Below, one piece after another: positions 1 through 64,000 of a stretch of DNA of 64,000 nucleotides (the stretch's first letter is position 1; every line of letters starts with the position of its first letter). The stretch comes from Gammaproteobacteria bacterium (lineage in GTDB: Bacteria > Pseudomonadota > Gammaproteobacteria > Pseudomonadales > Pseudohongiellaceae): the NCBI GenBank assembly GCA_029246545.1, contig JAQWMX010000008.1, positions 62,001-126,000 of the forward strand. The letters run 5' to 3'. A model generated the notes under the pieces. The model saw nothing but the letters and a program-made list of their open reading frames with translations. It had not been told where the DNA came from and made no database searches. Both the position numbers and the translations under genes were made by a program.

Positions 1-115
1 CTAGCCAATCAGCAAAAGGCTGTTGTTCTTGAGCAATACTGCCAACGCTCAGCAAGCTAGCTAGAATTAGGCAGGCTGTCTGTAAGAAGGCTTGCGATGA
101 TTTAGTTAAAGGCAT
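1..115 (-). CDS. N-terminus of a secreted protein, possibly a lytic transglycosylase (cut by window edge)
   Basis: Only the first 38 codons are in the window. The start ATG lies one base beyond the baeR stop codon, so the gene is almost certainly co-transcribed with baeSR. The peptide has a short polar and basic start, a hydrophobic core (ACLILASLLSVG), and then an AQEQQPFADWL stretch that looks like a signal-peptidase site followed by mature protein. FADWL near the mature N-terminus resembles the beginning of MltB-type lytic murein transglycosylases, but that is a resemblance over a few residues only. Secretion is well supported; the function is a guess. Confidence 0.55.
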   Translation of the reverse strand, partial: MPLTKSSQAFLQTACLILASLLSVGSIAQEQQPFADWL

Positions 116-116
116 A

Positions 117-785
117 TTAATTCCACTCAAATTTATAACCTACAGCATATAGGGAATGGATCAACTCAATGTCAGGTAATTCCGAGGCAATCTTTTTGCG
201 CAACTTTTTAATATGGCTATCGATAGTTCGGTCGCTGACTATACGCCCATCAGAATAAATTTTATCGACAAGTACTGCTCGAGAAAATATACGCCCCGGG
301 TGGTCTGATAATACCTTAAGTAGCTGAAACTCTACTGCTGTTAGTCCAAGATCATTGCCGTCGATACTGACTTTATAAGTATCTGTATCTAGTTTTAAAC
401 CTTTCTCTTCGAGTTTTTCAGAGCCTTCACTGCGGCGTAATACTGCTTTAACACGAGCAACGACTTCGCGCGGGCTAAATGGTTTGCAGATATAATCATC
501 GGCGCCAAGCTCTAAGCCAAGCAGGCGGTCAATTTCTTCGACTTTTGCAGTGACCATGATCACAGGCAATTGTGAATTTCGACGAATTTCTTTGCAGATA
601 TCCATGCCATCAATGCCTGGCAGCATTAGATCTAGGAGAACTAGGTCTGGCTGGTGATTTTCCAGCCAAGGCATTACTTCCTCACCATTGTGTAGCATTG
701 AAGATTTGAACCCGTTACGGTCGAGATATTCCTCTAGTAGGGTCGCCAGTTTTACTTCGTCTTCAACTATCAAGATATGCTGCAT
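117..785 (-). CDS. baeR: BaeR-like OmpR-family response regulator
   Basis: DNA-binding response regulator of the envelope-stress two-component system BaeSR. The 222 residues comprise a receiver domain (about 1-115) with the acidic pocket ED at 8-9, phospho-acceptor Asp52 (LLDLMLPG), Thr79 and Lys101 (DDYICKPFSPREV), then a C-terminal winged helix (about 130-222) with the TDRTIDSHIKKLRKK-type recognition region. The stretch VTAKVEEIDRLLGLELGADD is nearly identical to E. coli BaeR as I remember it. It lies 71 bases downstream of the baeS start-to-stop unit and is followed after one base by a secreted-protein gene that could be its target or partner. The family assignment is solid; which genes it controls here is not visible. 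Confidence 0.9.
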   Translation of the reverse strand: MQHILIVEDEVKLATLLEEYLDRNGFKSSMLHNGEEVMPWLENHQPDLVLLDLMLPGIDGMDICKEIRRNSQLPVIMVTAKVEEIDRLLGLELGADDYICKPFSPREVVARVKAVLRRSEGSEKLEEKGLKLDTDTYKVSIDGNDLGLTAVEFQLLKVLSDHPGRIFSRAVLVDKIYSDGRIVSDRTIDSHIKKLRKKIASELPDIELIHSLYAVGYKFEWN

Positions 786-856
786 AATATAGTCCGAGCT
801 AAAATTGATGGAAGCAGTTTAAGTCCTCGCGGGCTGAGGGGCAAATGTTCCCTTGC

Positions 857-2383
857 TTAAGATTTCTGTCTTTTTGGCAGTTCAATGATGAGTTTCAGAC
901 CGCCTAATTCAGAGTGTTCAGCTTTAATACTGCCTGCATGGGCTTCGACAATATTTTTACAAATAGCTAATCCCAGGCCAGAGCCGCCTTTTTCTCGATT
1001 GCGAGAAGAGTCGACGCGGTAAAGACGATTAAATAATTTATGCAGGTCTGCATCGCTGACGCCTGGTTCAGAGTCAATCCAAGTCAAAATGATTTTATCA
1101 GTGTATTCTTTAAGTGTTATTTTGAGCTCACCACCTTCGTCAGTGTAACGGCAGGTGTTTTGTAAAAGGTTGTCAAAAAGCTGTTTAAGACGTTTTGGGT
1201 CACAAAATAAATTTATTGCCTTTTTATTTTTAAGGCCTAAGGTTTTAATTGATACTTTAATGTTGTTTTGAGCAACTAAATTTTGATGCATTTCCATTGT
1301 TTGTTCTAACAAGGACTTAATATCAATTTTTTCTTTTTCATAAACCAATGCGCCATTATCAGACATCGATAATTCATGTAGATCATTAACCAAGGTATTC
1401 AAATGCACCACTTCATGGTGCCAGGAATTTAGGCTTACGGGATCTAATGGTCTGATGCCGTCCTGTACAGCTTCAAGTTCGCCTCGAAGTATTGCCAAAG
1501 GTGTTCTGAGTTCATGTGAAATGTCTGCAATCCATTGACGTCTTGCTGTTTGGTTCTGATCCAGGGTGTTCGCTAGAGTATTAAAATCTGTGGAAAGCAA
1601 GGCTAATTCATCAGAACTTCGAATTTTTATTCTGGAGTCATAATCTCCAGCGGTAAGTGAGCGGGTGCCATTTACTAAATCTTTAATAGGGCGAGCCATA
1701 TAGCTTGACGCAGGCAGAGCAATCATTGTTGAGATAACAACTAGAACGACACCAAATAGAAAGAAAGTATTTATCTGGCCCTCAACGAAAAGTTGATCAG
1801 CAAGATCTGATAATTCCTGCCTACTGGTAACAGCTAAAAAACCTACAGTTTCTTCCATAAATGTAAGCGGATAAATGTTTGCAAGCGGCAAAGCTTCAGG
1901 ATCGCCAAACATAATTTCTTGATTCGCATCTAATAAAAGTAAGTGAGGTCGGGCTGGGCTGTATTCAGATGAGAAGTACCAGTCATCATCCGCTAATAAT
2001 GAAGGGCGGCGGAATGAACCTATAGCACTGGTGTTGGTATTAAAAATATTACGGTCTTCAATAGCAGATTCAATTAAGCGAAGATTGGTAACTTGCCCTA
2101 TTTCGAGTAGTTCACCTGTTTCAGCTGTGCGGGCAACACTATCTCTTAAGATTATATTCCACAGGCTGAGGTTGCCACGGAGCACATCCCAGCGGTCTCT
2201 AGCAGCATACCAAGCCTCTAACCCATCAATAAGGGCTGGTATCTGCTGTTCTTCAACCCGGCTGATATAGTCAATAAAACCATTATTAAACTGGGCTCGG
2301 CCAATACTATACATTGAGACATAGACGATGAGATGCACTGATAGAATTGCCAGTAACAATTTGTATTTAATGGTTATCTTCAT
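857..2383 (-). CDS. baeS: BaeS-like sensor histidine kinase
   Basis: Inner-membrane sensor kinase that partners BaeR. The 508 residues run: first membrane helix about 8-28, periplasmic sensor about 29-204, second helix about 205-228, HAMP linker about 229-282, dimerisation/phospho-acceptor domain with His290 (DISHELRTPLAILRGE), and an ATPase domain with N box (DNLLQNTCRYTDEGG), G1 box DSEPGVSD and G2 box GGSGLGLAI. The DSxPGVSD and SRNR segments are typical of BaeS rather than of other HAMP kinases. The periplasmic domain (about 175 residues) is where the inducing signal would be sensed. It is transcribed ahead of baeR, with 71 bases between them. Confidence 0.9.
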   Translation of the reverse strand: MKITIKYKLLLAILSVHLIVYVSMYSIGRAQFNNGFIDYISRVEEQQIPALIDGLEAWYAARDRWDVLRGNLSLWNIILRDSVARTAETGELLEIGQVTNLRLIESAIEDRNIFNTNTSAIGSFRRPSLLADDDWYFSSEYSPARPHLLLLDANQEIMFGDPEALPLANIYPLTFMEETVGFLAVTSRQELSDLADQLFVEGQINTFFLFGVVLVVISTMIALPASSYMARPIKDLVNGTRSLTAGDYDSRIKIRSSDELALLSTDFNTLANTLDQNQTARRQWIADISHELRTPLAILRGELEAVQDGIRPLDPVSLNSWHHEVVHLNTLVNDLHELSMSDNGALVYEKEKIDIKSLLEQTMEMHQNLVAQNNIKVSIKTLGLKNKKAINLFCDPKRLKQLFDNLLQNTCRYTDEGGELKITLKEYTDKIILTWIDSEPGVSDADLHKLFNRLYRVDSSRNREKGGSGLGLAICKNIVEAHAGSIKAEHSELGGLKLIIELPKRQKS

Positions 2384-2683
2384 ATTTTCTCAGTACTTTT
2401 TTTAATATTCCTCACTATACTTAGGCTTTTGGTGAAATTAGAGCTGATAAGTGAGATACAGGCCACGTTTCATAATATTTGCACATTGACTAAAGGTAAA
2501 CAATATTGAGTAAATGTGTAGCATTACAACATTATTACGCTGCTAATCTGCTATGCTAAGCTACAAAAATATAGAGAAGGATTTCTATAGATTGGCGTGT
2601 TAATTATAAGGAATTCATTCTGGAATGATATTTTTGGATGTTTCTAAATAAAATGCACAATTAGAAGGAAGTAGGAGCTCACA
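2384..2683. other. Intergenic region between divergent baeS and the GGDEF gene
   Basis: About 300 AT-rich bases that must hold the promoters of both baeSR (leftward) and the GGDEF gene (rightward). I see no ORF with a ribosome-binding site and no RNA structure I recognise. A strong AGGAG at 2672-2677 lies seven bases before the GTG at 2684 and supports that codon as the start of the rightward gene. No promoter hexamers could be chosen with confidence. Confidence 0.5.
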
Positions 2684-3729
2684 GTGAAAAAGAATGGTAC
2701 TCAATTAATAGATGAACTGGATCTAGATGTAGATCAGGTTGAGCTGAAAGGATTTGCACGTAGTATTGGAGAAATTGAATGGCTGCTTTTATTCTAGGCT
2801 TTCATTATGTGAATTTTAATCTGCCGCACTTTAAATGGAAACTGGCGCTTGAAACATGGGTGATGATTCTTTTTATTACCTTAGTAGTTTGGAACACTGG
2901 CAGTGTTGATAGCCCATTACTTAACCTTTATCTTTTGGTAATTATTTCTAGTGCTATAACCTTAAGCAAGGCGATTACCATTGCCGAAATAGCTCTAATT
3001 TCAGCAGTATATGTGCTATTAGCGTCACGTAGCGGAGTAGAATATTCATTAGTTGAATATACAGAATTCCTGATTTTCTTTCTTCCATTCATGTTGGTTG
3101 CCTATATCACTACTGTGCTTGCTGCTGATGTTAATTACGGAAAGAAAGTGTTTAAGGCTCTATCAGAAACAGATGAAATGACTGGTCTTTTAAATAAGCG
3201 CTCATTTAGCCCAATGTTACATAAGGCAACTGAGGTGGCTGTGAAATATTCACAACCCTTATCTGCCATGATGGTTGATGCCGACAATCTAAAAACGGTC
3301 AATGATACCTATGGCCATAAAGCTGGCGATAAACTTATTTTAACTATCGCCAGTACTATTCAAGACTGCTTGCGAACTTCAGACATTATTTGCCGCTATG
3401 GAGGAGACAAATTTGTTGCATTGTTACCTCAATTACCATCATATAAAGCTATCGAAACGGCTGAACGTTTACGCAATGCTATAGAAAATACGTCTTTTGA
3501 TGTTGATGGAAAAAAAGTAACAACCACTGTCAGCATTGGCATAGCGACTTACCCAGATGAAGTGTCTATCGCAGAAGAACTTTTAGAAAAAGCTGATGAA
3601 ACGCTTTATGAAAGCAAAAGAGCTGGCCGGAATACTGTCATCAGTTATGCCAAGCTAAAGCCAGAAAGTAAAGATAAAGACAACATTGAGCAACAGGAAT
3701 TTGGTCTACGCAGTAGTGATGTCACATAA
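2684..3729 (+). pseudogene. Membrane-anchored GGDEF protein split by a frameshift
   Basis: A GTG at 2684 with a strong AGGAG starts a 37-codon frame whose end (GEIEWLLLF) runs into a stop at 2795-2797. The continuation (from about 2779) is in another frame, which is itself closed by TGA at 2776-2778, so the switch must lie within about 2779-2797. One extra T in the TTTT run at 2787-2790 would join them as WLLFILGF. The second part has about four membrane helices (residues about 25-115) and a GGDEF domain with the DxLT-like entry DEMTGLLNKRSF, an RTSD inhibitory site at 199-202 and GGDKF at 208-212. The Lys replaces the metal-binding Glu, so diguanylate cyclase activity is doubtful. The ATG at 2779 has its own GGAG, so a coupled shorter protein is possible. 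Confidence 0.7.
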
Positions 3730-3774
3730 CTATGTTAATACACTTAATCGAAAGTTTTGGAAATATAAAAATCC

Positions 3775-4437
3775 ATGAAAAAAGTTGATCAGCTTGTTGT
3801 GCCTGCTCAAATTAAGAAGAGTGTTGAAGCTGGTGAAAAAAGCGAAAATATTTCAGCTTCAAGAAAAAAACATTCAAAAGATCACGTTGATGCAATCAAT
3901 CAAATGTTCGCTGAATTTGAATTGTCGTACCATAATCAATATCACAAAGCTTTTCCTGATGAAGGTGCATTAAATCTTGCAAAAAAATACTGGCTATCAA
4001 GCCTTGCTTCTTTTCCGCCAGAATTAGTTTTAGCAGCCACAAGAGAACTCGTCCTTAATCAGCCTTTCTTACCAACGATTGCTAATGTTGTGGATACCTG
4101 TAAATCAGGTGTGACTTTATTTGGATTGCCGGCAACACATGATGCGTACCTTGAAGCTTGTCGCATGCCAACGCCAAAAGCCGCCCAGAGTTGGAGTCAT
4201 CCAGCCGTGTATATGGCAGGAAAGGCGACGGGGTGGTTTGAACTTGCTAACCAATCTGAAGGGCAAATTTTACCTTTGTTTGAATATCACTATTCGCAGT
4301 TAAGCCAGCGTGCTTTGCAATGTGAAGAATTATCCGTGAAAGCACCTACGCCTCTTCCAGAAAATTTGGATAAGCCTTTAAGTAGCAAAGAAAATCAATC
4401 TCGATTGCAAGAGTTGAAAGCAAATCTTAAACTTTAA
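3775..4437 (+). CDS. Putative lambda P-like replication protein (helicase loader type)
   Basis: 220 residues. After a basic, low-complexity N-terminus (about 1-45), the protein has a helical core (FAEFELSYHNQYHKAFPDEG, then a LAKKYWLSSLASFPPELV region) followed by PFLPTIANVVDTC. The last segment matches the way phage lambda P-type proteins read (an NPFLPSVGQFVAWC-like stretch), and the later GLPATHDAYLEAC and HPAVYMAGKATGWFEL segments keep that pattern. Lambda P recruits the DnaB helicase to origins; relatives occur on the chromosomes of some marine gammaproteobacteria. It follows the GGDEF gene by 45 bases and its last four bases overlap the convergent ettA stop. The family call is from memory of the motif pattern and is moderately sure; a helicase-loading role is inference. 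Confidence 0.55.
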   Translation: MKKVDQLVVPAQIKKSVEAGEKSENISASRKKHSKDHVDAINQMFAEFELSYHNQYHKAFPDEGALNLAKKYWLSSLASFPPELVLAATRELVLNQPFLPTIANVVDTCKSGVTLFGLPATHDAYLEACRMPTPKAAQSWSHPAVYMAGKATGWFELANQSEGQILPLFEYHYSQLSQRALQCEELSVKAPTPLPENLDKPLSSKENQSRLQELKANLKL

Positions 4438-6098
4438 TTTAATTTCTTATACTTAATTCTTGTGGGTTCTGAGTCACCTTTACGCTTCTTTCGATCTTCT
4501 TCGTAATCCGAATAATTCCCTTCATGAAAGACCACTTCACTATCCCCTTCAAAGGCCAACATGTGTGTAGCAATTCTGTCGAGGAACCAGCGGTCATGCG
4601 AAACCACGATTACTGTACCTGGAAATGCTAGAAGACCTTCATCTAGTGCTCGTAAGGTTTCAATATCAAGGTCATTTGTTGGTTCGTCTAATAAAAGAAC
4701 ATTTGCGCCACGCTTTAAAAGCTTGGCAAGATGTAGTCGATTTCGTTCACCACCAGACAAATGCTTAACAAATTTTTGCTGATCGCTGCCTTTGAAATTA
4801 AAACGTCCGGCATAGGCCCTAGATGGAATTTCATAGTTGCCAATTTGAAGCGTATCTAGACCACCAGAGATTTCCTGCCAAACAGTATTTTCACCATTTA
4901 GTTCATCCCGGCTTTGATCGACGTAGGCCATGTCGACGGTTTCACCAATACGTATCGAACCTGAATCAGGTTTTTCCTGATCCATAAGCATTTTCAGGAA
5001 AGTGGTTTTACCAGCACCGTTACCGCCGATAATCCCGAGAATACTGCCGCGCGGTATAGTCAGGCTAAGGTTGTCGATGAGTGCTTTATCGCCAAAACTT
5101 TTACTGATTTTATCGACCTCAATAACCATCTCTCCCAAACGTGGGCCTGGTGGAATGTAAAGTTCTAGGGTTTCATTTCGTGTCTGAAACTCTTTTGAAG
5201 ATAGTTCTTCAAAACGAGCTAGGCGCGCTTTACTTTTAGATTGGCGGCCTTTGGGATTAGCTCTAACCCATTCCAACTCATTTTTGATGGTTTTCGCAAT
5301 TGAGGATTGTTGCTTTTCTTCAACCTCTAAGCGCTTTTCTTTGGCTTCTAGCCAGTCACTGTAATTTCCTTCATAGGGAATACCATGTCCGCGATCAAGC
5401 TCCAGAATCCATCCAGCGGCTTGGTCTAGGAAATAACGGTCATGCGTAATAGCGACAACAGTGCCGGGGTAGTCTTGCAAGAATTTTTCCATCCAGGCAA
5501 CTGAGCCTGCATCCAGATGATTTGTAGGTTCATCTAATAAAAGCATGTCAGGTTTGGATAATAATAAACGGCAAAGTGCCACTCTACGTTTTTCTCCGCC
5601 TGATAGATTAGTGACATCAGCATTCCAGGGAGGTAGGCGCAGTGCATCAGCAGCAATTTCAAGGGTGCGGTCTAGCTCCCAACCGCCACAGGCATCTATT
5701 TGAGTTTGTAATTCGCCTTGTCTTTCTAAAAGAGCGTTCATCTCATCATCGTTCATGGGTTCGGCAAATTTATCACTGATGCTATTAAATTCATCAACTA
5801 AGTCTTTAATTTCGCGAATGCCGTCTTCGACATTACCTTTAACATCTTTATTAGCATCAAGCTCAGGTTCTTGAGGTAAGTAACCAACCTTGAGATTAGG
5901 TTGAGGTCTAGCTTCACCGTGGAATTCTTTATCAACACCGGCCATGATTCGGAGCAAAGTAGATTTACCAGCACCGTTTAAGCCAAGTACGCCAATTTTG
6001 GCGCCAGGAAAGAAAGAGAGTGAGATATCTTTTAGAATTTCACGCTTGGGCGGTACGACTTTACCAACCCGGTTCATGGTATAAACAAATTGAGCCAT
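4434..6098 (-). CDS. ettA: Energy-dependent translational throttle protein EttA (ABC-F)
   Basis: Soluble ABC-F ATPase that binds the ribosomal E site and gates entry into elongation according to the ATP/ADP ratio. The 554 residues hold two ABC modules without membrane domains: first Walker A GLNGAGKST, signature LSGGEKRRVAL and Walker B LLLDEPTNHLD; then the charged P-site tRNA-interaction linker (about 240-310); then second Walker A GGNGAGKTT, signature LSGGERNRLHL and Walker B LLLDEPTNDLD. The opening MAQFVYTMNRVGKVVPPK is nearly the E. coli EttA N-terminus, and the length is typical. It is a single gene converging on the lambda-P-like gene and divergent from glyA. Confidence 0.95.
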   Translation of the reverse strand: MAQFVYTMNRVGKVVPPKREILKDISLSFFPGAKIGVLGLNGAGKSTLLRIMAGVDKEFHGEARPQPNLKVGYLPQEPELDANKDVKGNVEDGIREIKDLVDEFNSISDKFAEPMNDDEMNALLERQGELQTQIDACGGWELDRTLEIAADALRLPPWNADVTNLSGGEKRRVALCRLLLSKPDMLLLDEPTNHLDAGSVAWMEKFLQDYPGTVVAITHDRYFLDQAAGWILELDRGHGIPYEGNYSDWLEAKEKRLEVEEKQQSSIAKTIKNELEWVRANPKGRQSKSKARLARFEELSSKEFQTRNETLELYIPPGPRLGEMVIEVDKISKSFGDKALIDNLSLTIPRGSILGIIGGNGAGKTTFLKMLMDQEKPDSGSIRIGETVDMAYVDQSRDELNGENTVWQEISGGLDTLQIGNYEIPSRAYAGRFNFKGSDQQKFVKHLSGGERNRLHLAKLLKRGANVLLLDEPTNDLDIETLRALDEGLLAFPGTVIVVSHDRWFLDRIATHMLAFEGDSEVVFHEGNYSDYEEDRKKRKGDSEPTRIKYKKLN

Positions 6099-6139
6099 TA
6101 ATGTATAACCTACTGCTTTATGGAAAAATAATAAGCCGA

Positions 6140-6190
6140 CTATTCTATTCTTCCCAAGAGCGAAAGTAAGGTAGAATAGCGCTTTTTTTT
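6140..6190 (+). terminator. Possible hairpin plus T-run between ettA and glyA
   Basis: CTATTCTA at 6140-6147 can pair perfectly with TAGAATAG at 6172-6179, and the stem is followed by CGC and eight Ts (6183-6190). Read rightward this has the form of a weak intrinsic terminator with a long 24-base loop. No rightward gene ends just upstream, so it would stop antisense transcription through ettA, end a short leader RNA, or be chance. Confidence 0.3.
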
Positions 6191-6283
6191 ATAATGCCCA
6201 GCTTAATTTACTAACTTTATTTAAATTGCCTGATAAATTCACATAATAATTTACCGAAGTGTTGTACTCACCCGAGGAGTAAA

Positions 6284-7540
6284 ATGTTAACTAAAGATAT
6301 GAAAATCGCCGGTTTTGATGATGAACTAGCTGCAGCGATGGATGCTGAATCTCTACGCCAACTGGAACATATAGAGCTGATTGCTTCTGAAAACTATGCC
6401 AGTCCTCGCGTACAAGAGGCGCAAGGTTCTGTGCTTACCAATAAATATGCGGAAGGCTATCCAGGTAAACGTTATTACGGTGGTTGTGAGCATGTTGATG
6501 TGGTTGAAAACCTTGCTATTGAAAGGGCCAAGGAGTTGTTTGGTGCTGGTTATGCCAATGTGCAAGCACATTCAGGATCACAGGCTAATACAGCAGTATT
6601 CTTGGCATTATTAAAGCCTGGGGATACTTTATTAGGGATGAGTCTGGCAGATGGAGGACATCTTACTCATGGTGCTGCGGTTTCTTCTTCTGGGCGTATT
6701 TATAATTCGATTCAATATGGCCTGGATAAAGAGACAGGTGAAATAGATTATGAGCAAGTTGAGGCACTGGCTCTTCAACATAAGCCTAAATTGATTATTG
6801 CTGGCTTTTCAGCTTATTCGAAAATCGTTGATTGGCAGCTTATGCGTGACATCGCCGATAAGATCGGTGCGTATTTGATGGTTGATATGGCTCATGTAGC
6901 TGGACTTGTAGCTGCCGGTGTTTACCCAAGCCCGGTAAATATTGCTCATGTAACAACCTCCACTACTCATAAAACCTTAAGAGGGCCACGTGGTGGTTTA
7001 ATTTTAACGCCAGGTGATGACGAAGAGCTTAACAAACGATTAAACTTTGCCATTTTTCCTGAAAGTCAGGGCGGGCCGTTGATGCATGTTATTGCAGCTA
7101 AAGCGGTGGCATTTAAAGAAGCGATGTCTGATGAATTTAAAAAATATCAGCAACAAGTTGTTAAAAATGCTCAGGCAATGGTTGAAGTTTTTATTTCTCG
7201 TGGTTTCGAAATAGTCTCCGGCGGCACTGAAGACCATCTTTTTTTGTTGAGCCTTGTTGGTCATGAAGTGACAGGTAAAGTGGCTGAAGAAACTTTGGGT
7301 CGAGCAAATATTACGGTCAATAAAAATGCTGTACCAGACGATCCGCGATCACCATTTGTTACTAGTGGTTTGCGTTTAGGTTCTCCAGCTGTAACAACTC
7401 GCGGTTTTAATGAAGCAGAAGTCCGTGAAATGTCGGGTTGGATATGCGATATACTTGACGATATAGATAACGAAGAACTTATAACTTCTGTGAAACAAAA
7501 AGTACTAGCTCTTTGTGCAAATTTTCCAGTTTATAAATAG
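6284..7540 (+). CDS. glyA: Serine hydroxymethyltransferase
   Basis: PLP enzyme that interconverts serine and glycine while producing 5,10-methylene-tetrahydrofolate, the main one-carbon source of the cell. At 418 residues it has the standard length. Visible landmarks are the [12 protein letters not shown] substrate/PLP segment near the N-terminus, [29 protein letters not shown]-type folate region (here [13 protein letters not shown]), [13 protein letters not shown] and the PLP lysine in [15 protein letters not shown] (near residue 230). GAGGAG eleven bases upstream of the ATG is a good ribosome site. nrdR follows after 30 bases, a conserved neighbourhood in Gammaproteobacteria that leads into riboflavin synthesis. 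Confidence 0.97.
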
Positions 7541-7570
7541 TTAATATCAAATACAAAAGGTTACTTACGG

Positions 7571-8032
7571 ATGCATTGTCCTTTTTGCCATGCTACAGAC
7601 ACTAAGGTAATCGACTCCCGCTTGGTTGCTGAAGGTAATCAGGTGCGTCGCCGGCGTGAGTGTTTGACCTGTAATGAGCGTTTCACCACCTTTGAAGGTG
7701 CTGAATTGTTGATGCCGCGAGTCATTAAGCAAAATGGTGATCGTGAACCGTTCAATGAAGATAAATTGCGCAAAGGTATTTTAAAAGCGCTGGAAAAAAG
7801 GCCAGTAAGTATGGATCAAGTGGAGGAAGCGCTTACTCATATAAATCATGCTTTACGAGCATCAGGGGAACGTGAAGTTTCCAGTGATCTTGTCGGTGAA
7901 AAAGTGATGCAAGAATTACGTAAGCTAGATGAAGTTGCTTATGTGCGTTTTGCATCTGTCTATAGAAGCTTCAAAGATTTAAACGAATTCAGAGAAGCAA
8001 TCGATAACATCGATGAACCTCCAAAAGACTAA
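7571..8032 (+). CDS. nrdR: Transcriptional repressor NrdR
   Basis: Nucleotide-sensing repressor of ribonucleotide reductase operons. The 153 residues begin with a zinc ribbon (CPFC at 3-6 and CLTC at about 31-34, with the intervening RRRRE) and continue with an ATP-cone domain (about 49-139; [20 protein letters not shown]). The length is the family norm. Its position between glyA and ribD is conserved in many gammaproteobacteria. No NrdR box was searched for here because no nrd genes lie in the window. Confidence 0.96.
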
Positions 8033-8050
8033 GCCTATAAAGCAGGCCTA

Positions 8051-8087
8051 GTTACTGACAATAACTGACAATAACTGACAATTACTG
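8051..8087. repeat. Short tandem decamer repeat upstream of ribD
   Basis: Three and a half head-to-tail copies of a 10-base unit: GTTACTGACA, ATAACTGACA, ATAACTGACA, ATTACTG. The repeat lies in the 137-base gap between nrdR and ribD. The unit is one helical turn long, so it could present a protein site repeatedly on one face of the DNA, or it may be simple replication slippage. Confidence 0.8.
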
Positions 8088-8169
8088 CTTATAAATAAAC
8101 TTCATTACTTTTATCTCATTATGGCAGTACCTCATAAATCTGAAATCAGCAAAGAACTAAACTATAAAA

Positions 8170-9270
8170 ATGACTATGAATATTGACACTACACACATGC
8201 AGCGTTGTATAGAGCTGGCATTAAAAGGGGAGTTTAGTTCTAAACCTAACCCTCGTGTGGGCTGTGTCATAATAAAAGATGGGCAGGTTATTGCAGAAGG
8301 CTGGCATCAATTTGCTGGAGAAGTGCATGCAGAAGTTCACGCGCTAAATCAGGCAAATCAATCAGCTGAAGGCGCAAGTTTGTATGTGACGCTAGAGCCG
8401 TGTTCGCATCACGGCAAAACAGCGCCTTGTTGTGATTCCATCATTGCTGCCGGCATTAGGAAAGTTGTGTTCGGCATGATTGATCCAAATCCAGAAGTCG
8501 CAGGCAAAGGTATTAGTAAATTAAAAGCAGCAGGAATTGAAGTAGTCGGGCCTTTTTTAGCCGATAAATGCGCTGAACTAAATCCAGGTTTTATCAAAAG
8601 AATGACATCGGGCCTACCTTATGTACGTTGCAAAATGGCAATGAGTTCTGATGGAAGAACAGCTATGGCTAGCGGAGAAAGCAAATGGATAACTGGTGCT
8701 GAAGCTCGAGAAGATGTTCAACTTTGGCGTGCTAGAAGCAGCGCCTTAATTAGCGGAATCGGAACGATACTAGCAGACGATCCATCTTTAAATGTTCGCT
8801 TAGATGAGTTTGAAGTAAGACAGCCTTTACGAGTTATTTGTGATTCACAATTGCGCTTACCTATAGAAGCTAAAACCTTAAAAACACCAGGCGAAATATT
8901 GCTCACTTCTGCAATAGAAAAAGAATTTGATGCAGCAGAAAATACAATTGCTGATCTAGAACAAGTTTGCCTTTCGAACAATGAAAATAAAATTGATTTA
9001 CATGCTTTGTTAAGTTTTTTGGCAAAAGAAAAAGAATGTAATGAAGTGCTTGTTGAATCTGGTTCAACTTTAGCCGGTGCATTTATCAAGGCAGGTTTAG
9101 TAGATGAAATTATTCTTTATATGGCACCAAAACTTTTAGGTCACAATGGTTTGCCAGTATTTACTATTCCAGGATTGGAGAGTATAGAAGATCAAATCGC
9201 GCTGGAATACTCAGATGTGTCTTTGCTTGGTAAAGATTGTAGAATGCGCGTCCGTGTTCTAAATAATTAA
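8170..9270 (+). CDS. ribD: Bifunctional riboflavin deaminase/reductase RibD
   Basis: Catalyses the second and third steps of riboflavin synthesis: deamination of the GTP-derived pyrimidine and reduction of its ribosyl side chain. The 366 residues have an N-terminal cytidine-deaminase-like domain (about 8-150) with zinc ligands in HAEVHAL and PCSHHGKTAPCC, and a C-terminal NADPH reductase domain (about 155-365; SLALSSDGRTA-like KMAMSSDGRTA, SKWITGAEAREDVQLWRA, ILVESG-type VLVESGSTLAGAF). Starts at 8170 or 8176 are both possible; neither has a clear Shine-Dalgarno sequence. A 21-codon overlapping reading frame begins at 8121. I see no FMN riboswitch upstream. Confidence 0.95.
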   Translation: MTMNIDTTHMQRCIELALKGEFSSKPNPRVGCVIIKDGQVIAEGWHQFAGEVHAEVHALNQANQSAEGASLYVTLEPCSHHGKTAPCCDSIIAAGIRKVVFGMIDPNPEVAGKGISKLKAAGIEVVGPFLADKCAELNPGFIKRMTSGLPYVRCKMAMSSDGRTAMASGESKWITGAEAREDVQLWRARSSALISGIGTILADDPSLNVRLDEFEVRQPLRVICDSQLRLPIEAKTLKTPGEILLTSAIEKEFDAAENTIADLEQVCLSNNENKIDLHALLSFLAKEKECNEVLVESGSTLAGAFIKAGLVDEIILYMAPKLLGHNGLPVFTIPGLESIEDQIALEYSDVSLLGKDCRMRVRVLNN

Positions 9271-9338
9271 TAGCTTACATTCTGAACTGTACGAATCTAA
9301 CTTTAAAAACCATCTATACAAAACTATCTTAAAATAAT

Positions 9339-10025
9339 ATGTTTACTGGAATTATAGAAGCGACAGGATCCATTAAATCTCTCACTAAAAGTGATGGAGA
9401 TTGTCGTTTGAGCATTTATTCAGAAAAATTAAATTATAGTGACGTGTTAATTGGCGACAGCATAGCGGTAAGCGGTGTTTGTCTTACAGTGATCGAATTA
9501 AATGACTTAATATTTACAGCTGATGTATCTAATGAAACATTACAGTGCACTAATTTGGGCAACTTTAAAGAAGGCACTTTAGTTAACCTTGAGAAATCCT
9601 TGAAGCCTGAAAGTTCATTAGGTGGACATTTTGTCAGTGGCCATGTTGATGGTATAGCAACACTGCAAAGTAAAGATGTTGATGGCGATAGTTTGAAATT
9701 AGTTTTTACAGCACCAGTAGATCTAGCACATTATATTGCTCGAAAAGGTTCGGTTTGTATTGATGGAATAAGCCTTACAGTTAATGAAGTGGATGGTATT
9801 AGTTTTTCTGTCAATATCATTCCTCATACAGCCGAAGAAACGACAATGCATGAATTTGAAGTGGGTCGAGAAATTAATCTGGAAGTCGATTTAATCAGCC
9901 GTTACCTAGAACGATTATTAGAGAAAAATGAGATTGCTGAAATTTATTCTGTTGGCAGTGATGGGAATAGCAATGATAAAGGTTTAAGTATCAAAAAATT
10001 ACAGGCAAGTGGTTTTATAAAATAA
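9339..10025 (+). CDS. ribE: Riboflavin synthase, alpha chain
   Basis: Final enzyme of riboflavin synthesis, dismutating two molecules of dimethyl-ribityl-lumazine. The 228 residues consist of two similar lumazine-binding repeats: the first opens with MFTGIIEATGSI and contains DSIAVSGVCLTV; the second has GHFVSGHVDGIA and GSVCIDGISLTVNEV. The C-terminus carries about 20 residues beyond the usual end, so the protein is slightly long. Its stop overlaps the next gene's start as TAATG, so ribBA is translationally coupled to it. The gene is called ribC in E. coli naming. Confidence 0.95.
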   Translation: MFTGIIEATGSIKSLTKSDGDCRLSIYSEKLNYSDVLIGDSIAVSGVCLTVIELNDLIFTADVSNETLQCTNLGNFKEGTLVNLEKSLKPESSLGGHFVSGHVDGIATLQSKDVDGDSLKLVFTAPVDLAHYIARKGSVCIDGISLTVNEVDGISFSVNIIPHTAEETTMHEFEVGREINLEVDLISRYLERLLEKNEIAEIYSVGSDGNSNDKGLSIKKLQASGFIK

Positions 10026-11143
10026 TGCAGCTGAATACAACACAAGAACTTATCGAAGATATTCGTCAGGGGAAAATGGTTATCCTGATGGACGATGAAG
10101 ATAGAGAAAATGAAGGTGATATTGTTGTTGCTGCAGAAAAAGTCAGTGCGGCAGAAATCAATTTCATGGCAACTCATGCGCGGGGTTTAATTTGTCTAAC
10201 ATTGACTGAGGAAAGTTGTAAGCAATTACAGCTCCCCTTAATGGTAAGTGCTAATCAGACATCTTTTGGTACCAACTTTACGGTCTCTATTGAAGCCGCT
10301 GAAGGTGTAACTACGGGTATTTCTGCAGCTGACAGGGCGCGAACAATTAAAGCAGCTGTTTCGCCAGATGTTGTACCTACTGATATTGTTCAGCCAGGAC
10401 ATATATTTCCTTTAATGGCGAAAGAAGGAGGTGTACTGCGTAGGGCGGGTCATACAGAAGCAGGTTGTGATCTAGCTAGAATGGCTGGCTTATCTCCAGC
10501 TGCTGCAATCTGTGAAGTGATGAATGCTGATGGATCAATGGCTAGAAGAGCCGATTTAGAAAAATTTGCGCAGGAGCATAATTTGAAGATAGGCACCATT
10601 ATGGATTTGGTGCACTATCGTATAGCCAATGAACAAACGGTTGAGCGTATTCAGGAATATAGCCTTCCAACTGAACACGGTGATTTTGATATTTATTGTT
10701 ACCGCGACACAATTAAAGAGGGTGCTCCTACTCATTTGGCTTTAGTGAAAGGTGATATCAAATCTGACGAACCAGTTTTGGTTCGGGTTATAGTCACTAA
10801 CGCTATACGAGACTTACTTGGCGTTAAAAATTCTAAACGTTCAAGTTGGTCTTTACAAAGGGCAATGGGAAAAATTAATGAAGAAGGTAAAGGGGTTGTT
10901 GTTATTCTTGCTGGTGAGCAAGGTGATACTGATCCTTTACAGCAGTTGGCAAGAATTAGTGAGCTAGAAGAAACTAAGGCTTCTGCGAGAACGTCTCAGG
11001 GTATGTTCTTAAATGTCGGTACAGGCTCTCAGATTCTTAGAGATTTAGGTGTTGGGAAAATGCGGCTTATGAGCTACCCGACAAAATACGCAATTTCTGG
11101 CTTTGATTTGGAAGTGGTGGAATATATTCCTTATGAAGAATAA
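10025..11143 (+). CDS. ribBA: DHBP synthase fused to a degenerate GTP cyclohydrolase II-like domain (RibBX type)
   Basis: Residues 1 to about 200 form a complete 3,4-dihydroxy-2-butanone-4-phosphate synthase, with the acidic loop [26 protein letters not shown] and [12 protein letters not shown], making the four-carbon unit for lumazine. Residues about 205-372 align with GTP cyclohydrolase II, but the zinc-cysteine region that reads HSECLTGD...CDCG in active enzymes is here VTNAIRDLL with no cysteines, and the GRGIGL-type segment is missing. That makes GTP cyclohydrolase activity very unlikely. Such fusions are known in Proteobacteria as RibBX. A true ribA must lie elsewhere. It starts inside the ribE stop codon. 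Confidence 0.9.
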
Positions 11144-11180
11144 GCTAATCTAAAATATAAACATAGAATCAGAGAAAAGT

Positions 11181-11651
11181 ATGAGCAAGATAAAAGTTAT
11201 TGAAGGTGAGTTCGGTGGAGCAAGTGCTAATTACGCAATTGTTGTTAGTCGATTTAATGAATTTATTGTCAATAGCTTGGAAGATGGTGCGATTAATTGT
11301 TTAAAGCGCCATGGTGTAGCTGAAAGTGCAATAACTGTTATAAAGGTACCTGGTGCTTTTGAATTACCTTTTGCGGCCCAAAAAGCAGCACAATCAGAAC
11401 AATATGACGCCATACTTGCACTTGGAGCTGTCATAAAAGGCAGTACTCCTCATTTTGATTACGTTTGTACAGAATGTAGCAGCGGGCTAAATCAAGTCAG
11501 TTTAGAATTTGATATTCCTGTCGCCTTCGGTGTGCTTACTGTAGATACGATTGAACAGGCTATTGAGAGAGCAGGAACAAAAGCAGGCAATAAAGGTGCC
11601 GATGCTGCAATGACCGCTATGGAAATGGTTAGCTTGTCGCGTCAGTTTTAA
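11181..11651 (+). CDS. ribH: 6,7-dimethyl-8-ribityllumazine synthase
   Basis: Condenses the pyrimidine from the RibD branch with the four-carbon unit from RibB to give the lumazine used by riboflavin synthase; it normally assembles into pentamers or icosahedral shells. The 156 residues show [11 protein letters not shown] (substrate loop), [29 protein letters not shown] with the catalytic His, and [16 protein letters not shown]. The length is standard. It lies 37 bases after ribBA and nusB begins four bases after its stop, an order conserved in Proteobacteria. Confidence 0.96.
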
Positions 11652-11655
11652 CGTT

Positions 11656-12105
11656 ATGCCTGAAGACTCACCAATGCCTAAGGTTTCACATCGAAAAAAA
11701 GCCAGAAATGTATTGGTTCAAGCGCTTTATCAATGGCAAATGGCTAGTGGTTCAAGTAGCGATATAGAAGCTCAATTTCGCGCTGATAATACCGCTAAAA
11801 TTGACTGGGATTTTTTTCACGAGGCAGTGGTCCATATTCTCAATAAGACTGAGGAAGTGGATCAGACATTCTCAGAAGAGCTTGACCGTAAATTGAACCA
11901 ACTTGATCCGATAGAACTTGCACTATTAAGATTAGGAAGTTTTGAATTGCTAGAACGCATTGATGTGCCTTATAAAGTTGTGATTAATGAATATGTTGAT
12001 CTAGCAAAAAAGTATGGCGCTTCTGACAGCTATAAGTATATTAATGGTGTGCTCGATAAATTGGCAAAAAAATATAGAGCAGTAGAGATTGCTGGTGGAA
12101 ACTAG
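11656..12105 (+). CDS. nusB: Transcription antitermination factor NusB
   Basis: All-helical RNA-binding protein that joins NusE on boxA RNA for processive transcription of rRNA operons. The 149 residues include SHRKKARNVLVQALYQWQM at the N-terminus, LDPIELALLRLGSFELLER and the signature DVPYKVVINEYVDLAKKYG. The first six codons before Met7 are probably not essential, so the start could be 11656 or 11674; 11656 is kept because it sits tightly behind ribH. thiL follows 28 bases later. Confidence 0.95.
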   Translation: MPEDSPMPKVSHRKKARNVLVQALYQWQMASGSSSDIEAQFRADNTAKIDWDFFHEAVVHILNKTEEVDQTFSEELDRKLNQLDPIELALLRLGSFELLERIDVPYKVVINEYVDLAKKYGASDSYKYINGVLDKLAKKYRAVEIAGGN

Positions 12106-12133
12106 CAATCGAATTTAACAGCGCCTGAGAGGC

Positions 12134-13129
12134 ATGATGGCTGTTTCAGAATTTGATCTTATTAAAGATTACTTTAATAAACCTGGTTTAACTCCAACAC
12201 CGGAACAGTATGTAAGAATCCCCCTGGGAATTGGCGATGACTGTGCTGTTTTAGACCTTCCCCCAGAAAAGTTTTTAGCAGTCTCAATGGACACTCTTGT
12301 CGCCGATGTGCACTTCCCTACACAGGCTGATCCAAATTTAATTGCCCAGCGTGCTTTAGCAGTTAACTTAAGTGATTTGGCTGCTATGGGTGCTGAACCT
12401 TTGGCATTTACGCTTGCATTAAGTTTGCCTAAAGCTGAAGAGTCATGGCTACAAGGTTTTAGTCTCGGCTTAGAACAAATGATTCAAACATATCATTGTC
12501 CCTTGATCGGTGGTGATATTACCAAAGGGCCCTTAAGTATCACGATTCAAGTGCATGGCCTGCTTGATAAGGGAAAACTGCTCACTCGAAAAGATGCTAA
12601 ACCTGGTGATTTGGTTTATGTATCGGGTGCACTAGGTGCAGCAGGTCTGGCCATTAGTTTAATGAGTAATGGCATGTCTTTAGATAAGCCCGATACTAAA
12701 GAACTTCAAGCTGCTTACTATCAACCTCTTCCAAGAATAACCCTAGGGCAAAGTATTGTGGGACTTGCTTCAGCAGCTATAGATATTTCTGATGGCTTAA
12801 TGGCTGATCTTGGTCACATCGCACAACAAAGCAGTGTTGGTATAGAGCTAAACGCAAAGGCTATACCTATAGCTTTAGTTGTAAAAAAATTTATGAGTAC
12901 AATGGGTGATAAAACTAAAGGTTTGAATTTAGCTTTAACGGCTGGCGATGAGTATGAATTGGCACTAACTGTTGCAGAAGATCAACAAGAAGAATTTCTA
13001 AAAACGACAGCGAAACTTGATGTGCCTTTAACGCTAATTGGTCGTGTTGTTAAAGGAAGTCGAGTTAAATGTTTAGATAATGATGGTCATGAAATTGAGA
13101 TAAAGACCTTCGGATATCGTCATTTTTAA
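12134..13129 (+). CDS. thiL: Thiamine-monophosphate kinase
   Basis: Phosphorylates thiamine monophosphate to the active cofactor thiamine pyrophosphate using ATP. The 331 residues belong to the PurM/ThiL fold: GIGDDCAVL near residue 33, MDTLVADVHF, QRALAVNLSDLAAMGA, GGDITKGPLSITI, AIDISDGLMADLGHI and LTAGDEYEL. The metal-binding aspartates in these segments are all present. The start has two consecutive ATGs (12134 and 12137) behind GAGAGG. The usual downstream neighbour pgpA is here displaced by about 3.5 kb carrying a small ORF and an ABC-2 exporter. Confidence 0.95.
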   Translation: MMAVSEFDLIKDYFNKPGLTPTPEQYVRIPLGIGDDCAVLDLPPEKFLAVSMDTLVADVHFPTQADPNLIAQRALAVNLSDLAAMGAEPLAFTLALSLPKAEESWLQGFSLGLEQMIQTYHCPLIGGDITKGPLSITIQVHGLLDKGKLLTRKDAKPGDLVYVSGALGAAGLAISLMSNGMSLDKPDTKELQAAYYQPLPRITLGQSIVGLASAAIDISDGLMADLGHIAQQSSVGIELNAKAIPIALVVKKFMSTMGDKTKGLNLALTAGDEYELALTVAEDQQEEFLKTTAKLDVPLTLIGRVVKGSRVKCLDNDGHEIEIKTFGYRHF

Positions 13130-13170
13130 GTGCTAGTTGAATATGTCTGTTTCTGTACTGCGACTATAAT

Positions 13171-13275
13171 CTAGACTTTGATTTTTCCTGCTACGATCAG
13201 TAATAAAATCAGTATTAAGCCGCCGACTGATATTGCAGCCAAAGTTACACTTAGACCTATTACAAAATTAATCAC
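13171..13275 (-). CDS. Small single-span membrane peptide (34 residues), hypothetical
   Basis: GTG-started frame with GGAG eight bases upstream of the start. After MINFVIG comes one long hydrophobic segment (about residues 4-29, with glycine, serine and isoleucine/leucine) and a basic end (GKIKV), so it should sit in the inner membrane with a cytoplasmic C-terminus. It faces the convergent thiL end. A perfect TTGAT-N4-ATCAA palindrome is centred about 68 bases upstream of its start, which suggests oxygen-responsive expression. I do not recognise the peptide; small membrane subunits of respiratory complexes are of this size, but nothing here shows such a link. Too short for ORF statistics, so it rests on the ribosome site and hydrophobicity. 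Confidence 0.5.
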   Translation of the reverse strand: MINFVIGLSVTLAAISVGGLILILLLIVAGKIKV

Positions 13276-13336
13276 GATAATTGCTCCAATCTTTAGGATA
13301 ATTGTTGAAGCATAGTGGAAGCTCTGTCTTGATATG

Positions 13337-13350
13337 TTGATCCACATCAA
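13337..13350. promoter_or_regulatory. FNR/Anr-type binding site
   Basis: TTGATCCACATCAA matches the FNR/Anr consensus TTGAT-N4-ATCAA at all ten defined positions. It is about 62 bases upstream of the leftward 34-residue ORF and about 300 bases upstream of the rightward HlyD-family gene. If it sits at the usual -41.5, the leftward transcript would begin near 13302 and have a leader of about 27 bases. No matching promoter hexamers were assigned. Confidence 0.6.
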
Positions 13351-13375
13351 TCAAGCTTTAGTAAGAAAAGGGGTG

Positions 13376-13651
13376 CCGTCTCAAAATGTGGCTTGTGAGT
13401 GACTTTAACAATTGCTGATGGAAACTAAATAGTTCTATGTTGCCAAAGAACAATAAGAAGCCTTTCAACAAAAAGCGGCAGCTTTTAATGTACTATTGAC
13501 TTTAATAAGTCGTGTTGTGAAATTAGCTAGGCTTAAGAGTCAGGATGATAATAATCGAAAACTTGTAATAAAAATTTCAGGCTAATTGCATTTTAATTAA
13601 TTTCTTATATAGCGATAGCTTGGAAATTAAAGAGTTGAGTAGGTAGTACTT
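13376..13651. other. Intergenic region upstream of the HlyD/ABC-2 operon
   Basis: Roughly 280 AT-rich bases before the membrane-fusion-protein gene. The longest open stretches are under 25 codons and have no ribosome site. No hairpin terminator, tRNA or recognisable RNA was seen. It presumably carries the promoter of the exporter operon. Confidence 0.4.
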
Positions 13652-14584
13652 ATGCATAAAAGCATTATTTTAATACTAGGAATTTTTTTAGCAGCTTGTG
13701 AAGAACCCATTCCCATCGCAGTTGGCTTGCTTGAATCTGACCGTGTTGAAATTGTGGTCGAAAGTTTTGAACCAATTATTTCTATAAATGTTATTGAAGG
13801 TCAGACAGTTGACGCTGGCGATCTTTTATTGATGCAAGATAACACTCGCATTATAGCTAGAGAAGCAGAAGCTAAGGCTTCAATTGCCAGTCTCGAAGCA
13901 ATTCTAGCTGAACAAATAGCGGGTCCCCGGAATGAAGTTATTGAAGCTGCTCGGGCTACACTTCAGGCTGCACAGGTTCAATTTGATATTAACCTTTTGG
14001 AATTAAACAGACTAGAAAGATTGGGAGCAGATGTTGCTACACAGGAAAGGATTGATTTAGCACGCTCTCAACGGGATGCCGCCCAGGCAAACATTGAACA
14101 GACAAGTGCCAGACTAAGGGAATTAGAAGCGGGCACTCGGCTAGAAACTATTGAGCAAACCCGTCAGCAAATTGCAGGAGCCAATGCTCGGCTTGATACA
14201 CTTCTCATTGATAAATCTCGTTTAAACAGCATTGCTCCTGTTAACGCAATTATAGATTCTTTACCTTTTGAGGTTGGAGAGCGCCCTCCAGTCGGAAGTG
14301 TTGTTGCGGTTCTTCTTACAGGAGAGCAACCTTATGCCAGAGTGTATGTACCTGAAGCATTGCGCATTAATGTGAGACCTGGCACACAAGTTAGTATTAG
14401 TATCGATGGCATAGAGATGCCATTTAATGGAACAGTACGACGGATTTCCAGTGAAGCTTCTTTTACTCCATATTTTTCTCTAACAGAAAGCGATCGAGGT
14501 AGGCTCAGTTATCTTGCTGAGATTATCATTGAAACGCAAAGGGAAAGATTGCCTGACGGAGTGCCGGTAGAAGTCATTTTCTAG
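13652..14584 (+). CDS. HlyD-family membrane fusion lipoprotein (YbhG-like)
   Basis: Periplasmic adaptor of an ABC-2 type exporter. The 310 residues start with a lipoprotein signal whose lipobox is LAAC (Cys16), then a half biotinyl-lipoyl domain (ISINVIEGQTVDAGDLLL), a long coiled-coil hairpin rich in Ala, Glu, Gln and Arg (about 65-185), and the return lipoyl and beta-barrel segments (INSIAPVNAIIDSLPFEVGERPPVGSVVA, then YARVYVPEALRINVRPGTQV). Having a lipid anchor instead of an N-terminal helix is unusual but known for this branch. The ATPase gene follows after 11 bases and the permease overlaps that, so the three form one unit. The substrate is unknown. Confidence 0.85.
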   Translation: MHKSIILILGIFLAACEEPIPIAVGLLESDRVEIVVESFEPIISINVIEGQTVDAGDLLLMQDNTRIIAREAEAKASIASLEAILAEQIAGPRNEVIEAARATLQAAQVQFDINLLELNRLERLGADVATQERIDLARSQRDAAQANIEQTSARLRELEAGTRLETIEQTRQQIAGANARLDTLLIDKSRLNSIAPVNAIIDSLPFEVGERPPVGSVVAVLLTGEQPYARVYVPEALRINVRPGTQVSISIDGIEMPFNGTVRRISSEASFTPYFSLTESDRGRLSYLAEIIIETQRERLPDGVPVEVIF

Positions 14585-14595
14585 CCGACTTTATT

Positions 14596-15561
14596 TTGAA
14601 TTCAGAAAAAGAAAAATATGCAATTACGGCAACCGGTCTTAGTCGCCGTTTTGGTGATTTGTTTGCTGTAAATAATATTGATTTAAAAATTCCGACAGGT
14701 TCTATTTATGGATTTCTTGGCCCGAATGGTTCTGGTAAATCAACAACTATTCGAATGTTGTGTGGCTTGCTAATTCCGACATCAGGAACTGTAGAAGTGT
14801 TGGGTTTACAAATTCCTAAACAAGCAGAAATATTAAAAAATCAAATCGGTTATATGACACAGAAGTTTTCACTTTATGATGACTTAACAGTCAAAGAAAA
14901 TCTTTCTTTTGTTGGTGAGATCTACGCCATTCCCCGTAAACAAAGAAAACTACGAGTAAATGAATTACTAGAAGAGTTCGAACTTTTAGATCGGGCTAAA
15001 CAACGCGCAGGAACGCTTAGTGGTGGGCAGCGTCAGCGCTTAGCTCTAGCAGCTGCAATCTTACATAAACCAAGTTTGCTTTTATTAGACGAGCCAACAA
15101 GTGCCGTTGATCCACAAAATCGCCGAGACTTTTGGGCAACTTTGTTTGTTTTAGCTGAGCAGGGGACAACTATTTTGGTTTCAACCCATTACATGGATGA
15201 GGCTGAACGATGTCACCGTCTGGCTATATTGGATGAAGGTGTCATAGTCGCGGATAATTCACCTAAAAAATTGGGTGAGAATATAGACATGAATGTTTAC
15301 GAAGTTATCACTGAAAAAACCAATGAAGCGAGAGTTGCTTTATCAAATATATCTGAAGTATTCAGTGTGACTCAAGTGGGGCTGCATTTACGAGTACTAT
15401 TACCAAAATCAGTACCTGATTCATTACAAAAAGTAGAAGCAGTACTACAAAGTAATGATTTAACAGGAAGAGTTACTGCAATTGAACCTAACTTGGAAGA
15501 TGTATTTGTTGCAGTTACAGAAAAACACAGACAAGAAGAAAGACAGGAAGTCATCTCATGA
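14596..15561 (+). CDS. ABC transporter ATP-binding protein (exporter, YbhF-half type)
   Basis: ATPase that powers the neighbouring ABC-2 permease. The 321 residues have the full ABC module: A-loop Phe region (LSRRFGDLFAV), Walker A GPNGSGKST (about 42-50), Q-loop MTQKFSLY, signature LSGGQRQRLALAAAI, Walker B LLLLDEPTSAVDP and H-loop VSTHYMDEAERC, followed by a C-terminal extension of about 90 residues typical of drug- and lipid-export ATPases. The start is TTG at 14596; no ATG lies upstream of the conserved region. Its last four bases (ATGA) overlap the permease start, which indicates coupled translation. Confidence 0.88.
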   Translation: MNSEKEKYAITATGLSRRFGDLFAVNNIDLKIPTGSIYGFLGPNGSGKSTTIRMLCGLLIPTSGTVEVLGLQIPKQAEILKNQIGYMTQKFSLYDDLTVKENLSFVGEIYAIPRKQRKLRVNELLEEFELLDRAKQRAGTLSGGQRQRLALAAAILHKPSLLLLDEPTSAVDPQNRRDFWATLFVLAEQGTTILVSTHYMDEAERCHRLAILDEGVIVADNSPKKLGENIDMNVYEVITEKTNEARVALSNISEVFSVTQVGLHLRVLLPKSVPDSLQKVEAVLQSNDLTGRVTAIEPNLEDVFVAVTEKHRQEERQEVIS

Positions 15562-16655
15562 AATCCTTACTGCGACTCTACGCTATTTTTCATAAAGAAT
15601 TTACGCAGCTGATGCGAGATAGGCTGACTTTTGGCATGATAGCTGGTATTCCTTTGATTCAATTAGTGCTGTTCGGATATGCAATTAATACTGATGTACG
15701 AAATCTAACAGCTGCCTTAGTTGACCAAGCTGGAACCTCAATGTCACGTCAAATGGTGAGTGATATGGGCGCATCTCAAGTGGTGGATTTTCAGTATCAG
15801 TTGGCAACTGTTGAAGAATTAACAACATTGATGGATGCTGGGAAAATTTCTATCGGTTTGGTCATCCCACCAGATTTTGATCGCCGTGTATTGAGTGGCG
15901 ATCGGGCAGCAGCACAGATATTGGTAGATGGAACTGATCCCATTATACTGGGAGTTGGTAGGCAGTTAGCGAGTATTCCGGTTAACTTTGATAGCCCGAG
16001 AAGGTTACAAACACCTGCAGGTTTAGAGGTCAGAAATTTTTATAATCCAGAGCGGCGTTCAGCCGTTAATATTGTGCCGGGTTTAATAGGTGTCATTTTA
16101 ACTATGACAATGGCCTTATTTACTGCAGTTGCTATAGTTCGAGAAAAAGAACGTGGCAATATGGAGTTTTTGATAACTACACCTGTTAAACCGTTGGAAT
16201 TGATGTTGGGGAAAATATTACCTTATGTCGCAATTGGTTTTATTCAGGTCAGTCTTATCTTATTGCTCGGTTGGATTTTATTTAGTGTGCCGATACAGGG
16301 AAAGTTGAGTGATGTATATTTGGCAGCATTAGTCTTTATAGCAGCAAATCTTGCACTGGGTTTATTTATTTCAACTTCTGCAAAAACTCAGTTTCAGGCT
16401 ATGCAAATGACTTTTTTCTTTTTCTTACCTTCTATCTTGCTCTCTGGTTTCATGTTCCCATTTGACGGCATGCCAAAAGCTGCTCAGTTCATTGCCGAAG
16501 TACTTCCTTTAACGCATTTTAATCGTATTATCAGAAACATAATGTTGCGAGGTACTGAATTAGATTTCTTGAGTACAGATATGTTGGCACTGATTGGATT
16601 TGCTTTCGTGGCCTTAAGTATTGCTATATTACGGTTTAACAAACGGTTGGATTGA
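15558..16655 (+). CDS. ABC-2 type exporter permease (YbhR/YbhS-like)
   Basis: Membrane subunit of the exporter. The 365 residues show one N-terminal helix (about 22-42, after FHKEFTQLMRDRLTFG), a large periplasmic domain (about 45-170) and then five hydrophobic helices between about 172 and 358, with the family signature around EKERGNMEFLITTPVKPLELMLGK and LPSILLSGFMFPFDGMP. This is the YhhJ/YbhR architecture. One permease gene suggests a homodimer. It is coupled to the ATPase gene by an ATGA overlap and its stop codon lies two bases before the pgpA start. Substrate not predictable. Confidence 0.88.
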   Translation: MKSLLRLYAIFHKEFTQLMRDRLTFGMIAGIPLIQLVLFGYAINTDVRNLTAALVDQAGTSMSRQMVSDMGASQVVDFQYQLATVEELTTLMDAGKISIGLVIPPDFDRRVLSGDRAAAQILVDGTDPIILGVGRQLASIPVNFDSPRRLQTPAGLEVRNFYNPERRSAVNIVPGLIGVILTMTMALFTAVAIVREKERGNMEFLITTPVKPLELMLGKILPYVAIGFIQVSLILLLGWILFSVPIQGKLSDVYLAALVFIAANLALGLFISTSAKTQFQAMQMTFFFFLPSILLSGFMFPFDGMPKAAQFIAEVLPLTHFNRIIRNIMLRGTELDFLSTDMLALIGFAFVALSIAILRFNKRLD

Positions 16656-16657
16656 TA

Positions 16658-17140
16658 ATGGATGCGCAATTTACAAAAAAGGTTTTCACCAGCCCTGTAC
16701 ATTTTCTAGCCTTCGGTTTTGGCAGCGGTTTATCTCCCAAAGCACCGGGTACTGTTGGTACTGTGGTTGCAGTATTTCTATATTTGTTGTTGTCACAATT
16801 GCCTCTGCTAGCCTATTTAGGAATGGTATTAATCACTTTTTCGCTTGGAATATATATTTGTGACCGCAGTTCTAAATTACTCGGCGTGCATGATCATGGC
16901 GGTATTGTCTGGGATGAGTTTGTTGGCTACTGGATTACCATGCTGTTAGCCCCCAATGGATGGGAGTGGATAGTCATTGGATTTATTTTGTTTCGACTCT
17001 TTGATATTTTGAAACCATTCCCGATTAATTATTTTGATAAACATGTGCAGGGGGGCTTGGGCATTATGATCGATGATGTCATAGCCGGCGGATTTGCCTG
17101 GGTTTGCTTGCAATTAATTGCGTTTGGAGTTGCTGTTTGA
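16658..17140 (+). CDS. pgpA: Phosphatidylglycerophosphatase A
   Basis: Inner-membrane lipid phosphatase that removes phosphate from phosphatidylglycerophosphate to make phosphatidylglycerol. The 160 residues include [19 protein letters not shown], the acidic [12 protein letters not shown] motif, [12 protein letters not shown] and [14 protein letters not shown], with about three to four membrane helices. The ATG at 16658 is preferred over the in-frame TTG at 16652 that overlaps the permease stop. In most relatives pgpA directly follows thiL; here the exporter operon separates them. Confidence 0.93.
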
Positions 17141-17583
17141 AGATCTGGGTTGACGCAGATGCTTGTCCTATAGTCATCAAAGAAATATTATTTAAAGCGT
17201 CTGAAAGAACGCAAACGGAATTAACCCTAGTTGCTAATCAAGCTATAAAAGTCCCTGGTTCGCGCTATATCAAATCAATTCAAGTTCAAGCGGGATTTGA
17301 TGTGGCAGACGATGAGATCGTCAAGTTAGTAGAAGAAGGTGATTTGGTTATTACTGCCGATATTCCATTAGCTGATGAAGTGTTAGAAAAAGGTGGGCAG
17401 GCTTTAAGTCCGCGAGGGGAGCTCTATACTTCAAACAATATAAAAAGTCGTCTGAATATGCGTGATTTTATGGATACAATGCGGGCCAGTGGTGAGCATA
17501 CAGGAGGTCCACCACCATTGAATCAGGGTAACAGACAGCAGTTTGCAAATCATTTAGATAAGATACTCTGTAGCGCGGATTGA
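17137..17583 (+). CDS. yaiI: YaiI/YqxD family protein (DUF188), putative NYN/PIN-like
   Basis: 148 residues starting at TTG 17137, which overlaps the pgpA stop (TTGA). This start gives the family's usual opening [17 protein letters not shown]; an in-frame ATG at 17104 would lie inside pgpA and adds residues without family likeness. Other family segments are [44 protein letters not shown] and [20 protein letters not shown]. The acidic residues fit a PIN-like nuclease fold as suggested for the family, but no activity is established. It is co-transcribed behind pgpA. Confidence 0.88.
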
Positions 17584-17613
17584 TTGAGTAAGGTTTAGTC
17601 TATTTAGATATCT

Positions 17614-18521
17614 TCAAGTATCTAATTGATACTTAATAATATCATCGCCTGCTTGTTTAGAAGACTGCCCTATAACAATTAACCCCTCTATAGTAAGCGG
17701 CAATTCCTCTCGTCTTAAATAGATTTCTTTTTGCTTATGTTGTGTGACATAGGTTCCATTAGTACTGGTATCACACAGTATGAATTTGCCTCGTCTATAA
17801 ATTATCTGGCAATGATCTCTAGAAGCAAATTCGCTTTTTATAAAAAGGGAGGAAACCCCGGTGTTTCTGCCAATAGTAAAAGTTCCAAAATTACTTGGAA
17901 TGATAAGCTCTTGATTGTTATAAATTAATATTAACTTATTTAATTTTCCTGCTTTAGTGAAATCCTGTATACCCATATGCACGGTAACGTCACTAAAATT
18001 TTCTTGAGTTTTTTGTTCCCAGTGTAAACGAAAAATTTTCGTTTTAAGTGTATGCCCTTTTAAAACTACATTGTCATATTCATAGCATGATTTCTGAGTA
18101 ATCAGGTTGAGAGAGTTAAATGCATTTTTGGAAAGTAAAATTTTCCGCCTTTAGCAATACTGGTCAAGTAGGCGGCATTATTGACAGTTTCACCAAATAG
18201 ATCATTATTCTCACGAATAATACCGCCTGTATCTATACCGATTCTTAATGTAAGAGGAAAATCTGAAGACGAGTTTCTGCAAGTTTCTTGCATCTCCATT
18301 GCGGCTCCTGCTGCATGATCACTTCTATCAAAGTAAGTCATGACTTCATCGCCGATGGTTTTAATGACTATTCCGTGATGCTTGGAAGTAACATCAGTCA
18401 ACATAGAAAGCACTCTTTGTATAAGCGCATTTGCTTTGTTGTCGCCTAGCTTTTTATAAAGTGGCGAGCTGCCTGAAATATCGGCAAACATTACGGTACT
18501 GATAATTTTTTCAGTGGGCAT
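17614..18521 (-). pseudogene. Class III nucleotide cyclase-FHA protein split by a frameshift
   Basis: Two leftward frames encode one expected protein. The first (18521 to 18102) is a class III cyclase domain: metal-binding Asp14 (MFADISGS) and Asp58 (KTIGDEVMTYF), then ETVNNAAYLTSIAKGG. After GGK the frame ends early with unrelated residues. The other frame continues from the same point as ILLSKNAFNSLNL, through a short linker containing FRLHWEQ, into an FHA domain (IGRNTG, ASRDHCQI, TSTNGTYV). One extra base in the AAAATTTT at 18137-18144 would restore a protein of about 302 residues. The residue corresponding to the transition-state Arg is Tyr118, so catalysis would be doubtful even when intact. 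The FHA part has an internal Met but no clear ribosome site. Confidence 0.8.
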
Positions 18522-18627
18522 AATAAACTATAACAAAATTAGATTATTAGGGTGTTATTTCTAACTATACGTTAGAGAGGATTAGTGCATCAAGTTAGGT
18601 ATAGGGAAATAATTTAACTAGAAAACA

Positions 18628-20442
18628 TTATTTACTTTCTTTTGTAACCTTTGCTCTTCTAGGTTTTCTATTTGGTTTTTTTTTCGATTTTCCATCCGAG
18701 CTGGGGGTAGATTTTTTTTTCTGATCATCTCCAGGCTTATATTCCGAAATATGCGTTTTTTTTCCGCCAATAAAAGTATTTTTTAAATGTTGAAGAATTT
18801 CTTTTGGCATGCCTTCTGGTAAATCAACCACACTATAGTCTTCGAATATATTAATACGCCCTATGTGTTTGCTTTCAATTTCTGCTTCATTCGCTATTGC
18901 GCCGATAATGTTGCCAGGTTTCACTTTGTGTTCGTGGCCAACTTCAATTCGGTAACGTTGCATTCCAGTCTCTATCTCTTTTAAAAACCGCTCGTTGTTG
19001 GTACGTTTTTTAGATCGAGTCTTGTCAGAGCGGGGTCTGTCATTACCGAATTTTTCATTTTCACGTTTTTCAAAGCTTTCTTTTTTAGATTCTCTTTTAG
19101 TTTCTTTCTTTAATAACAGAGGTTTATCGCCACGTAAAAGTTTGGCTAAGGCTGTAGCAATGTCCATAGCTGGGACATTATGTTCTTGCTCGTATTGTTC
19201 GATAATACCGCGGAATAGTTTCAAGTCATCTTCACTAGCGAGTGTGTCGCTGATGTCTTGTTTAAATTTCGCAATACGTTTGTTGTTGATGATTTCGGTG
19301 GAAGGCAACTCCATTAATTCAATTTTGCTACGAGTTGCTCTTTCAATTGCTTGCAACATTCTTCTTTCACGTGGCGCAACAAACAAGATGGCATCACCCT
19401 CTCGACCTGCTCGCCCGGTTCTTCCAATACGGTGAACATAAGCTTCAGTATCATAAGGAACATCATAATTGATGACATGACTTATGCGTTCGACATCTAG
19501 TCCGCGAGCTGCAACGTCTGTGGCAACCAAGATATCTATTTTTCCTTGTTTAAGTTTTTGTATAGTACGTTCTCGTTGGTTCTGTGGGATATCGCCATTA
19601 AGCGCTGAAGCGGCATAACCACGAGCAGAAAGTTTTTCTGCTAGTTCTACTGTGACTATTCTTGTTCTTACAAAAACTATTATGCCATCAAATGTTTCAG
19701 CTTCTAATATACGTGTCAGTGCATCTAATTTATGCACACCACTCACAGGCCAATAGCGTTGGCGGATAGTTTCAGCAGTGCTGGTTTTAACTTTGATAGT
19801 AATTTGTTTAGGTTCGTTCAAATATTTTTCGGCGATATGCCGAATCTGTTTCGGCATAGTGGCAGAGAATAAAGCGGTCTGATGTTGTTCAGGGCATTGT
19901 TCAAGTATCCATTCAACGTCATCAATAAAACCCATACGAAGCATTTCATCAGCTTCATCTAATACCAAAGTAGACAGTTTATGTAATTGCAAAGTGCCTT
20001 TGCGCATATGGTCCATTACGCGGCCAGGCGTTCCTACGACGACATGAACGCCACGTCGAAGGGCTCTGATTTGCCCTGTATAATCCTGGCCGCCATAAAT
20101 AGGTATTACGTGGAAATCTTTTATGTAAGATGCATAGCGCTGAAATGCTTCTGCAACTTGTATCGCTAATTCACGAGTAGGTGCTAGAACCAGTATCTGT
20201 GGTTCTTTTTGTTTGAGATTTAGATTAGCTAAAAGCGGTAAAGCGAAGGCGGCTGTTTTGCCAGTACCAGTTTGTGCTTGGCCGAGTACATCATGACCCT
20301 CAGCTATTAGCGGAATAGTTTCTGCTTGGATAGGAGTGGGGTGCTCATAGCCTAATTCATTCAAGACTTTTAATAGTGAAGGATTAGTAACGAGCTGTTT
20401 AAACGCTATTGCTGGCGTTTCAGTTTTGGACGTTTCTGTCAT
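18628..20442 (-). CDS. deaD: ATP-dependent RNA helicase DeaD/CsdA
   Basis: DEAD-box helicase used in ribosome assembly and mRNA turnover, especially in the cold. The 604 residues have all core motifs: Q motif HPTPIQAETIP, motif I AQTGTGKT, Ia PTRELAIQV, motif II VLDEADEML, motif III SATMP, motif V ATDVAARGLD and motif VI HRIGRTGRAG. A C-terminal DbpA-type RNA-binding domain follows (about 490-560; YRIEVGHEHKVKPGNIIGAIANE, read in part), then a strongly basic tail rich in Lys, Arg and Ser. This arrangement separates DeaD from RhlE and SrmB. It appears to be a single gene, with about 140 bases upstream for its promoter. Confidence 0.93.
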   Translation of the reverse strand: MTETSKTETPAIAFKQLVTNPSLLKVLNELGYEHPTPIQAETIPLIAEGHDVLGQAQTGTGKTAAFALPLLANLNLKQKEPQILVLAPTRELAIQVAEAFQRYASYIKDFHVIPIYGGQDYTGQIRALRRGVHVVVGTPGRVMDHMRKGTLQLHKLSTLVLDEADEMLRMGFIDDVEWILEQCPEQHQTALFSATMPKQIRHIAEKYLNEPKQITIKVKTSTAETIRQRYWPVSGVHKLDALTRILEAETFDGIIVFVRTRIVTVELAEKLSARGYAASALNGDIPQNQRERTIQKLKQGKIDILVATDVAARGLDVERISHVINYDVPYDTEAYVHRIGRTGRAGREGDAILFVAPRERRMLQAIERATRSKIELMELPSTEIINNKRIAKFKQDISDTLASEDDLKLFRGIIEQYEQEHNVPAMDIATALAKLLRGDKPLLLKKETKRESKKESFEKRENEKFGNDRPRSDKTRSKKRTNNERFLKEIETGMQRYRIEVGHEHKVKPGNIIGAIANEAEIESKHIGRINIFEDYSVVDLPEGMPKEILQHLKNTFIGGKKTHISEYKPGDDQKKKSTPSSDGKSKKKPNRKPRRAKVTKESK

Positions 20443-20581
20443 GAAGCTGCCTTAAATGATAATGGCTGGAAAATTATTTCCTTAGAAAGGGCCTTAAAAG
20501 TGTCTTTGTTAGAAAGGGCTAATCTGAAGGGGCGCGAATTGTACCGCTTAAGGACTTAATTAGCTATGAATCTGTACACTG

Positions 20582-21286
20582 TTATTTCTGTAAATAGTGT
20601 AAGCGCCTGCTTTGCGGAAATTTTTCTATTGCATAACGCAGCATGGCCCTAGGCATTATCTGATAATGCTTATTGAGGAATGCTTCTTCTCTGGAAAGAT
20701 CTTGATTGCCAATTTCACGCAACATCCAGCCGCTTGCCTTGTGTATTAAATCTTCATCATGATTCAGAATATGCTCAACCAGTGTAAGTGCAGTTTCAAA
20801 CTGCTGACGTTTTATGAAATAGAAGGTAGCAATTATAGCTATTCTTCTTTCCCATAGATGCTTGGATTTAATTAGCTTAAATAAAGGAAGGTGATCTTTA
20901 TCAAGCAGGTATGGACCAACGATTTTGTGTGCAGAACTATCAACAATATCCCAGTTATTAACATAGGCCGTATTCTTTAAATAAAGTTGGTAGATGGCAA
21001 GTTGTAATTCGGAGTCGGCTCTTTTAAATTTTTCAGATAATAAAATTACGGCTGCCAGTCTTACTTCGTGGAAGGGCGAATGTAGAAGCACTTCGTTTTG
21101 TACCAGAGACATTGTCATCCATTGCTTCACGAAGCCGCGAATCACCGGCACTCTTACACCAAGGAATATATCACCTTCGCCATATTCACCTTCGGCTGTT
21201 TTAAAAAATCTTGATGAATGAGAGGCAATGTTTATATCAGCTTTTTCTTGTAAAGCGCTCACTGCTTGTTTAGCTGAAATTCCCAT
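20582..21286 (-). CDS. AlkD-like DNA alkylation repair protein
   Basis: 234 residues of HEAT-like helices matching the DNA_alkylation/AlkD family: YGEGDIFLGVRVPVIRGFVKQW, HEVRLAAVILLSEKF, NNWDIVDSSAHKIVGPYL, LWERRIAIIATFYFI and HKASGWMLREIGNQD. AlkD removes bulky or charged alkylated bases without base flipping; the WD and R residues that contact DNA in AlkD appear in NNWDIVD and WERRIA. The gene follows uup by 15 bases on the same strand, so the two are likely one transcript. An alternative role as a non-catalytic HEAT protein cannot be excluded. Confidence 0.85.
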   Translation of the reverse strand: MGISAKQAVSALQEKADINIASHSSRFFKTAEGEYGEGDIFLGVRVPVIRGFVKQWMTMSLVQNEVLLHSPFHEVRLAAVILLSEKFKRADSELQLAIYQLYLKNTAYVNNWDIVDSSAHKIVGPYLLDKDHLPLFKLIKSKHLWERRIAIIATFYFIKRQQFETALTLVEHILNHDEDLIHKASGWMLREIGNQDLSREEAFLNKHYQIMPRAMLRYAIEKFPQSRRLHYLQK

Positions 21287-21301
21287 GTCGATTAGATAGC
21301 G

Positions 21302-23185
21302 TTAGGTTGTCTGCTCATCCTCAATTTTTGTCCAACGTTCAAAATAATGCTCTAAGTGTTGTTGAGCTTTGGAGAGTTGCTCTAAAATTACATTGGTTTT
21401 TTCGTGATCTTGGTCATAAAAATCTGGCTGGCTAATTTGCTTCTCAAGTTTTTCAATTTCTTGTTCGCATTTTTCTATCTGTAGTGGCAATTGTTCCAAC
21501 TCTCGTTTTAGTTTATAGCTTAGTTTTGGTGCTGAATTTTTACTTATTTTCTGAGTTTCAGATTCCTTTCGGGGTTTATCCAAGGCAAATGAACCACCTT
21601 GTCTTAACCAGTCTTCGTAGCCGCCAACATATTGCTTAACCTTCCCATGATCTTCTCCACCTTCAAAAGCTATGCAGCTGGTAACGACATTGTTAAGGAA
21701 TTCACGATCATGGCTAACTAGTAAAACAGTACCTTTAAAATTAATTAGTAATTCTTCTAATAATTCTAAGGTTTCCATATCAAGGTCATTGGTTGGTTCG
21801 TCCAAAACTAGAAGATTAGCGGGTTTGCTGAATAAACAAGCGAGAATTAATCGATTTTGCTCACCACCAGATAAAGAACGAACTTTTTGGCGAGCGCGAT
21901 CCGGTGTAAACAGGAAGTCTCTTAAGTAGGACATAACATGTAGTGATTTGCCGTTTATCTCGACATAATCACTACCCTCAGCAATAGTGTCATAAACGTT
22001 TTGAGCTGGATCTAGCTGTAACCTCAATTGATCAAAATAAGCAATTTCAAGTTTGCTACCGATTTTTACTTTGCCGTTACTGGGTTTTAATTCCCTTAAT
22101 AAAATTTTTAATAAAGTTGTTTTACCAGCACCGTTAGCACCAATAAATCCTATTTTATCGCCGCGCATGATTCGGCTTGAGAAATCATTGATAATTTTAC
22201 TTTCGCCAAAACTGTGCTCAATATGTTCTGCTTCTATAACCAACTTACCGGAAGACTCGGCCTGATTAAGTTTGATTTTAGCTTTACCTTGTACTTTTTT
22301 ACGTTGGCTGAATTCTTCACGTAAAGCTTTCAAGGCTCTAACACGGCCTTCATTACGGGTGCGTCTGGCTTTAATGCCTTGACGAATCCAAACTTCTTCT
22401 TGCGCAAGTTTTTTATCAAACTCAGCATGTGCTTTTTCTTCGGCGACTAATTGCTGTTCTCGAAATACTAAAAAATTTTGATAGTCACATTCCCAGGCGT
22501 TAATTTCGCCTCGATCGAGAATCATAATTTTATTCGCTATTTTTTGGAGGAATGCTCGATCATGAGTAATAAGCAAAATGGGGCCGGAGAATTGGCTTAA
22601 TTGTTTCTCCAGATATTCAATGGTCGGGATATCCAGATGATTAGTTGGCTCATCTAATAACAACACGTCAGGTTCATTGATAAAGGTTTTTGCTAAGGCA
22701 ACTCGACGTAACCAGCCACCAGATAGAGTGTTCATTAGGGTCTCCCCCGAAACACCTAATTTGCTGAGTGCACTATCAACCTTTTGTTGTATATTCCATG
22801 CCCCGGTTACTTCTATTTGTTTTTGTATGTCTGCCAGTTTTTCTAAGCTTTGTTGATCAGAAGCTGATAGTGATAAGTGGTTAAATTGTTTAATTAATTT
22901 TCCAGCATCAGCTAAACCATCAAGCACATAATCATAGACGGATTGGCTATCAGCGGCAGGCAGTTCTTGATTTAGAAAAGCAACCTTAATACCTTGCTGC
23001 TGCCAAAGTTCTCCACCATCAGGCTTGATGTGTTGGCCAAGTAATTTTAAGAAAGTTGATTTTCCTGCACCGTTGCGTCCAAGTAAGCCAATACGCTCGC
23101 CACTTTGAATGGAGAGAGAAACTTTCTCAAGTAAAACCTGCGGGCCATAAGCAAGATGAATGTCAGTTAAACGAAATAAAAGCAT
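21302..23185 (-). CDS. uup: ABC-F ATPase Uup
   Basis: Soluble ABC-F protein that acts on ribosomes and affects transposon precise excision. The 627 residues contain two ABC modules: Walker A GRNGAGKST and GANGAGKTT, signatures LSGGWLRRVAL and LSGGEQNRLIL, Walker B LLLDEPTNHLD and LVLDEPTNDLD. The linker is highly charged (RQGIKARRTRNEGR), and the C-terminus (about 545-625) is a coiled coil rich in Leu, Glu and Lys, the part known to bind branched DNA in Uup. That C-terminal coil and the GGWLRR first signature distinguish it from the window's EttA. It leads a likely two-gene unit with the AlkD-like gene. Confidence 0.93.
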   Translation of the reverse strand: MLLFRLTDIHLAYGPQVLLEKVSLSIQSGERIGLLGRNGAGKSTFLKLLGQHIKPDGGELWQQQGIKVAFLNQELPAADSQSVYDYVLDGLADAGKLIKQFNHLSLSASDQQSLEKLADIQKQIEVTGAWNIQQKVDSALSKLGVSGETLMNTLSGGWLRRVALAKTFINEPDVLLLDEPTNHLDIPTIEYLEKQLSQFSGPILLITHDRAFLQKIANKIMILDRGEINAWECDYQNFLVFREQQLVAEEKAHAEFDKKLAQEEVWIRQGIKARRTRNEGRVRALKALREEFSQRKKVQGKAKIKLNQAESSGKLVIEAEHIEHSFGESKIINDFSSRIMRGDKIGFIGANGAGKTTLLKILLRELKPSNGKVKIGSKLEIAYFDQLRLQLDPAQNVYDTIAEGSDYVEINGKSLHVMSYLRDFLFTPDRARQKVRSLSGGEQNRLILACLFSKPANLLVLDEPTNDLDMETLELLEELLINFKGTVLLVSHDREFLNNVVTSCIAFEGGEDHGKVKQYVGGYEDWLRQGGSFALDKPRKESETQKISKNSAPKLSYKLKRELEQLPLQIEKCEQEIEKLEKQISQPDFYDQDHEKTNVILEQLSKAQQHLEHYFERWTKIEDEQTT

Positions 23186-23315
23186 TTAAATTAAAGATCT
23201 ATTCTGTGAAAGTACGAAGGGCAGGCATTATACCTATTTAAAGTATTTAGACCTTGTTTCTTAAGATATACTTAATAGAAATATAAACAATTTTAAAGCA
23301 GCACGGGAAATAGAA

Positions 23316-24743
23316 ATGAGAGAATATTTAGAGTTTTATATTAATGGAGAATGGGTCGATCCAATTAAGTCGAATCCATTTAATGTCATTAATCCAGCGA
23401 CTGAAGCAGTGGCGGGGAAAATTAATCTTGGCACTAAGGCTGATGTGGATAAAGCAGTTAAGGCGGCCTCCGAAGCTTTTAATAGCTGGTCGCAAACCAG
23501 CAAAGAAGAGCGGCTGCAAGTGTTAGATCGTATTATTGAAGAATTTGAAAAACGCTTGCCTGAGATGGCTGAAGCTATTACCGAAGAAATGGGAGCACCA
23601 GCGTGGTTATCTGAGAGTACCCAAGCCGCACTTGGCGTAAATCATTTTAAAAATACCAGAACAGTGCTAGAACGCTTTGAATTTGAAGCCGATCGCGGTG
23701 GTAGTCATATTAGCCGAGAGCCTATAGGTGTTTGTGGCCTTATTACTCCCTGGAATTGGCCAATGAATCAAATCTGCGCCAAGACAAGTCCGGCTCTGGC
23801 CGTTGGTTGTACTGTTGTACTTAAGCCCTCAGAAATAGCCCCTTTTTCCGCGAAAATATTTGCTGAAATTATTCATGCCGCTGGTGTTCCAGCAGGTGTA
23901 TTTAATCTTGTAAATGGAGAAGGCCCAGAAGTGGGCCAAGCTATAGCCAAGCATCCCTTAGTTGATATGGTTTCTATAACTGGCTCTACTCGTGCAGGTA
24001 TTGCAGTTGCTCAAGCTGCTGCTCCAACGGTTAAACGTGTGCATCAAGAATTGGGTGGGAAAAGTCCCAATATTTTATTGGAAGATGCTGACCTAGAAGC
24101 AGCCGTTACCGGTGGGATAAATGCTGTGATGACTAATTCAGGGCAATCTTGTCGTGCGCCTACACGAATGATCGTGCCGAATAAATTAATGGATCAAGTT
24201 AGTGTGATTGCTAAAGAAGTTGCAGAAACTTGGGCGCCTGGAGACCCTAAACAAGACAGCCGCATGGGTCCGGTTATCTCTGATCAAGCCTGGGAAAAAA
24301 TTCAACGCTTAATTAAAAGTGGTATAGCAGATGGAGCGACCCTAGTTACAGGTGGAGATGGCAAACCAGATGGGTTGGAACACGGTTACTTTGTGAAACC
24401 AACAATATTTAGTCACGTTAATAACGAAATGGATATCGCACGTGAGGAAATATTTGGGCCGGTGTTAAGTATTATTGGTTATGACACTGAGGATGAAGCC
24501 ATCGAAATTGCTAATGATACTGATTATGGATTAGGTGGTTATGTTCAGAGTCAGGATTTAGATCGCGCTCGTGCTGTTGCTTCAAAAATACGTGCTGGCT
24601 ATATCAGCATTAATAACGCCGGAATGGATATTTCTGTGCCATTTGGTGGTTACAAACAATCTGGTAATGGTCGGGAATATGGTGATGAGGCCTTCGGCGA
24701 GTTCCTAGAATATAAGTCTTATCTCGGCTACAACCCGTCTTAG
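23316..24743 (+). CDS. NAD(P)-dependent aldehyde dehydrogenase
   Basis: 475 residues of the ALDH superfamily, oxidising an aldehyde to its acid. Seen: FYINGEWVDP at the start, the nucleotide-binding GLITPWNWPMNQICAK and VVLKPSEIAPFSA, SITGSTRAGIAV, the catalytic Glu in HQELGGKSPNILL (about residue 245) and the catalytic Cys in SGQSCRAPTRM (about 279), and EEIFGPVLSIIGY. The substrate cannot be read from the sequence; close relatives are annotated as broad aldehyde dehydrogenases. It precedes the deacetylase gene by 82 bases on the same strand, so a shared transcript is plausible. Confidence 0.9.
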   Translation: MREYLEFYINGEWVDPIKSNPFNVINPATEAVAGKINLGTKADVDKAVKAASEAFNSWSQTSKEERLQVLDRIIEEFEKRLPEMAEAITEEMGAPAWLSESTQAALGVNHFKNTRTVLERFEFEADRGGSHISREPIGVCGLITPWNWPMNQICAKTSPALAVGCTVVLKPSEIAPFSAKIFAEIIHAAGVPAGVFNLVNGEGPEVGQAIAKHPLVDMVSITGSTRAGIAVAQAAAPTVKRVHQELGGKSPNILLEDADLEAAVTGGINAVMTNSGQSCRAPTRMIVPNKLMDQVSVIAKEVAETWAPGDPKQDSRMGPVISDQAWEKIQRLIKSGIADGATLVTGGDGKPDGLEHGYFVKPTIFSHVNNEMDIAREEIFGPVLSIIGYDTEDEAIEIANDTDYGLGGYVQSQDLDRARAVASKIRAGYISINNAGMDISVPFGGYKQSGNGREYGDEAFGEFLEYKSYLGYNPS

Positions 24744-24825
24744 CTATCTTTAACTATTGTGCTCGCTAATACGTCGTTAAGATAAGTTTAAAAAAGAAAT
24801 AAAATGAAAAAAATTAGAAATTAAT

Positions 24826-25608
24826 ATGACAGCAAAAATTTGTTTCACCATGGACAATCTTTCTGATGCTGCTGATTTAGGTAGAGGAGTGATTGATAAA
24901 CCCAGACCTGCTGGTCAACGGCCTGCTTTAGACCAAGGCTTTCCAGCAATGCTAGATCTTTATGATCGATACGGCGTGAAAGTCACGCATTTTCTGGAAG
25001 GTTGGAATGGTGAAGCGCATCCTGACATTGTTGAAGATTTGGTAAACATGGGCCATAGCGTTGGTATGCATGGCTGGCAGCATGAAGCGTGGTCGGAGTT
25101 AAGTCTAGAACAAGAAATAGAATTAATGGGTAGGTCAACTGATGCCTTACATCAAGCCTCAGGTATTAAGCCTACAGCGTTTAGGGCGCCTGGCGGCAAA
25201 CGTACTGCGAATACCCTTAAGTTGCTTACTGAATTTGGCTATTCGATTGATTCAAGTTTGAATGATCAAGGCGAAGACGGGGGAGAAATTCAGGCGCTTA
25301 CTGAAACGCTTTGGCATGTTCCTCATCTAGAAGCGACCATAGATGCTCGGCAGTGGCTGCAAAAATCGATACCTGCAAAAGAAGTGGAATTATCTTGGCT
25401 TAAAGTACTCGAACAAACCCGAGAAAAAAATGGATTTTTATTGTTTATCTGGCACCCACATGTCATGGGCGTTAATGCAGATTACTTAAAAGTAGGAGAA
25501 AGTATTCTGCATTCGGTTTCTCAAGAAAAAGAATTCGAGATTGTTACTTTGCAGGAACTAGTTGCTGAGAAAATGGCTGAGCAAACAACAGAGCAAGCAA
25601 AAGTTTAA
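24826..25608 (+). CDS. Polysaccharide deacetylase (NodB-like) family protein, cytoplasmic
   Basis: 260 residues with the carbohydrate-esterase family 4 layout: motif 1 CFTMDNLSDA (residues 6-15), FLEGWNGE, motif 2 HGWQHE (HxxxH metal site), motif 3 RAPGGKRTANTL and a late HPHVMG. No signal peptide or membrane segment is present, which is unlike cell-wall deacetylases. The usual second Asp of motif 1 (TFDD) is Asn here. Together these suggest a small-molecule amidohydrolase rather than a wall enzyme; that is inference. Its last four bases overlap the convergent lipoprotein gene. Confidence 0.8.
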   Translation: MTAKICFTMDNLSDAADLGRGVIDKPRPAGQRPALDQGFPAMLDLYDRYGVKVTHFLEGWNGEAHPDIVEDLVNMGHSVGMHGWQHEAWSELSLEQEIELMGRSTDALHQASGIKPTAFRAPGGKRTANTLKLLTEFGYSIDSSLNDQGEDGGEIQALTETLWHVPHLEATIDARQWLQKSIPAKEVELSWLKVLEQTREKNGFLLFIWHPHVMGVNADYLKVGESILHSVSQEKEFEIVTLQELVAEKMAEQTTEQAKV

Positions 25609-25919
25609 TCTGGAATGCAGCGATAAAGCGCGTAATCTTGTTCGCCATTAACGACTGCAGAAGTTGCAACAATGGTATCGTCTCCACGTTCAGCTGCTTG
25701 GTTTCTAGCTAAGGCTTGTAGTTCAAGCAATACATTACTTGCTGCACGTTCTAAAATAACTCTGTCTATTACTTCAACGTGGGTTGTTCCAGTTTGCATA
25801 CAGGTTGATCCTAGTTGATCCGCAGTAACTACCCTGACGTTTGTGGCTTCTTCACTTAAATCTACCCATACACAACTGCATAGTGTCAGCATAGTTATTC
25901 CAATTAATAATAGTTTCAT
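25605..25919 (-). CDS. Small lipoprotein, DUF4156-like
   Basis: 104 residues beginning with a lipoprotein signal, lipobox LCSC with the modified Cys at position 16. The mature part (VRVVTADQLGSTCMQTGTTHV, then LELQALARNQAAERGDDTIV) matches the pattern of DUF4156 lipoproteins, which have two conserved cysteines, here in TCMQ and YRCIPD, that may form a disulfide. Location is presumably the outer-membrane inner leaflet. Function unknown. It lies 30 bases downstream of the zinc peptidase gene on the same strand. Confidence 0.75.
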   Translation of the reverse strand: MKLLLIGITMLTLCSCVWVDLSEEATNVRVVTADQLGSTCMQTGTTHVEVIDRVILERAASNVLLELQALARNQAAERGDDTIVATSAVVNGEQDYALYRCIPD

Positions 25920-25949
25920 AAAAGTTTCTCCTTTCTTTTCAGTTTTAGT

Positions 25950-26633
25950 TTATCGACGCAGGAAGCGAAACCAGCGCCAGAAATTTAATAAGCCGGCCAA
26001 TGAACTCGCCAGATAAGTGAACGCACAGGCAAGTAGTATATGTCGAACTGAGCGCATATCTTTATTGTTAATATATTGACCTTGTTTGAGTATAGGCAGA
26101 GCTCTACCAAAACTGGCATCGAATTCCACCGGTAAAGTAACCAAGTGGACAATACTGCTGATAGCGATAGTGATGATCATTATGATTATTAAAAAAGGCA
26201 CTAAGCGAACCCCTCCGGGAGTCATGCTTAACAATGGCAAGGCAAAGAGCGCTAGGCCACCAAGCTTTTCTGTTTTTTGAGCAAAGCCTACCATGCGAGT
26301 GCGAGCTATAAGTGGTTGATAATTACGGGCATGCTGCAAGGCATGACCAAACTCGTGGGCAGCAACAGCAACTGCAGTTAAGGATTGTCCGTTTAGATTG
26401 GCTTCACTTAAACGTACTGTCTTAGACATGGGGTCATAGTGGTCGCCAACTGTGCTTGGTTCTAATTTTAAGTAATCCAGATTAAATTTTTTTCTAAGAT
26501 GCTTAACAAACTGGCCGCCCGTGCCCTGAATGTCGTCACGAGGAGTACTGTATTTTTCAAGAATATATTTGGCCCATTGCTGGGGGCCAAGAATAAGAGC
26601 TGCCAAAAGCAGTATGAGAATGACAATGATCAT
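25950..26633 (-). CDS. Membrane zinc metallopeptidase, YugP-like
   Basis: 227 residues with an N-terminal membrane helix (about 1-16), then a soluble segment carrying the zinc motif HEFGHALQH (His93, Glu94, His97), preceded by YDPMSKTVRLSEANLNGQSLTAVAVAA, and two or three further helices (about 125-215). This matches the YugP/Zn_peptidase_2 family of inner-membrane metallopeptidases. The substrate is unknown. LPVEFDASFGRALPIL toward the end is another family segment and contains the probable third zinc ligand region. It sits after ahcY beyond a strong terminator, so it has its own promoter. Confidence 0.85.
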   Translation of the reverse strand: MIIVILILLLAALILGPQQWAKYILEKYSTPRDDIQGTGGQFVKHLRKKFNLDYLKLEPSTVGDHYDPMSKTVRLSEANLNGQSLTAVAVAAHEFGHALQHARNYQPLIARTRMVGFAQKTEKLGGLALFALPLLSMTPGGVRLVPFLIIIMIITIAISSIVHLVTLPVEFDASFGRALPILKQGQYINNKDMRSVRHILLACAFTYLASSLAGLLNFWRWFRFLRR

Positions 26634-26654
26634 GTCATATTCGAAAACATATTG

Positions 26655-26699
26655 AAAAACACTGTAGGAGTAGATTAAGTGTTTATTCTACTCCAACAG
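26655..26699 (-). terminator. Intrinsic terminator of metK-ahcY
   Basis: Leftward, the arm at 26687-26699 pairs with 26662-26674 over 13 positions with a single mismatch (CTGTTGGAGTAGA against TCTACTCCTACAG), with a 12-base loop. The stem is followed by TGTTTTT. It stands 20 bases after the ahcY stop codon and separates that operon from the zinc-peptidase gene. Confidence 0.85.
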
Positions 26700-26718
26700 C
26701 TTAGTGTTTAATATTAGA

Positions 26719-28122
26719 CTAATACTTATAGGAATCTGGCTTGAAAGGGCCTTCTACTGCAATTCCCAGATAGTCAGATTGCTCCTGGGTCATGCGCGTA
26801 ACAACACCACCAAAGCCTCGAACCATGCAAGCTGCAACTTCTTCATCCAGATGCTTTGGCAATACTTCCACTGACAGACTGGTTTTTTGGCTTGCTTCAT
26901 CCTGATCAGCATATTTACGTTCCCATAAGAACATTTGGGCCAGCACTTGGTTGGCAAATGAGCCATCCATGATGCGAGAAGGGTGCCCTGTAGCATTGCC
27001 GAGATTTATTAATCGACCTTCAGAAAGCAGTAATAAATAATCTTCATTTCCAAGGCTATCAGTACCACGAATTACACGATGGACCTGAGCTTTAACTTCC
27101 TCGAATGTCCAATTGTCACGCATATAGGCAGTATTTATTTCACTATCAAAGTGTCCGATGTTACAAACGACTGAGCCGCTTTTAAGACTGCTAAGCATAT
27201 TGGCATCACAAACATCGACATTACCCGTTGTGGTGACAATCAAGTCAGTGTTTTGTAATAGTTGAGTGTTAATACAATCAGCTTTACCGGTATTGATGCC
27301 GTCGATATAGGGAGAAACAACTTCAAAGCCATCCATGCAAGCTTGCATCGCGCAGATAGGGTCAATCTCAGTGATCCTTACAATCATGCCTTCTTGATTC
27401 AAACTTTGGGCAGAACCTTTGCCAACATCGCCATAACCTATTACTAGGGCTTTTTTGCCAGCTAGTAACATATCGGTGCCACGCTTGATGCCATCGTTCA
27501 GACTGTGACGACAACCGTATTTGTTGTCATTTTTTGATTTGGTTACTGAATCATTCACATTAATCGCAGGAACTTTTAACGTGCCTTGTTCAAGCATTTC
27601 GTAAAGCCTGTGTACGCCAGTAGTAGTTTCTTCAGTAATGCCGTGAATATTGTCCAGCAGTTGAGGGAATTTGTCATGCACCATAGAGGTTAAATCACCA
27701 CCATCGTCTAATAGCATATTAGCGTCCCAAGGCTGACCGTCTTTTAAGATGGTCCGTTCAATACACCATCCAGCCTCTTCCTCGCTTTGGCCTTTCCAGG
27801 CATAAACTGCTACACCGGCAGCAGCCATTGCAGCAGCTGCATGATCTTGAGTAGAAAAAATATTGCATGATGACCAGCGCACTTCTGCACCTAAAACCTG
27901 AAGGGTCTCAATTAAAACAGCAGTTTGAATAGTCATGTGGATGCAGCCGATGATTTTGGCACCAGCTAATGGCTGTTCTTTACTGTATTTTTCTCTGAGA
28001 GTCATTAGCGCAGGCATTTCAGCTTCTGCTAGAGTGATTTCACGACGGCCAAAATCAGCTAGGCTGATGTCGGCAACTTTATAATCTTCAGAGTCTGCAA
28101 CTTGCATATTAGGGTTGTTCAT
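26719..28122 (-). CDS. ahcY: S-adenosylhomocysteine hydrolase
   Basis: Splits S-adenosylhomocysteine into adenosine and homocysteine, relieving product inhibition of methyltransferases. The 467 residues have the expected substrate and NAD segments: [55 protein letters not shown], the Rossmann [27 protein letters not shown] and a C-terminal KPDSYKY with the Lys/Tyr that reach into the partner subunit's NAD site. It follows metK by 40 bases, giving two steps of the activated methyl cycle in one transcript. The cell therefore recycles by SahH rather than relying on Pfs/LuxS. No SAH riboswitch fits in the gap. Confidence 0.96.
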
Positions 28123-28162
28123 TTATTTTGTCCGTTAATAACTTTTATATTATAAGGTTGGC

Positions 28163-29323
28163 CTAAAGGCCTGCGTCGGCTTTTAAAGCTTCTGCTTTGT
28201 CCGTATTTTCCCAAGAGAATTCTTCTCGACCAAAATGACCGTAAGCGGCTGTATTTTGATAAATTGGACGCAATAGATTTAACATTTCTGTCAAGCCGCC
28301 GGGACGAAGCTCGAAATTTTCTCGAACCAGCTTGGTAATTGCTAGATCGTCAATTTTTCCTGTACCAAATGTTTCAATTAGGACAGATGTCGGATCTGCT
28401 ACACCAATGGCATAAGACAATTGGGTTTCACATCGATCAGCAATGCCAGCAGCAACAATATTCTTAGCAATATAGCGGGCTAAGTAAGCGGCTGAACGAT
28501 CAACTTTTGAAGGGTCTTTACCCGAGAAAGCGCCACCACCATGACGCGCCATACCGCCGTAGGTATCAACTATGATTTTACGTCCAGTCAGACCGCAATC
28601 ACCATGTGGTCCACCAATGACAAAACGACCAGTTGGATTGATATGGTATTGAGTGTCAGCATCTAGCCATTCAGCTGGTAATACAGGCTTGATGATTTCT
28701 TCCATTACGCCTTCGTGTAAATCGCTATCTGAGACATCTTCATCATGCTGGGTTGATAGAACAACTGCATCAATAGATTGTGGTTGGCCATCGATATAAC
28801 GAAAAGTGATCTGGCTTTTTGCATCGGGCCTTAAGAACGGCAGGCTGCCATTTTTGCGAACTTTAGCCTGTTCTTTAACAAGCAAATGAGAATAGGTGAT
28901 TGGTGCAGGCATAAGTACATCGGTCTCACGACAAGCGTAGCCGAACATGAGCCCCTGGTCACCAGCGCCTTGATCTTTGGGGTCGCCTCTATCTACTCCT
29001 TGATTAATATCACTGGATTGTTCGCCGATAGCGTTTAAAACAGCGCAACTTTTATAGTCAAAACCCATGGAGGAATCATCATAGCCAATTTTTTTGATGA
29101 CGCCTCTGACGGTTCTTTCGACATCTAAAGTAACATCATCATTCATTTTCACTTCACCGGCGACTAGCGCAAGTCCAGTTTTGGTCAAGGTCTCAACAGC
29201 TACACGAGCATTTGGATCTTGCTCAATAATTGCATCTAGAATGGCGTCTGAGATTTGGTCGGAAATTTTGTCGGGATGTCCTTCGGATACAGATTCCGAA
29301 GTAAAAAGAGCTGCCTCAGTCAT
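28163..29323 (-). CDS. metK: S-adenosylmethionine synthetase
   Basis: Makes S-adenosylmethionine from methionine and ATP. The protein from the ATG at 29323 has 386 residues, the normal length; a longer in-frame start at 29362 adds 13 unlikely residues, and AAAGAGAA lies properly before 29323. Seen: [21 protein letters not shown], the [12 protein letters not shown] hexapeptide region, [47 protein letters not shown] and FGREEFSWE. It leads the metK-ahcY unit and is divergent from tkt, which shares the 237-base upstream region. No SAM riboswitch is apparent. Confidence 0.97.
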
Positions 29324-29560
29324 AAAATTCTCTTTGGTAGGCTTATGTAATTTAGAACGCAATTTTTAAGGCTGCGAAATGTATCATTTTTGGGTTTTAT
29401 ACGCAATTAGATTGTAAGTGGATCAAGTTAGTTTAATCTTGCCAAAACGTTGATAATTCTGGCATATTTTGATTGTCTGAGAGAGAATGGCGGCTGTTAA
29501 AATTCACGCAGTTGAACCTATCTAAGAAAGTATCAAAAAGTGCCAAAATCAGGAGAAACC

Positions 29561-31585
29561 ATGGGGGAAAATACCGAGAGTAATAACGGTATCGAGCGTC
29601 AAGCTTCAAGAGTCGATTGTGCAAATGCTATAAGAGCATTAAGCATGGATGCAGTTCAAAAAGCCAAATCTGGTCATCCAGGCGCCCCAATGGGAATGGC
29701 TGATATTGCTGAAGTCCTTTGGCACGATTATTTAAAACACAATCCTCTAAATCCAGGTTGGGTCAATCGTGATCGATTTATTTTGTCGAATGGTCATGGT
29801 TCCATGTTGGTTTATTCCTTACTGCATTTGTCTGGCTATGAATTAACAATTGAAGATTTACAAAACTTCCGCCAACTGCATTCAAAAACACCCGGACATC
29901 CAGAATATGGCTATACACCAGGTGTAGAAACGACAACAGGACCGCTTGGACAAGGCCTGGCTAACGGCGTTGGTATGGCTATTGCTGAACGTACTCTAGC
30001 TGCCCAATTTAATCGTGATGCCATGGATATTGTTAATCACCACACCTACGTTTTTGCTGGCGATGGATGTTTGATGGAAGGTGTTTCTCACGAAGTCTGC
30101 TCACTTGCCGGGACTTTAGGCTTAAGCAAACTAATTGTTTTCTATGACGACAATAACATTTCAATAGACGGTCAAGTAGGAGAATGGTTCGCAGATGATA
30201 CTGACTTACGTTTCCAGTCTTATAACTGGCAAGTCTTGAAAGTTGATGGTCATAACTCAGATGAAATTGCTGCCGCAATTGAATCTGGGCAGCAGAATAC
30301 TGAGAAACCGACGTTGATAATTTGCAAAACTATTATTGGTAAAGGCTCACCAAGCAAGCAGGGTAAAGAAAGCGCTCATGGAGCACCGTTAGGTGATGAT
30401 GAAATTGTTGCAACCCGTGAAGCTCTTGGCTGGTCGCATCCACCTTTTGAAATTCCTGATGATGTTTATCAGACCTGGAATGCTCAAGATTCAGGGCGCA
30501 AAAATGAAGCAGTTTGGCAGTCGCTGTTTATGCAGTACGAGCAGGAATATCCTGAATTAGCGATGGAGTTTATGCGCAGAATGAGTGGTCAGTTATATGA
30601 GGAATTTTCAGAACAAGCAGATAAATTTATTCAGACCTGTGTTGATGGTGCAGAGTCAGTCGCTTCTCGCAAGGCTTCTCAAAATTCAATAGCAGCTTTC
30701 GGCGAAATCTTACCAGAATTAATTGGTGGCTCAGCTGATTTGACAGGTTCAAACTTAACCGCATGGTCTGGCAGTAATGCTATTTCAAAAGACCCTGGTG
30801 GTAACTATATTTATTATGGCGTGCGCGAGTTTGGCATGTTCGCAATTAATAATGGCATTGCTTTGCATGGTGGTTTTATCCCTTATGGAGGCACCTTCCT
30901 GATATTTATGGAGTACGCAAGGAATGCTGCACGTATGGCTGCTTTGATGAAGCAGCAAAGTATTATGGTGTTTACTCATGATTCAATCGGACAAGGTGAA
31001 GACGGTCCGACTCACCAAGCAATTGAACAAGTCAGTAATTTACGCCTGACGCCGAATATGTCGGTATGGCGGCCCGCTGATGCCGTGGAAACTGCAGTTG
31101 CGTGGAAGGCTGCGATTTTGAAAACAAATGGCCCTACCTCTTTGGTTTTATCTCGTCAGGGTTTGCCACACCTTGATAGATCTAACGAGCAAGTTGATGA
31201 TATTGCTAAAGGTGCCTATACGCTTTGCGATTGTGAAGGAGAGCCAGAAGCTATTGTTATTGCGACAGGTTCAGAGGTGTCCGTGAGTCTGGTTGCTGTG
31301 CAGGCGGCTCAAACTGCAGGTAAAAAAGTACGTTTGGTGAGTATGCCATCAACAGACCTATTTGACGCTCAAGACGATGACTATAAAGAATCTGTATTGC
31401 CTTCTTTAGTACGCAAGCGCTTGGCTGTTGAAGCCGCGCAACAAGACTATTGGTATAAATATGTTGGCCTTGATGGCGCAGTAATTGGTATGAGTACTTT
31501 TGGTGAATCTGCACCTGGACCGGTGGTTATGGAGCATTTTGGCTTTACTGCTGAAAATATTCAGCAATCGATAGAAAGTTTGTGA
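29561..31585 (+). CDS. tkt: Transketolase
   Basis: Thiamine-diphosphate enzyme of the non-oxidative pentose phosphate pathway. The ATG at 29561 has AGGAG six bases upstream and gives 674 residues; the GTG at 29540 would add seven residues without likeness. Landmarks: [49 protein letters not shown], ThDP motif GDGCLMEG...N (about 150-185), [46 protein letters not shown] and [14 protein letters not shown]. It heads the tkt-epd-pgk-fba cluster and its stop overlaps the epd start. Confidence 0.96.
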
Positions 31586-32589
31586 AACTAGCAATTAATG
31601 GGCTAGGACGCATTGGTCGCAATGTGCTCCGAGCTCATTACGAACGATCCCCTTCAACAAAGATACAGATAGCTGCTGTTAATGAATTGGCTGATCTGCC
31701 TACACTTGCGCATTTAATTCAATATGACAGTACCCATGGCCGTTTTCAGGGAAAAGTTAACACCTTGAATGATAAATTACTTCTCAATGAAGACGAAATT
31801 GTAGTTAGCCAAATTGAGGATATAAATGAGCTGAACTGGCAAGGTATTGACCTAGTGCTGGAATGTACAGGTGCTTATGATAAGCGTAGCGATGCTGCAA
31901 TTCACTTACAAAATGGAGCGAAGCGAGTGCTGTTTTCTCAGCCTGCGAGCCCCGATGTTGATATCACTTTAGTTTACGGTATAAACCATGAGCAGCTAAA
32001 AAAAGAACACACTATTATTTCTGCGGCTTCTTGTACGACTTACAGTTCTGTACCAGTTATAAAAGTCTTGAATGATGCACTGGGAATAGAGAATGGCATG
32101 ATTACCACTATTCATTCAGCGATGAATGATCAGCCTTTGATCGATGCCTACCATCACACTAATTTACGCCTTACACGCAGTGCTTTTCAATCCATTATTC
32201 CAGTCGAGACTGCTTTAGCTAAAGGGATAGAGCGAATTTTGCCATCGATGGCAGGTAAATTTGAAGCGCAAGCAATTCGAGTGCCCACCATTAATGTATC
32301 CGCGATAGATCTCACTGTTGCTGTAAACAAAACATGTACAGTTGAGAATGTTAATCAAATTATTAAAGATGCCTCAAATTCATTACCGCCGGATGTTCTT
32401 GGTTTTACCGATGAGCCATTGGCTTCTTGTGATTTCAATCATGATCCTCGCTCTGCTATTGTCGATTTATGCCAAACAAAAGTCAGCGGCGGAAAACTGG
32501 TAAAAATTCTGGTGTGGTTTGATAACGAGTGGGCTTATGCAAACCGTATGCTGGATGTAGCGGAATTAATTTCTGATCTGGCTGACTAA
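31582..32589 (+). CDS. epd: Erythrose-4-phosphate dehydrogenase (GAPDH family)
   Basis: 335-residue NAD-dependent dehydrogenase of the GAPDH superfamily. GTG start overlaps the tkt stop (GTGA). NAD site [14 protein letters not shown]; catalytic Cys151 ([10 protein letters not shown]) and His178 ([10 protein letters not shown]). The segments [43 protein letters not shown] and [14 protein letters not shown] are those of Epd rather than GapA; Epd feeds pyridoxal phosphate synthesis. The residue after CTT is Tyr where Asn is nearly universal (CTTN). Because no separate gap gene is in this cluster, a glycolytic or gluconeogenic GAPDH role cannot be ruled out. Confidence 0.88.
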
Positions 32590-32621
32590 GTCCAGGGTAG
32601 TAAGTAAATAACGGAGTGTAA

Positions 32622-33803
32622 ATGACAGTTCGATCTATTCAGGAAGTGGAACTTAGCGGAAAAAAAGTTCTGATTCGTGAAGATTTAAATGTTCCTATAA
32701 AAGCCGGGGAAATCCTAAACGATGCCCGCATTCGAGCAACAGTACCAACAATTAAATATGCCCTTGAAAAAGGTGCCAGTGTCATTCTTATGTCACATCT
32801 GGGGCGACCTGATGAAGGTGTGCCTATTTCCGAACAGCAAGAAGCATCATTAGCACCTGTTGCCAAACACTTATCTGAGCTTTTAAATAATCAGGTTGAT
32901 CTAATGCCGACCGATTTTTCGGCTGATTCTGCCGCTAAGCTTAGCCCTGGAAGCTGCGTTATGTTGGAAAATGTTCGCTGCAATATTGGTGAAAAAAATA
33001 ACAGCGACGAATTGTCACAATATTACGCTAGCCTATGTGATGTGTTCGTAATGGATGCTTTTGGTACAGCGCATCGCGCCCAAGCCAGTACACATGGAGT
33101 AGCTAAATTTGCGCCTGTTGCCTGTGCAGGTTTGCTATTAAGCGGTGAGTTAGAGGCCTTAAATAAAGCATTAGCTCAGCCATTGTCACCCATGTTAGCG
33201 GTTGTTGGGGGGGCTAAAGTATCTAGCAAGTTGATGGTGTTGGAAGCTTTAGCTCAAAAAGTCGATCATTTAATTGTCGGTGGGGGCATAGCGAATACAT
33301 TCTTGGCCGCGGCTGGTTATAGTGTTGGTAAGTCACTTTACGAAGAAGACATGCTGGCGAAGGCTAGAGAAATAATGAGGCTAACAAATATTCCCTTGCC
33401 CTCAGATGTAGCCGTCGCTAAAGAGTTTTCAGAATCAGCCTTAGCTGAAATTAAGGTAATTGCCGATATCGCTGAGGATGATATGATTCTTGATATTGGA
33501 CCTGAAACCATTTCTGACTATGTAAGAGTAATCAGTGAAATGAAGACTATACTTTGGAATGGTCCATTAGGTGTATTTGAGTTTGATGCTTTTGCAGCTG
33601 GAACTGAATCTGTTGCCAAAGCGATTGCTGAAAATACTGGTTTCTCCATTGCTGGCGGAGGAGAAACAATCACAGCAATTGAATTATACAAAATCAGTGA
33701 TCAAGTCTCATATATGTCAACTGGCGGCGGAGCCTTTTTAGAATTTGTAGAAGGAAAAACATTACCAGCAGTGGCAATACTCGAAGATCGCAATGCTGGA
33801 TAA
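32622..33803 (+). CDS. pgk: Phosphoglycerate kinase
   Basis: Interconverts 1,3-bisphosphoglycerate plus ADP and 3-phosphoglycerate plus ATP. The 393 residues are standard: [40 protein letters not shown]-like [59 protein letters not shown] and the C-terminal nucleotide loop GGGETITAI followed by [11 protein letters not shown]. It lies 32 bases behind epd with GGAG before the start, as part of the tkt-epd-pgk-fba unit that is common in gammaproteobacteria. Confidence 0.97.
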
Positions 33804-33848
33804 ACAATAAAAATTAATTGCTAGATTAGTAAATAGAAGGAATAGAAT

Positions 33849-34916
33849 ATGGCCTTAATCAGTTTACGACAGTTACTCGACCATGCAGCCGAGCATGAAT
33901 ACGGAGTTCCAGCATTTAATGTTAACAATCTGGAACAAGTGCGCGCGATCATGATGGGTGCCGATGAGATGAATAGCCCGGTAATATTGCAAGCTTCAGC
34001 TGGAGCAAGAAAATATGCCGGTTCAAATTTCTTGAGGCATTTAATTGAAGCTGCTATAGAAGAGTTTCCGCATGTGCCTATTGTTATGCATCAAGATCAT
34101 GGTGTTTCTCCGGCTGTATGCCAACGTTCGATTCAGCTTGGTTTTTCATCAGTCATGATGGATGGCTCTCTTGGTGAAGATGGTAAATCACCGATGGACT
34201 TTGAATACAACGTAGATGTCACTGCACTGACAGTAAAAATGGCTCATGCCTGTGGTGTATCTGTTGAAGGTGAACTCGGTTGCTTGGGTTCCTTGGAGTC
34301 AGGCATGGCTGGTGAAGAAGATGGTCATGGTGCAGAAGGTAAACTCTCCATGGAGCAATTGTTGACCGATCCCGAGGAAGCTGCTCGTTTTGTTGAAGCA
34401 ACACAGGTTGATGCTCTGGCAATTGCTGTTGGAACGAGCCATGGCGCCTACAAATTTAGTCGTCCGCCGACAGGTGATATATTGGCAATTGAAAGAATTA
34501 AAGAAATTCATCAAAGAATTCCTAATACACATTTGGTTATGCACGGGTCCTCTTCTGTCCCACAGGAGTGGTTGGCAATCATTAATGAGTACGGCGGCGA
34601 GATTCCGGAAACCTATGGTGTACCTGTAAAAGAAATTCAGGAAGGTATTCGAAATGGAGTAAGGAAGGTCAATATCGATACTGATTTACGTCTAGCATCA
34701 ACAGGAGCAGTAAGACGCTTTCTAGGAGAGAACAAATCAGAATTTGATCCGCGTAAATTTTTAATTCCTACTATGACAGCAATGAAAGATATTGTTAAAG
34801 ATAGGTTGGAAGCTTTTGGTGCATCTGGTCAGATTTCAACAATCGGTAAAGTTTATAATTTGGAAGAAATGTCAAATAAATATAGCGCTGGTGAATTCAC
34901 TGCTAAAGTAAATTAA
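33849..34916 (+). CDS. fba: Class II fructose-bisphosphate aldolase (Calvin-cycle/cbbA-like subtype)
   Basis: Zinc aldolase that cleaves or forms fructose-1,6-bisphosphate. The 355 residues include [12 protein letters not shown], the substrate Asp and zinc His in [10 protein letters not shown] (about 83-88), [49 protein letters not shown] with another zinc His, and [12 protein letters not shown]. The length and sequence are those of the subtype found with cbb or pgk genes in Proteobacteria. It is the last of the four central-carbon genes; no pyruvate kinase gene follows, unlike some relatives. Confidence 0.95.
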
Positions 34917-34962
34917 CTTAGAGCTACTCTAAAAACATAATAATTATTACAGGAGCAACACA

Positions 34963-35862
34963 ATGAAAAAAATTATCTTGCTGTTTTCTTTAATGCTAGT
35001 AAGTGTAACTACAACTGCACAGTATGCAGTTCCGCAACAAACTTCTACAGCCATGAATGGCGATGAGCGTGCAAACTTAGCTTTTGCAAACGATTTTGTT
35101 CGTGACATTCTAAATGCTGGCAACCTTGATATTGCCACTCACTATATGTCCGCAGACTTTATTTCACATAATCCTAATGTTCTCGGCAGTCGAGAATCTT
35201 TTGTTGATGCGTTGCGAACAAACCCTTTATTGATCGAAAATGTTGGGCAGATCACACCAGAAGTTCAATTTGCAAAAAACGAGTATGTGTTTTTTATGTG
35301 GGCTAGCTTTATCGTTAATCCAATGGAGCCAGCGATTATTTATAAGTACAACACTCTGGACTTACTCAGGATTGAAGACGGTAAAATTGTTGAGCATTGG
35401 GATGGCGCGCATAAAACTGTTGCAATGAATTTTGGTGAAAAAGCCATGGGTGGTGGAGTCTATAATGATTCAAACAATTATTCTGCACGTGAACAGGAAA
35501 CTCATCGTCTTGGTCAAATTGAGTTTAGAGATATTCTGCAATTTGGTCATGCAGAACTAGCGATGGAATATTTTGCACCAATGTATATGCAGCACAATAT
35601 GAACGTTCCTGGTGGCAGAGATAACTTCATGGACTTTTTTGGTGGCAGAGAGAGTCAGCCTCTAACCGGTGAATGGGTAACTCCGCCTACATTGGAATTG
35701 GTTTCTGGAAATTTTTATCTCAAATTTGATCAGCGTTTTGAAGATGATCCGGGTAACCCTGGGGAGCAAAGTGCCTTTTATCGATTTGATATGGTCAGAG
35801 TCGATGATGGCTTAATTCAGGAACATTGGGATGTTGCATTCCCAAATAAAGTATCAAGATAA
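34963..35862 (+). CDS. Secreted protein with two SnoaL/NTF2-like domains
   Basis: 299 residues with a clear signal peptide (MKKIILLFSLMLVSVTTTAQ). Two similar halves can be seen: NLAFANDFVRDILNAGNLDIATHYMSADFISHNPNV (about 38-75, shortened here) with an ending IVEHWDGAHK, and IEFRDILQFGHAELAMEYFAPMYMQHNMNVPGGRD with an ending IQEHWDVAFP. Each half therefore has the SnoaL/NTF2-like pattern of an initial helix, an H-N-P/V-type motif and a terminal EHWD. The active function is unknown; the family includes ester-cyclase and isomerase-like proteins and non-enzymatic ones. It begins 46 bases after fba with AGGAG before the ATG, but probably is a separate accessory function. Confidence 0.75.
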   Translation: MKKIILLFSLMLVSVTTTAQYAVPQQTSTAMNGDERANLAFANDFVRDILNAGNLDIATHYMSADFISHNPNVLGSRESFVDALRTNPLLIENVGQITPEVQFAKNEYVFFMWASFIVNPMEPAIIYKYNTLDLLRIEDGKIVEHWDGAHKTVAMNFGEKAMGGGVYNDSNNYSAREQETHRLGQIEFRDILQFGHAELAMEYFAPMYMQHNMNVPGGRDNFMDFFGGRESQPLTGEWVTPPTLELVSGNFYLKFDQRFEDDPGNPGEQSAFYRFDMVRVDDGLIQEHWDVAFPNKVSR

Positions 35863-35891
35863 GTTAGGCAAAAAGATAAAAAGGAAAGTTT

Positions 35892-36881
35892 TTGGAAAAC
35901 CGCACTATTGGTTCTATTCAGGTTACAGCTATTGGTTTTGGCTGTATGTCCATCTCGCATGCATACGGGCCGGCACTTGAAAAGGTAGAAGCAGAAAAAG
36001 TTTTACACAGAGCTTTGGATATTGGCCATACGTTTTTAGACACCGCTGCTCTTTATGGCTTTGGTGCTAACGAAGCATTGTTGGGAGATACTTTAAGTAG
36101 CAGACGGGATGAGTATTTTCTCGCTAGTAAATGTGGTTTATTTAAAAACAACGAAGGCAAACGAGAAATTAATGGTCGTCCTGAAGTCATTAAAAAAACT
36201 TGTGAAGATAGTCTGCAGCGCCTAAAAACTGATTATATAGATTTGTACTATTTACACCGCTTAGACAAACAGGTGCCAATTGAAGATAGTGTCGGTGCAC
36301 TTTCTGAATTAGTCCAAGCCGGAAAAATAGGTCAGATCGGTTTATCTGAAGTGTCTGCTGAGACTTTACGCTTAGCCCATGCTGTTCATCCGGTTGGCGC
36401 TTTGCAAAATGAATATTCTCTGTTTAGCAGAAACCCTGAGATAGCTTCGCTTGAGGCCTGTAAAGATTTAGGCGTAGCCTTCGTGCCTTTTTCACCGGTT
36501 AGCCGAGGTTTATTAACTGATACTCCGCCTTTGCCTGGTAAATTTCCGCAAGGCGACATTCGTCCAAATATGCCGCGTTTTCAAGGTGAGGCTTTAGAGC
36601 ATAACTTATCGCTGTTGGATCATTTTTCTGTGCTTGCCGAAAAGGCAGGTTGTAGTCGAGCGCAACTGGCGCTGGCCTGGTTATTGTCGCGCGGTAAACA
36701 TGTCATACCAATTCCTGGAACAACGTCTATTGTTCACATGGAAGAAAACATTGCGGCGGCTGATGTGAAACTGGATGTGGAATTAATAAAAGAGCTGGAT
36801 CAGCATATAAACCAAAATACTATTCAAGGTGAGCGTTACAATGACGCGACCATGGCTGAGATTGACTCAGAAAACTTCTAA
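35892..36881 (+). CDS. Aldo/keto reductase
   Basis: 329 residues, TTG start at 35892 with AAGGAA eight bases upstream. The AKR barrel is evident: IGFGCMSISHAYG, FLDTAALYGFGANEALLG with catalytic Asp and Tyr, FLASKCGLF with catalytic Lys, IDLYYLHRLDKQVPIED with the catalytic His, IGQIGLSEVSAETL, and IPIPGTTSIVHMEEN for NADPH binding. It resembles the AKR13/YakC subgroup. The substrate is unknown. It follows the SnoaL-like gene by 29 bases on the same strand and converges with rpiA. Confidence 0.9.
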   Translation: MENRTIGSIQVTAIGFGCMSISHAYGPALEKVEAEKVLHRALDIGHTFLDTAALYGFGANEALLGDTLSSRRDEYFLASKCGLFKNNEGKREINGRPEVIKKTCEDSLQRLKTDYIDLYYLHRLDKQVPIEDSVGALSELVQAGKIGQIGLSEVSAETLRLAHAVHPVGALQNEYSLFSRNPEIASLEACKDLGVAFVPFSPVSRGLLTDTPPLPGKFPQGDIRPNMPRFQGEALEHNLSLLDHFSVLAEKAGCSRAQLALAWLLSRGKHVIPIPGTTSIVHMEENIAAADVKLDVELIKELDQHINQNTIQGERYNDATMAEIDSENF

Positions 36882-36911
36882 TTATCTTTTAGCTTTCCTT
36901 TAGTTAATCAT

Positions 36912-37586
36912 CTAAGGAGCAGTTAATTCAACAATTCCGGATTCCTTGCCTAGTAGCAAAACATCTGCAGGTCGATTAGCAAAAAGACCATTAGTGACTA
37001 CACCAACAATTTGATTCAAATCGCTTTCAAGCTGCCTAGGGTCGGTTATCGACATATTGTAAACGTCTATAATGATATTGCCGTTATCAGTAGTAACTCC
37101 ATCTCGATATACAGGATCTCCACCTAGTTTTACAATTTGTCTGCCGACATGGCTTCTAGCCATGGGTATTACTTCTACGGGCAGGGGGAAACTACCAAGT
37201 ACTTTTACATATTTGCTTTCATCGGCGATACAGATGAATTCTCTGGCTACTGCTGTAATAATTTTTTCGCGCGTGAGAGCAGCGCCGCCACCTTTTATTA
37301 ATTGTAGATATTCATTGGTCTCATCTGCTCCATCAATGTAGACAGTAACCTCATCTACGCTGTTTAAATCATAAACTGGGATGCCATGCTCTTTAAGGCG
37401 CCGCGCCGTTTCTTCAGAGCTAGCGACAGTGCTTCTTATTTTATGCTTGGCTTCAGCCAGACAATCTATAAATAAATTGGCTGTAGAACCTGTACCCACT
37501 CCAATAATGCTGTCTTCGTGTAAATGTTGTTGTATGCGCTCAAATGCGGCTCTGGCGACTGCCAGTTTCAATTCATCTTGGGTCAT
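36912..37586 (-). CDS. rpiA: Ribose-5-phosphate isomerase A
   Basis: Interconverts ribose-5-phosphate and ribulose-5-phosphate. The 224 residues are full length: [41 protein letters not shown]-type [65 protein letters not shown] and a C-terminal [18 protein letters not shown]. It complements tkt in the pentose phosphate pathway, about 5 kb away and on the other strand. The start ATG is preceded by an AAA-rich leader without a striking ribosome site. Confidence 0.96.
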
Positions 37587-37801
37587 TTATTTTTCTCGTT
37601 TGCGTGTACGCATATGATTGTATGAATGCAACTGAGTCTATCGGACTTACTCTGTTCTGGCGAGTAATGAGGAGATTTATTCTGCAAAAATTAACGGTTG
37701 TTAAATATAAAAAATATCTATATAGTTCAAAATGTTGCAATACATACTTAAAAATTAATATTAAGTATAGTGTGTAACCCTAAGTAATTTTGGAGTAATT
37801 A

Positions 37802-37894
37802 ATGAGCAAGAAGCCTGACATACTCGTCGTCCTTATGTTCATATTTGGTGCTGGTATTCTTATAAGTGGTGTAGCTCAAAGCGCGTTACTATAA
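37802..37894 (+). CDS. Small membrane peptide (30 residues), hypothetical
   Basis: ATG frame with GGAG six bases upstream. MSKKPDILVVLMFIF opens with a positively charged Lys-Lys-Pro stretch followed by one hydrophobic segment (residues about 7-26, GAGILISGVAQS at its end). The charge bias predicts a cytoplasmic N-terminus. It occupies the gap between divergently placed rpiA and the convergent formyl-THF ligase gene. The clean ribosome site and helix make translation likely; I do not recognise a family and assign no function. Confidence 0.55.
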   Translation: MSKKPDILVVLMFIFGAGILISGVAQSALL

Positions 37895-37926
37895 GTAGGT
37901 CATAGAGTTAGCCAAATCTAACCTGG

Positions 37927-38556
37927 TCAGTTTGCAAATGTATAAATAGCCTGATCAGTAATAATTTTATCTAAAGGAACGTCCCATTCGGCGCGTTCAA
38001 GATGCTCTACCCTCTGGCATTCGTGCCCTAAACCAATTAAATTCGGGATTTTTATAGAACTTAGCGACTTTTCGCTTTTTTTTTCTAGAATAAATGCCAA
38101 ACTCCTATCATAATAGCCTTTCCCCATGCCAAGGCGAGTACCGTTCAAATCAAATGCAACAAGCGGCATAAATATAATGTCTATATGTTCTGGGGCAAGG
38201 GCGTTGTTGGGATATAGCTCAGGCTCTAGGATGCCATAGGCATTTTTAGTAAGTGAAGATTTCGTTTGATATTCCACAAAGGTTAAGGAAGAGTTGGTAG
38301 GGCTAATTATAGGTAAAAAAATGTGTTTACCCTGCTTTAACGCTGCTTGTAGGGCAGATGATGGATTAATTTCACCATCGAAAGCTTGATAAAAGGCTAT
38401 GTTCGAAGCATTTTTAAAGTCATCATCTTCAAAAATATGCTCTAGAAGGTTCTCTGCAGCTAAGAATTGCTGTTCAGGACTTAAAGATCGGCGAAGTTGG
38501 CGTAAAGTACTGCGTTGATGTGAGTGCTTACTCACATTATGAGTATTGTTTTGCAT
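37927..38556 (-). CDS. fau: 5-formyltetrahydrofolate cyclo-ligase
   Basis: ATP-dependent enzyme that salvages 5-formyl-THF into 5,10-methenyl-THF. 209 residues of the YgfA/MTHFS family: the basic N-terminal LRQLRRSLSPEQQ, FYQAFDGEINPSSAL, KHIFLPIIS, ILEPE, DIIFMPLVAFDLNGTRLGMGKGYYDRSLAF with the phosphate-binding GxGxGYYDR, and LIGLGHECQRVE. It lies directly downstream of the 6S RNA, the arrangement found throughout Gammaproteobacteria, so it is probably co-transcribed with ssrS. E. coli calls it ygfA or fau. Confidence 0.93.
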   Translation of the reverse strand: MQNNTHNVSKHSHQRSTLRQLRRSLSPEQQFLAAENLLEHIFEDDDFKNASNIAFYQAFDGEINPSSALQAALKQGKHIFLPIISPTNSSLTFVEYQTKSSLTKNAYGILEPELYPNNALAPEHIDIIFMPLVAFDLNGTRLGMGKGYYDRSLAFILEKKSEKSLSSIKIPNLIGLGHECQRVEHLERAEWDVPLDKIITDQAIYTFAN

Positions 38557-38600
38557 GGTTTTATTAGAATATTTACCATTCTTGGCTTTGATTAGATATT

Positions 38601-38779
38601 GAGACTCTCCGGAATACCGCTACCAACGGAGTCCTGAACCCAAGAGTTCAGGTGGTGACTCGTCCGGCATATCAGGCTTTCCGACTAGCGGACATGCACA
38701 ACAATGCCATTAGGCAAGTCTCCGGGGTGTAGTTATCGGCTCAGGGACATATTGATTGGCCAATATCCAAGAGAGCTTG
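38601..38779 (-). ncRNA. ssrS: 6S RNA
   Basis: Regulatory RNA that binds sigma70-RNA polymerase by mimicking an open promoter. Leftward, the transcript opens with GCTCTCTTGGATATTGG and includes CCCTGAGCCGAT, the best-conserved 6S block, an ACCTGAACTCTTGGGTTCAGG hairpin (positions near 38634-38655) and a closing TATTCCGGAGAG. The two ends pair over about 11 of 12 positions (CTCTCTTGGATA with TATTCCGGAGAG), giving the terminal stem, and the central region can form the large open bubble. The length of about 179 bases matches E. coli (about 184). Position between zapA and the formyl-THF ligase gene is the conserved location. Exact ends are estimated. Confidence 0.93.
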
Positions 38780-38784
38780 AGTCT

Positions 38785-38790
38785 ATTATA
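38785..38790 (-). promoter_or_regulatory. -10 element of the 6S RNA promoter
   Basis: A perfect leftward TATAAT sits six to seven bases before the predicted 5' end of 6S RNA. No good -35 TTGACA is visible at 16-18 bases (closest reads TTCCAC), so the promoter may rely on the -10 and flanking bases. Confidence 0.6.
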
Positions 38791-38825
38791 GACATTTATA
38801 CTTGGGGTGGAAGGGTAAAAAGTAC

Positions 38826-39137
38826 TTATATTTCGAATTGACGTGAAGTTTGTAGAGCTGATTCGATTTTCTTTTCTAGTTCCGTTAAGAATTGCTGAGC
38901 ACCGCTTTCAGAGTCATCAGCCTGTTGAGAGTTCTGTAGAAGTTCGTATGAGATATTGAGTGCGGTCATTACAGCAATTTTTTCAAAACCAAGTGTAGAT
39001 CCTTGCTTTTTAACCTTCTCCATTTGCTTGTTTAGGTAGGCGGCAGCTTGTTTTAAAGCGTCTTCTTCATCTGCGCCACAAGCGATTTGATAATCTCTAC
39101 CTATGATTTTAATAGTGATACTGTTTTTATCAGACAT
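38826..39137 (-). CDS. zapA: Cell division protein ZapA
   Basis: 103-residue FtsZ-associated protein that cross-links FtsZ protofilaments at midcell. Features: an N-terminal beta segment ITIKIIGRDYQIACGADEE, then ALKQAAAYLNKQMEKV and IAVMTALNISYELLQ, and a C-terminal coiled coil ending in LTELEKKIESALQ, all typical of ZapA. It lies 15 bases after the coiled-coil (TIGR02449-like) gene and upstream of 6S RNA, the standard gammaproteobacterial order. Confidence 0.92.
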   Translation of the reverse strand: MSDKNSITIKIIGRDYQIACGADEEDALKQAAAYLNKQMEKVKKQGSTLGFEKIAVMTALNISYELLQNSQQADDSESGAQQFLTELEKKIESALQTSRQFEI

Positions 39138-39152
39138 GCTTATCTTAACCCC

Positions 39153-39362
39153 TTATGCGTCTTGTTCTAGGGTTTTAAGGCGCCGCAGAACTTTTTCTAG
39201 ACGCACCCTTGCTAATTGGTTCTTATCTAATAGAGTTTTGCGCTCATCTTCCCAGCCGCTAACCTTATCACGTAAATTTTGGTTTTCAGACTTCATATCA
39301 GAGCAAAGTTGAATAAGCTCATCAACTTTTTCTTCTACGCCACTGAAATTAGAATCACTCAT
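39153..39362 (-). CDS. Small coiled-coil protein, TIGR02449-like
   Basis: 69 residues from the ATG at 39362; longer in-frame starts at 39377 and 39422 add residues that do not look conserved. The whole chain is a predicted coiled coil (EEKVDELIQLCSDMKSENQNL, then LLDKNQLARVRLEKVLRRLKTLEQ; each quoted in part) with leucines in heptad spacing. Proteins of this size just upstream of zapA belong to the TIGR02449 family, and they resemble ZapB, which joins ZapA in cell division. A division role is inferred from position. Confidence 0.75.
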   Translation of the reverse strand: MSDSNFSGVEEKVDELIQLCSDMKSENQNLRDKVSGWEDERKTLLDKNQLARVRLEKVLRRLKTLEQDA

Positions 39363-39545
39363 TGTATAAATACTCATCAATTTCTGACCGGTTACTATAA
39401 ATCGCAAGGTGCAAAGGGTCAACAGACTTTTTCTTAAAATATTCAGGTTAATCAGACTGTTGTTAATAATACTTCATCTTAAGCGCGAATATTTTTTAAT
39501 GAGAGGGTATTATTAGGCTCTAGAAAATTAAAGAAGATATCTGGC

Positions 39546-40112
39546 GTGACACCTGACTTTGATAAGGTTGCTACTTTACTAGCTAATAATAAAATATTTA
39601 ATTCAGTCTCTGAATTACATGGCGTTGTTTGTGGTCAGCTATGTGCTGGCAGTAAAGACAATGATGCAACTTTAAGCTGGCAATTACTCGGCCAGGAAAA
39701 CAAACCCAGTAAAATAATGAACGATCTAATAATTCGGTTGCAGTTAAATGTACTAGAGCAGCTAAATTCAGAGGATTATTCATTCGAGCTATTGTTACCT
39801 GACGATGATGAGGAGCTTACAATTCGCTTACATGCTCTGGGTAATTGGTGTGAAGGATTTATTTCCGGTTTTGGTGGGGCATATGCCAAAGGTAACAGCA
39901 CTCTTCTAGAAGAGACTCGTGAAGTTCTGAAGGACTTTACAGCTATCGCTAATGTTGATGACAGTGAACAAGAAGAAGTTGACAGTGATGAGCAAGATTA
40001 TATGGAAGTTTTAGAATATGTGCGTATGGCAGCATACTCAGTTTTTCTACAAAACCATTCAGAAAAAGCGAGTTTAGTTTCAGAAACAATTGATAACACT
40101 AACTTACATTAA
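39546..40112 (+). CDS. UPF0149 (YgfB/YecA-like) family protein
   Basis: 188 residues from a GTG start. Family features are SVSELHGVVCGQLCAG near the N-terminus, a helical middle, GNWCEGFISGFGGAY (about 102-116) and the acidic DYMEVLEYVRMAAYSVF near the end. YgfB-type proteins lie upstream of pepP in many gammaproteobacteria, and in Pseudomonas one was shown to influence antibiotic resistance by regulating gene expression. The C-terminal cysteine-rich SEC-C segment of longer YecA proteins is absent. It is divergent from the zapA cluster and pepP follows after eight bases. Confidence 0.87.
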   Translation: MTPDFDKVATLLANNKIFNSVSELHGVVCGQLCAGSKDNDATLSWQLLGQENKPSKIMNDLIIRLQLNVLEQLNSEDYSFELLLPDDDEELTIRLHALGNWCEGFISGFGGAYAKGNSTLLEETREVLKDFTAIANVDDSEQEEVDSDEQDYMEVLEYVRMAAYSVFLQNHSEKASLVSETIDNTNLH

Positions 40113-40120
40113 GAAAAATT

Positions 40121-41434
40121 ATGAGTATAAAAAAGAATGAATTCATAAAGCGCCGTAAAGATTTAATGGCGCATATGGAAATAGACAGTATTGCGATTTT
40201 AGCAGCAGCAAAACCTGCTTTGCGAAATGGCGATGCCGATTATGCTTATAGACAAAATAGTGATTTCTATTACTTGACGGGTTTTGCAGAAGCTAACGCT
40301 GTATTGGTGCTTATCCCTGGACGTGGAAAAGGCGAATGTCTTTTATTTTGTCAGGAAAAAGATGAAGTTAAAGAATTATGGAATGGTAAGTTACTTGGAC
40401 CAGAAGCCGCTATAAAAACTTTGGGTCTTGATGACTGTTTCCCAATCACAGATATTGATGACATTTTGCCAGGCTTAATTGAAGGTAGAGAGCGAGTTTA
40501 TTCGCCAATGGGAAAAGATGAAGCATTTGATCACCAGGTAATGGAATGGGTGCGTGTAATAAGAAGTAAAGTTCGTAGTGGCGCGCATCCACCAGGTGAA
40601 TTTTTAGTGCTGGATCATTTACTTCATGAAATGCGTTTAGTTAAGTCAAAAACTGAATTGGAATTAATGAAGAAATCTGGGCAAATCGCAGTAGCGGCTC
40701 ATGAGCGTGCCATGAAAATTTGTAAACCAGGCATGAATGAATATGAATTAGAAGCTGAATATTTGTATGAGTTTGCTCGTAATGGCAGTCGTGCACCGGC
40801 CTATAACTCTATAGTTGCAGGAGGAGCAAATGCATGTATTTTGCACTACATCGATAATAACCAAGCACTTTCAGATGGTGATTTAGTGTTAATTGATGCT
40901 GGGTGTGAATATGAATATTACGCCTCTGATATTACTCGTACCTTTCCAGTAAATGGCAAATTTAGCCCTGAGCAAAAAGCAGTATATGAAGTAGTGCTTG
41001 AGGCTCAACTTGAGGCAATAAAAGCAATTAAGCCAGGCGCGCATTGGGATGACCCACACAATCGCACGGTAGAAGTTATAACAGCTGGCTTAGTCGAATT
41101 GGGTTTACTAAAAGGCAAAGTTGAAACCTTGATTGAAGAGGGGGCATTCAAAGATTTTTATATGCATAGAGCGGGGCACTGGCTTGGTATGGATGTGCAT
41201 GATGTTGGCGACTATAAGATTGAAGGTGATTGGCGTGTATTAGAACCAGGCATGGTGTTAACAATCGAGCCCGGCATTTATATCTCTTCTAACAATACTA
41301 AGGTTGACGCTAAATGGCGTGGTATTGGTATTAGAATTGAAGATGATGTGGCCGTAACTAAAAATGGTAGTGAAATTCTTACTGGCAGCTTAGCAAAAAC
41401 TGTCGATGAGATAGAGGCCTTTATGGCAGCTTAA
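40121..41434 (+). CDS. pepP: Xaa-Pro aminopeptidase P
   Basis: Cytosolic dinuclear-metal peptidase that removes an N-terminal residue preceding proline. The 437 residues show an N-terminal creatinase-like domain (about 1-165; FYYLTGFAEANAVLVLIPG) and a pita-bread domain with the five metal ligands: LIDAGCEYEYYASDITRTFPV (two Asp), GHWLGMDVHDVG (His), TIEPGIYI (Glu) and GIGIRIEDDVAV (Glu). The length equals E. coli PepP. It is followed after one base by ubiH; the pepP-ubiH order is conserved. Confidence 0.96.
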   Translation: MSIKKNEFIKRRKDLMAHMEIDSIAILAAAKPALRNGDADYAYRQNSDFYYLTGFAEANAVLVLIPGRGKGECLLFCQEKDEVKELWNGKLLGPEAAIKTLGLDDCFPITDIDDILPGLIEGRERVYSPMGKDEAFDHQVMEWVRVIRSKVRSGAHPPGEFLVLDHLLHEMRLVKSKTELELMKKSGQIAVAAHERAMKICKPGMNEYELEAEYLYEFARNGSRAPAYNSIVAGGANACILHYIDNNQALSDGDLVLIDAGCEYEYYASDITRTFPVNGKFSPEQKAVYEVVLEAQLEAIKAIKPGAHWDDPHNRTVEVITAGLVELGLLKGKVETLIEEGAFKDFYMHRAGHWLGMDVHDVGDYKIEGDWRVLEPGMVLTIEPGIYISSNNTKVDAKWRGIGIRIEDDVAVTKNGSEILTGSLAKTVDEIEAFMAA

Positions 41435-41435
41435 T

Positions 41436-42722
41436 ATGGCTGGTACTCAACATACACAACAGACAAACCATACTCAACACGAAAAGTATGATGTGGTTAT
41501 TATAGGCGGCGGCATGGTGGGTTTGAGCCTAGCCTGCGCGTTACAATTATTTTTGCAAAAAAAATCTTTTAATAAAACAGTAAAAATTATATTACTGGAA
41601 TCTCACCAGATTAAAACTGATAAGGTTCTGCAACCCGGTTTTGATTCGCGTTCGACAGTACTTTCATTTGGTACTGTGAGTTACCTGAAAAAATTAGGTC
41701 TTTGGGATGAAATAAAATCCAAGGCCGAGGCTATAAAAAACATTCATGTTTCTGATCAAAATCACTTTGGCAGTGCCCAAATCAAAGCGCAAGAAACTGG
41801 CGTAGAATCTTTAGGTAAAGTGATAGAGAATCAGGACTTAGGCATGGCACTTAATAAGGCTGTGCTTGAGCAAAAACAAATTGAAGTTAAAAGTCAGGTA
41901 CAAGTAAACCTTATTTCTCATCAAGCAGAAATTGCACTATTAGAATGCCAAAACTCGAAGGAAACTTTCAAGGTTGAAGCCTCTTTAGTAGTTCTAGCTG
42001 ATGGTGGGCGTTCAGGTTTAAGAGAAAAATTGGGCATACATCATAAGCAAGAAAGTTATGGTCAGGTAGCTATTATAGCCAATGTGGCTTTTAGTGAGCC
42101 TCATCATAATGTTGCTTATGAACGCTTTACTCCAAATGGCCCACTCGCATTATTACCGTTGAATAATTTTGAGCAAGATAACCGTGCTGCTCTAGTTTGG
42201 ACGCAAAATGCTCAGGAATATAAAGAAATCATTGATCTTGACGATGATAGTTTTCTTTTGAAATTACAAGAAGAGTTTGGTCAACGCCTCGGTACGTTTT
42301 ATAGAGTTGGAGAACGTGCATCATTCCCACTCAGTTTATTAGAAGCTGAAGAGCAGATTAGACATAACCTAGTGTTACTAGGCAACGTGGCTCACACCTT
42401 ACATCCAGTTGCTGGGCAAGGATTTAATTTGGCTTTTCGAGACGCAATGCGTTTGGCAGAAAATATATCTAAGTCAATTGAGTTAGGAGAGAATCCTGGC
42501 AGTTACCCTCGTTTACAAGAATATCTTAAATCTACATCGCTCGATCAAGATGCGACAATTGGTTTTAGTCATCACCTCACCAAATTTTTTTCAAGCAACC
42601 AGCAAGCCTTAGTTTGGTTTAGGAAATTTGGCTTGTTAAGTGTCGATCTTTTGCCTCCGCTTAAACAGGCTTTTAGTAATCAGGCCATGGGTGTAAGAGA
42701 CAGGATGATCAAAGTTATTTAA
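41436..42722 (+). CDS. ubiH: UbiH-type FAD-dependent hydroxylase of ubiquinone synthesis
   Basis: Flavoprotein mono-oxygenase that hydroxylates the ubiquinone ring, implying aerobic respiration with ubiquinone. The 428 residues have the FAD Rossmann motif GGGMVGLSLACAL, a conserved DSRSTVLSFGTVSYL, the second FAD/NADH motif LVVLADGGRSGLR, and the ribityl-binding GNVAHTLHPVAGQGFNLAFRD. Position after pepP identifies it as UbiH/VisB rather than UbiI or UbiF. The usual partner visC/ubiI does not follow; instead a small unrelated gene does. The first 12 residues (rich in His, Gln, Thr) before the conserved part are variable. Confidence 0.92.
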   Translation: MAGTQHTQQTNHTQHEKYDVVIIGGGMVGLSLACALQLFLQKKSFNKTVKIILLESHQIKTDKVLQPGFDSRSTVLSFGTVSYLKKLGLWDEIKSKAEAIKNIHVSDQNHFGSAQIKAQETGVESLGKVIENQDLGMALNKAVLEQKQIEVKSQVQVNLISHQAEIALLECQNSKETFKVEASLVVLADGGRSGLREKLGIHHKQESYGQVAIIANVAFSEPHHNVAYERFTPNGPLALLPLNNFEQDNRAALVWTQNAQEYKEIIDLDDDSFLLKLQEEFGQRLGTFYRVGERASFPLSLLEAEEQIRHNLVLLGNVAHTLHPVAGQGFNLAFRDAMRLAENISKSIELGENPGSYPRLQEYLKSTSLDQDATIGFSHHLTKFFSSNQQALVWFRKFGLLSVDLLPPLKQAFSNQAMGVRDRMIKVI

Positions 42723-42764
42723 TTTTATTTATTTTTTGGGAGTTTCTTTAGTTAAAGAAAATTA

Positions 42765-43127
42765 ATGATGAATAAATTGCAATCGTTACTTTTAAAAAAA
42801 GAACTAAGCATTTTACATGATGATTTTTCTAACAAGACTGAAAAGTTATTAGGCGATGAGCTTTGGGAAATATCAGCAGATGGCTCAACTCATAATCGGG
42901 AACAACTTTGTGCTTGGCTGAAAAATAAAGCAGCTGACTCCCGTTGGGAGATTAAAGATTTTGAGATTAAAGAATTGGCTGAAGGTGTAGCGCTGACGGT
43001 TTATTGGGCAAAAATGTCAGTACCCTTAGTGTCTGAATCAAACGGCGCGATTCATAGTTCAGTTTGGAAGAAAAATACTAAAGGTGCATGGCAAATGGCA
43101 TTTCACCAAGCGACTCAAGTTAGTTAA
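42765..43127 (+). CDS. SnoaL/DUF4440-like small protein
   Basis: 120 residues with no signal peptide. The pattern is that of NTF2-like DUF4440 proteins: an opening helix (LLKKELSILHDDFSNKTEKLL), then LLGDELWEISADGSTHNREQLCAWLKN, a beta section with DFEIKELAEGVALTVYW, and SSVWKKNTKGAWQMAFHQATQ, where HSSVW...WQMAFHQ is the characteristic end. Function is unknown. Two ATGs in a row (42765, 42768) could each serve as start. It lies 42 bases after ubiH on the same strand. Confidence 0.78.
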   Translation: MMNKLQSLLLKKELSILHDDFSNKTEKLLGDELWEISADGSTHNREQLCAWLKNKAADSRWEIKDFEIKELAEGVALTVYWAKMSVPLVSESNGAIHSSVWKKNTKGAWQMAFHQATQVS

Positions 43128-43162
43128 GGACTTTTAGTTAAGGACTTTAATTAAGGGCTTAG
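43122..43162. repeat. 14-base tandem repeat spanning a stop codon
   Basis: Three consecutive units: AGTTAAGGACTTTT, AGTTAAGGACTTTA and the poorer ATTAAGGGCTTAG. The first unit contains the TAA stop of the DUF4440-like gene and the last abuts the stop of the convergent phosphate transporter gene. It probably arose by slippage. Confidence 0.8.
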
Positions 43163-43163
43163 T

Positions 43164-44438
43164 TTAGCCGCCACCAAAAACAAACTTTAAGATATAGAAG
43201 AAGATTATTGCCAGAATCGCTCCAGCTGGCAAGGTAACTATCCAGGAAATAAAAATTCGTTTAATTACCCCACCGTTTATCGCTTTACTTCCAGCCCTGG
43301 CTAAGCCTACTCCCAATACAGCCCCAACCAATGTATGAGTCGTTGAAATTGGAATGCCTGTTGCAGAAGCAATCACAACAGTTGTTGCAGCCGATAGTTC
43401 TGCTGAAAATCCTAATGTAGGCGTGAGGTGGGTAATTTTTTTGCCGACTGTGGCCATTACCTTATGACCGTACATCATCAAGCCCACAACGATACCTATA
43501 CCGCCGAGAAAAAGTATCCAAAGTGGCATTATTGATTCCTGAGCTACTTCACCAGATCGGACTATTGCGTTGACTGCAGCCAATGGCCCAATGGCATTAG
43601 CTACATCATTTGAGCCATGGGCGAAAGCCATGCTGCAAGCTGTGAAGATCATTAAAGTAGCAAATACTTTTTCTATTCTGCTTAAGTGCAATTCGTGATC
43701 TTCATCTATATGTGGTTCTATTTTGCTTTGCATATAGATGCCAATTACCATGACAAATAAGCCAATCGCGATTGATGCTGCAATGGATTCTAAAAAACTT
43801 ACCTCAAGGCCAACATGTGACAAGCCTTTTAAGAATGTCACCATGGAAATCATGAAGCCAACCAGAAACATGTAGATTGGGATATAACGTCTGGCATTAT
43901 CTAATGGCTTTTCTGTATCAAGAATCAATATGTGAACAGAGCGGTAGATAATAAAAGCGAATGCGCCGGCCATTACGGGAGAACTTATCCAGCTCATAAC
44001 GATGGTGCCAACTTTTAGCCAGCTTACGGAATCAACCCCAATACCGACTGCAGCAAAGCCTACTATTGCGCCGACAATTGAATGAGTGGTCGAAACAGGC
44101 CAGCCTTTCGTGGAGGCTATGAATAGCCAGACTGCTGCTGCCAGTAATGCGGATATCATGCCGTAGACTAGTAATTCAGGTGTTCCTGATAGCAGAGCGG
44201 GGTCTACTATACCGCGACGAATGGTTGAGGTAACTTCCCCTCCCGCTAAAAATGCTCCTGTGAATTCAAAAATAGCCGCAATTAGAATTGCTTGTTTTAC
44301 AGTGATCGCTCCAGACCCAACTGAAGTACCCATGGCGTTTGCTACATCATTGGCGCAAATGCCCCAGGCCATAAAAAAGCCGAAAATAATGGCTAGAACA
44401 AGTAAGATGGTGCCGTATTCACTTAGAATATCCATCAA
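43164..44438 (-). CDS. pit: PiT-family inorganic phosphate transporter
   Basis: Inner-membrane symporter for inorganic phosphate. The 424 residues are almost wholly hydrophobic with about ten helices. The two inverted PiT signature repeats are clear: GICANDVANAMGTSVGSGA in the N-terminal half with WPVSTTHSIVGAIVGFA, and AHGSNDVANAIGPLAAV with IPISTTHTLVGAVLGVG in the C-terminal half. No PhoU-like partner gene lies next to it, and no convincing Pho box was found in the 261-base region upstream that it shares with the srmB-like gene. Confidence 0.93.
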   Translation of the reverse strand: MMDILSEYGTILLVLAIIFGFFMAWGICANDVANAMGTSVGSGAITVKQAILIAAIFEFTGAFLAGGEVTSTIRRGIVDPALLSGTPELLVYGMISALLAAAVWLFIASTKGWPVSTTHSIVGAIVGFAAVGIGVDSVSWLKVGTIVMSWISSPVMAGAFAFIIYRSVHILILDTEKPLDNARRYIPIYMFLVGFMISMVTFLKGLSHVGLEVSFLESIAASIAIGLFVMVIGIYMQSKIEPHIDEDHELHLSRIEKVFATLMIFTACSMAFAHGSNDVANAIGPLAAVNAIVRSGEVAQESIMPLWILFLGGIGIVVGLMMYGHKVMATVGKKITHLTPTLGFSAELSAATTVVIASATGIPISTTHTLVGAVLGVGLARAGSKAINGGVIKRIFISWIVTLPAGAILAIIFFYILKFVFGGG

Positions 44439-44699
44439 AAACCTCTATGAACAATTATGTAATTTAAATATGAATAAGTGGCTAACATAAATTTTTGCTG
44501 TAGGCTTACATCTGTAAATTTCTCGATCATTATACATTTCACTTAACGAGAATCTACAACAAGATTGCTCTCAATTAAGAAATATTCGTAATAGTATTTC
44601 ATGCAGAATATAGATGTAGTTGATAATGATATACAGTGACTATAATTACTTTATCACTAATATTTTCTTTATAAATTAGACGTAAAAAAAGGCAATTTT

Positions 44700-46040
44700 T
44701 TGACACAGTCCAATCTTAAATTTTCAGATTTAGTTTTAAATAATCGGTTATTAAAAGCTCTTACTGAACTGGAACTAGAAACCTGTACGCCTATGCAAAC
44801 TAAAGTATTACCTGTTGCATTCCAGGGTAAGGATATATTAGTCAGTGCAGAAACTGGCAGCGGTAAGACGATTGCTTACCTATTACCTGTCTTAAATAAA
44901 ATCACTCAACAGGATTCGCCTAATACAGCTACGCGTTGTTTGATATTGGTTCCTACCAGAGAGCTAGCGGAACAAATTGAAGTGCATTGTAAGACGCTAT
45001 GTAAATTCACTCAAATTCGTTGTTTAAGCTTGATCGGAGGGCTTCCTTTCAGGGAGCAAAAGGCTCAAATTAGAAAAAATCCAGAAATTTTAATAGCAAC
45101 TCCTGGCCGAATTCTTGAGCACGTTCAAAAAGGTTCAGTAGAGCTAGGCGATTTGGAAACCTTAATATTGGATGAAGCAGATCGTATGCTGGATATGGGT
45201 TTTCGTGAAGATGTGATGGAAATTTGCCAAGCCTGTAATCTCGATAGACAAACTTTTTTATTATCAGCAACATTGCAGCATACAGGTATTGAAAAGGTTG
45301 CAGAGTCTATTTTAAATAAAGCTGTGCATATTGAAATTGGGGATTTTAGAAAACAAGATAATAATATCTTACAAAAGATAGTTTTGGCGGATTCGGTAGA
45401 TCATAAAAGCCAATTGATAGCAAAAATATTACAAAGTCATGAGTATGAAAAAGTTTTAATCTTCACTAATACAAGAGACCAAGCAAAGAAGTTAGATGCC
45501 TTTTTACAGTATAAAAAGCTTACTACAGACTACTTACATGGAGAATTAAGTCAGGATGAACGACAAATAGTGATGCGGCAATTTAGGCTTGGTAAAACGA
45601 ACATTTTAGTTGCAACAGATTTGGCTGCTAGAGGTTTAGATATTAAAGGTCTAGATTTAGTCATAAATTTTGATATGGCACGTTCTGGTGATGATCATCT
45701 TCACAGAATCGGAAGAACAGGAAGGGCTGGTGAATCTGGTACGGCGATTTCTCTTATCAATGCTAATGATTGGAATTTAAGTCAAGGCATTGCAAGGTAT
45801 CTGAATATTGAATTTGAAGTTCTTACAGTAAAAGGCTTGGAAGCAAAATTCAAAGGAAAGGTTGAAACTAGGCTGAAGAAAAAACATCGACCTAAAAATC
45901 TAAAGGGGAAAAACAAGACCGCTCCAAAAGCAAAACAAAGGGTTCGTAATAAAAAGAATGTTGGTAAGCGTAGAAAATCTGCCAGCATTGTTAATCCAGC
46001 ATTAGACAACGATGGATTGTCACCGCTTAAAAGAAAATAA
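44700..46040 (+). CDS. srmB: DEAD-box RNA helicase, SrmB-like
   Basis: 446-residue helicase, TTG start with AAGG eight bases upstream. Motifs: Q motif TCTPMQTKVLPVA, motif I AETGSGKT, Ia VPTRELAEQIE, motif II LDEADRMLDMGF, motif III SATLQ, V ATDLAARGLD and VI HRIGRTGRAG. The short core with a basic tail (KKHRPKNLKGKNK, then KQRVRNKKNVGKRRK) and the EADRMLDMGF and SATLQH forms agree with SrmB, which helps 50S assembly; RhlE is the main alternative. It is the second DEAD-box gene of the window and is distinct from DeaD, lacking the DbpA domain. Confidence 0.82.
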   Translation: MTQSNLKFSDLVLNNRLLKALTELELETCTPMQTKVLPVAFQGKDILVSAETGSGKTIAYLLPVLNKITQQDSPNTATRCLILVPTRELAEQIEVHCKTLCKFTQIRCLSLIGGLPFREQKAQIRKNPEILIATPGRILEHVQKGSVELGDLETLILDEADRMLDMGFREDVMEICQACNLDRQTFLLSATLQHTGIEKVAESILNKAVHIEIGDFRKQDNNILQKIVLADSVDHKSQLIAKILQSHEYEKVLIFTNTRDQAKKLDAFLQYKKLTTDYLHGELSQDERQIVMRQFRLGKTNILVATDLAARGLDIKGLDLVINFDMARSGDDHLHRIGRTGRAGESGTAISLINANDWNLSQGIARYLNIEFEVLTVKGLEAKFKGKVETRLKKKHRPKNLKGKNKTAPKAKQRVRNKKNVGKRRKSASIVNPALDNDGLSPLKRK

Positions 46041-46120
46041 ATAACCTTTTCATGATATCATTTTGACATAATTCACTGAATTACTAACTGATTGATTTAA
46101 AACAGTATTTGAGAATTAAT

Positions 46121-48299
46121 ATGGATTTGAAGGTAATTAAACCAGCGGATGGAAGCAGGGCGGTTGTGGCAGAGCATGAATCAATCTTGATTGGGCAACC
46201 ACCTGAAGTCCTCAAAGGCTTGCTACTAAATAAAATTAGTCGATTCGATACTCTTGTACTTTGTGATACGCATGAGAAAGATGGCTCATTGCTGAATAAC
46301 CTCGAATTTCCTCTTTATTTTTTCTTATTTGTCGCTAAAGGTCTAGAGCAAGGCCGATTGCTCAATCTAGTTGGCGAAGCTGATAATATTTTTCGGGCTT
46401 TACGCTTGTTGCGTTTAACTTTATTAGGCCCAATTAAGGCTGAACTAGATCATTGGGGAACTGCTGAACATTTAAAAAATGAGTGGTTGCAAGCTGCAGA
46501 ATATCTAGCACTTAAAGATAAAAATAATAAAATAAAAGATGTAGAAAGTTTTTTTAATATCATTCCTTTTGATAATGATACTGCTCAAACAACGCATTTT
46601 GAAATTAACCACCTGGGTTTAGATAGTTATAATTTATTGTATGACAATGGACCTTCTGTTGAGATCAATTTACAGGAAGATACGGATATTAACCCGCCCT
46701 ATGCCATGCAGGCAGACTTTATACCAAGGGACTTAGTCAAGTTAGGATTAGAAATTCTGGGTAGTGCTTCAGGCTTTACGGCTAATGAGCCTTGTACGGG
46801 CTTAGCACTATGCTAACGGTGAATATATATTAATCGATTCATTACCCTATCTTGATAAACATTTGTTTGCCCGTGGAATATCAAAAAATCAAATATCATC
46901 TGTTTTTTTAACTCATTTACATGACGATCATTGTTCTTTATTTCCATTGCTTTTAATGCCGCGCAAAGTAAATATTATTAGTACTAAACAAATATATGAA
47001 ATGGCAATGGATAAATTAAGTTGTCACATAAATTGGGACATCGACGTAGTTAAAAGTTTTTTTGAATTCACAGAAGTTATTCCGGGTAAATGTATTAATT
47101 ATTACGGCCTGGAAATTAAGACGCATACTACAGTACATAGCATTCCTACTATAGGCGCTACTTTTTCAACTACCTATAAAGGCTTAACTCGGCGTGTTTG
47201 TATTATCGGTGATAATCATGGCATGGGCGCAATTAAAGATATGGTCGGAGAAGGTATTGTGAGCAAAGAGACTTACACTAACTTACGTACTATTTTCACT
47301 TCTCGATTTGATCTTTTGGTGGCTGATGGTGGAGCAGGTGCCATTCATGGTGACCCAGCAGATTCCTTGAAATCGGATTCTGACCGTGTGGTTTTTGTTC
47401 ATGTCGAGCATTTATCTAACCAATTCAATACGACTTTCTCCATGGCCAGTTCCGGTAAGCGGTATACGGTAATGGATGGAGATAGCAGTATTTATACTTC
47501 CTTAATGAATCATTACTTATCTCTTTGGTTAGGGGCGCCTTTGTCTGACCGCTGGGGGCGTAGCATTCTTGCAGAAGAAGAAGTCAGGCGCTATAACAAA
47601 GGCGATGTCATTATGGTACAGGGGTCTCAAAGTAGAGGTAATGTATTTCTAATTTTGACTGGGTACTGTGAAGTTGTTATTTCACATGCAGACAGTCTTG
47701 AACACGAAGACGGTCTGGAATCAGTTGCTACGCTTCAAGCAGGTGAAGTCATTGGTGAAATGGCTGTCGTCACAGGGACTAAAAAGCGTAATGCTAGTGT
47801 CGTTGCAAGCTCGCCAGTTTCAGTATGCGTTTTTTCTGAAGAAACTTTTAATGCTTTCATAAGTAGTGAAGGGCATAAAGAAAAATTATTAAAACGTTGG
47901 CATTTACGTCAGCAAGTTCGAGTATTGCCTCAATTTGATGGATTGATTTCTACCGTATTGGAACGTATCGCACATAGTGCTGAACTAGAAACACTGCAAG
48001 CCGATATGCTTTTATCTATTAATGAAAGTTATTGGTACTTACTTGCTGAGGGAAAGGCAATTTTTAATGATGAAGATGATTTACCTATCGGCGCTGAACT
48101 TGGTTATTGCCCATTTTCAGAATCTCAAACAGGTAAGTTAAGGGCTGTTAGTGATTGTAAAATAATTAAAATAGCTAAAGATAAAACTGAGAACTTAATT
48201 AAAAATGTTCCTCAATTCGGCTATCTCATTAGAAAATATAGAGTTGAACAAAATGTTTCTCATATTGATTGGCTGAGAGGGTTCGTAAAAATTCATTAA
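46121..48299 (+). pseudogene. Metallo-beta-lactamase fold plus cyclic-nucleotide-binding protein, frameshifted
   Basis: The first frame (to 46816) has an N-terminal domain of unknown type (LLGPIKAELDHWG, FFNIIPFDND, ADFIPRDLVKLGLEILGS), then runs into SGFTANEPCTGLALC and stops. The same reading continues in another frame from about 46806 as YANGEYILIDSLPYLDKH, then a metallo-hydrolase motif THLHDDHC and GDNHGMGA, and later a cNMP-binding domain (YNKGDVIMVQG, then GEVIGEMAVV with RNASVV, the expected phosphate-binding pattern). The switch lies within 46806-46816, and loss of one copy of a 5-base CTATG repeat or a 1-base change would explain it. The intact protein would be about 725 residues. 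Start taken at ATG 46121 rather than TTG 46109. Confidence 0.75.
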
Positions 48300-48377
48300 T
48301 TTTCATTATTATTTCTCTTTATTTAAATCTAAATTTAATTCTTAAAAACACCATGTAAAACTTACTCTTATTCCATC

Positions 48378-48453
48378 GGTATTACATAGGTACTACATAG
48401 GTACTATAGGTACTATCTAAGAACTATATAAGGACTATATAAGTACTAAATTA
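48378..48453. repeat. 11-base imperfect tandem repeat upstream of the porin gene
   Basis: About seven degenerate copies of a unit like GGTACTATATA (GGTATTACATA, GGTACTACATA, GGTACTATA, GGTACTATCTA, AGAACTATATA, AGGACTATATA, AGTACTAAATTA). The near-11-base period matches a DNA turn, so the array would be intrinsically aligned for bending or for repeated protein contact. It stands about 145 bases before the porin start; the rest of the gap (48454-48597) is AT-rich and holds only a 23-codon frame at 48494-48565. Confidence 0.75.
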
Positions 48454-48597
48454 ATACAATAATTTGTAATTTTTGCGTTGAGAATTAAGAGTAATGAAGA
48501 GTAAAATTGTCCTCGTTGAGGATGAGAACGTTTATAGTCCTCTAAAAAAACCAATATTTATTTAATTAATTCACCTACTCTAATGGAATACTTCTCA

Positions 48598-50058
48598 ATG
48601 AAACGAATTAATTCACCAATTAAATTAAAGCATTTGGTACTAGCAACGTTCTTAATGCAGGCTGTATCTATTGCATACGCAGCGGATCAAGCATTGCTAG
48701 ATATTTTGCTGCAAAACGGCGCAATAACTCAGGAACAATATAATGGACTTATAGAACAGGAGTCTCTTACTAGCGCAGATATTTTAGGTCAGCCTGTCGC
48801 TCAAGAAAATGTCATTGAAGAAAGCGTGATAGAGGAAAGTGCTTTAGAAGAAATGGTTGCGGCTGAAGTTAGCGAACAAATTGAAAACGAATTTCCAGTA
48901 ACAGCTAGCCGAGATAGTAGTGGCTTCCGTCTGGAGACACGTGACGGCAATTGGCAAACTAATTTGCAGTGGCGTGCACAAATGCGTTTTACCACACCTT
49001 ACCGGTCTGACCCCAGACAGATATCTAGTTTAAATGCTCAAGATCAATCAAATTTTGAGGCTCGTCGCCTGCGTATGAAAATCGGTGGGCATGGTTTGAA
49101 GCCTTGGATCCAATACTATTTCGAGGTGGATATGCAACCTTCACGCGATGTGGATGATAGTAGTTCTTCATCTGGTGCGAGAGTAATTGACTACCGCATT
49201 GATATTGCTAAATGGGATTGGGGCGGTATTCGTCTTGGTCAGTGGAAGGTAGATCTTAACCGTGAGCGTGTTGACTCCTCTGGTAGACAACAGTTCGTCG
49301 AACGTTCAATAGCTAACAGAGTATTTACGATGGACCGACAACTGGGTGTTCAGTTAAGAGGTCATTTATTCCAAGACACGCCTGCAGATATGCGTTATTA
49401 CGCAGGCGTATTTAATGGTGAAGGTCGTGGAGTCAATAATACTGATAACGATTTAATGTATATGGCTCGTTTGCAATGGAATTTCATGGGCCGAGACCTT
49501 TCTTTTAGACAAACTGATGTTGAATATACTGAACAGCCAACCGGAAGCCTAGCAATCGCAGGCTTCACCAATACTGGTAGTTGTACGCGTTGGTCATCTT
49601 CAGGTTGTGGCAATCTCGATGGTTTTGCGAAGCCAGCACTTGCAACACCTGGCCAATTTAAAACTGAACAAGTTGTACAAGAATTTGCATTCAAATATAA
49701 AGGCTTTTCCGCTCAACAAGAATTTCATCGTAAAGTTATAGATGATCAATCTGATGGAAGTAGGCATGTGTTAACTGGTGGATATGCTCAAGCTGGATAC
49801 TTCTTCCATAACTTATTCCCAGCAATACCAGCGCCTCTTGAATTGGCGATACGTTACGCTTATGTTGACGAGCCGAACGCAACTAATAGAGCTTTAGAAA
49901 ACGATCGTGAGGAATTTACCCTTGGCGCGAACTGGTTCTTTAATGGTCACGATAGCAAGGTGACTTTAGACTTTTCACGCTTGAGTGTTGATGACGCTCT
50001 TCTGGCAATCGAAGGGTCAGATAATCGTATGCGCATACAGTGGGATGTTCAGTTCTAA
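48598..50058 (+). CDS. Outer-membrane porin, OprO/OprP-type
   Basis: 486 residues from ATG 48598 (an ATG at 48583 adds five residues). A signal peptide ends at AYAADQ, then a short helical/coiled N-terminus typical of phosphate-type porins (LLDILLQNGAITQEQYNGLI), then many alternating beta strands rich in aromatic residues (WQTNLQWRAQMRF, RRLRMKIGGHGLKPWIQYYFEVD, WGGIRLGQWKVDLNRERVDSSG) and a C-terminal strand ending in Phe (RIQWDVQF), as in trimeric porins. OprP/OprO channels favour phosphate or pyrophosphate; selectivity here is not shown. It lies just upstream of the Fur-boxed imelysin operon, with 155 bases between. Confidence 0.85.
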   Translation: MKRINSPIKLKHLVLATFLMQAVSIAYAADQALLDILLQNGAITQEQYNGLIEQESLTSADILGQPVAQENVIEESVIEESALEEMVAAEVSEQIENEFPVTASRDSSGFRLETRDGNWQTNLQWRAQMRFTTPYRSDPRQISSLNAQDQSNFEARRLRMKIGGHGLKPWIQYYFEVDMQPSRDVDDSSSSSGARVIDYRIDIAKWDWGGIRLGQWKVDLNRERVDSSGRQQFVERSIANRVFTMDRQLGVQLRGHLFQDTPADMRYYAGVFNGEGRGVNNTDNDLMYMARLQWNFMGRDLSFRQTDVEYTEQPTGSLAIAGFTNTGSCTRWSSSGCGNLDGFAKPALATPGQFKTEQVVQEFAFKYKGFSAQQEFHRKVIDDQSDGSRHVLTGGYAQAGYFFHNLFPAIPAPLELAIRYAYVDEPNATNRALENDREEFTLGANWFFNGHDSKVTLDFSRLSVDDALLAIEGSDNRMRIQWDVQF

Positions 50059-50154
50059 AGGTTTTATGGTTTAAGGTAAGGCTTTAGGCATAATCTAGAT
50101 CATGATTAGACTTGTGTTTTTTTAATAACATTAACAATGGAATTGATAAGTAAA

Positions 50155-50182
50155 TTGACTTATTAATGAGAATCATTATCAT
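50155..50182 (+). promoter_or_regulatory. Promoter with overlapping Fur box for the imelysin operon
   Basis: -35 TTGACT at 50155-50160 and -10 TATCAT at 50177-50182 with 16 bases between. The interval 50162-50180 (ATTAATGAGAATCATTATC) matches the classical 19-base Fur consensus at 16 of 19 positions and overlaps the spacer and -10, the usual site for iron-dependent repression. The first gene of the operon starts 32 bases downstream. Confidence 0.8.
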
Positions 50183-50213
50183 CTAGTTATCTATAGATAT
50201 TCCAGAGTAATCC

Positions 50214-51476
50214 ATGCTTAGTAAATTTTGTACCCTGGCTTGTTTAATATGCCTCGCAGGCTGTTCTACCAGTCGTCTTGATAATGAAACAACATCGCAT
50301 GATGCTATTGTTGCTACCTATATAGCTATCGCTCAAGCAGCTTACGAAGATTCCTTAATATCAGCGAGAGTGCTAGATGATGCTGTCGATGCTTTTCTAG
50401 TAGAGCCCAATCAAACCACACTAACTTACGCTAAAAATGCTTGGTTAGCAGCTCGTGTTCCTTATCAGCAGACAGAGGCATTTCGTTTCGGCAATGCTGT
50501 GGTTGATGAATGGGAAGGCGGGGTGAATTCCTGGCCTTTAGATGAAGGCTTGATTGATTACACTGCTGAAAGTTACGGCGAAGAGTCCGACAATAACTAT
50601 TTTTACACAGCAAATATTATTGCCAATGATTTGATAGATATTGGTGGAATAAGTGTCGATGCTGCACAAATTACCCCTCAGCTTCTGGCAGAGACCCTAC
50701 ATCAGATTGATGGAGTTGAGTCTAATGTGGCGACGGGTTATCACGCGATAGAGTTTTTATTGTGGGGGCAAGATTTAAATGGAACTAGCCCTGGTGCAGG
50801 TAATCGTCCGGCTTCAGATTACTCTTTGGATAACTGCTCAAATAGAAACTGTGATCGGCGTCGAGATTATTTAAAAGCAGTTACCAGTTTGTTGGTCTCA
50901 GACTTAGATGAGATGGTTTATAACTGGCAACCTGGTGGCGCCGCTTATGAAGATTTAATGAGCAAAGGACCAGACGGTGGTCTTGCCACTATGCTTACAG
51001 GAATGGGTAGTTTGGCATACGGTGAATTAGCCGGCGAAAGAATAAGATTAGGGCTGTTATTAAATGATCCAGAAGAAGAGCATGATTGCTTCTCTGATAA
51101 TACGCATAACTCGCATTATTATGATGCTTTAGGAATTAAAAACGTATACATGGGCTCTTATGAAAGAATAAATGGGGACATGGTAATTGGTGCGTCATTG
51201 GCAAGGTTGATGCAACAAGAAGCACCTGCTTTAGCTGCTGAAATGCTGGCAAGAATAGAGAGTACTGAACTAGCCATGGAAGTATTGGTCGATGAAGCGG
51301 CCAAAGGTAATACCTTTGATGTGTTAATTGCGAGTAATAATATGGCTGGTGAAGAAGTGGTTTCGACAATTGTAGATTCCCTTATGGAAGAAACCAGAAC
51401 CATAGAAGATATTATTCGAGAATTAAATTTACAGAATGTAAGCATCTCAGGATCAGATAGCTTAGGCGGCTTATAA
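50214..51476 (+). CDS. irpA: Imelysin-family lipoprotein (IrpA-like, M75)
   Basis: 420 residues with a lipobox LAGC (Cys17), so attached to the outer membrane or facing the periplasm. The imelysin family signature GxHxxE is present as GYHAIE (Gly175, His177, Glu180), followed by FLLWGQDLNGTSPGAGNRPASD. The N-terminal half includes WLAARVPYQQTEAFRFGN and WPLDEGLIDY, and CSNRNCDRRRDYLKAV and GMGSLAYGELAGERIRL complete the IrpA pattern. IrpA-type imelysins are iron-regulated and needed for iron acquisition in cyanobacteria, perhaps by binding iron with the GxHxxE residues. It is the first gene of a Fur-controlled operon. Confidence 0.88.
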   Translation: MLSKFCTLACLICLAGCSTSRLDNETTSHDAIVATYIAIAQAAYEDSLISARVLDDAVDAFLVEPNQTTLTYAKNAWLAARVPYQQTEAFRFGNAVVDEWEGGVNSWPLDEGLIDYTAESYGEESDNNYFYTANIIANDLIDIGGISVDAAQITPQLLAETLHQIDGVESNVATGYHAIEFLLWGQDLNGTSPGAGNRPASDYSLDNCSNRNCDRRRDYLKAVTSLLVSDLDEMVYNWQPGGAAYEDLMSKGPDGGLATMLTGMGSLAYGELAGERIRLGLLLNDPEEEHDCFSDNTHNSHYYDALGIKNVYMGSYERINGDMVIGASLARLMQQEAPALAAEMLARIESTELAMEVLVDEAAKGNTFDVLIASNNMAGEEVVSTIVDSLMEETRTIEDIIRELNLQNVSISGSDSLGGL

Positions 51477-51499
51477 CAACAGCTCTAGAATTTATTCCT

Positions 51500-52747
51500 G
51501 TGATTGCAACATTAAAACTCTTTATGAATTTGCGATTACTCTTTGTGTTTTCCTCATTACTTGCCTGTAATATTAGTAATGCACAGAGTAACCCCTTTGG
51601 AGTTTCTAATGCTGGGTTGGATTATTTAACTGGCCAAGCGTTGTTTGAAAAAAATTGGGTAAGTGCGCCATCATCAACTCAAGCCAGTGATGGTTTAGGG
51701 CCGCTATACAATGCTCGTTCTTGTGTGCAGTGTCATATGGGTGCAGGTAAAGGGCGGCTGCCTATTGCTTTAAATTTTCGCATAGACAGTGATTATTTTG
51801 GTAGTCAAATACAAACCAGAGCAGTCTCTGGATTGCCAGCTGAAGCGGAAAGTGAAATTGCTTACAGTAATAGAATAGAAACGCTGGCCGATAATACTGA
51901 AGTAATCTTGCATGAACCACTCTACAAGATTATTACAATGGAAGATGGACAAGGGGAACTAATTAAAAAGTCGCCTCGATTGGCACCAGCTTTGTTTGGT
52001 CTTGGTTTATTAGACGCTATTCCTTTACAAGAATTATTAAACAAAGCAGACCCAGATGATCATGATAATGATGGAATTTCTGGGATTGTAGGTACTGGCC
52101 GTTTTGGTTGGAAAGCCGATGTCGCAAACCTAGAAGAACAAACTGGCTTAGCCTTAAGTGTAGACATAGGCATAAGTTCTGAATTGTTTCCAAACCCTTT
52201 TGGTGATTGTACTGAGCAACAAGATTATTGTTTATTATCACCTCATGGCGCCTCTAGGGAGGACCAGAACTTAGAAATCGGACATGTAGCATTTGCCAGT
52301 CTGCTCAATTTCATAAGAAATATTCCGCTACCTGTTGGTAGCGAAGATAGTGCCGGAAATAATAGTGTTGGTGCAGGTGAGGCATTATTTGAAAATATTG
52401 GCTGTATAAGCTGTCACTCTAATAGCTATTCAACAAATGATAGCCAAGCAAACAACAATCCTTATTCAGATCTATTGCTGCATGATATGGGTGAAGCACT
52501 GGCAGATAGCCTCGATAATGAATTGTCCTATGAGTGGCGCACACCTCCTTTGTGGGGGCTTTCAGCCTATATAGATTCTCAACGAAGCAATGAGCAGGAG
52601 CAGCTTTACTTGCATGATGGAAGAGCTAGAAGCTTGGTAGAAGCCATTTTATGGCACGATGGTGAAGCAAGGGGCTCAAAACAAGCGTTTAAAGCTTTAT
52701 CAATGCAAGATAGAGCAGATTTAATCAATTTCTTACAAAGCATATAA
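51500..52747 (+). CDS. Di-heme oxidoreductase-like c-type cytochrome (DUF1111/IrpB-like)
   Basis: 415 residues with a signal peptide (starts GTG 51500 or ATG 51524; neither has a good ribosome site). Two c-type heme motifs: CVQCHMG (Cys75, Cys78, His79) and CISCHS near residue 301, with the family segments PLYNARSCVQCH, SPRLAPALFGLGLLDAIP, GRFGWKADVANLEEQ and DHDNDGISGIVG (calcium-like acidic loop). Members next to imelysins are called IrpB or di-heme thiol oxidoreductases. It lies 23 bases after irpA and seven bases before the second imelysin gene, so is in the operon. Acting as a heme redox partner for iron uptake is inference. Confidence 0.85.
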   Translation: MIATLKLFMNLRLLFVFSSLLACNISNAQSNPFGVSNAGLDYLTGQALFEKNWVSAPSSTQASDGLGPLYNARSCVQCHMGAGKGRLPIALNFRIDSDYFGSQIQTRAVSGLPAEAESEIAYSNRIETLADNTEVILHEPLYKIITMEDGQGELIKKSPRLAPALFGLGLLDAIPLQELLNKADPDDHDNDGISGIVGTGRFGWKADVANLEEQTGLALSVDIGISSELFPNPFGDCTEQQDYCLLSPHGASREDQNLEIGHVAFASLLNFIRNIPLPVGSEDSAGNNSVGAGEALFENIGCISCHSNSYSTNDSQANNNPYSDLLLHDMGEALADSLDNELSYEWRTPPLWGLSAYIDSQRSNEQEQLYLHDGRARSLVEAILWHDGEARGSKQAFKALSMQDRADLINFLQSI

Positions 52748-52754
52748 TACAAAG

Positions 52755-53834
52755 ATGAATAAATATTTCACAAAACTAACAGGGCTTATCTTATTTCTGT
52801 CTTTACTAGTATCGGCTGGACAGCTTGCTCATGGGCAAAACCTTCTTACGCTTGATGAAGATTGGACAGCTATTAATATAGCAGTAACTGATGACTTAGT
52901 TATTCCGGCTTACCAAGAATTAGAATCTCGATCTGTTGCATTAATTACTGCAAGTGAAAATTTTTGCGCTGCTTTAAGTGATTCTAATTTAAATGCTTTA
53001 AAGAATGCTTATCAACAAACAATGAATGCTTGGCAAGGTGTTCAGCATATTCAATTTGGCCCTATTACTTATTTTAATTGGAATTTCCGACTCCAATATT
53101 GGCCAGATGAGCGTGGTACTACTGGTCGACAACTAGATGCTTTAATCGCATCACAGGATGACACAATACTAATTAGTGATAGTTTTGGCAGGCAGAGCGT
53201 CGGGGTTCAAGGATTGCCAGCATTAGAAATAATTCTTTACGAGGATGATACCCTGAGTGAATTTCAAAACAACGATTATTTGTGTTCATTAACTCAGACT
53301 ATTGCTCGCAATATAAATGAGGTCAGTTCAGGTGTTACTCAACGTTGGGTAGATGAATATCGTGACTTAGTGCTTGATCCAGTTGAGGGTGGGTTTTATG
53401 AAGATGCCGAAGATTTAAGCATCGATTTCCTGAAAGCCTTGCAAGAAGCCATAGCGAAAATACGTGACTTAAAATTAACACCAGCGCTAGGAGATTCTTT
53501 TACCAGTGCCAGAAATCGTTCCGCTGAATCCTGGCGTTCAGGAAATTCACTAGCAAATATTAAAAATAATATTCTAAGTTTAGAGCCATTATTTTCTGCT
53601 TACTCTGCAGCTTTTTATACCGAAGATGTCGCTGCGGTTAACGCTGTCTTCAGAGATTTGGAACCTTATCTTGCTGCATTACCAAACTCATTGTCAGTTG
53701 CGCTTGCGAATGAAGCGCAATATGCCCAGTTACAGACATTGCATTCAGAGATAGAGGCACTACATGAAGCGCTAGAAACAGCTTTAAAAAATACTGATTT
53801 GTATCTTGGCTTTAACAGTTTGGACGGGGACTAG
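52755..53834 (+). CDS. Second imelysin-family protein, GxxxLE variant
   Basis: 359 residues with signal peptide (MNKYFTKLTGLILFLSLLVSAGQ, cleaved near AHGQ). WQGVQHIQFGPITYFNWNFRLQYWPDERG and KNAYQQTMNAWQ (quoted in part) give the imelysin pattern. The position of GxHxxE reads GVQGLPALEIILYED, so Glu is kept but His is replaced (GLPALE). The GLPALE form is known among the second imelysins of such operons, which suggests the two paralogues bind differently. It sits between the di-heme protein and the DUF1513 gene with one intervening base, so translation of the next gene is likely coupled. Confidence 0.83.
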   Translation: MNKYFTKLTGLILFLSLLVSAGQLAHGQNLLTLDEDWTAINIAVTDDLVIPAYQELESRSVALITASENFCAALSDSNLNALKNAYQQTMNAWQGVQHIQFGPITYFNWNFRLQYWPDERGTTGRQLDALIASQDDTILISDSFGRQSVGVQGLPALEIILYEDDTLSEFQNNDYLCSLTQTIARNINEVSSGVTQRWVDEYRDLVLDPVEGGFYEDAEDLSIDFLKALQEAIAKIRDLKLTPALGDSFTSARNRSAESWRSGNSLANIKNNILSLEPLFSAYSAAFYTEDVAAVNAVFRDLEPYLAALPNSLSVALANEAQYAQLQTLHSEIEALHEALETALKNTDLYLGFNSLDGD

Positions 53835-53835
53835 T

Positions 53836-54984
53836 ATGTCTGCCGTTGGTATTCCAAGACGCTCTGTTTTAAGCCTCGCATTATTACTTGCTGCTGAGCC
53901 TGCATTTTCTAATTTTAATGAATCGTCTTCCTCAGTTTTTTTAAGCGCTGCTTCTGATAGTGATGAGAGGCATTGGCTTAAGGCTTTTACTATTGATAAT
54001 GATCAAATCAAAGAGCTTTATAGTCATCAGCTTAGTGCTCGTGCCCATGATGTTGTGATAAATAATATGTCAGATTTATTTGTATGTGTAGCACGTCGGC
54101 CAGGTAAATTTTTATTAATAGGCGATGTGAGTAGTGGAAATATTTTGCAAGAAATTGAAGCAATAGAAGGTAGACATTTTTATGGTCATGGCGTGTTTTC
54201 TGCAGATGATGAATATTTTTATACCACTGAAAGTGTTTATGAGGACCAGCAAGGAGACAATGGCTGTATAGGCGTCTGGCGGGTGAGTCGAGCTTTAACG
54301 GATGCATCACTTGAGCGTGTTAATGAGTTTCCTACCTATGGAGTTGGACCACATGAAGTATTGCTTATGCCAGATCAGGGAACCTTGGTAATTGCTAATG
54401 GTGGTATTCGTACGCATCCTGACTTTGAACGCGAAAAACTCAATATTGATTCTATGCAGCCTTCTTTAAGCTATATTAATAGAGAGACTGGAACTCTTTT
54501 AGAACAACAGTATTTACCTGTTGAGTATCATCAGGCCAGCATTCGGCATATGGATATTAATACTAGCGGGCAGTTGGCTATTGCAATGCAATTTGAAGGC
54601 GAACCTTTTTTAAGAGTGCCATTATTAGCTACACATCAACGAGGTGAAGCTATTCGTCTAATGCTGGCGCCTGAACAAGTTCAATCGCAACTGGAACAAT
54701 ACGTCGGATCTATCCGCTATGATGAAAGCGGCCGCTTTTTAGTAGCCTCATGTCCGCGTGCAAATGTTCTGACCTTTTGGGACGCTGAAAGTGGAGAATT
54801 TCTGAAGCAGCTTAGAGCAAGAGATGCCTGTGGCGTTAGTGCTTATAAAGACGGCTTCATATATAGCGCCGGCACCGGACAGATTCGATATTATGATTTA
54901 ACTCAACAAGCCATCACTAATTTTACAACCCAGAATGAATTCTCCAATGGTTTATTTTGGGATAATCATTTAGCGGTGATCTAG
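53836..54984 (+). CDS. DUF1513 family periplasmic beta-propeller-like protein
   Basis: 382 residues from ATG 53836. The N-terminus has a twin arginine (PRRSVLSLALLLAA) resembling a Tat signal, consistent with other DUF1513 proteins that are exported folded. The body consists of beta-rich repeats: AFTIDNDQIKELYSHQLSARAHDV, LFVCVARRPGKFLLIGDVSSG, EVLLMPDQGTLVIANGGIRTHPDF (each in part), and ISRHMDINTSGQL-like RHMDIN. This protein is a constant member of imelysin operons in Proteobacteria. Function unknown; an iron-binding or protein-docking role is a guess. Confidence 0.82.
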   Translation: MSAVGIPRRSVLSLALLLAAEPAFSNFNESSSSVFLSAASDSDERHWLKAFTIDNDQIKELYSHQLSARAHDVVINNMSDLFVCVARRPGKFLLIGDVSSGNILQEIEAIEGRHFYGHGVFSADDEYFYTTESVYEDQQGDNGCIGVWRVSRALTDASLERVNEFPTYGVGPHEVLLMPDQGTLVIANGGIRTHPDFEREKLNIDSMQPSLSYINRETGTLLEQQYLPVEYHQASIRHMDINTSGQLAIAMQFEGEPFLRVPLLATHQRGEAIRLMLAPEQVQSQLEQYVGSIRYDESGRFLVASCPRANVLTFWDAESGEFLKQLRARDACGVSAYKDGFIYSAGTGQIRYYDLTQQAITNFTTQNEFSNGLFWDNHLAVI

Positions 54985-56145
54985 ATGATGAAAATTTTTA
55001 TCTTTTTCCTTTTTATTGCTGGTTTAACCGGAAAGGCCCTGGCAGCAGATGAAGCTGATATACAAAATACTAAAATGGCTGACTTGGGTGCGGCATTGTT
55101 TTTTGATGTGAATCTATCTAATGACCGTACTCAAAGTTGCGCAACTTGTCATGACCCTGCACGAGCATTTATAGATTGGCGCGATAATGGTGTAGCTGCA
55201 GCCGCATCTCTTGGTGGTGATTTAATTTCTTTAGGTGATAGGAATGCGCCGACTCTTTCTTATGCAGCACTGACACCTGACTTCCATATCAATGAAGAAG
55301 GTGAATACGAGGGCGGTTTATTTGTCGATGGGCGTGAACTGAATTTAGCAGACCAAGCAGGTGGACCTCCTTTAAATCCGATTGAAATGGCCTTTCCTAA
55401 TAAAGCTACAGTTATCCAACGCTTATTAGAAAGCCAAATATACGTAACAGCTTTTAAAGAACTTTTTGGTGAAATCATTTTTGACAACATTGATCTTGCT
55501 TATCAAGCTATGACAGAAAGTATCGCCGCTTATGAACAGGCTGATTTTTTCTCACCTTTTGATTCTAAATATGATCGTTATTTGCGTGATGAATACGAAT
55601 TAACGCGTGATGAAGAATTAGGAATGGTTTTATTTTTTTCTGAACAATTTACTAACTGCAACCAATGTCATCAACTAAACAATTTACCAGGCTCTACAAG
55701 AGAAACTTTCACCAGTTACACTTACGATAATATTGGCGTACCAATCAATAGAAAATTACGTGAGGCTAATGGCATAGGAATTCAATATATCGATCAAGGC
55801 CTGTTAGAAAACCCGCTGGTCAATAATTTAACTGACGCTGGAAAATTTAAAGTGCCAACATTGAGAAATATCGCTATCACTGCACCTTATATGCATAATG
55901 GTGTGTTTCAAGAATTAAAAACAGTGATTCGGTTTTACGATAAATATAATACCAGGAGCAGCTCCGCACAGATAAATCCAGAAACAGGAGAGATTTGGGG
56001 TGAGCCAGAAGTTGCTGAAAATATATCCATAACAGAACTTGAATCAGCCCCAGCACTTGATGAAAGAAGAATGGATGCATTAATTGCTTTTTTATACACA
56101 CTAACAGATAGTCGTTACGAAGCCCTTCTTGAAATTGAAAATTAA
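54985..56145 (+). CDS. MauG/CcpA-family di-heme cytochrome c peroxidase-like protein
   Basis: 386 residues, signal peptide with cleavage near KALAADEAD. Two heme motifs: CATCHD (Cys52, Cys55, His56) and CNQCHQ near residue 223. Other family segments are DNGVAAAASLGGDLISLGDRNAPTLSYAAL (quoted in part), DGRELNLADQAGGPPLNPIEMA, and KVPTLRNIAITAPYMHNGVF. ATG 54985 directly follows the DUF1513 stop, so it belongs to the same operon. It could be a peroxidase, or like MauG a protein oxidant; a role in oxidising ferrous iron for uptake is a hypothesis that fits the company it keeps. Confidence 0.85.
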   Translation: MMKIFIFFLFIAGLTGKALAADEADIQNTKMADLGAALFFDVNLSNDRTQSCATCHDPARAFIDWRDNGVAAAASLGGDLISLGDRNAPTLSYAALTPDFHINEEGEYEGGLFVDGRELNLADQAGGPPLNPIEMAFPNKATVIQRLLESQIYVTAFKELFGEIIFDNIDLAYQAMTESIAAYEQADFFSPFDSKYDRYLRDEYELTRDEELGMVLFFSEQFTNCNQCHQLNNLPGSTRETFTSYTYDNIGVPINRKLREANGIGIQYIDQGLLENPLVNNLTDAGKFKVPTLRNIAITAPYMHNGVFQELKTVIRFYDKYNTRSSSAQINPETGEIWGEPEVAENISITELESAPALDERRMDALIAFLYTLTDSRYEALLEIEN

Positions 56146-56175
56146 TTTATACGAGAAAAATAGTAAAATAATCTG

Positions 56176-58035
56176 ATGAAATTTGTTGATACAGAAATAA
56201 GTAAACGCTTACATGATCATGCCAATGGAATCATGGGTAGGTACTGCACCTTAGTTGGCATTAGTGAAGAAGCAGTTCAGTCTACTCGTGCTTTTTTTGA
56301 TATTTATAATCTTGAAGGGAATCGCTTAAGTGGTAGCAGTAATGGCGACCATGTTCTAAAAAATATATTTAAAGGTGAAACTAGCAAAATTTTCACTAAA
56401 GCCGTTGAGTTTCGTCCATTCCAAGATGCTGAACTAATAACCATGATTCAGAGCTTAGTTGCATCGGATATTGCTAATGCAGAATTCAAATATACCTCAA
56501 GAGGTGACCACTTTGCTTTTTCAAAGCCCAGTGATAGTGAAAAAGCAGCCGATAATATTCGTATCGCACATGATAAATATGCGTATTTTTTAAAAATGTT
56601 GGCAACAATTGAAAAAATTATTGAAAGTCATGGTGAATGCTTTCAGCAGTGGAGTGGACTCGTTGATGTTGGGAAAGTAGCTAATAATATTAAGATACTT
56701 GATGAGGTAGTTCAGAATTTAGCCATGGAGCCAGACGGTTCAGACACAATTAAAACATCTGGTTTAACTTTAGATGATTTAGGTATGCAGGTGACACTAG
56801 AACCAAATGTTGCAAAAGAAACGGGTATTAAAAACACTAAAATAAAAACTCACTGCCATTTGCCTGGCAATGCAGCAGCTGAATATATCCAAAGTTGTGG
56901 CTTGCATAAATATGCACAGGAAGCATTAGTGGTCGCACAGTTAATAGAGTATGCAGAGAGTGTAAGAAGTATTGATGCGCCTTTTTATGGCACCTTTCCT
57001 AAAGTACTAGCACCAGATGGCTTAGGTCTTCGTTTATCTTTTCATAAATTCCACCATGCTTACTTGCTACGGGAAGGTCAGGGAGGGATTCCAGGTGTTG
57101 ATGTTTCTGCATCGATGTATAAAGAATTAGGCGGAACAGAAGCCCTAATAAAACATTTGCAAGAGCAAGGACTAGTTACTGAATTAATAAAACGGGAAAA
57201 TGATTTTCGTCGAGGCCGTACTAATAATCTGCGCTGGGCTGAAGCTAAGTCTTTAGTCGAGCTCGAAAATGCTTTAGATGCTTATGCTGATACAAAGGCT
57301 AAAGATAGTGTATTGAGAGTACATATTATTAAACATTTCTTAAACAGTGTAAGTGAAAATTTCGGTGATTTTTCCTTAGGTGAAGTTGACTCAGAAAGTG
57401 GTGAGCCAGTAACAGTAGTTGTTTTACCTTCTCCTAACATGGCGGGAAAATCGACTTCTTTAAAAGCCTTAGGTTTAATTTTACAAGGTGCTTTAATGGG
57501 AAGAACTGTCGCTGCTGAAAGTGCTGAGCTTACAGTTCCAGATCAGGTATATCATAACTTTAATGTTGAAGATGATCTCACTCATCAACGCAGTACGTTC
57601 AAAGCTCAATTAGAAAACATTAAAGACTTTCTTGATAACGCCACGATTGATAGCCTGGGTCTTTTTGATGAATTATTTAATGGCACCAGTTCAGATTATC
57701 AGTTGGCCTTGGCTTGGGCGTTTTTGGAAAAATGTTCGGAGCGCAGTTTGCGAGTGATGATTTCTACGCATAACCGTGATCTAGAATATTATAGTGACCC
57801 AATGGGATACGAGCATATTAAAGGCTCTCATGGTCGTCCAAATGACGCTATTAATCCGAAGGGAGGCCGTAATGCAAAAACTGTTTCGATTGGTCACGAT
57901 CATAAATTCAAGTATGGATCAGAACGCGATAGTGAAGCGCTAGTTATAGCAAGTGAAGTGTTAAGCCCTAAGCATGATGATATTTTGCAAAGAGCCGATG
58001 CTATTTTGACTCACATTCGCTCAGACCGAGATTAA
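56176..58035 (+). CDS. Divergent MutS-like ATPase without mismatch-recognition domain
   Basis: 619 residues. The C-terminal third matches the MutS ATPase: Walker A SPNMAGKSTSLKALG (about 417-431), a VEDDLTHQRSTFKAQLENI helix equivalent to the MutS DD...STF segment, Walker B LGLFDELFNGTSS (about 494-506) and STHNRDLEYYS (H-loop-like). The first 400 residues lack the MutS mismatch-reading domain with its Phe-x-Glu motif and are helical, containing HCHLPGNAAAEYIQSCGLH and FHKFHHAYLLREGQGG. After the ATPase comes a His/Lys/Gly-rich stretch (IKGSHGRPNDAINPKGG). It starts 30 bases after the di-heme gene on the same strand. The role is unknown; DNA-structure sensing is the family's common theme. Confidence 0.7.
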   Translation: MKFVDTEISKRLHDHANGIMGRYCTLVGISEEAVQSTRAFFDIYNLEGNRLSGSSNGDHVLKNIFKGETSKIFTKAVEFRPFQDAELITMIQSLVASDIANAEFKYTSRGDHFAFSKPSDSEKAADNIRIAHDKYAYFLKMLATIEKIIESHGECFQQWSGLVDVGKVANNIKILDEVVQNLAMEPDGSDTIKTSGLTLDDLGMQVTLEPNVAKETGIKNTKIKTHCHLPGNAAAEYIQSCGLHKYAQEALVVAQLIEYAESVRSIDAPFYGTFPKVLAPDGLGLRLSFHKFHHAYLLREGQGGIPGVDVSASMYKELGGTEALIKHLQEQGLVTELIKRENDFRRGRTNNLRWAEAKSLVELENALDAYADTKAKDSVLRVHIIKHFLNSVSENFGDFSLGEVDSESGEPVTVVVLPSPNMAGKSTSLKALGLILQGALMGRTVAAESAELTVPDQVYHNFNVEDDLTHQRSTFKAQLENIKDFLDNATIDSLGLFDELFNGTSSDYQLALAWAFLEKCSERSLRVMISTHNRDLEYYSDPMGYEHIKGSHGRPNDAINPKGGRNAKTVSIGHDHKFKYGSERDSEALVIASEVLSPKHDDILQRADAILTHIRSDRD

Positions 58036-58181
58036 CAGTCTTAAAAATCTAGTTTTTAATTAGTTTTTCACTATTTTTTACTAATCCACCTTCAAAACAG
58101 CTTAGTCGCAATTAGCGAATTTTCCTGAATTCTTGGTTAGAATCAGTGACGGTTTTGCTCACTTAGGCCTTTTCCTAATGG

Positions 58182-60035
58182 CTAATAGGCCCAAGTTTGC
58201 AGTCCAACAAAACCCCAACTTGCCAGAAACAACATCAGTATCAAAAGACCGACTGTCGTATGTAGGGCATGGTGCCAAACCCATATGCCAATTTCATGAC
58301 GTCGGGGAAAGTGCGACAACACTACATAAAGAGACAATACCGCAAGAACTGGATAGATTAGCGATACCAGCCAGTACCCACCAGTCCAGATTGAGACGGA
58401 GGACAAACTATCTAATCCCTGTAGATTCATGGCTAGGAATACCAACAGAGCGAATACAACTGAACCGATAATAGGAATTATTCTGACTAGGGCATGGATT
58501 GCCTGCTTCCTCTGACCTCTGATTTTTTGAAAGCCCCAAACCAGTGTAAAGAGTAAGGAACTGGCTAAGATAATAATGGCATAGACAAGAGCTACCAGGC
58601 GGCCGTAGGCGATCACCGGACTTATTTTCTTGAAGGTACCTGAATCTGCTTGCATTAACTCTTCGTTATCGGGAGAGGTTACAAAGGCATAAGAGGCTAG
58701 AACTTCCGCTTCTCGTTTGAACTGATTATTACCAACGGGGAGTAAATCAGTAGCGGCTCCGAATAAAGGATTGACTTGAAGACCGCCATCTACATATTGG
58801 ACACGACTAAATCCTAGGCGTCCAATGCCAGCCAGTATTTCCATTCGGGGTGAATCTGCTTCATAAAATCCAGTTAATGAAATTAAATCATCTTCAGTTT
58901 GTTCTATTGTTGTTACTGCTTCAGGAGCAGTGAGGTCTCTCGTTATAAAACCAACAATCTCTTCATCAATTCTATTAAAGGCTGCTAGGTTGCCCTGATT
59001 AACCGAGTAAAAATAACCACGTTGGAATTCCGGCAGGTAAGCATAACGAGATATGAATGCGTCAATACCACCGTCATGCCCATGAAACACAAAACCATTT
59101 TTTTGAGTTGTGTAGTTGCTGAGCCCATAACCTACCTGTAAACCCGCTGTAGATGCCAACGTAGAGCTTGATGTTTCCATTCGGGTAAGAGACTGGGGTT
59201 GAATCAATGCAACGCCATCCAGTGTGCCCCTGCCGATGTACATTTTTAATAATTGAGCCATGTCTGAACTGGTGGCATTAAGTGAACCTGAAGACCGCAC
59301 CGGTATATGGATGTAAGGCGAAGCCGAACCGTCAAGGTTAAAGCTCGACGAGACGCCTTCAACATGGAAAAATGAAGCCGTGTTCATGCCCAAGGGTGCA
59401 AATATTTCCCTGTTAACGAAGTTTTCGAAACTCATGCCTGTAACATTTTCTAAAGCTAGAGCGGCTATCGCGGGTCCTATATTGGAATAGGCCATTCGTG
59501 TGCCCGGTCTCCAGCGTACTTCTCTAGAATTGTTGTTAAATTCAATGCCTTCAAGGGTCGTTACATTGGGGTCACTAAACTCAAAATCTCGGAAATGAAT
59601 ATCATCAAAACCTGCGGTGTGCTCTAGAACATGAACGAGTCTGACAGGGTCTGTTTCCTGCCACGCGTTTTCTACCCCCGCCCTTGGTGCTACTTCACTA
59701 ATAAGATCATCAAGGTTCAATTGCCCGCTTTCCACCAGTTTGAGAATTGCTAGAGAGGTAATGGATTTTGATATAGAGCCAACACGAAATTGAGTATCAA
59801 CTGTAACTGGCCTTTCTATTATTTTGTTAGCAAACCCGAGTGCGCCACGCCAGATGGTTTCATCACCATAGACAATTGTTGCAATCATACCCGGCGTTTC
59901 GGTTTCTTCTAGGATGAGATTAATTCTCTGCTCAAGCTCCTCTAAGGAATTGGCTGGCACGAATTCCTCCGCTGCATTTAATAGAACGCATTGTGTCAGG
60001 ATTAAAAACCCTAAATATAATTTTATTGTTCTCAT
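58182..60035 (-). CDS. Class C beta-lactamase-fold serine hydrolase with membrane tail
   Basis: 617 residues. A signal peptide (MRTIKLYLGFLILTQCVLLN) is followed by a penicillin-binding/beta-lactamase class C domain: SISK (Ser87, Lys90), YSN near residue 165, and GHDGGIDAF as the third box. The C-terminal part, residues about 470-617, has four membrane helices (LVALVYAIIILASSLLFTL, IIPIIGSVVFALLVFLAM, WLVSLIYPVLAVLSLYVVL and LLILMLFLASWGFVGLQ). These proteins are usually esterases or peptidases of unknown substrate rather than antibiotic-resistance enzymes. It converges with the MutS-like gene. Confidence 0.85.
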   Translation of the reverse strand: MRTIKLYLGFLILTQCVLLNAAEEFVPANSLEELEQRINLILEETETPGMIATIVYGDETIWRGALGFANKIIERPVTVDTQFRVGSISKSITSLAILKLVESGQLNLDDLISEVAPRAGVENAWQETDPVRLVHVLEHTAGFDDIHFRDFEFSDPNVTTLEGIEFNNNSREVRWRPGTRMAYSNIGPAIAALALENVTGMSFENFVNREIFAPLGMNTASFFHVEGVSSSFNLDGSASPYIHIPVRSSGSLNATSSDMAQLLKMYIGRGTLDGVALIQPQSLTRMETSSSTLASTAGLQVGYGLSNYTTQKNGFVFHGHDGGIDAFISRYAYLPEFQRGYFYSVNQGNLAAFNRIDEEIVGFITRDLTAPEAVTTIEQTEDDLISLTGFYEADSPRMEILAGIGRLGFSRVQYVDGGLQVNPLFGAATDLLPVGNNQFKREAEVLASYAFVTSPDNEELMQADSGTFKKISPVIAYGRLVALVYAIIILASSLLFTLVWGFQKIRGQRKQAIHALVRIIPIIGSVVFALLVFLAMNLQGLDSLSSVSIWTGGYWLVSLIYPVLAVLSLYVVLSHFPRRHEIGIWVWHHALHTTVGLLILMLFLASWGFVGLQTWAY

Positions 60036-60122
60036 AAGTTTAAGCGCCCAATGAAAAGTGGTTGTAAAGAGTAATTCTTATCCCTACACAAGTCCATTAT
60101 ATTGCTAATGGTTGAACCTGGT

Positions 60123-60240
60123 CGAAAGTAGACACTAGCGAGAGCATTCAGGGAAAGGAAATTTTCTTGCAGAATTCTTACTATTAAATTAGGTTTTTAT
60201 TCATAAAAGCTAAGTTCTATCGATGGCGACTGGTAATTGT
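60123..60240. repeat. Direct repeat, copy A (right of serine hydrolase gene)
   Basis: About 118 bases that match copy B at 61291-61418 over most of their length, with shared blocks such as CGAAAGTAGACACTAGCGAGAGC against CCAAAGTGGATATTAGTGAGAG (shown in part) and TATTAAATTAGGTTT against TATTAAATTAAGTTT. The copies look about 70 percent alike. The end of copy B is the last codons of the dsbD-like gene, so copy A carries a decayed version of that gene end (PVAIDRT-stop against IAAINRI-stop). Confidence 0.75.
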
Positions 60241-60280
60241 TATGTAAACCCTTATTAGTAGCAGGATTATTATAAATCGA

Positions 60281-61066
60281 TTATGTTTCTGCGATTACAA
60301 ACACTGCATTTCTTATTAAGTCTGGAGGAATTTGATATTTTATTTTTGCATGCAGTTCTGGAAGTTTTGACCAGTGCAGACCTTGATTAAAATGATGAGC
60401 AGTATGATAACCAAGATTGCCAGTCAAAATGTTGAAGAGGCGGTTAATATTATTATATGACGCCAGAAACTGATCACCAGTCTCCAGACCAGAGTGATGA
60501 TCGTAGGTTACCCAGGCAGTAAAAAAGAGACTGATAATCATCGGCAGTATAAATAAAATCATGGCCGGCACAAAATTAAACCAAGACAAAAGGATAAGGC
60601 CTGATAAGGTAAGTAGTGAATAAAGCACAAAGTCATATTGAACCCGAGCAAATTTTCTGCCTACCTGAAAGCCCCTGAAATAAGCTGTGAATGCAATCGA
60701 CAAGGTATATTCGAATTCATTCATTGCTTTACCATTCTTACGCTGCCAGGCACTTTCATCACTGCTTTGATCCAGAAAATTTCTGTGGTGTCCCAACACA
60801 TGATGCAATACCCATAGGTTTGTGGTGGCACCAGTATGCAATGCGTAAAAAAATTCCAGTAAGCGATTTAATGGTTTCCAAAAGAATGTAGGCGTATGTT
60901 GATGATGGTGGTTCCATGCACAAATAATGCCCTTTGGGATAATCATCACTAACAAATAGATTAGTAATAACCAGATATTATCGACCATGAAATACATGGT
61001 GAAGTCGAGGGTGCTTAACAGAAGGACAAGAAAGACTGGGAAACGATCAGCTGAAAATCTAAACAT
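60281..61066 (-). CDS. Membrane fatty acid desaturase
   Basis: 261 residues with the three histidine clusters of membrane-bound di-iron desaturases: HHHQH at 53-57, HHVLGHH at 88-94 and HTAHH near 224. Four or five hydrophobic helices alternate with these (LLLSTLDFTMYFM, IWLLLIYLLVMII, LLTLSGLILLSWF). The chain is compact compared with acyl-CoA or acyl-lipid desaturases (300-380 residues), closer to short desaturase/hydroxylase-like proteins. Start MFRFSADRFPVF is the first Met of the frame; no signal is needed. The gene is an isolated unit between two direct repeats, so it may have arrived separately from its neighbours. Confidence 0.82.
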   Translation of the reverse strand: MFRFSADRFPVFLVLLLSTLDFTMYFMVDNIWLLLIYLLVMIIPKGIICAWNHHHQHTPTFFWKPLNRLLEFFYALHTGATTNLWVLHHVLGHHRNFLDQSSDESAWQRKNGKAMNEFEYTLSIAFTAYFRGFQVGRKFARVQYDFVLYSLLTLSGLILLSWFNFVPAMILFILPMIISLFFTAWVTYDHHSGLETGDQFLASYNNINRLFNILTGNLGYHTAHHFNQGLHWSKLPELHAKIKYQIPPDLIRNAVFVIAET

Positions 61067-61290
61067 ATAAAATATTAGCTTAGAAAGCCCCTGATTTAGT
61101 GATGATTGTATTTATGGAGATTATGAAATTTTTCAAGGTATTTGGGATTATAGTGGAAAGATTAGTATTCTCAAGTGAACAACACAAGATATGTTCTATC
61201 TCTGTAATCAATACCTTTCTGGCATCCCCAAAAATCAATTAGAAGTTAATTGAATAAAGTAATGTGTGGATTGAAACGTCCTCTAACGAC

Positions 61291-61418
61291 CCAAAGTGGA
61301 TATTAGTGAGAGTGTTCAAGTAAGGCTATCTATAGGAAGTATTCTTTCAGAATACCTGTTATTAAATTAAGTTTCTAATCATGAACGCTAAATTCTATTG
61401 ATTGCGGCAATGATGATA
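61291..61418. repeat. Direct repeat, copy B (overlaps the end of the dsbD-like gene)
   Basis: Partner of copy A at 60123-60240, about 1.17 kb away in the same orientation, with the desaturase gene between. It covers the last codons of the dsbD-like gene (stop at 61388-61390) and about 100 bases downstream. The 220 bases between desaturase start and copy B (61067-61290) hold no convincing gene. Confidence 0.75.
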
Positions 61419-63520
61419 TTTGTCGTCAATATTTGCGGTAGAACTTCTGCTGGTTCTGATGAGTCTGCAGGGAACATCAAATATAAAGGTACACCGCTAG
61501 TTTCATAGCGTCTTAATACTTCAGTAATTTCTGGATCATTATTGGTCCAGTCACCTTTAAGGTAGGTTACGTTTTTATCTGCTAAGGCTGTTGTGAACTC
61601 TTCTGAATTAAGTGCAACTTTTTCATTAACCAAACAAGTAATACACCAACTTGCCGTCATGTTAACGAAGACTGGCTGACCACTAGATCTTAATTCTGCT
61701 AGACGCGCATCACTATAAGCCTCATAACCTGCATCTTCACTTATTACTTGATTAATAGACTGAGTTTCAAGTAAAGGTGACCGAACTACACCGATGGTTG
61801 TAACTAAGCATAATAAAATAATGAAGGCATTTGCATAACGCCAGAATGGAGTTTGTATGCCAAGACGACGTTGATATAGCCAGGCCGCCATAGCTAATAG
61901 AACACAGGTGGCAATAACTAGAGCCATGCCGTCTGTGCCAGTTTGGTTGCCTAGCACCCACAACAACCAAACAACTGTCGCATAAAGTGGGAAGGCCAGA
62001 ACCTGTTTAAAGGTCAGCATCCATTTACCAGGATGAGGGAGCAGACTAGAAAGTGTTGGGTTAAATGAAATTAGTACAAAGGGTAGAGCCATGCCTAAAC
62101 CCAAAGCAAAAAACACTGCCAAGGCGACTATAGCTGTTTGTGTGAAAGCAAAGCCTAAGGCTGCTCCCATAAATGGTGCAGTACAGGGACTAGCAACAAC
62201 ACTGGCCAGGATGCCGGTAAAAAATGAACCTGAGTAACCGTCTTTGTCTTGCAACTCAGTGCTAACGCCCATAATGCTAGTGCCGAATTCTACGACACCA
62301 GACATTGAAAGCCCCAGCACAAAAAACAAAAATATCAACAAGCTGATGAACCATGGCGATTGCAAATGGAAGCCCCAACCAATAAGCGTACCACCAGCCT
62401 GTAAAGCAAGCAAAACAGAAGCAAGTATTAGAAACGCTGCAATAACACCCGCCGTGTAGGCTAAACCATGCAAGCGTTTTTCATGTTGAGTTGAATTACT
62501 ACTCGAAGCCAGGCTTAGTACTTTTAGAGACAGAACTGGAAACACACAAGGCATGAGATTAAGAATCAAGCCGCCTAACAAGGCGAAGGTAAACACTAGC
62601 AAAAGGCTCATATCAGAAGCAGAAGTACTGCCTAAAGTATCCGCATTAGCAGCTAAAAGCCCCAGGTCTGAAGCATTAATGCCATCTGGTGCAGCCGCAA
62701 TTTCATAAGAGATTAACTGGCCTTCATCATCAGTGACCAGTAACAACCCAGTAATTTCTTCAGGTGCTTCGCTGAGGCGAGGGTGATGGCCTTGAGTCAG
62801 TTGCAAACTGGAAAGTTGATAAGTAACTTCTTGGGGAGAAATGTAATCAAATACTCTGTGTTCACCGGGTATAAATCTTATTGCGCTAGCGTTTTCAAAA
62901 ATGGCTTCGGTTGCTTGAATTAGTATATTCAAATTGCCGTCAGCTATAGAAAAAGTGGTACCAAAACTGACGTCACTGGTTGGTATAGCTGCTCTAGTGA
63001 GTGCAAAGCCATCAATCCATTGTTCGTTTTGTGTGATTTGTGATTCTTCTAAGATAGGCAATGACAGAGAAACAACTGCGCCACCTGGGATGCATATATA
63101 TTCACATTCTAACCATTGCGCATTGCCACTAATGTCTAGGTTCTCTTCTTGAAATGATGCAGGAATATTCAGAGAAACTTGTAAATAAATCTCGTCTTCA
63201 TATCCAAAGTCGACTAGGTCGGCAGGTAGCTCTAACCGTTTAGGTGTGGGCCAAACGATTTCACCAGCTGTTACCCCGTCTGGTAAGGTCCAGTTAATTT
63301 CAGTGGCACGGCCTGCATCACCAGGATTTTTCCAATAGGTATGCCAGTTCTCCATATGATCTAGGCGTAGAGCTATCCAAGTATCTTGACCTGGAGTAAC
63401 ACCCGTCATTTCGGCGACTAGTTCAGCATCGACATGCTCACCAATAACCACTTGCGCTTGAGCAGAAAAGCTCAACAGAAGCAGTACCGAGATTAGGAAT
63501 TGAAAGAAAGTTGTTTTCAT
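61388..63520 (-). CDS. DsbD/ScsB-like thiol:disulfide interchange protein
   Basis: Transmembrane electron carrier that passes reducing power from cytoplasm to periplasm. The 710 residues have a signal peptide (to FSAQAQ), an N-terminal DsbD-alpha-like domain with a cysteine pair in WLECEYICIPGG, a central block of eight helices (about 305-590) with the redox cysteines MPCVFPVLSLKVLSL and ASPCTAPFMGAALG, and a thioredoxin-like C-terminal domain with SWCITC. All three cysteine pairs of a DsbD are thus present. The larger N-terminal domain (about 290 residues) indicates the ScsB branch. It is followed downstream by the direct-repeat/desaturase segment. Confidence 0.87.
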   Translation of the reverse strand: MKTTFFQFLISVLLLLSFSAQAQVVIGEHVDAELVAEMTGVTPGQDTWIALRLDHMENWHTYWKNPGDAGRATEINWTLPDGVTAGEIVWPTPKRLELPADLVDFGYEDEIYLQVSLNIPASFQEENLDISGNAQWLECEYICIPGGAVVSLSLPILEESQITQNEQWIDGFALTRAAIPTSDVSFGTTFSIADGNLNILIQATEAIFENASAIRFIPGEHRVFDYISPQEVTYQLSSLQLTQGHHPRLSEAPEEITGLLLVTDDEGQLISYEIAAAPDGINASDLGLLAANADTLGSTSASDMSLLLVFTFALLGGLILNLMPCVFPVLSLKVLSLASSSNSTQHEKRLHGLAYTAGVIAAFLILASVLLALQAGGTLIGWGFHLQSPWFISLLIFLFFVLGLSMSGVVEFGTSIMGVSTELQDKDGYSGSFFTGILASVVASPCTAPFMGAALGFAFTQTAIVALAVFFALGLGMALPFVLISFNPTLSSLLPHPGKWMLTFKQVLAFPLYATVVWLLWVLGNQTGTDGMALVIATCVLLAMAAWLYQRRLGIQTPFWRYANAFIILLCLVTTIGVVRSPLLETQSINQVISEDAGYEAYSDARLAELRSSGQPVFVNMTASWCITCLVNEKVALNSEEFTTALADKNVTYLKGDWTNNDPEITEVLRRYETSGVPLYLMFPADSSEPAEVLPQILTTNIIIAAINRI

Positions 63521-63692
63521 TGGATCTTAAAGACTCATAAGGTAGAGAGATGTTACAGATAATGCTGAGATAGTACTGATTTTTACGGACTTTTTCAGCT
63601 TTTGCGTCATATTAATTAGGGAAAGAATAAGTATTTATTAAGTATCTATTAGGTATTGATAGAGAGAAAGGAGGATCTTATTTTGAACTTAT

Positions 63693-64000
63693 CTATTCAT
63701 TAGTAATAGTTTTAATACCATCGTTATTTGAAAAAATTAGACTTTTTACGAAGTTGCCATAATCAACATTGAGATAATTCTGCATATTTGGCCAATAATT
63801 TCTTAGCATTCCATGTTCAACTCGCATGGCTTCAGGAATACTTGTTAGCTCTGCTTCCTGATAAATATAAAAGAATTCGCTTTCCAGCTCAGCGCCAACT
63901 AATGCTAAGGGTATTTCTTCACCGTCAGCATCCCATAATTTAAAACTATTACTTAACTCAACTCCAACCCTTGCTTGGGCAGGAATACGATCAAGACCGC
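63693..64000 (-). CDS. C-terminal part of a DUF6702-like protein (cut by window edge)
   Basis: The last 102 codons of a leftward gene. Residues such as FKLWDADGEEIPLALVGAE, FFYIYQEAEL, MRVEHGMLRNYWPNMQN and VNVDYGNFVKSLIFSNNDG give the typical DUF6702 C-terminus: a strand-rich domain ending in a WP-x-Q-x-N-x-V segment. DUF6702 proteins are usually exported and of unknown function. Its stop lies 172 bases before the dsbD-like start; that interval is AT-rich and should hold the dsbD promoter. The N-terminus and any signal peptide are outside the window. Confidence 0.65.
   Translation of the reverse strand, partial: GLDRIPAQARVGVELSNSFKLWDADGEEIPLALVGAELESEFFYIYQEAELTSIPEAMRVEHGMLRNYWPNMQNYLNVDYGNFVKSLIFSNNDGIKTITNE

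Follow-up and report, generated by a model that had tools for sequence, protein, structure and literature searches.

Does a perfect FNR/Anr box standing ahead of a very short open reading frame mark a true oxygen-controlled gene and, if so, on what might its product act? The question is raised by a locus in the contig stretch analysed here (64,000 nucleotides, hereafter the window). The reading that we prefer, with a probability of roughly 50%, is that FNR activates a stand-alone gene whose micropeptide product acts on the respiratory membrane.

The peptide frame and its FNR box

Positions 13337-13350 of the window read TTGATCCACATCAA, which on the minus strand (13350-13337) corresponds to TTGATGTGGATCAA. 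This palindrome matches the FNR/Anr consensus at 10/10 positions, as the initial annotation had stated; the FNR consensus TTGATNNNNATCAA doubles as the Anr motif (PMC6588701, in excerpt). On the same strand, a frame (13171..13275) starts with GTG at 13275, continues for 33 further codons and ends with a TAG stop codon (13173-13171), encoding a 34-residue single-span membrane peptide, VINFVIGLSVTLAAISVGGLILILLLIVAGKIKV. A ribosome-binding GGAG (13284..13287, minus strand) lies 8 bases ahead of the GTG, and the box-to-GTG distance is 61 bases, in agreement with the arrangement of box, GGAG, GTG frame and one hydrophobic helix described earlier. The helix itself is borne out by an AlphaFold model of the single sequence, which consists of one helix spanning residues 2-33 (mean pLDDT 90.6), and by a best 19-residue Kyte-Doolittle mean of 2.88. 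Reading back from the GTG, no stop interrupts the frame as far as a TTG within the box (59 aa), but the predicted transcript start, 13302, is downstream of this TTG. The flanking genes, named by eye, are a convergent thiL (12134-13129, plus strand) and, from 13652 on the plus strand, an operon of HlyD, ABC ATPase and ABC-2 permease genes (13652-16655).

Neither Pfam nor NCBIfam gave anything meaningful when scanned with the peptide alone, with the 59-aa frame or with 11 family members; the best rows were DUF6524 (E 0.016, 59-aa frame only) and, for one member each, a sortase-signal model (E 0.012), SecDF (E 0.025) and COX14 (E 3.9). The PDB, searched with the single sequence and with the 11-member profile, returned no relevant match, and no paper recognisably about the peptide was found in the open-licence PMC literature.

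Taken alone, the box says little. The window contains 10 sites with up to one mismatch versus 6.1 expected, and the genome 15 perfect boxes versus 9 for a reversed control pattern, so that the box on its own is hardly beyond chance and is weak evidence. Its layout is another matter. In class II FNR-dependent promoters, the site is centred 41.5 bases ahead of the start and the -10 element spans -12 to -7 (PMC7349173, in excerpt), so that a -10 hexamer is expected 22 bases past the box. At the window locus the hexamer TATGCT (13309..13314, minus strand, 4/6 matches) is found exactly there, and the same geometry predicts a transcript start at 13302, 41.5 bases off the box centre; the leftward start near 13302 proposed earlier therefore fits a class II FNR promoter. 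Nine of the 15 perfect genomic sites sit within predicted ORFs, and only two (that of the window and C11:66123) both avoid ORFs and have, 22 bases on, a -10 matching at 4/6 positions or better. Unlike the bare frequency of the box, this layout exceeds chance.

As for the other perfect sites, the C11:66123 box (L157, 1504-1517) has a TATAAT (6/6) at 22 bases, and the TATAAT side runs antisense to a short aldehyde-dehydrogenase-like frame (by eye). A second perfect FNR-type palindrome of the window (53993-54006) falls within a 382-residue ORF, has no -10 at 22 bases and is probably due to chance. No clear FNR regulon emerged from the remaining perfect boxes of the genome.

The check for an fnr/anr gene recommended at the outset was positive: the genome encodes an FNR of 240 aa with the cysteine motif CTNCNLRGLC, scoring 283.9 bits against NCBIfam PRK11161 (cut-off 228). 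A second CRP-type HTH match is present in a shorter frame of the same genome. A TTGATNNNNATCAA-type box, a -10 at 22 bases and an FNR gene in the genome are found together, as would be expected of a class II FNR promoter. The box/-10 geometry is the same as in the class II FNR promoters of E. coli and of cld of Ideonella dechloratans, and only the target gene is new here. It is very probable that FNR activates the peptide gene.

The palindromic box, which is symmetric and lies 302 bases ahead of the HlyD/ABC operon, might instead serve that plus-strand operon. However, the hexamer at 22 bases on that side is GTGCCG (0/6); moreover, the relative G004, which retains the window box letter for letter, has box and peptide but no complete operon between thiL and pgpA, and in other genomes the box tracks the peptide and not the operon. 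We consider this assignment extremely improbable. In G004, the stretch ahead of the box still resembles the end of the permease gene (by eye).

Conservation of frame, box and promoter layout

Searches began with the peptide itself and continued with growing profiles, covering 57 relatives, 137 genomes of the family, 390 of the order, 369 of the class, and 150 and then 206 genomes of family f40. Once partial and in-gene matches had been dropped, 25 loci encoding 31-38 residues were kept: nine in the family of the window (9/137 genomes), 13 in 12/206 f40 genomes, two in G197 and one in G674. The first family search (E up to 1) matched 42/137 genomes, nine of which survived; among the rows dropped were those of G070 (a frame of 29 residues that lacks the C-terminal motif) and G090 (within a 285-aa frame), as was the G042 row (within a 424-aa frame) in the search of 57 relatives. 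The order searches matched 22 and 40 of 390 genomes, mostly with partial or in-gene rows that were discarded, and 11 of the 13 matching genomes of the class search gave only partial or larger-frame matches, likewise discarded. The record L122 (CAMDML010000017.1), titled Klebsiella pneumoniae, groups with genome G020 of this uncultured family, and its title probably reflects a mislabelled metagenome assembly. The isolate name SI072 of one relative apparently points to an origin in Saanich Inlet, which is oxygen-poor.

The peptides share a conserved C-terminal GKIxV end; both G886 copies have a longer, divergent C-terminus, and the second G197 copy runs out into N-containing sequence. The pN/pS ratio is 0.36 (G000/G004), 0.22, 0.34, 0.20 and 0.22 in five of the six pairs compared, three of the six sharing members; in the remaining pair (G907/G981) it is 1.01, and the C-terminus there is without the GKI motif. 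The frame keeps its start, stop and length even though, beyond the box, the DNA of these loci has diverged. Translation of the peptide thus seems highly likely.

The same data bear on the possibility that the FNR-controlled product is a small RNA and the frame incidental. The unit is short and stands alone, and several relatives have terminators, all of which would suit such an RNA; the terminators also count in favour of a stand-alone micropeptide gene. Among the 15 boxed loci, a terminator-like hairpin with a T run follows the stop in G021, G026 and G981 (matched by 0/200 shuffles) and in G005 (1/200); the G012 hairpin reaches -22.2 kcal/mol, yet 34/200 shuffles score as well, and no terminator was found past the peptide stop at the window locus. 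Nevertheless, the mostly synonymous changes in five of the six pairs and a frame kept intact despite the diverged DNA argue against an RNA function, which we regard as very unlikely.

An upstream FNR box with 0-1 mismatches accompanies 12/25 peptide loci, 3/25 have one with two mismatches and 10/25 have none. In the family of the window plus G197, the box is present upstream of all ten first-copy loci (eight perfect, two with one mismatch) and starts 92-137 bases ahead of the matched start. The G907 and G981 boxes carry one mismatch and those of G902, G1046 and G1048 two. The background probability of a box with 0-1 mismatches is 0.009 per 81-base slot, as measured on 31 stretches that include peptide loci and overlap in one case. 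The binomial probability for 12/25 is 1.5e-18 if the loci are treated as independent, which they are not; by genus, 5/12 are boxed (P ~5e-8, genera treated as independent). The initial annotation had proposed looking for box and ORF together in relatives and had named the absence of conservation of either element as one possible refutation; the pair is kept together, so that this objection falls. That box and frame both arose by chance, a view to which the near-background number of perfect boxes in the genome lends some colour, is contradicted by this joint conservation and seems exceedingly improbable. A conserved, FNR-wired micropeptide gene appears, on these sequence comparisons, well supported.

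The promoter layout is shared as well. The 22-base spacing was first spotted by eye and then tested on 13 boxed loci, namely the 12 loci with a 0-1 mismatch box and G902; G1046 and G1048 were left out, and both carry TAGGCT at the same 22-base place (by eye). A -10-like hexamer (3-5 of 6) occurs exactly 22 bases past the box in 13/13 loci, with a mean of 4.23/6 matches, a score reached by 0/2000 shuffles; no other spacer in the range 5-44 exceeds 2.69. The hexamer has T at position 1 in 13/13 loci, A at position 2 in 10/13 and T at position 6 in 12/13.

A FastTree phylogeny of the 25 peptides separates the 15 boxed loci from the 10 unboxed ones (support 0.849), a split that is weak because the peptide sequences are short; the agreement between peptide clade and promoter type favours the preferred reading. 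A TACGTAGATTCCCGGATAG-like element recurs 70-98 bases ahead of the start in eight of the 10 unboxed loci (L071, L133, L136, L137, L149, L150, L151 and L152), or seven genomes, G886 contributing two nearly identical copies, which hints that the sister clade might be under a different regulator. This element was seen by eye before the EM run, in which it scored 200.7 versus 144-160 in 10 mononucleotide shuffles given fewer restarts. It may be a NarL/FixJ-type site.

Gene neighbourhoods and the possible target

Seven of the 15 boxed loci adjoin genes for a caa3 oxidase or its accessory proteins; four, that of the window included, do not, and four (G197, G902, G1046 and G1048) lie on pieces too short to judge. 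In the four genomes of genus g2 (G021, G026, G005 and G012) the peptide unit is located between coxIV and SURF1, and in G025 it comes after CtaB-SURF1, on the strand of those genes. Two further loci, G981 and G907, have the peptide gene divergent from genes for an AHGS-type protein, a small secreted protein and a MauG-like peroxidase; by eye, these three are similar to genes that the window's genome carries in its caa3 region; coxIV and coxIII are about 5 kb from the peptide in G981, and G907 is linked to accessory genes only. In G000, G004, G016 and G020 the caa3 cluster is located elsewhere, not beside the peptide gene. The oxidase is of the caa3 type, having a subunit II with cytochrome c domains, two COX3 proteins and one COX4_pro.

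Co-transcription with SURF1 in genus g2 was considered and is unlikely, as at least three of the four loci, those of G021, G026 and G005, have the terminator-like hairpin between the two genes. Two further observations concern the oxidases of the window's own genome. Its caa3 region has consecutive genes for two distinct COX3-family proteins (L108, 6466-7801), and C17 (L120, 4981-7653) encodes an 890-residue chain matching CcoN, CcoO and, weakly, CcoP, apparently a fused cbb3-like oxidase.

In 20 chosen genomes, the oxidase was present in 12/12 of those with the peptide versus 4/8 of the others, but this co-occurrence vanished family-wide: caa3 subunit I is found in 108/137 genomes and the peptide in nine, all within the 108, which is not significant. 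Since most caa3-bearing genomes of the family are without a detectable peptide, the latter cannot be an obligatory subunit. The linkage to caa3 genes in several relatives nonetheless makes it plausible that the peptide tunes a respiratory enzyme. As to the oxygen-controlled small protein originally suggested, the oxygen control is favoured by the FNR gene, the joint conservation of box and ORF and the class II position, whereas for a respiratory role it counts against the suggestion that in its own genome the peptide gene stands beside no oxidase gene.

The main rival is an FNR-controlled peptide that belongs to a general stress response to microaerobic conditions and has the membrane or a transporter, not an oxidase, as its target. 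The neighbours of the f40 loci are often universal-stress (G405, G886, G902, G1046 and G1048), CBS-domain (G902 and G907) or antiporter (G405 and G907) genes (named by eye), some of them with FNR boxes of their own, and the sporadic distribution (9/137 and 12/206 genomes) would also be in keeping with such a role. It leaves unexplained, however, the repeated adjacency to caa3 genes in three lineages, and we hold it to be possible but rather unlikely.

Under the preferred reading, that of an FNR-activated micropeptide of the respiratory membrane, falling oxygen would lead the iron-sulfur regulator FNR to bind at 13337-13350, from where, as a class II activator, it would switch on a short leftward transcript starting at about 13302. 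The transcript would encode a single-span inner-membrane peptide of 31-34 residues with the conserved GKIxV end, which would most likely bind a respiratory membrane complex at low oxygen. The odds that the target is respiratory are about even. The leading candidate would be the caa3-type cytochrome c oxidase or its assembly, by analogy with the small subunits CcoM (cbb3) and CydX (bd); the choice of this specific target is a guess, and a tentative one. Still more doubtful is the widest form of the proposal, namely a new family of 31-34-residue membrane peptides that some Gammaproteobacteria would turn on via FNR at low oxygen so as to remodel the caa3 oxidase, or else the assembly of this oxidase by SURF1, with a sister clade under a different regulator.

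The gene at this locus, conserved and regulated but of a size that the usual family libraries miss, was discovered via its promoter, and the combination of a class II FNR promoter with a short hydrophobic ORF might offer a route for finding micropeptides. Should the caa3 oxidase prove to be tuned by the peptide, the latter would provide a direct handle on the low-oxygen adjustment of a heme-copper oxidase in aerobic bacteria.

Comparison with known small oxidase proteins

CcoM is a single-span helix; its oxidase is of the cbb3 type, whereas the one adjoining the peptide loci is of the caa3 type. The PDB search with the single peptide and the 11-member profile (E up to 10) returned no chain that could be CcoM, a 34-residue query being low-powered and run without a CcoM control. 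The likeness lies in size and in the link to oxygen-limited respiration, CcoM, with its 36 residues, being a subunit of the Pseudomonas stutzeri cbb3 oxidase (PMC10433244, in excerpt).

A second term of comparison is subunit IIa, an extra subunit of the B-type (ba3) heme-copper oxidases (PMC3128077, in excerpt). The peptide has no PDB match, and the oxidase here is caa3-type and not ba3. What the two have in common is that subunit IIa of the ba3 oxidases, too, is small and single-span.

Finally, the 11 members gave no row for the CydX (ybgT_yccB) model in Pfam at E up to 5, their sole row being that of COX14, and no cydAB genes stood beside the peptide among the loci read (gene names by eye). 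Nevertheless, CydX, CydY and CydZ of cytochrome bd resemble the peptide in size, in having one hydrophobic helix and in being small proteins encoded near oxidase genes; moreover, orphan cydX genes located apart from cydAB exist (PMC4325964, in excerpt).

Follow-up and report, generated by a model that had tools for sequence, protein, structure and literature searches.

MutS-type ATPases that do not serve mismatch repair have for the most part not been characterised (PMC12292046). Among the described members, MutS2 of Thermus thermophilus (7vuf) and Bacillus subtilis is a short protein that lacks domains I and II and carries domain V and a helix-turn-helix. A second point of reference is the imelysin operon PA4370-PA4373 of Pseudomonas aeruginosa, which comprises an imelysin, an EfeB-like peroxidase, a second imelysin and a fourth gene and is regulated by Fur, a Fur operon being switched on by low iron (PMC3143127). 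In the window, i.e., the whole stretch of 64,000 nt analysed here, we found a similar set of iron genes, followed by a gene for a short MutS-like ATPase which shares domain V and the helix-turn-helix with MutS2.

All six genes lie on the plus strand. Based on Pfam, they encode a first imelysin (Peptidase_M75, 50214..51476), a di-haem oxidoreductase (DHOR, 51500..52747), a second imelysin (52755..53834), a DUF1513 protein (53806..54984), a MauG-like di-haem cytochrome c peroxidase (54985..56145, also assigned by NCBIfam), and, as the last operon gene according to gene order in the genus, the MutS-like ATPase (56176..58035). In comparison with PA4370-PA4373, a MauG-like gene follows here, plus the MutS-like gene in this genus only. 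A Fur-box-like site, ATTAATGAGAATCATTATC, with 16/19 consensus bases was located 33 nt before the first operon gene (50162..50180, plus strand), overlapping the best promoter-like match (50155-50182). Since the plus strand of the whole window harbors 11 sites with at least 14 Fur consensus matches, a single site of this kind is weak, and the evidence lies in its conserved position: all five genus members have a Fur-box-like site ahead of the first operon gene at roughly this position, with 15/19 bases in the other four (L033-L036). The genome also encodes Fur, and we infer from these sites that the operon is probably under Fur control. Directly upstream of the imelysin operon, the window carries a porin gene of the phosphate-selective O/P type (48583-50058), while this position is taken by pstB- and phoU-like genes in L034 and by size-matched ORFs in L033, L035, and L036. 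On the other side, a 617-aa protein with a domain of the beta-lactamase/esterase type (58182-60035, minus strand) converges on the MutS-like gene, followed by a fatty acid desaturase (60281-61066, minus strand).

The gene order is kept in 5/5 genus members, with the MutS-like gene starting 30 nt after MauG in the window and about 20-30 nt after it throughout the genus, and the neighbour downstream of it varies. Together with the Fur-box-like sites, this order upholds the tie to the iron genes that a sequence-only reading of the locus had proposed. That reading had also named an independent promoter combined with missing co-occurrence as the opposite outcome; a single 9/12 match at 56135-56164 lies within chance expectation and was not accepted as a promoter, and the gene co-occurs with the iron genes in all five genomes. 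Six genomes from two further genera of the family carry the five iron genes, with an unchanged order wherever the stretch is complete, and lack the MutS-like gene. Since the operons of these sister genera end at MauG, the MutS-like gene seems to have been added in this genus, the simplest history being one addition at or before the genus ancestor, and since the five genes occur there by themselves, the iron system can do without it. A single addition after MauG in one genus would also suit a passenger, i.e., a gene that landed at the operon end by chance and is only co-transcribed, with a job unrelated to iron and compatible with any substrate. The same can be said of its location, as no hydrophobic or signal segment was detected in the MutS-like protein (highest 19-residue mean 1.21) and it would therefore work in the cytoplasm, apart from operon neighbours that look exported. 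What speaks against a passenger is the place itself, kept at this short distance in five of five species while the downstream neighbour changed, so that we regard this explanation as possible but doubtful.

The ORF of the MutS-like ATPase (56176-58035, plus strand, ATG start) encodes 619 aa. Full-length orthologues with 80-86% identity were found in four genomes of the same genus (L033-L036), the start being identical and the length near-identical across all five. This identity is comparable to that of imelysin 1 and, in each comparison, above those of DHOR, imelysin 2, DUF1513, and MauG, and the dN/dS of 0.051 (L033 vs L034) equals the value for imelysin 1 and lies below those of the other four operon genes. 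The gene is under strong purifying selection and is a real gene, no chance ORF.

A search against Pfam revealed MutS_V as the sole match (residues 416-598, E 6e-24), and its 85.5 bits exceed the curated cut-off of PF00488 (MutS_V, 30.2 bits), which places the protein in the MutS superfamily. The ATPase of domain V covers residues 406-545 (57391..57810, plus strand), as indicated by Pfam, the PDB match, the alignment and the model. Based on the alignment, we identified Walker A (SPNMAGKST, residues 419-427, 57430..57456), the S-T motif (RSTF, residues 472-475, 57589..57600), Walker B and the D-loop (LGLFDELFNGTS, residues 494-505, 57655..57690, with Walker B LGLFDE at 494-499), and the His switch (ISTH, residues 529-532), confirming the MutS-type Walker A/B and STF motifs of the sequence-only reading. 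In this protein, Walker A starts with Ser in place of the Gly of MutS, an exchange which may alter the ATPase. The His/Gly/Lys-rich segment, which the same reading had taken for a tail, turned out to be a hairpin inside domain V (residues 546-581, 57811..57918, plus strand), located by alignment and genus conservation between the His switch and the helix-turn-helix and about 18 residues longer than in MutS1 and MutS2. Since it is about 90% invariant within the genus, like the ATPase (88%), the hairpin is part of the machine; its residue H576 aligns with a His conserved in the MutS1 rows five residues before a Gly. The C-terminal residues 582-619 (57919..58032, plus strand) form, by alignment and model, the putative helix-turn-helix subunit-pairing region with the pattern G..S.al.iA....il.rA and modelled helices at 588-596 and 601-615 (block pLDDT 67-89). 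Judged by sequence, residues 411-619 are thus an intact MutS domain V followed by the predicted helix-turn-helix region that pairs MutS subunits.

Most MutS subfamilies possess core and clamp/lever domains (III, IV). In the MutS-like protein, no Pfam match to the MutS_I, II, III, or IV domains (including PF01624 and PF05188) was found, and residues 1-405 matched nothing in Pfam, the PDB (E up to 10), plasmids, or phages. Using hhalign, the N-terminal half revealed nothing against MutS1, MutS2, and the short and paired MutS_V families. Outside the genus, residues 1-405 were detected in 0/132 other genomes of the family (one 13-bit scrap being ignored) and, among sampled genomes, in 0/368 of the class, 0/397 of the phylum and 0/48 of another class, these samples partly overlapping. 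The NCBIfam model for MutS1 reached 84 bits versus a cut-off of 480, with the ATPase alone contributing. Both the lack of a mismatch-reading domain and the unlikeness of the N-terminal c. 400 residues to MutS1 and MutS2, as noticed beforehand from the letters, were thereby borne out.

This half (all on the plus strand) starts with a unique part whose relatives were found in the genus only (residues 1-120, 56176..56535), followed by a mostly helical part with a low-confidence model (residues 121-270, 56536..56985, pLDDT about 30-50). The block FPKVL..LRLSFHKFHHAYLL (residues 271-300, 56986..57075) was aligned by MAFFT with the strands that precede domain V in MutS ('P.l...l.i..grHPvv'), with H294 (FHKFHHAYLL) on the GRHPVV motif of MutS1 and MutS2, though the profile test was not significant; the modelled strands 276-278 and 287-293 (block pLDDT 65-80) are partly driven by the input alignment. 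From this HP-like motif to the Walker A region, the alignment revealed an insertion of about 85-100 residues (residues 301-405, 57076..57390), MutS1 and MutS2 having far fewer residues there. An attempt to match residues 240-305 by hand to the final part of MutS domain III scored no better than shuffles and was rejected. In the model, helix 121-157 (pLDDT about 40) overlies the first core (domain III) helix of MutS and MutS2 in many of the best structural matches, and this placement does not come from the alignment, because the MutS rows are gapped there. With about 145 residues where MutS2 has about 268, the protein has too little room for both a complete core and a clamp, and the model at most hints at a shortened MutS core in residues 121-270.

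In regard to structure, a model built from the five orthologues only (pLDDT 35.6) was discarded, while one with MutS1 and MutS2 ATPase rows added reached pLDDT 50.4 and is usable for the ATPase only, residues 1-270 and 301-405 being poor (mostly below 50). Searched against the PDB, this model matched MutS and MutS2 structures with Z 14.6-17.5, mainly over the ATPase. By sequence, MutS2 and MutS1 were also the nearest PDB entries, over residues c. 405-548 only, with the T. thermophilus MutS2 core 7vuf as the best match (E 3e-19 over 413-548). That these two are the closest solved structures to the ATPase agrees with a MutS2-like clamp without mismatch reader acting on branched or damaged DNA, which would be useful under iron or peroxide stress; MutS2, lacking domains I and II, reportedly binds Holliday junctions and D-loops (PMC12292046). 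However, neither Pfam nor profiles detected a core or clamp domain, Fur operons are active when iron is scarce, and the iron genes of the sister genera stand without the MutS-like gene, so that such a role appears somewhat unlikely. The link to oxidative damage is the weakest step of the first reading, because the operon is expected to be on at low iron. Fenton chemistry is expected to be low under this condition.

Further differences from MutS2 concern the domain content. Apart from the undetected core and clamp sequence, the MutS-like ATPase lacks SMR and KOW domains by Pfam, residues 1-120 and 301-405 are unique to it, and it forms its own branch in the tree; the NCBIfam model for MutS2 (TIGR01069) gave 74 bits against a cut-off of 400, again from the ATPase alone. 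The protein could also act on ribosomes or RNA and, using its ATPase for splitting or rescue as B. subtilis MutS2 does, adjust translation when iron is short. This would accord with the splitting of stalled ribosomes by MutS2 (PMC10897456), which indicates that a MutS engine can act on ribosomes, but recruitment of MutS2 depends on SMR and KOW domains (PMC10897456), neither of which Pfam finds here, and we consider this role quite improbable.

With MutS1, the protein shares the domain V motifs, the helix-turn-helix and the aligned hairpin His five residues before Gly, whereas domains I-IV were undetected and it falls outside the MutS1 clade. PF00488 resulted in only two matches in the genome, namely a separate MutS1 of 855 aa and the MutS-like gene, no MutS2 being found among them, and MutL is encoded as well. 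The MutS-like ATPase is not the mismatch repair MutS of the cell.

In a tree of ATPase domains (38 sequences, 139 columns), the five orthologues formed one fully supported branch of length 2.96 that grouped with none of the reference sets included, namely MutS1, MutS2, the tandem MutS_V pairs and the short MutS_V proteins; the deep joins of this tree are unsafe given 139 columns and long branches. The distinct branch suggested by the sequence-only reading is supported by this separation from MutS1 and MutS2 and by the N-terminal half without detectable relative. KamC, the reactivase ATPase of lysine 5,6-aminomutase, is likewise a short protein with a MutS_V ATPase, and its NCBIfam model (NF052383) matched at 5e-15, which would be in line with a protein-remodelling or reactivating ATPase serving a metalloenzyme or cofactor loading in an operon of haem and iron proteins, as would the invariant clusters H226-C227-H228 and H290/H293/H294. 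Nevertheless, the match is limited to the ATPase and its 55 bits are far under the cut-off of 300, the sampled tandem MutS_V pairs group elsewhere in the tree, and the haem proteins of the operon are presumably exported while the MutS-like protein is not; a KamC-like function is therefore unlikely. Short MutS_V proteins (470-530 aa) of other genera of the family and MutS-family proteins of Bacteroidota also combine small size with a domain V ATPase. They differ in Walker B (DEPFKGTN, DEILKGTN, or DEIYRGTN versus DELFNGTS here), belong to a separate tree branch, and have N-terminal parts that do not align with the MutS-like ATPase.

Several other MutS-type genes were recorded during the searches. 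Genomes of the same family, including one of the same genus (G001), carry a different MutS_V protein of 470-530 aa, mostly with DEPFKGTN as Walker B (L043-L049). Tandem MutS_V pairs (c. 385-580 aa), mostly annotated as hypothetical and falling into two sister clades, were found on plasmids of Rubrobacter, Mycobacterium branderi, and Burkholderia (L068 1901-4611; L069 1607-4662; L070 1508-4542). A scan of viral contigs for MutS1 yielded 80 loci (of 338; L112-L191), most of which have a similar mutS placed right at a contig end, as would result if prophage predictions had run over into a neighbouring chromosomal mutS.

Relatives of the MutS-like ATPase itself were not found among the viral contigs scanned, and plasmid and phage matches covered the ATPase and little more, the annotated ones being mostly MutS1, MutS2, and other MutS-family proteins. 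When 390 genomes of the order were searched with a full-length profile, the true gene scored 1365 bits, and the next matches were ATPases the size of MutS1, none of them above 74.5 bits. Across 84,980 species, a peptide-pattern scan, which detects close matches only, matched just four members of the genus, the other genome searches being within Pseudomonadota. Taken together, the sequences point to a separate, genus-restricted MutS branch, and relatives of its N-terminal half may exist in phyla beyond Pseudomonadota.

Altogether, the explanation we favour, with about an even chance of being right, is that of a separate genus-restricted branch of the MutS superfamily which came to occupy the last position in a Fur-controlled iron operon and encodes a dimeric MutS-type remodelling ATPase. 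By analogy with other MutS-family proteins, it would dimerise, form two composite ATP sites, and use the binding and hydrolysis of ATP to open and close helical N-terminal arms around a substrate. It would be made at iron scarcity alongside the iron-uptake and peroxidase proteins. The most likely kind of substrate would be a nucleic acid or nucleoprotein (a DNA structure or the ribosome), because characterised MutS and MutS2 proteins act there (PMC12292046; PMC10897456). More tentatively, it might represent a new subfamily of MutS whose N-terminal architecture is its own, starting with 120 unique residues, having a core that is reduced or replaced, and carrying an insertion of 100 residues from the first domain V strands to Walker A, and might act as an iron-starvation factor on a substrate other than mismatched DNA. 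As the same iron operon occurs with and without the MutS-like gene across sister genera, it offers a clean natural comparison, and the gene makes it a testable question what else a MutS engine can do.
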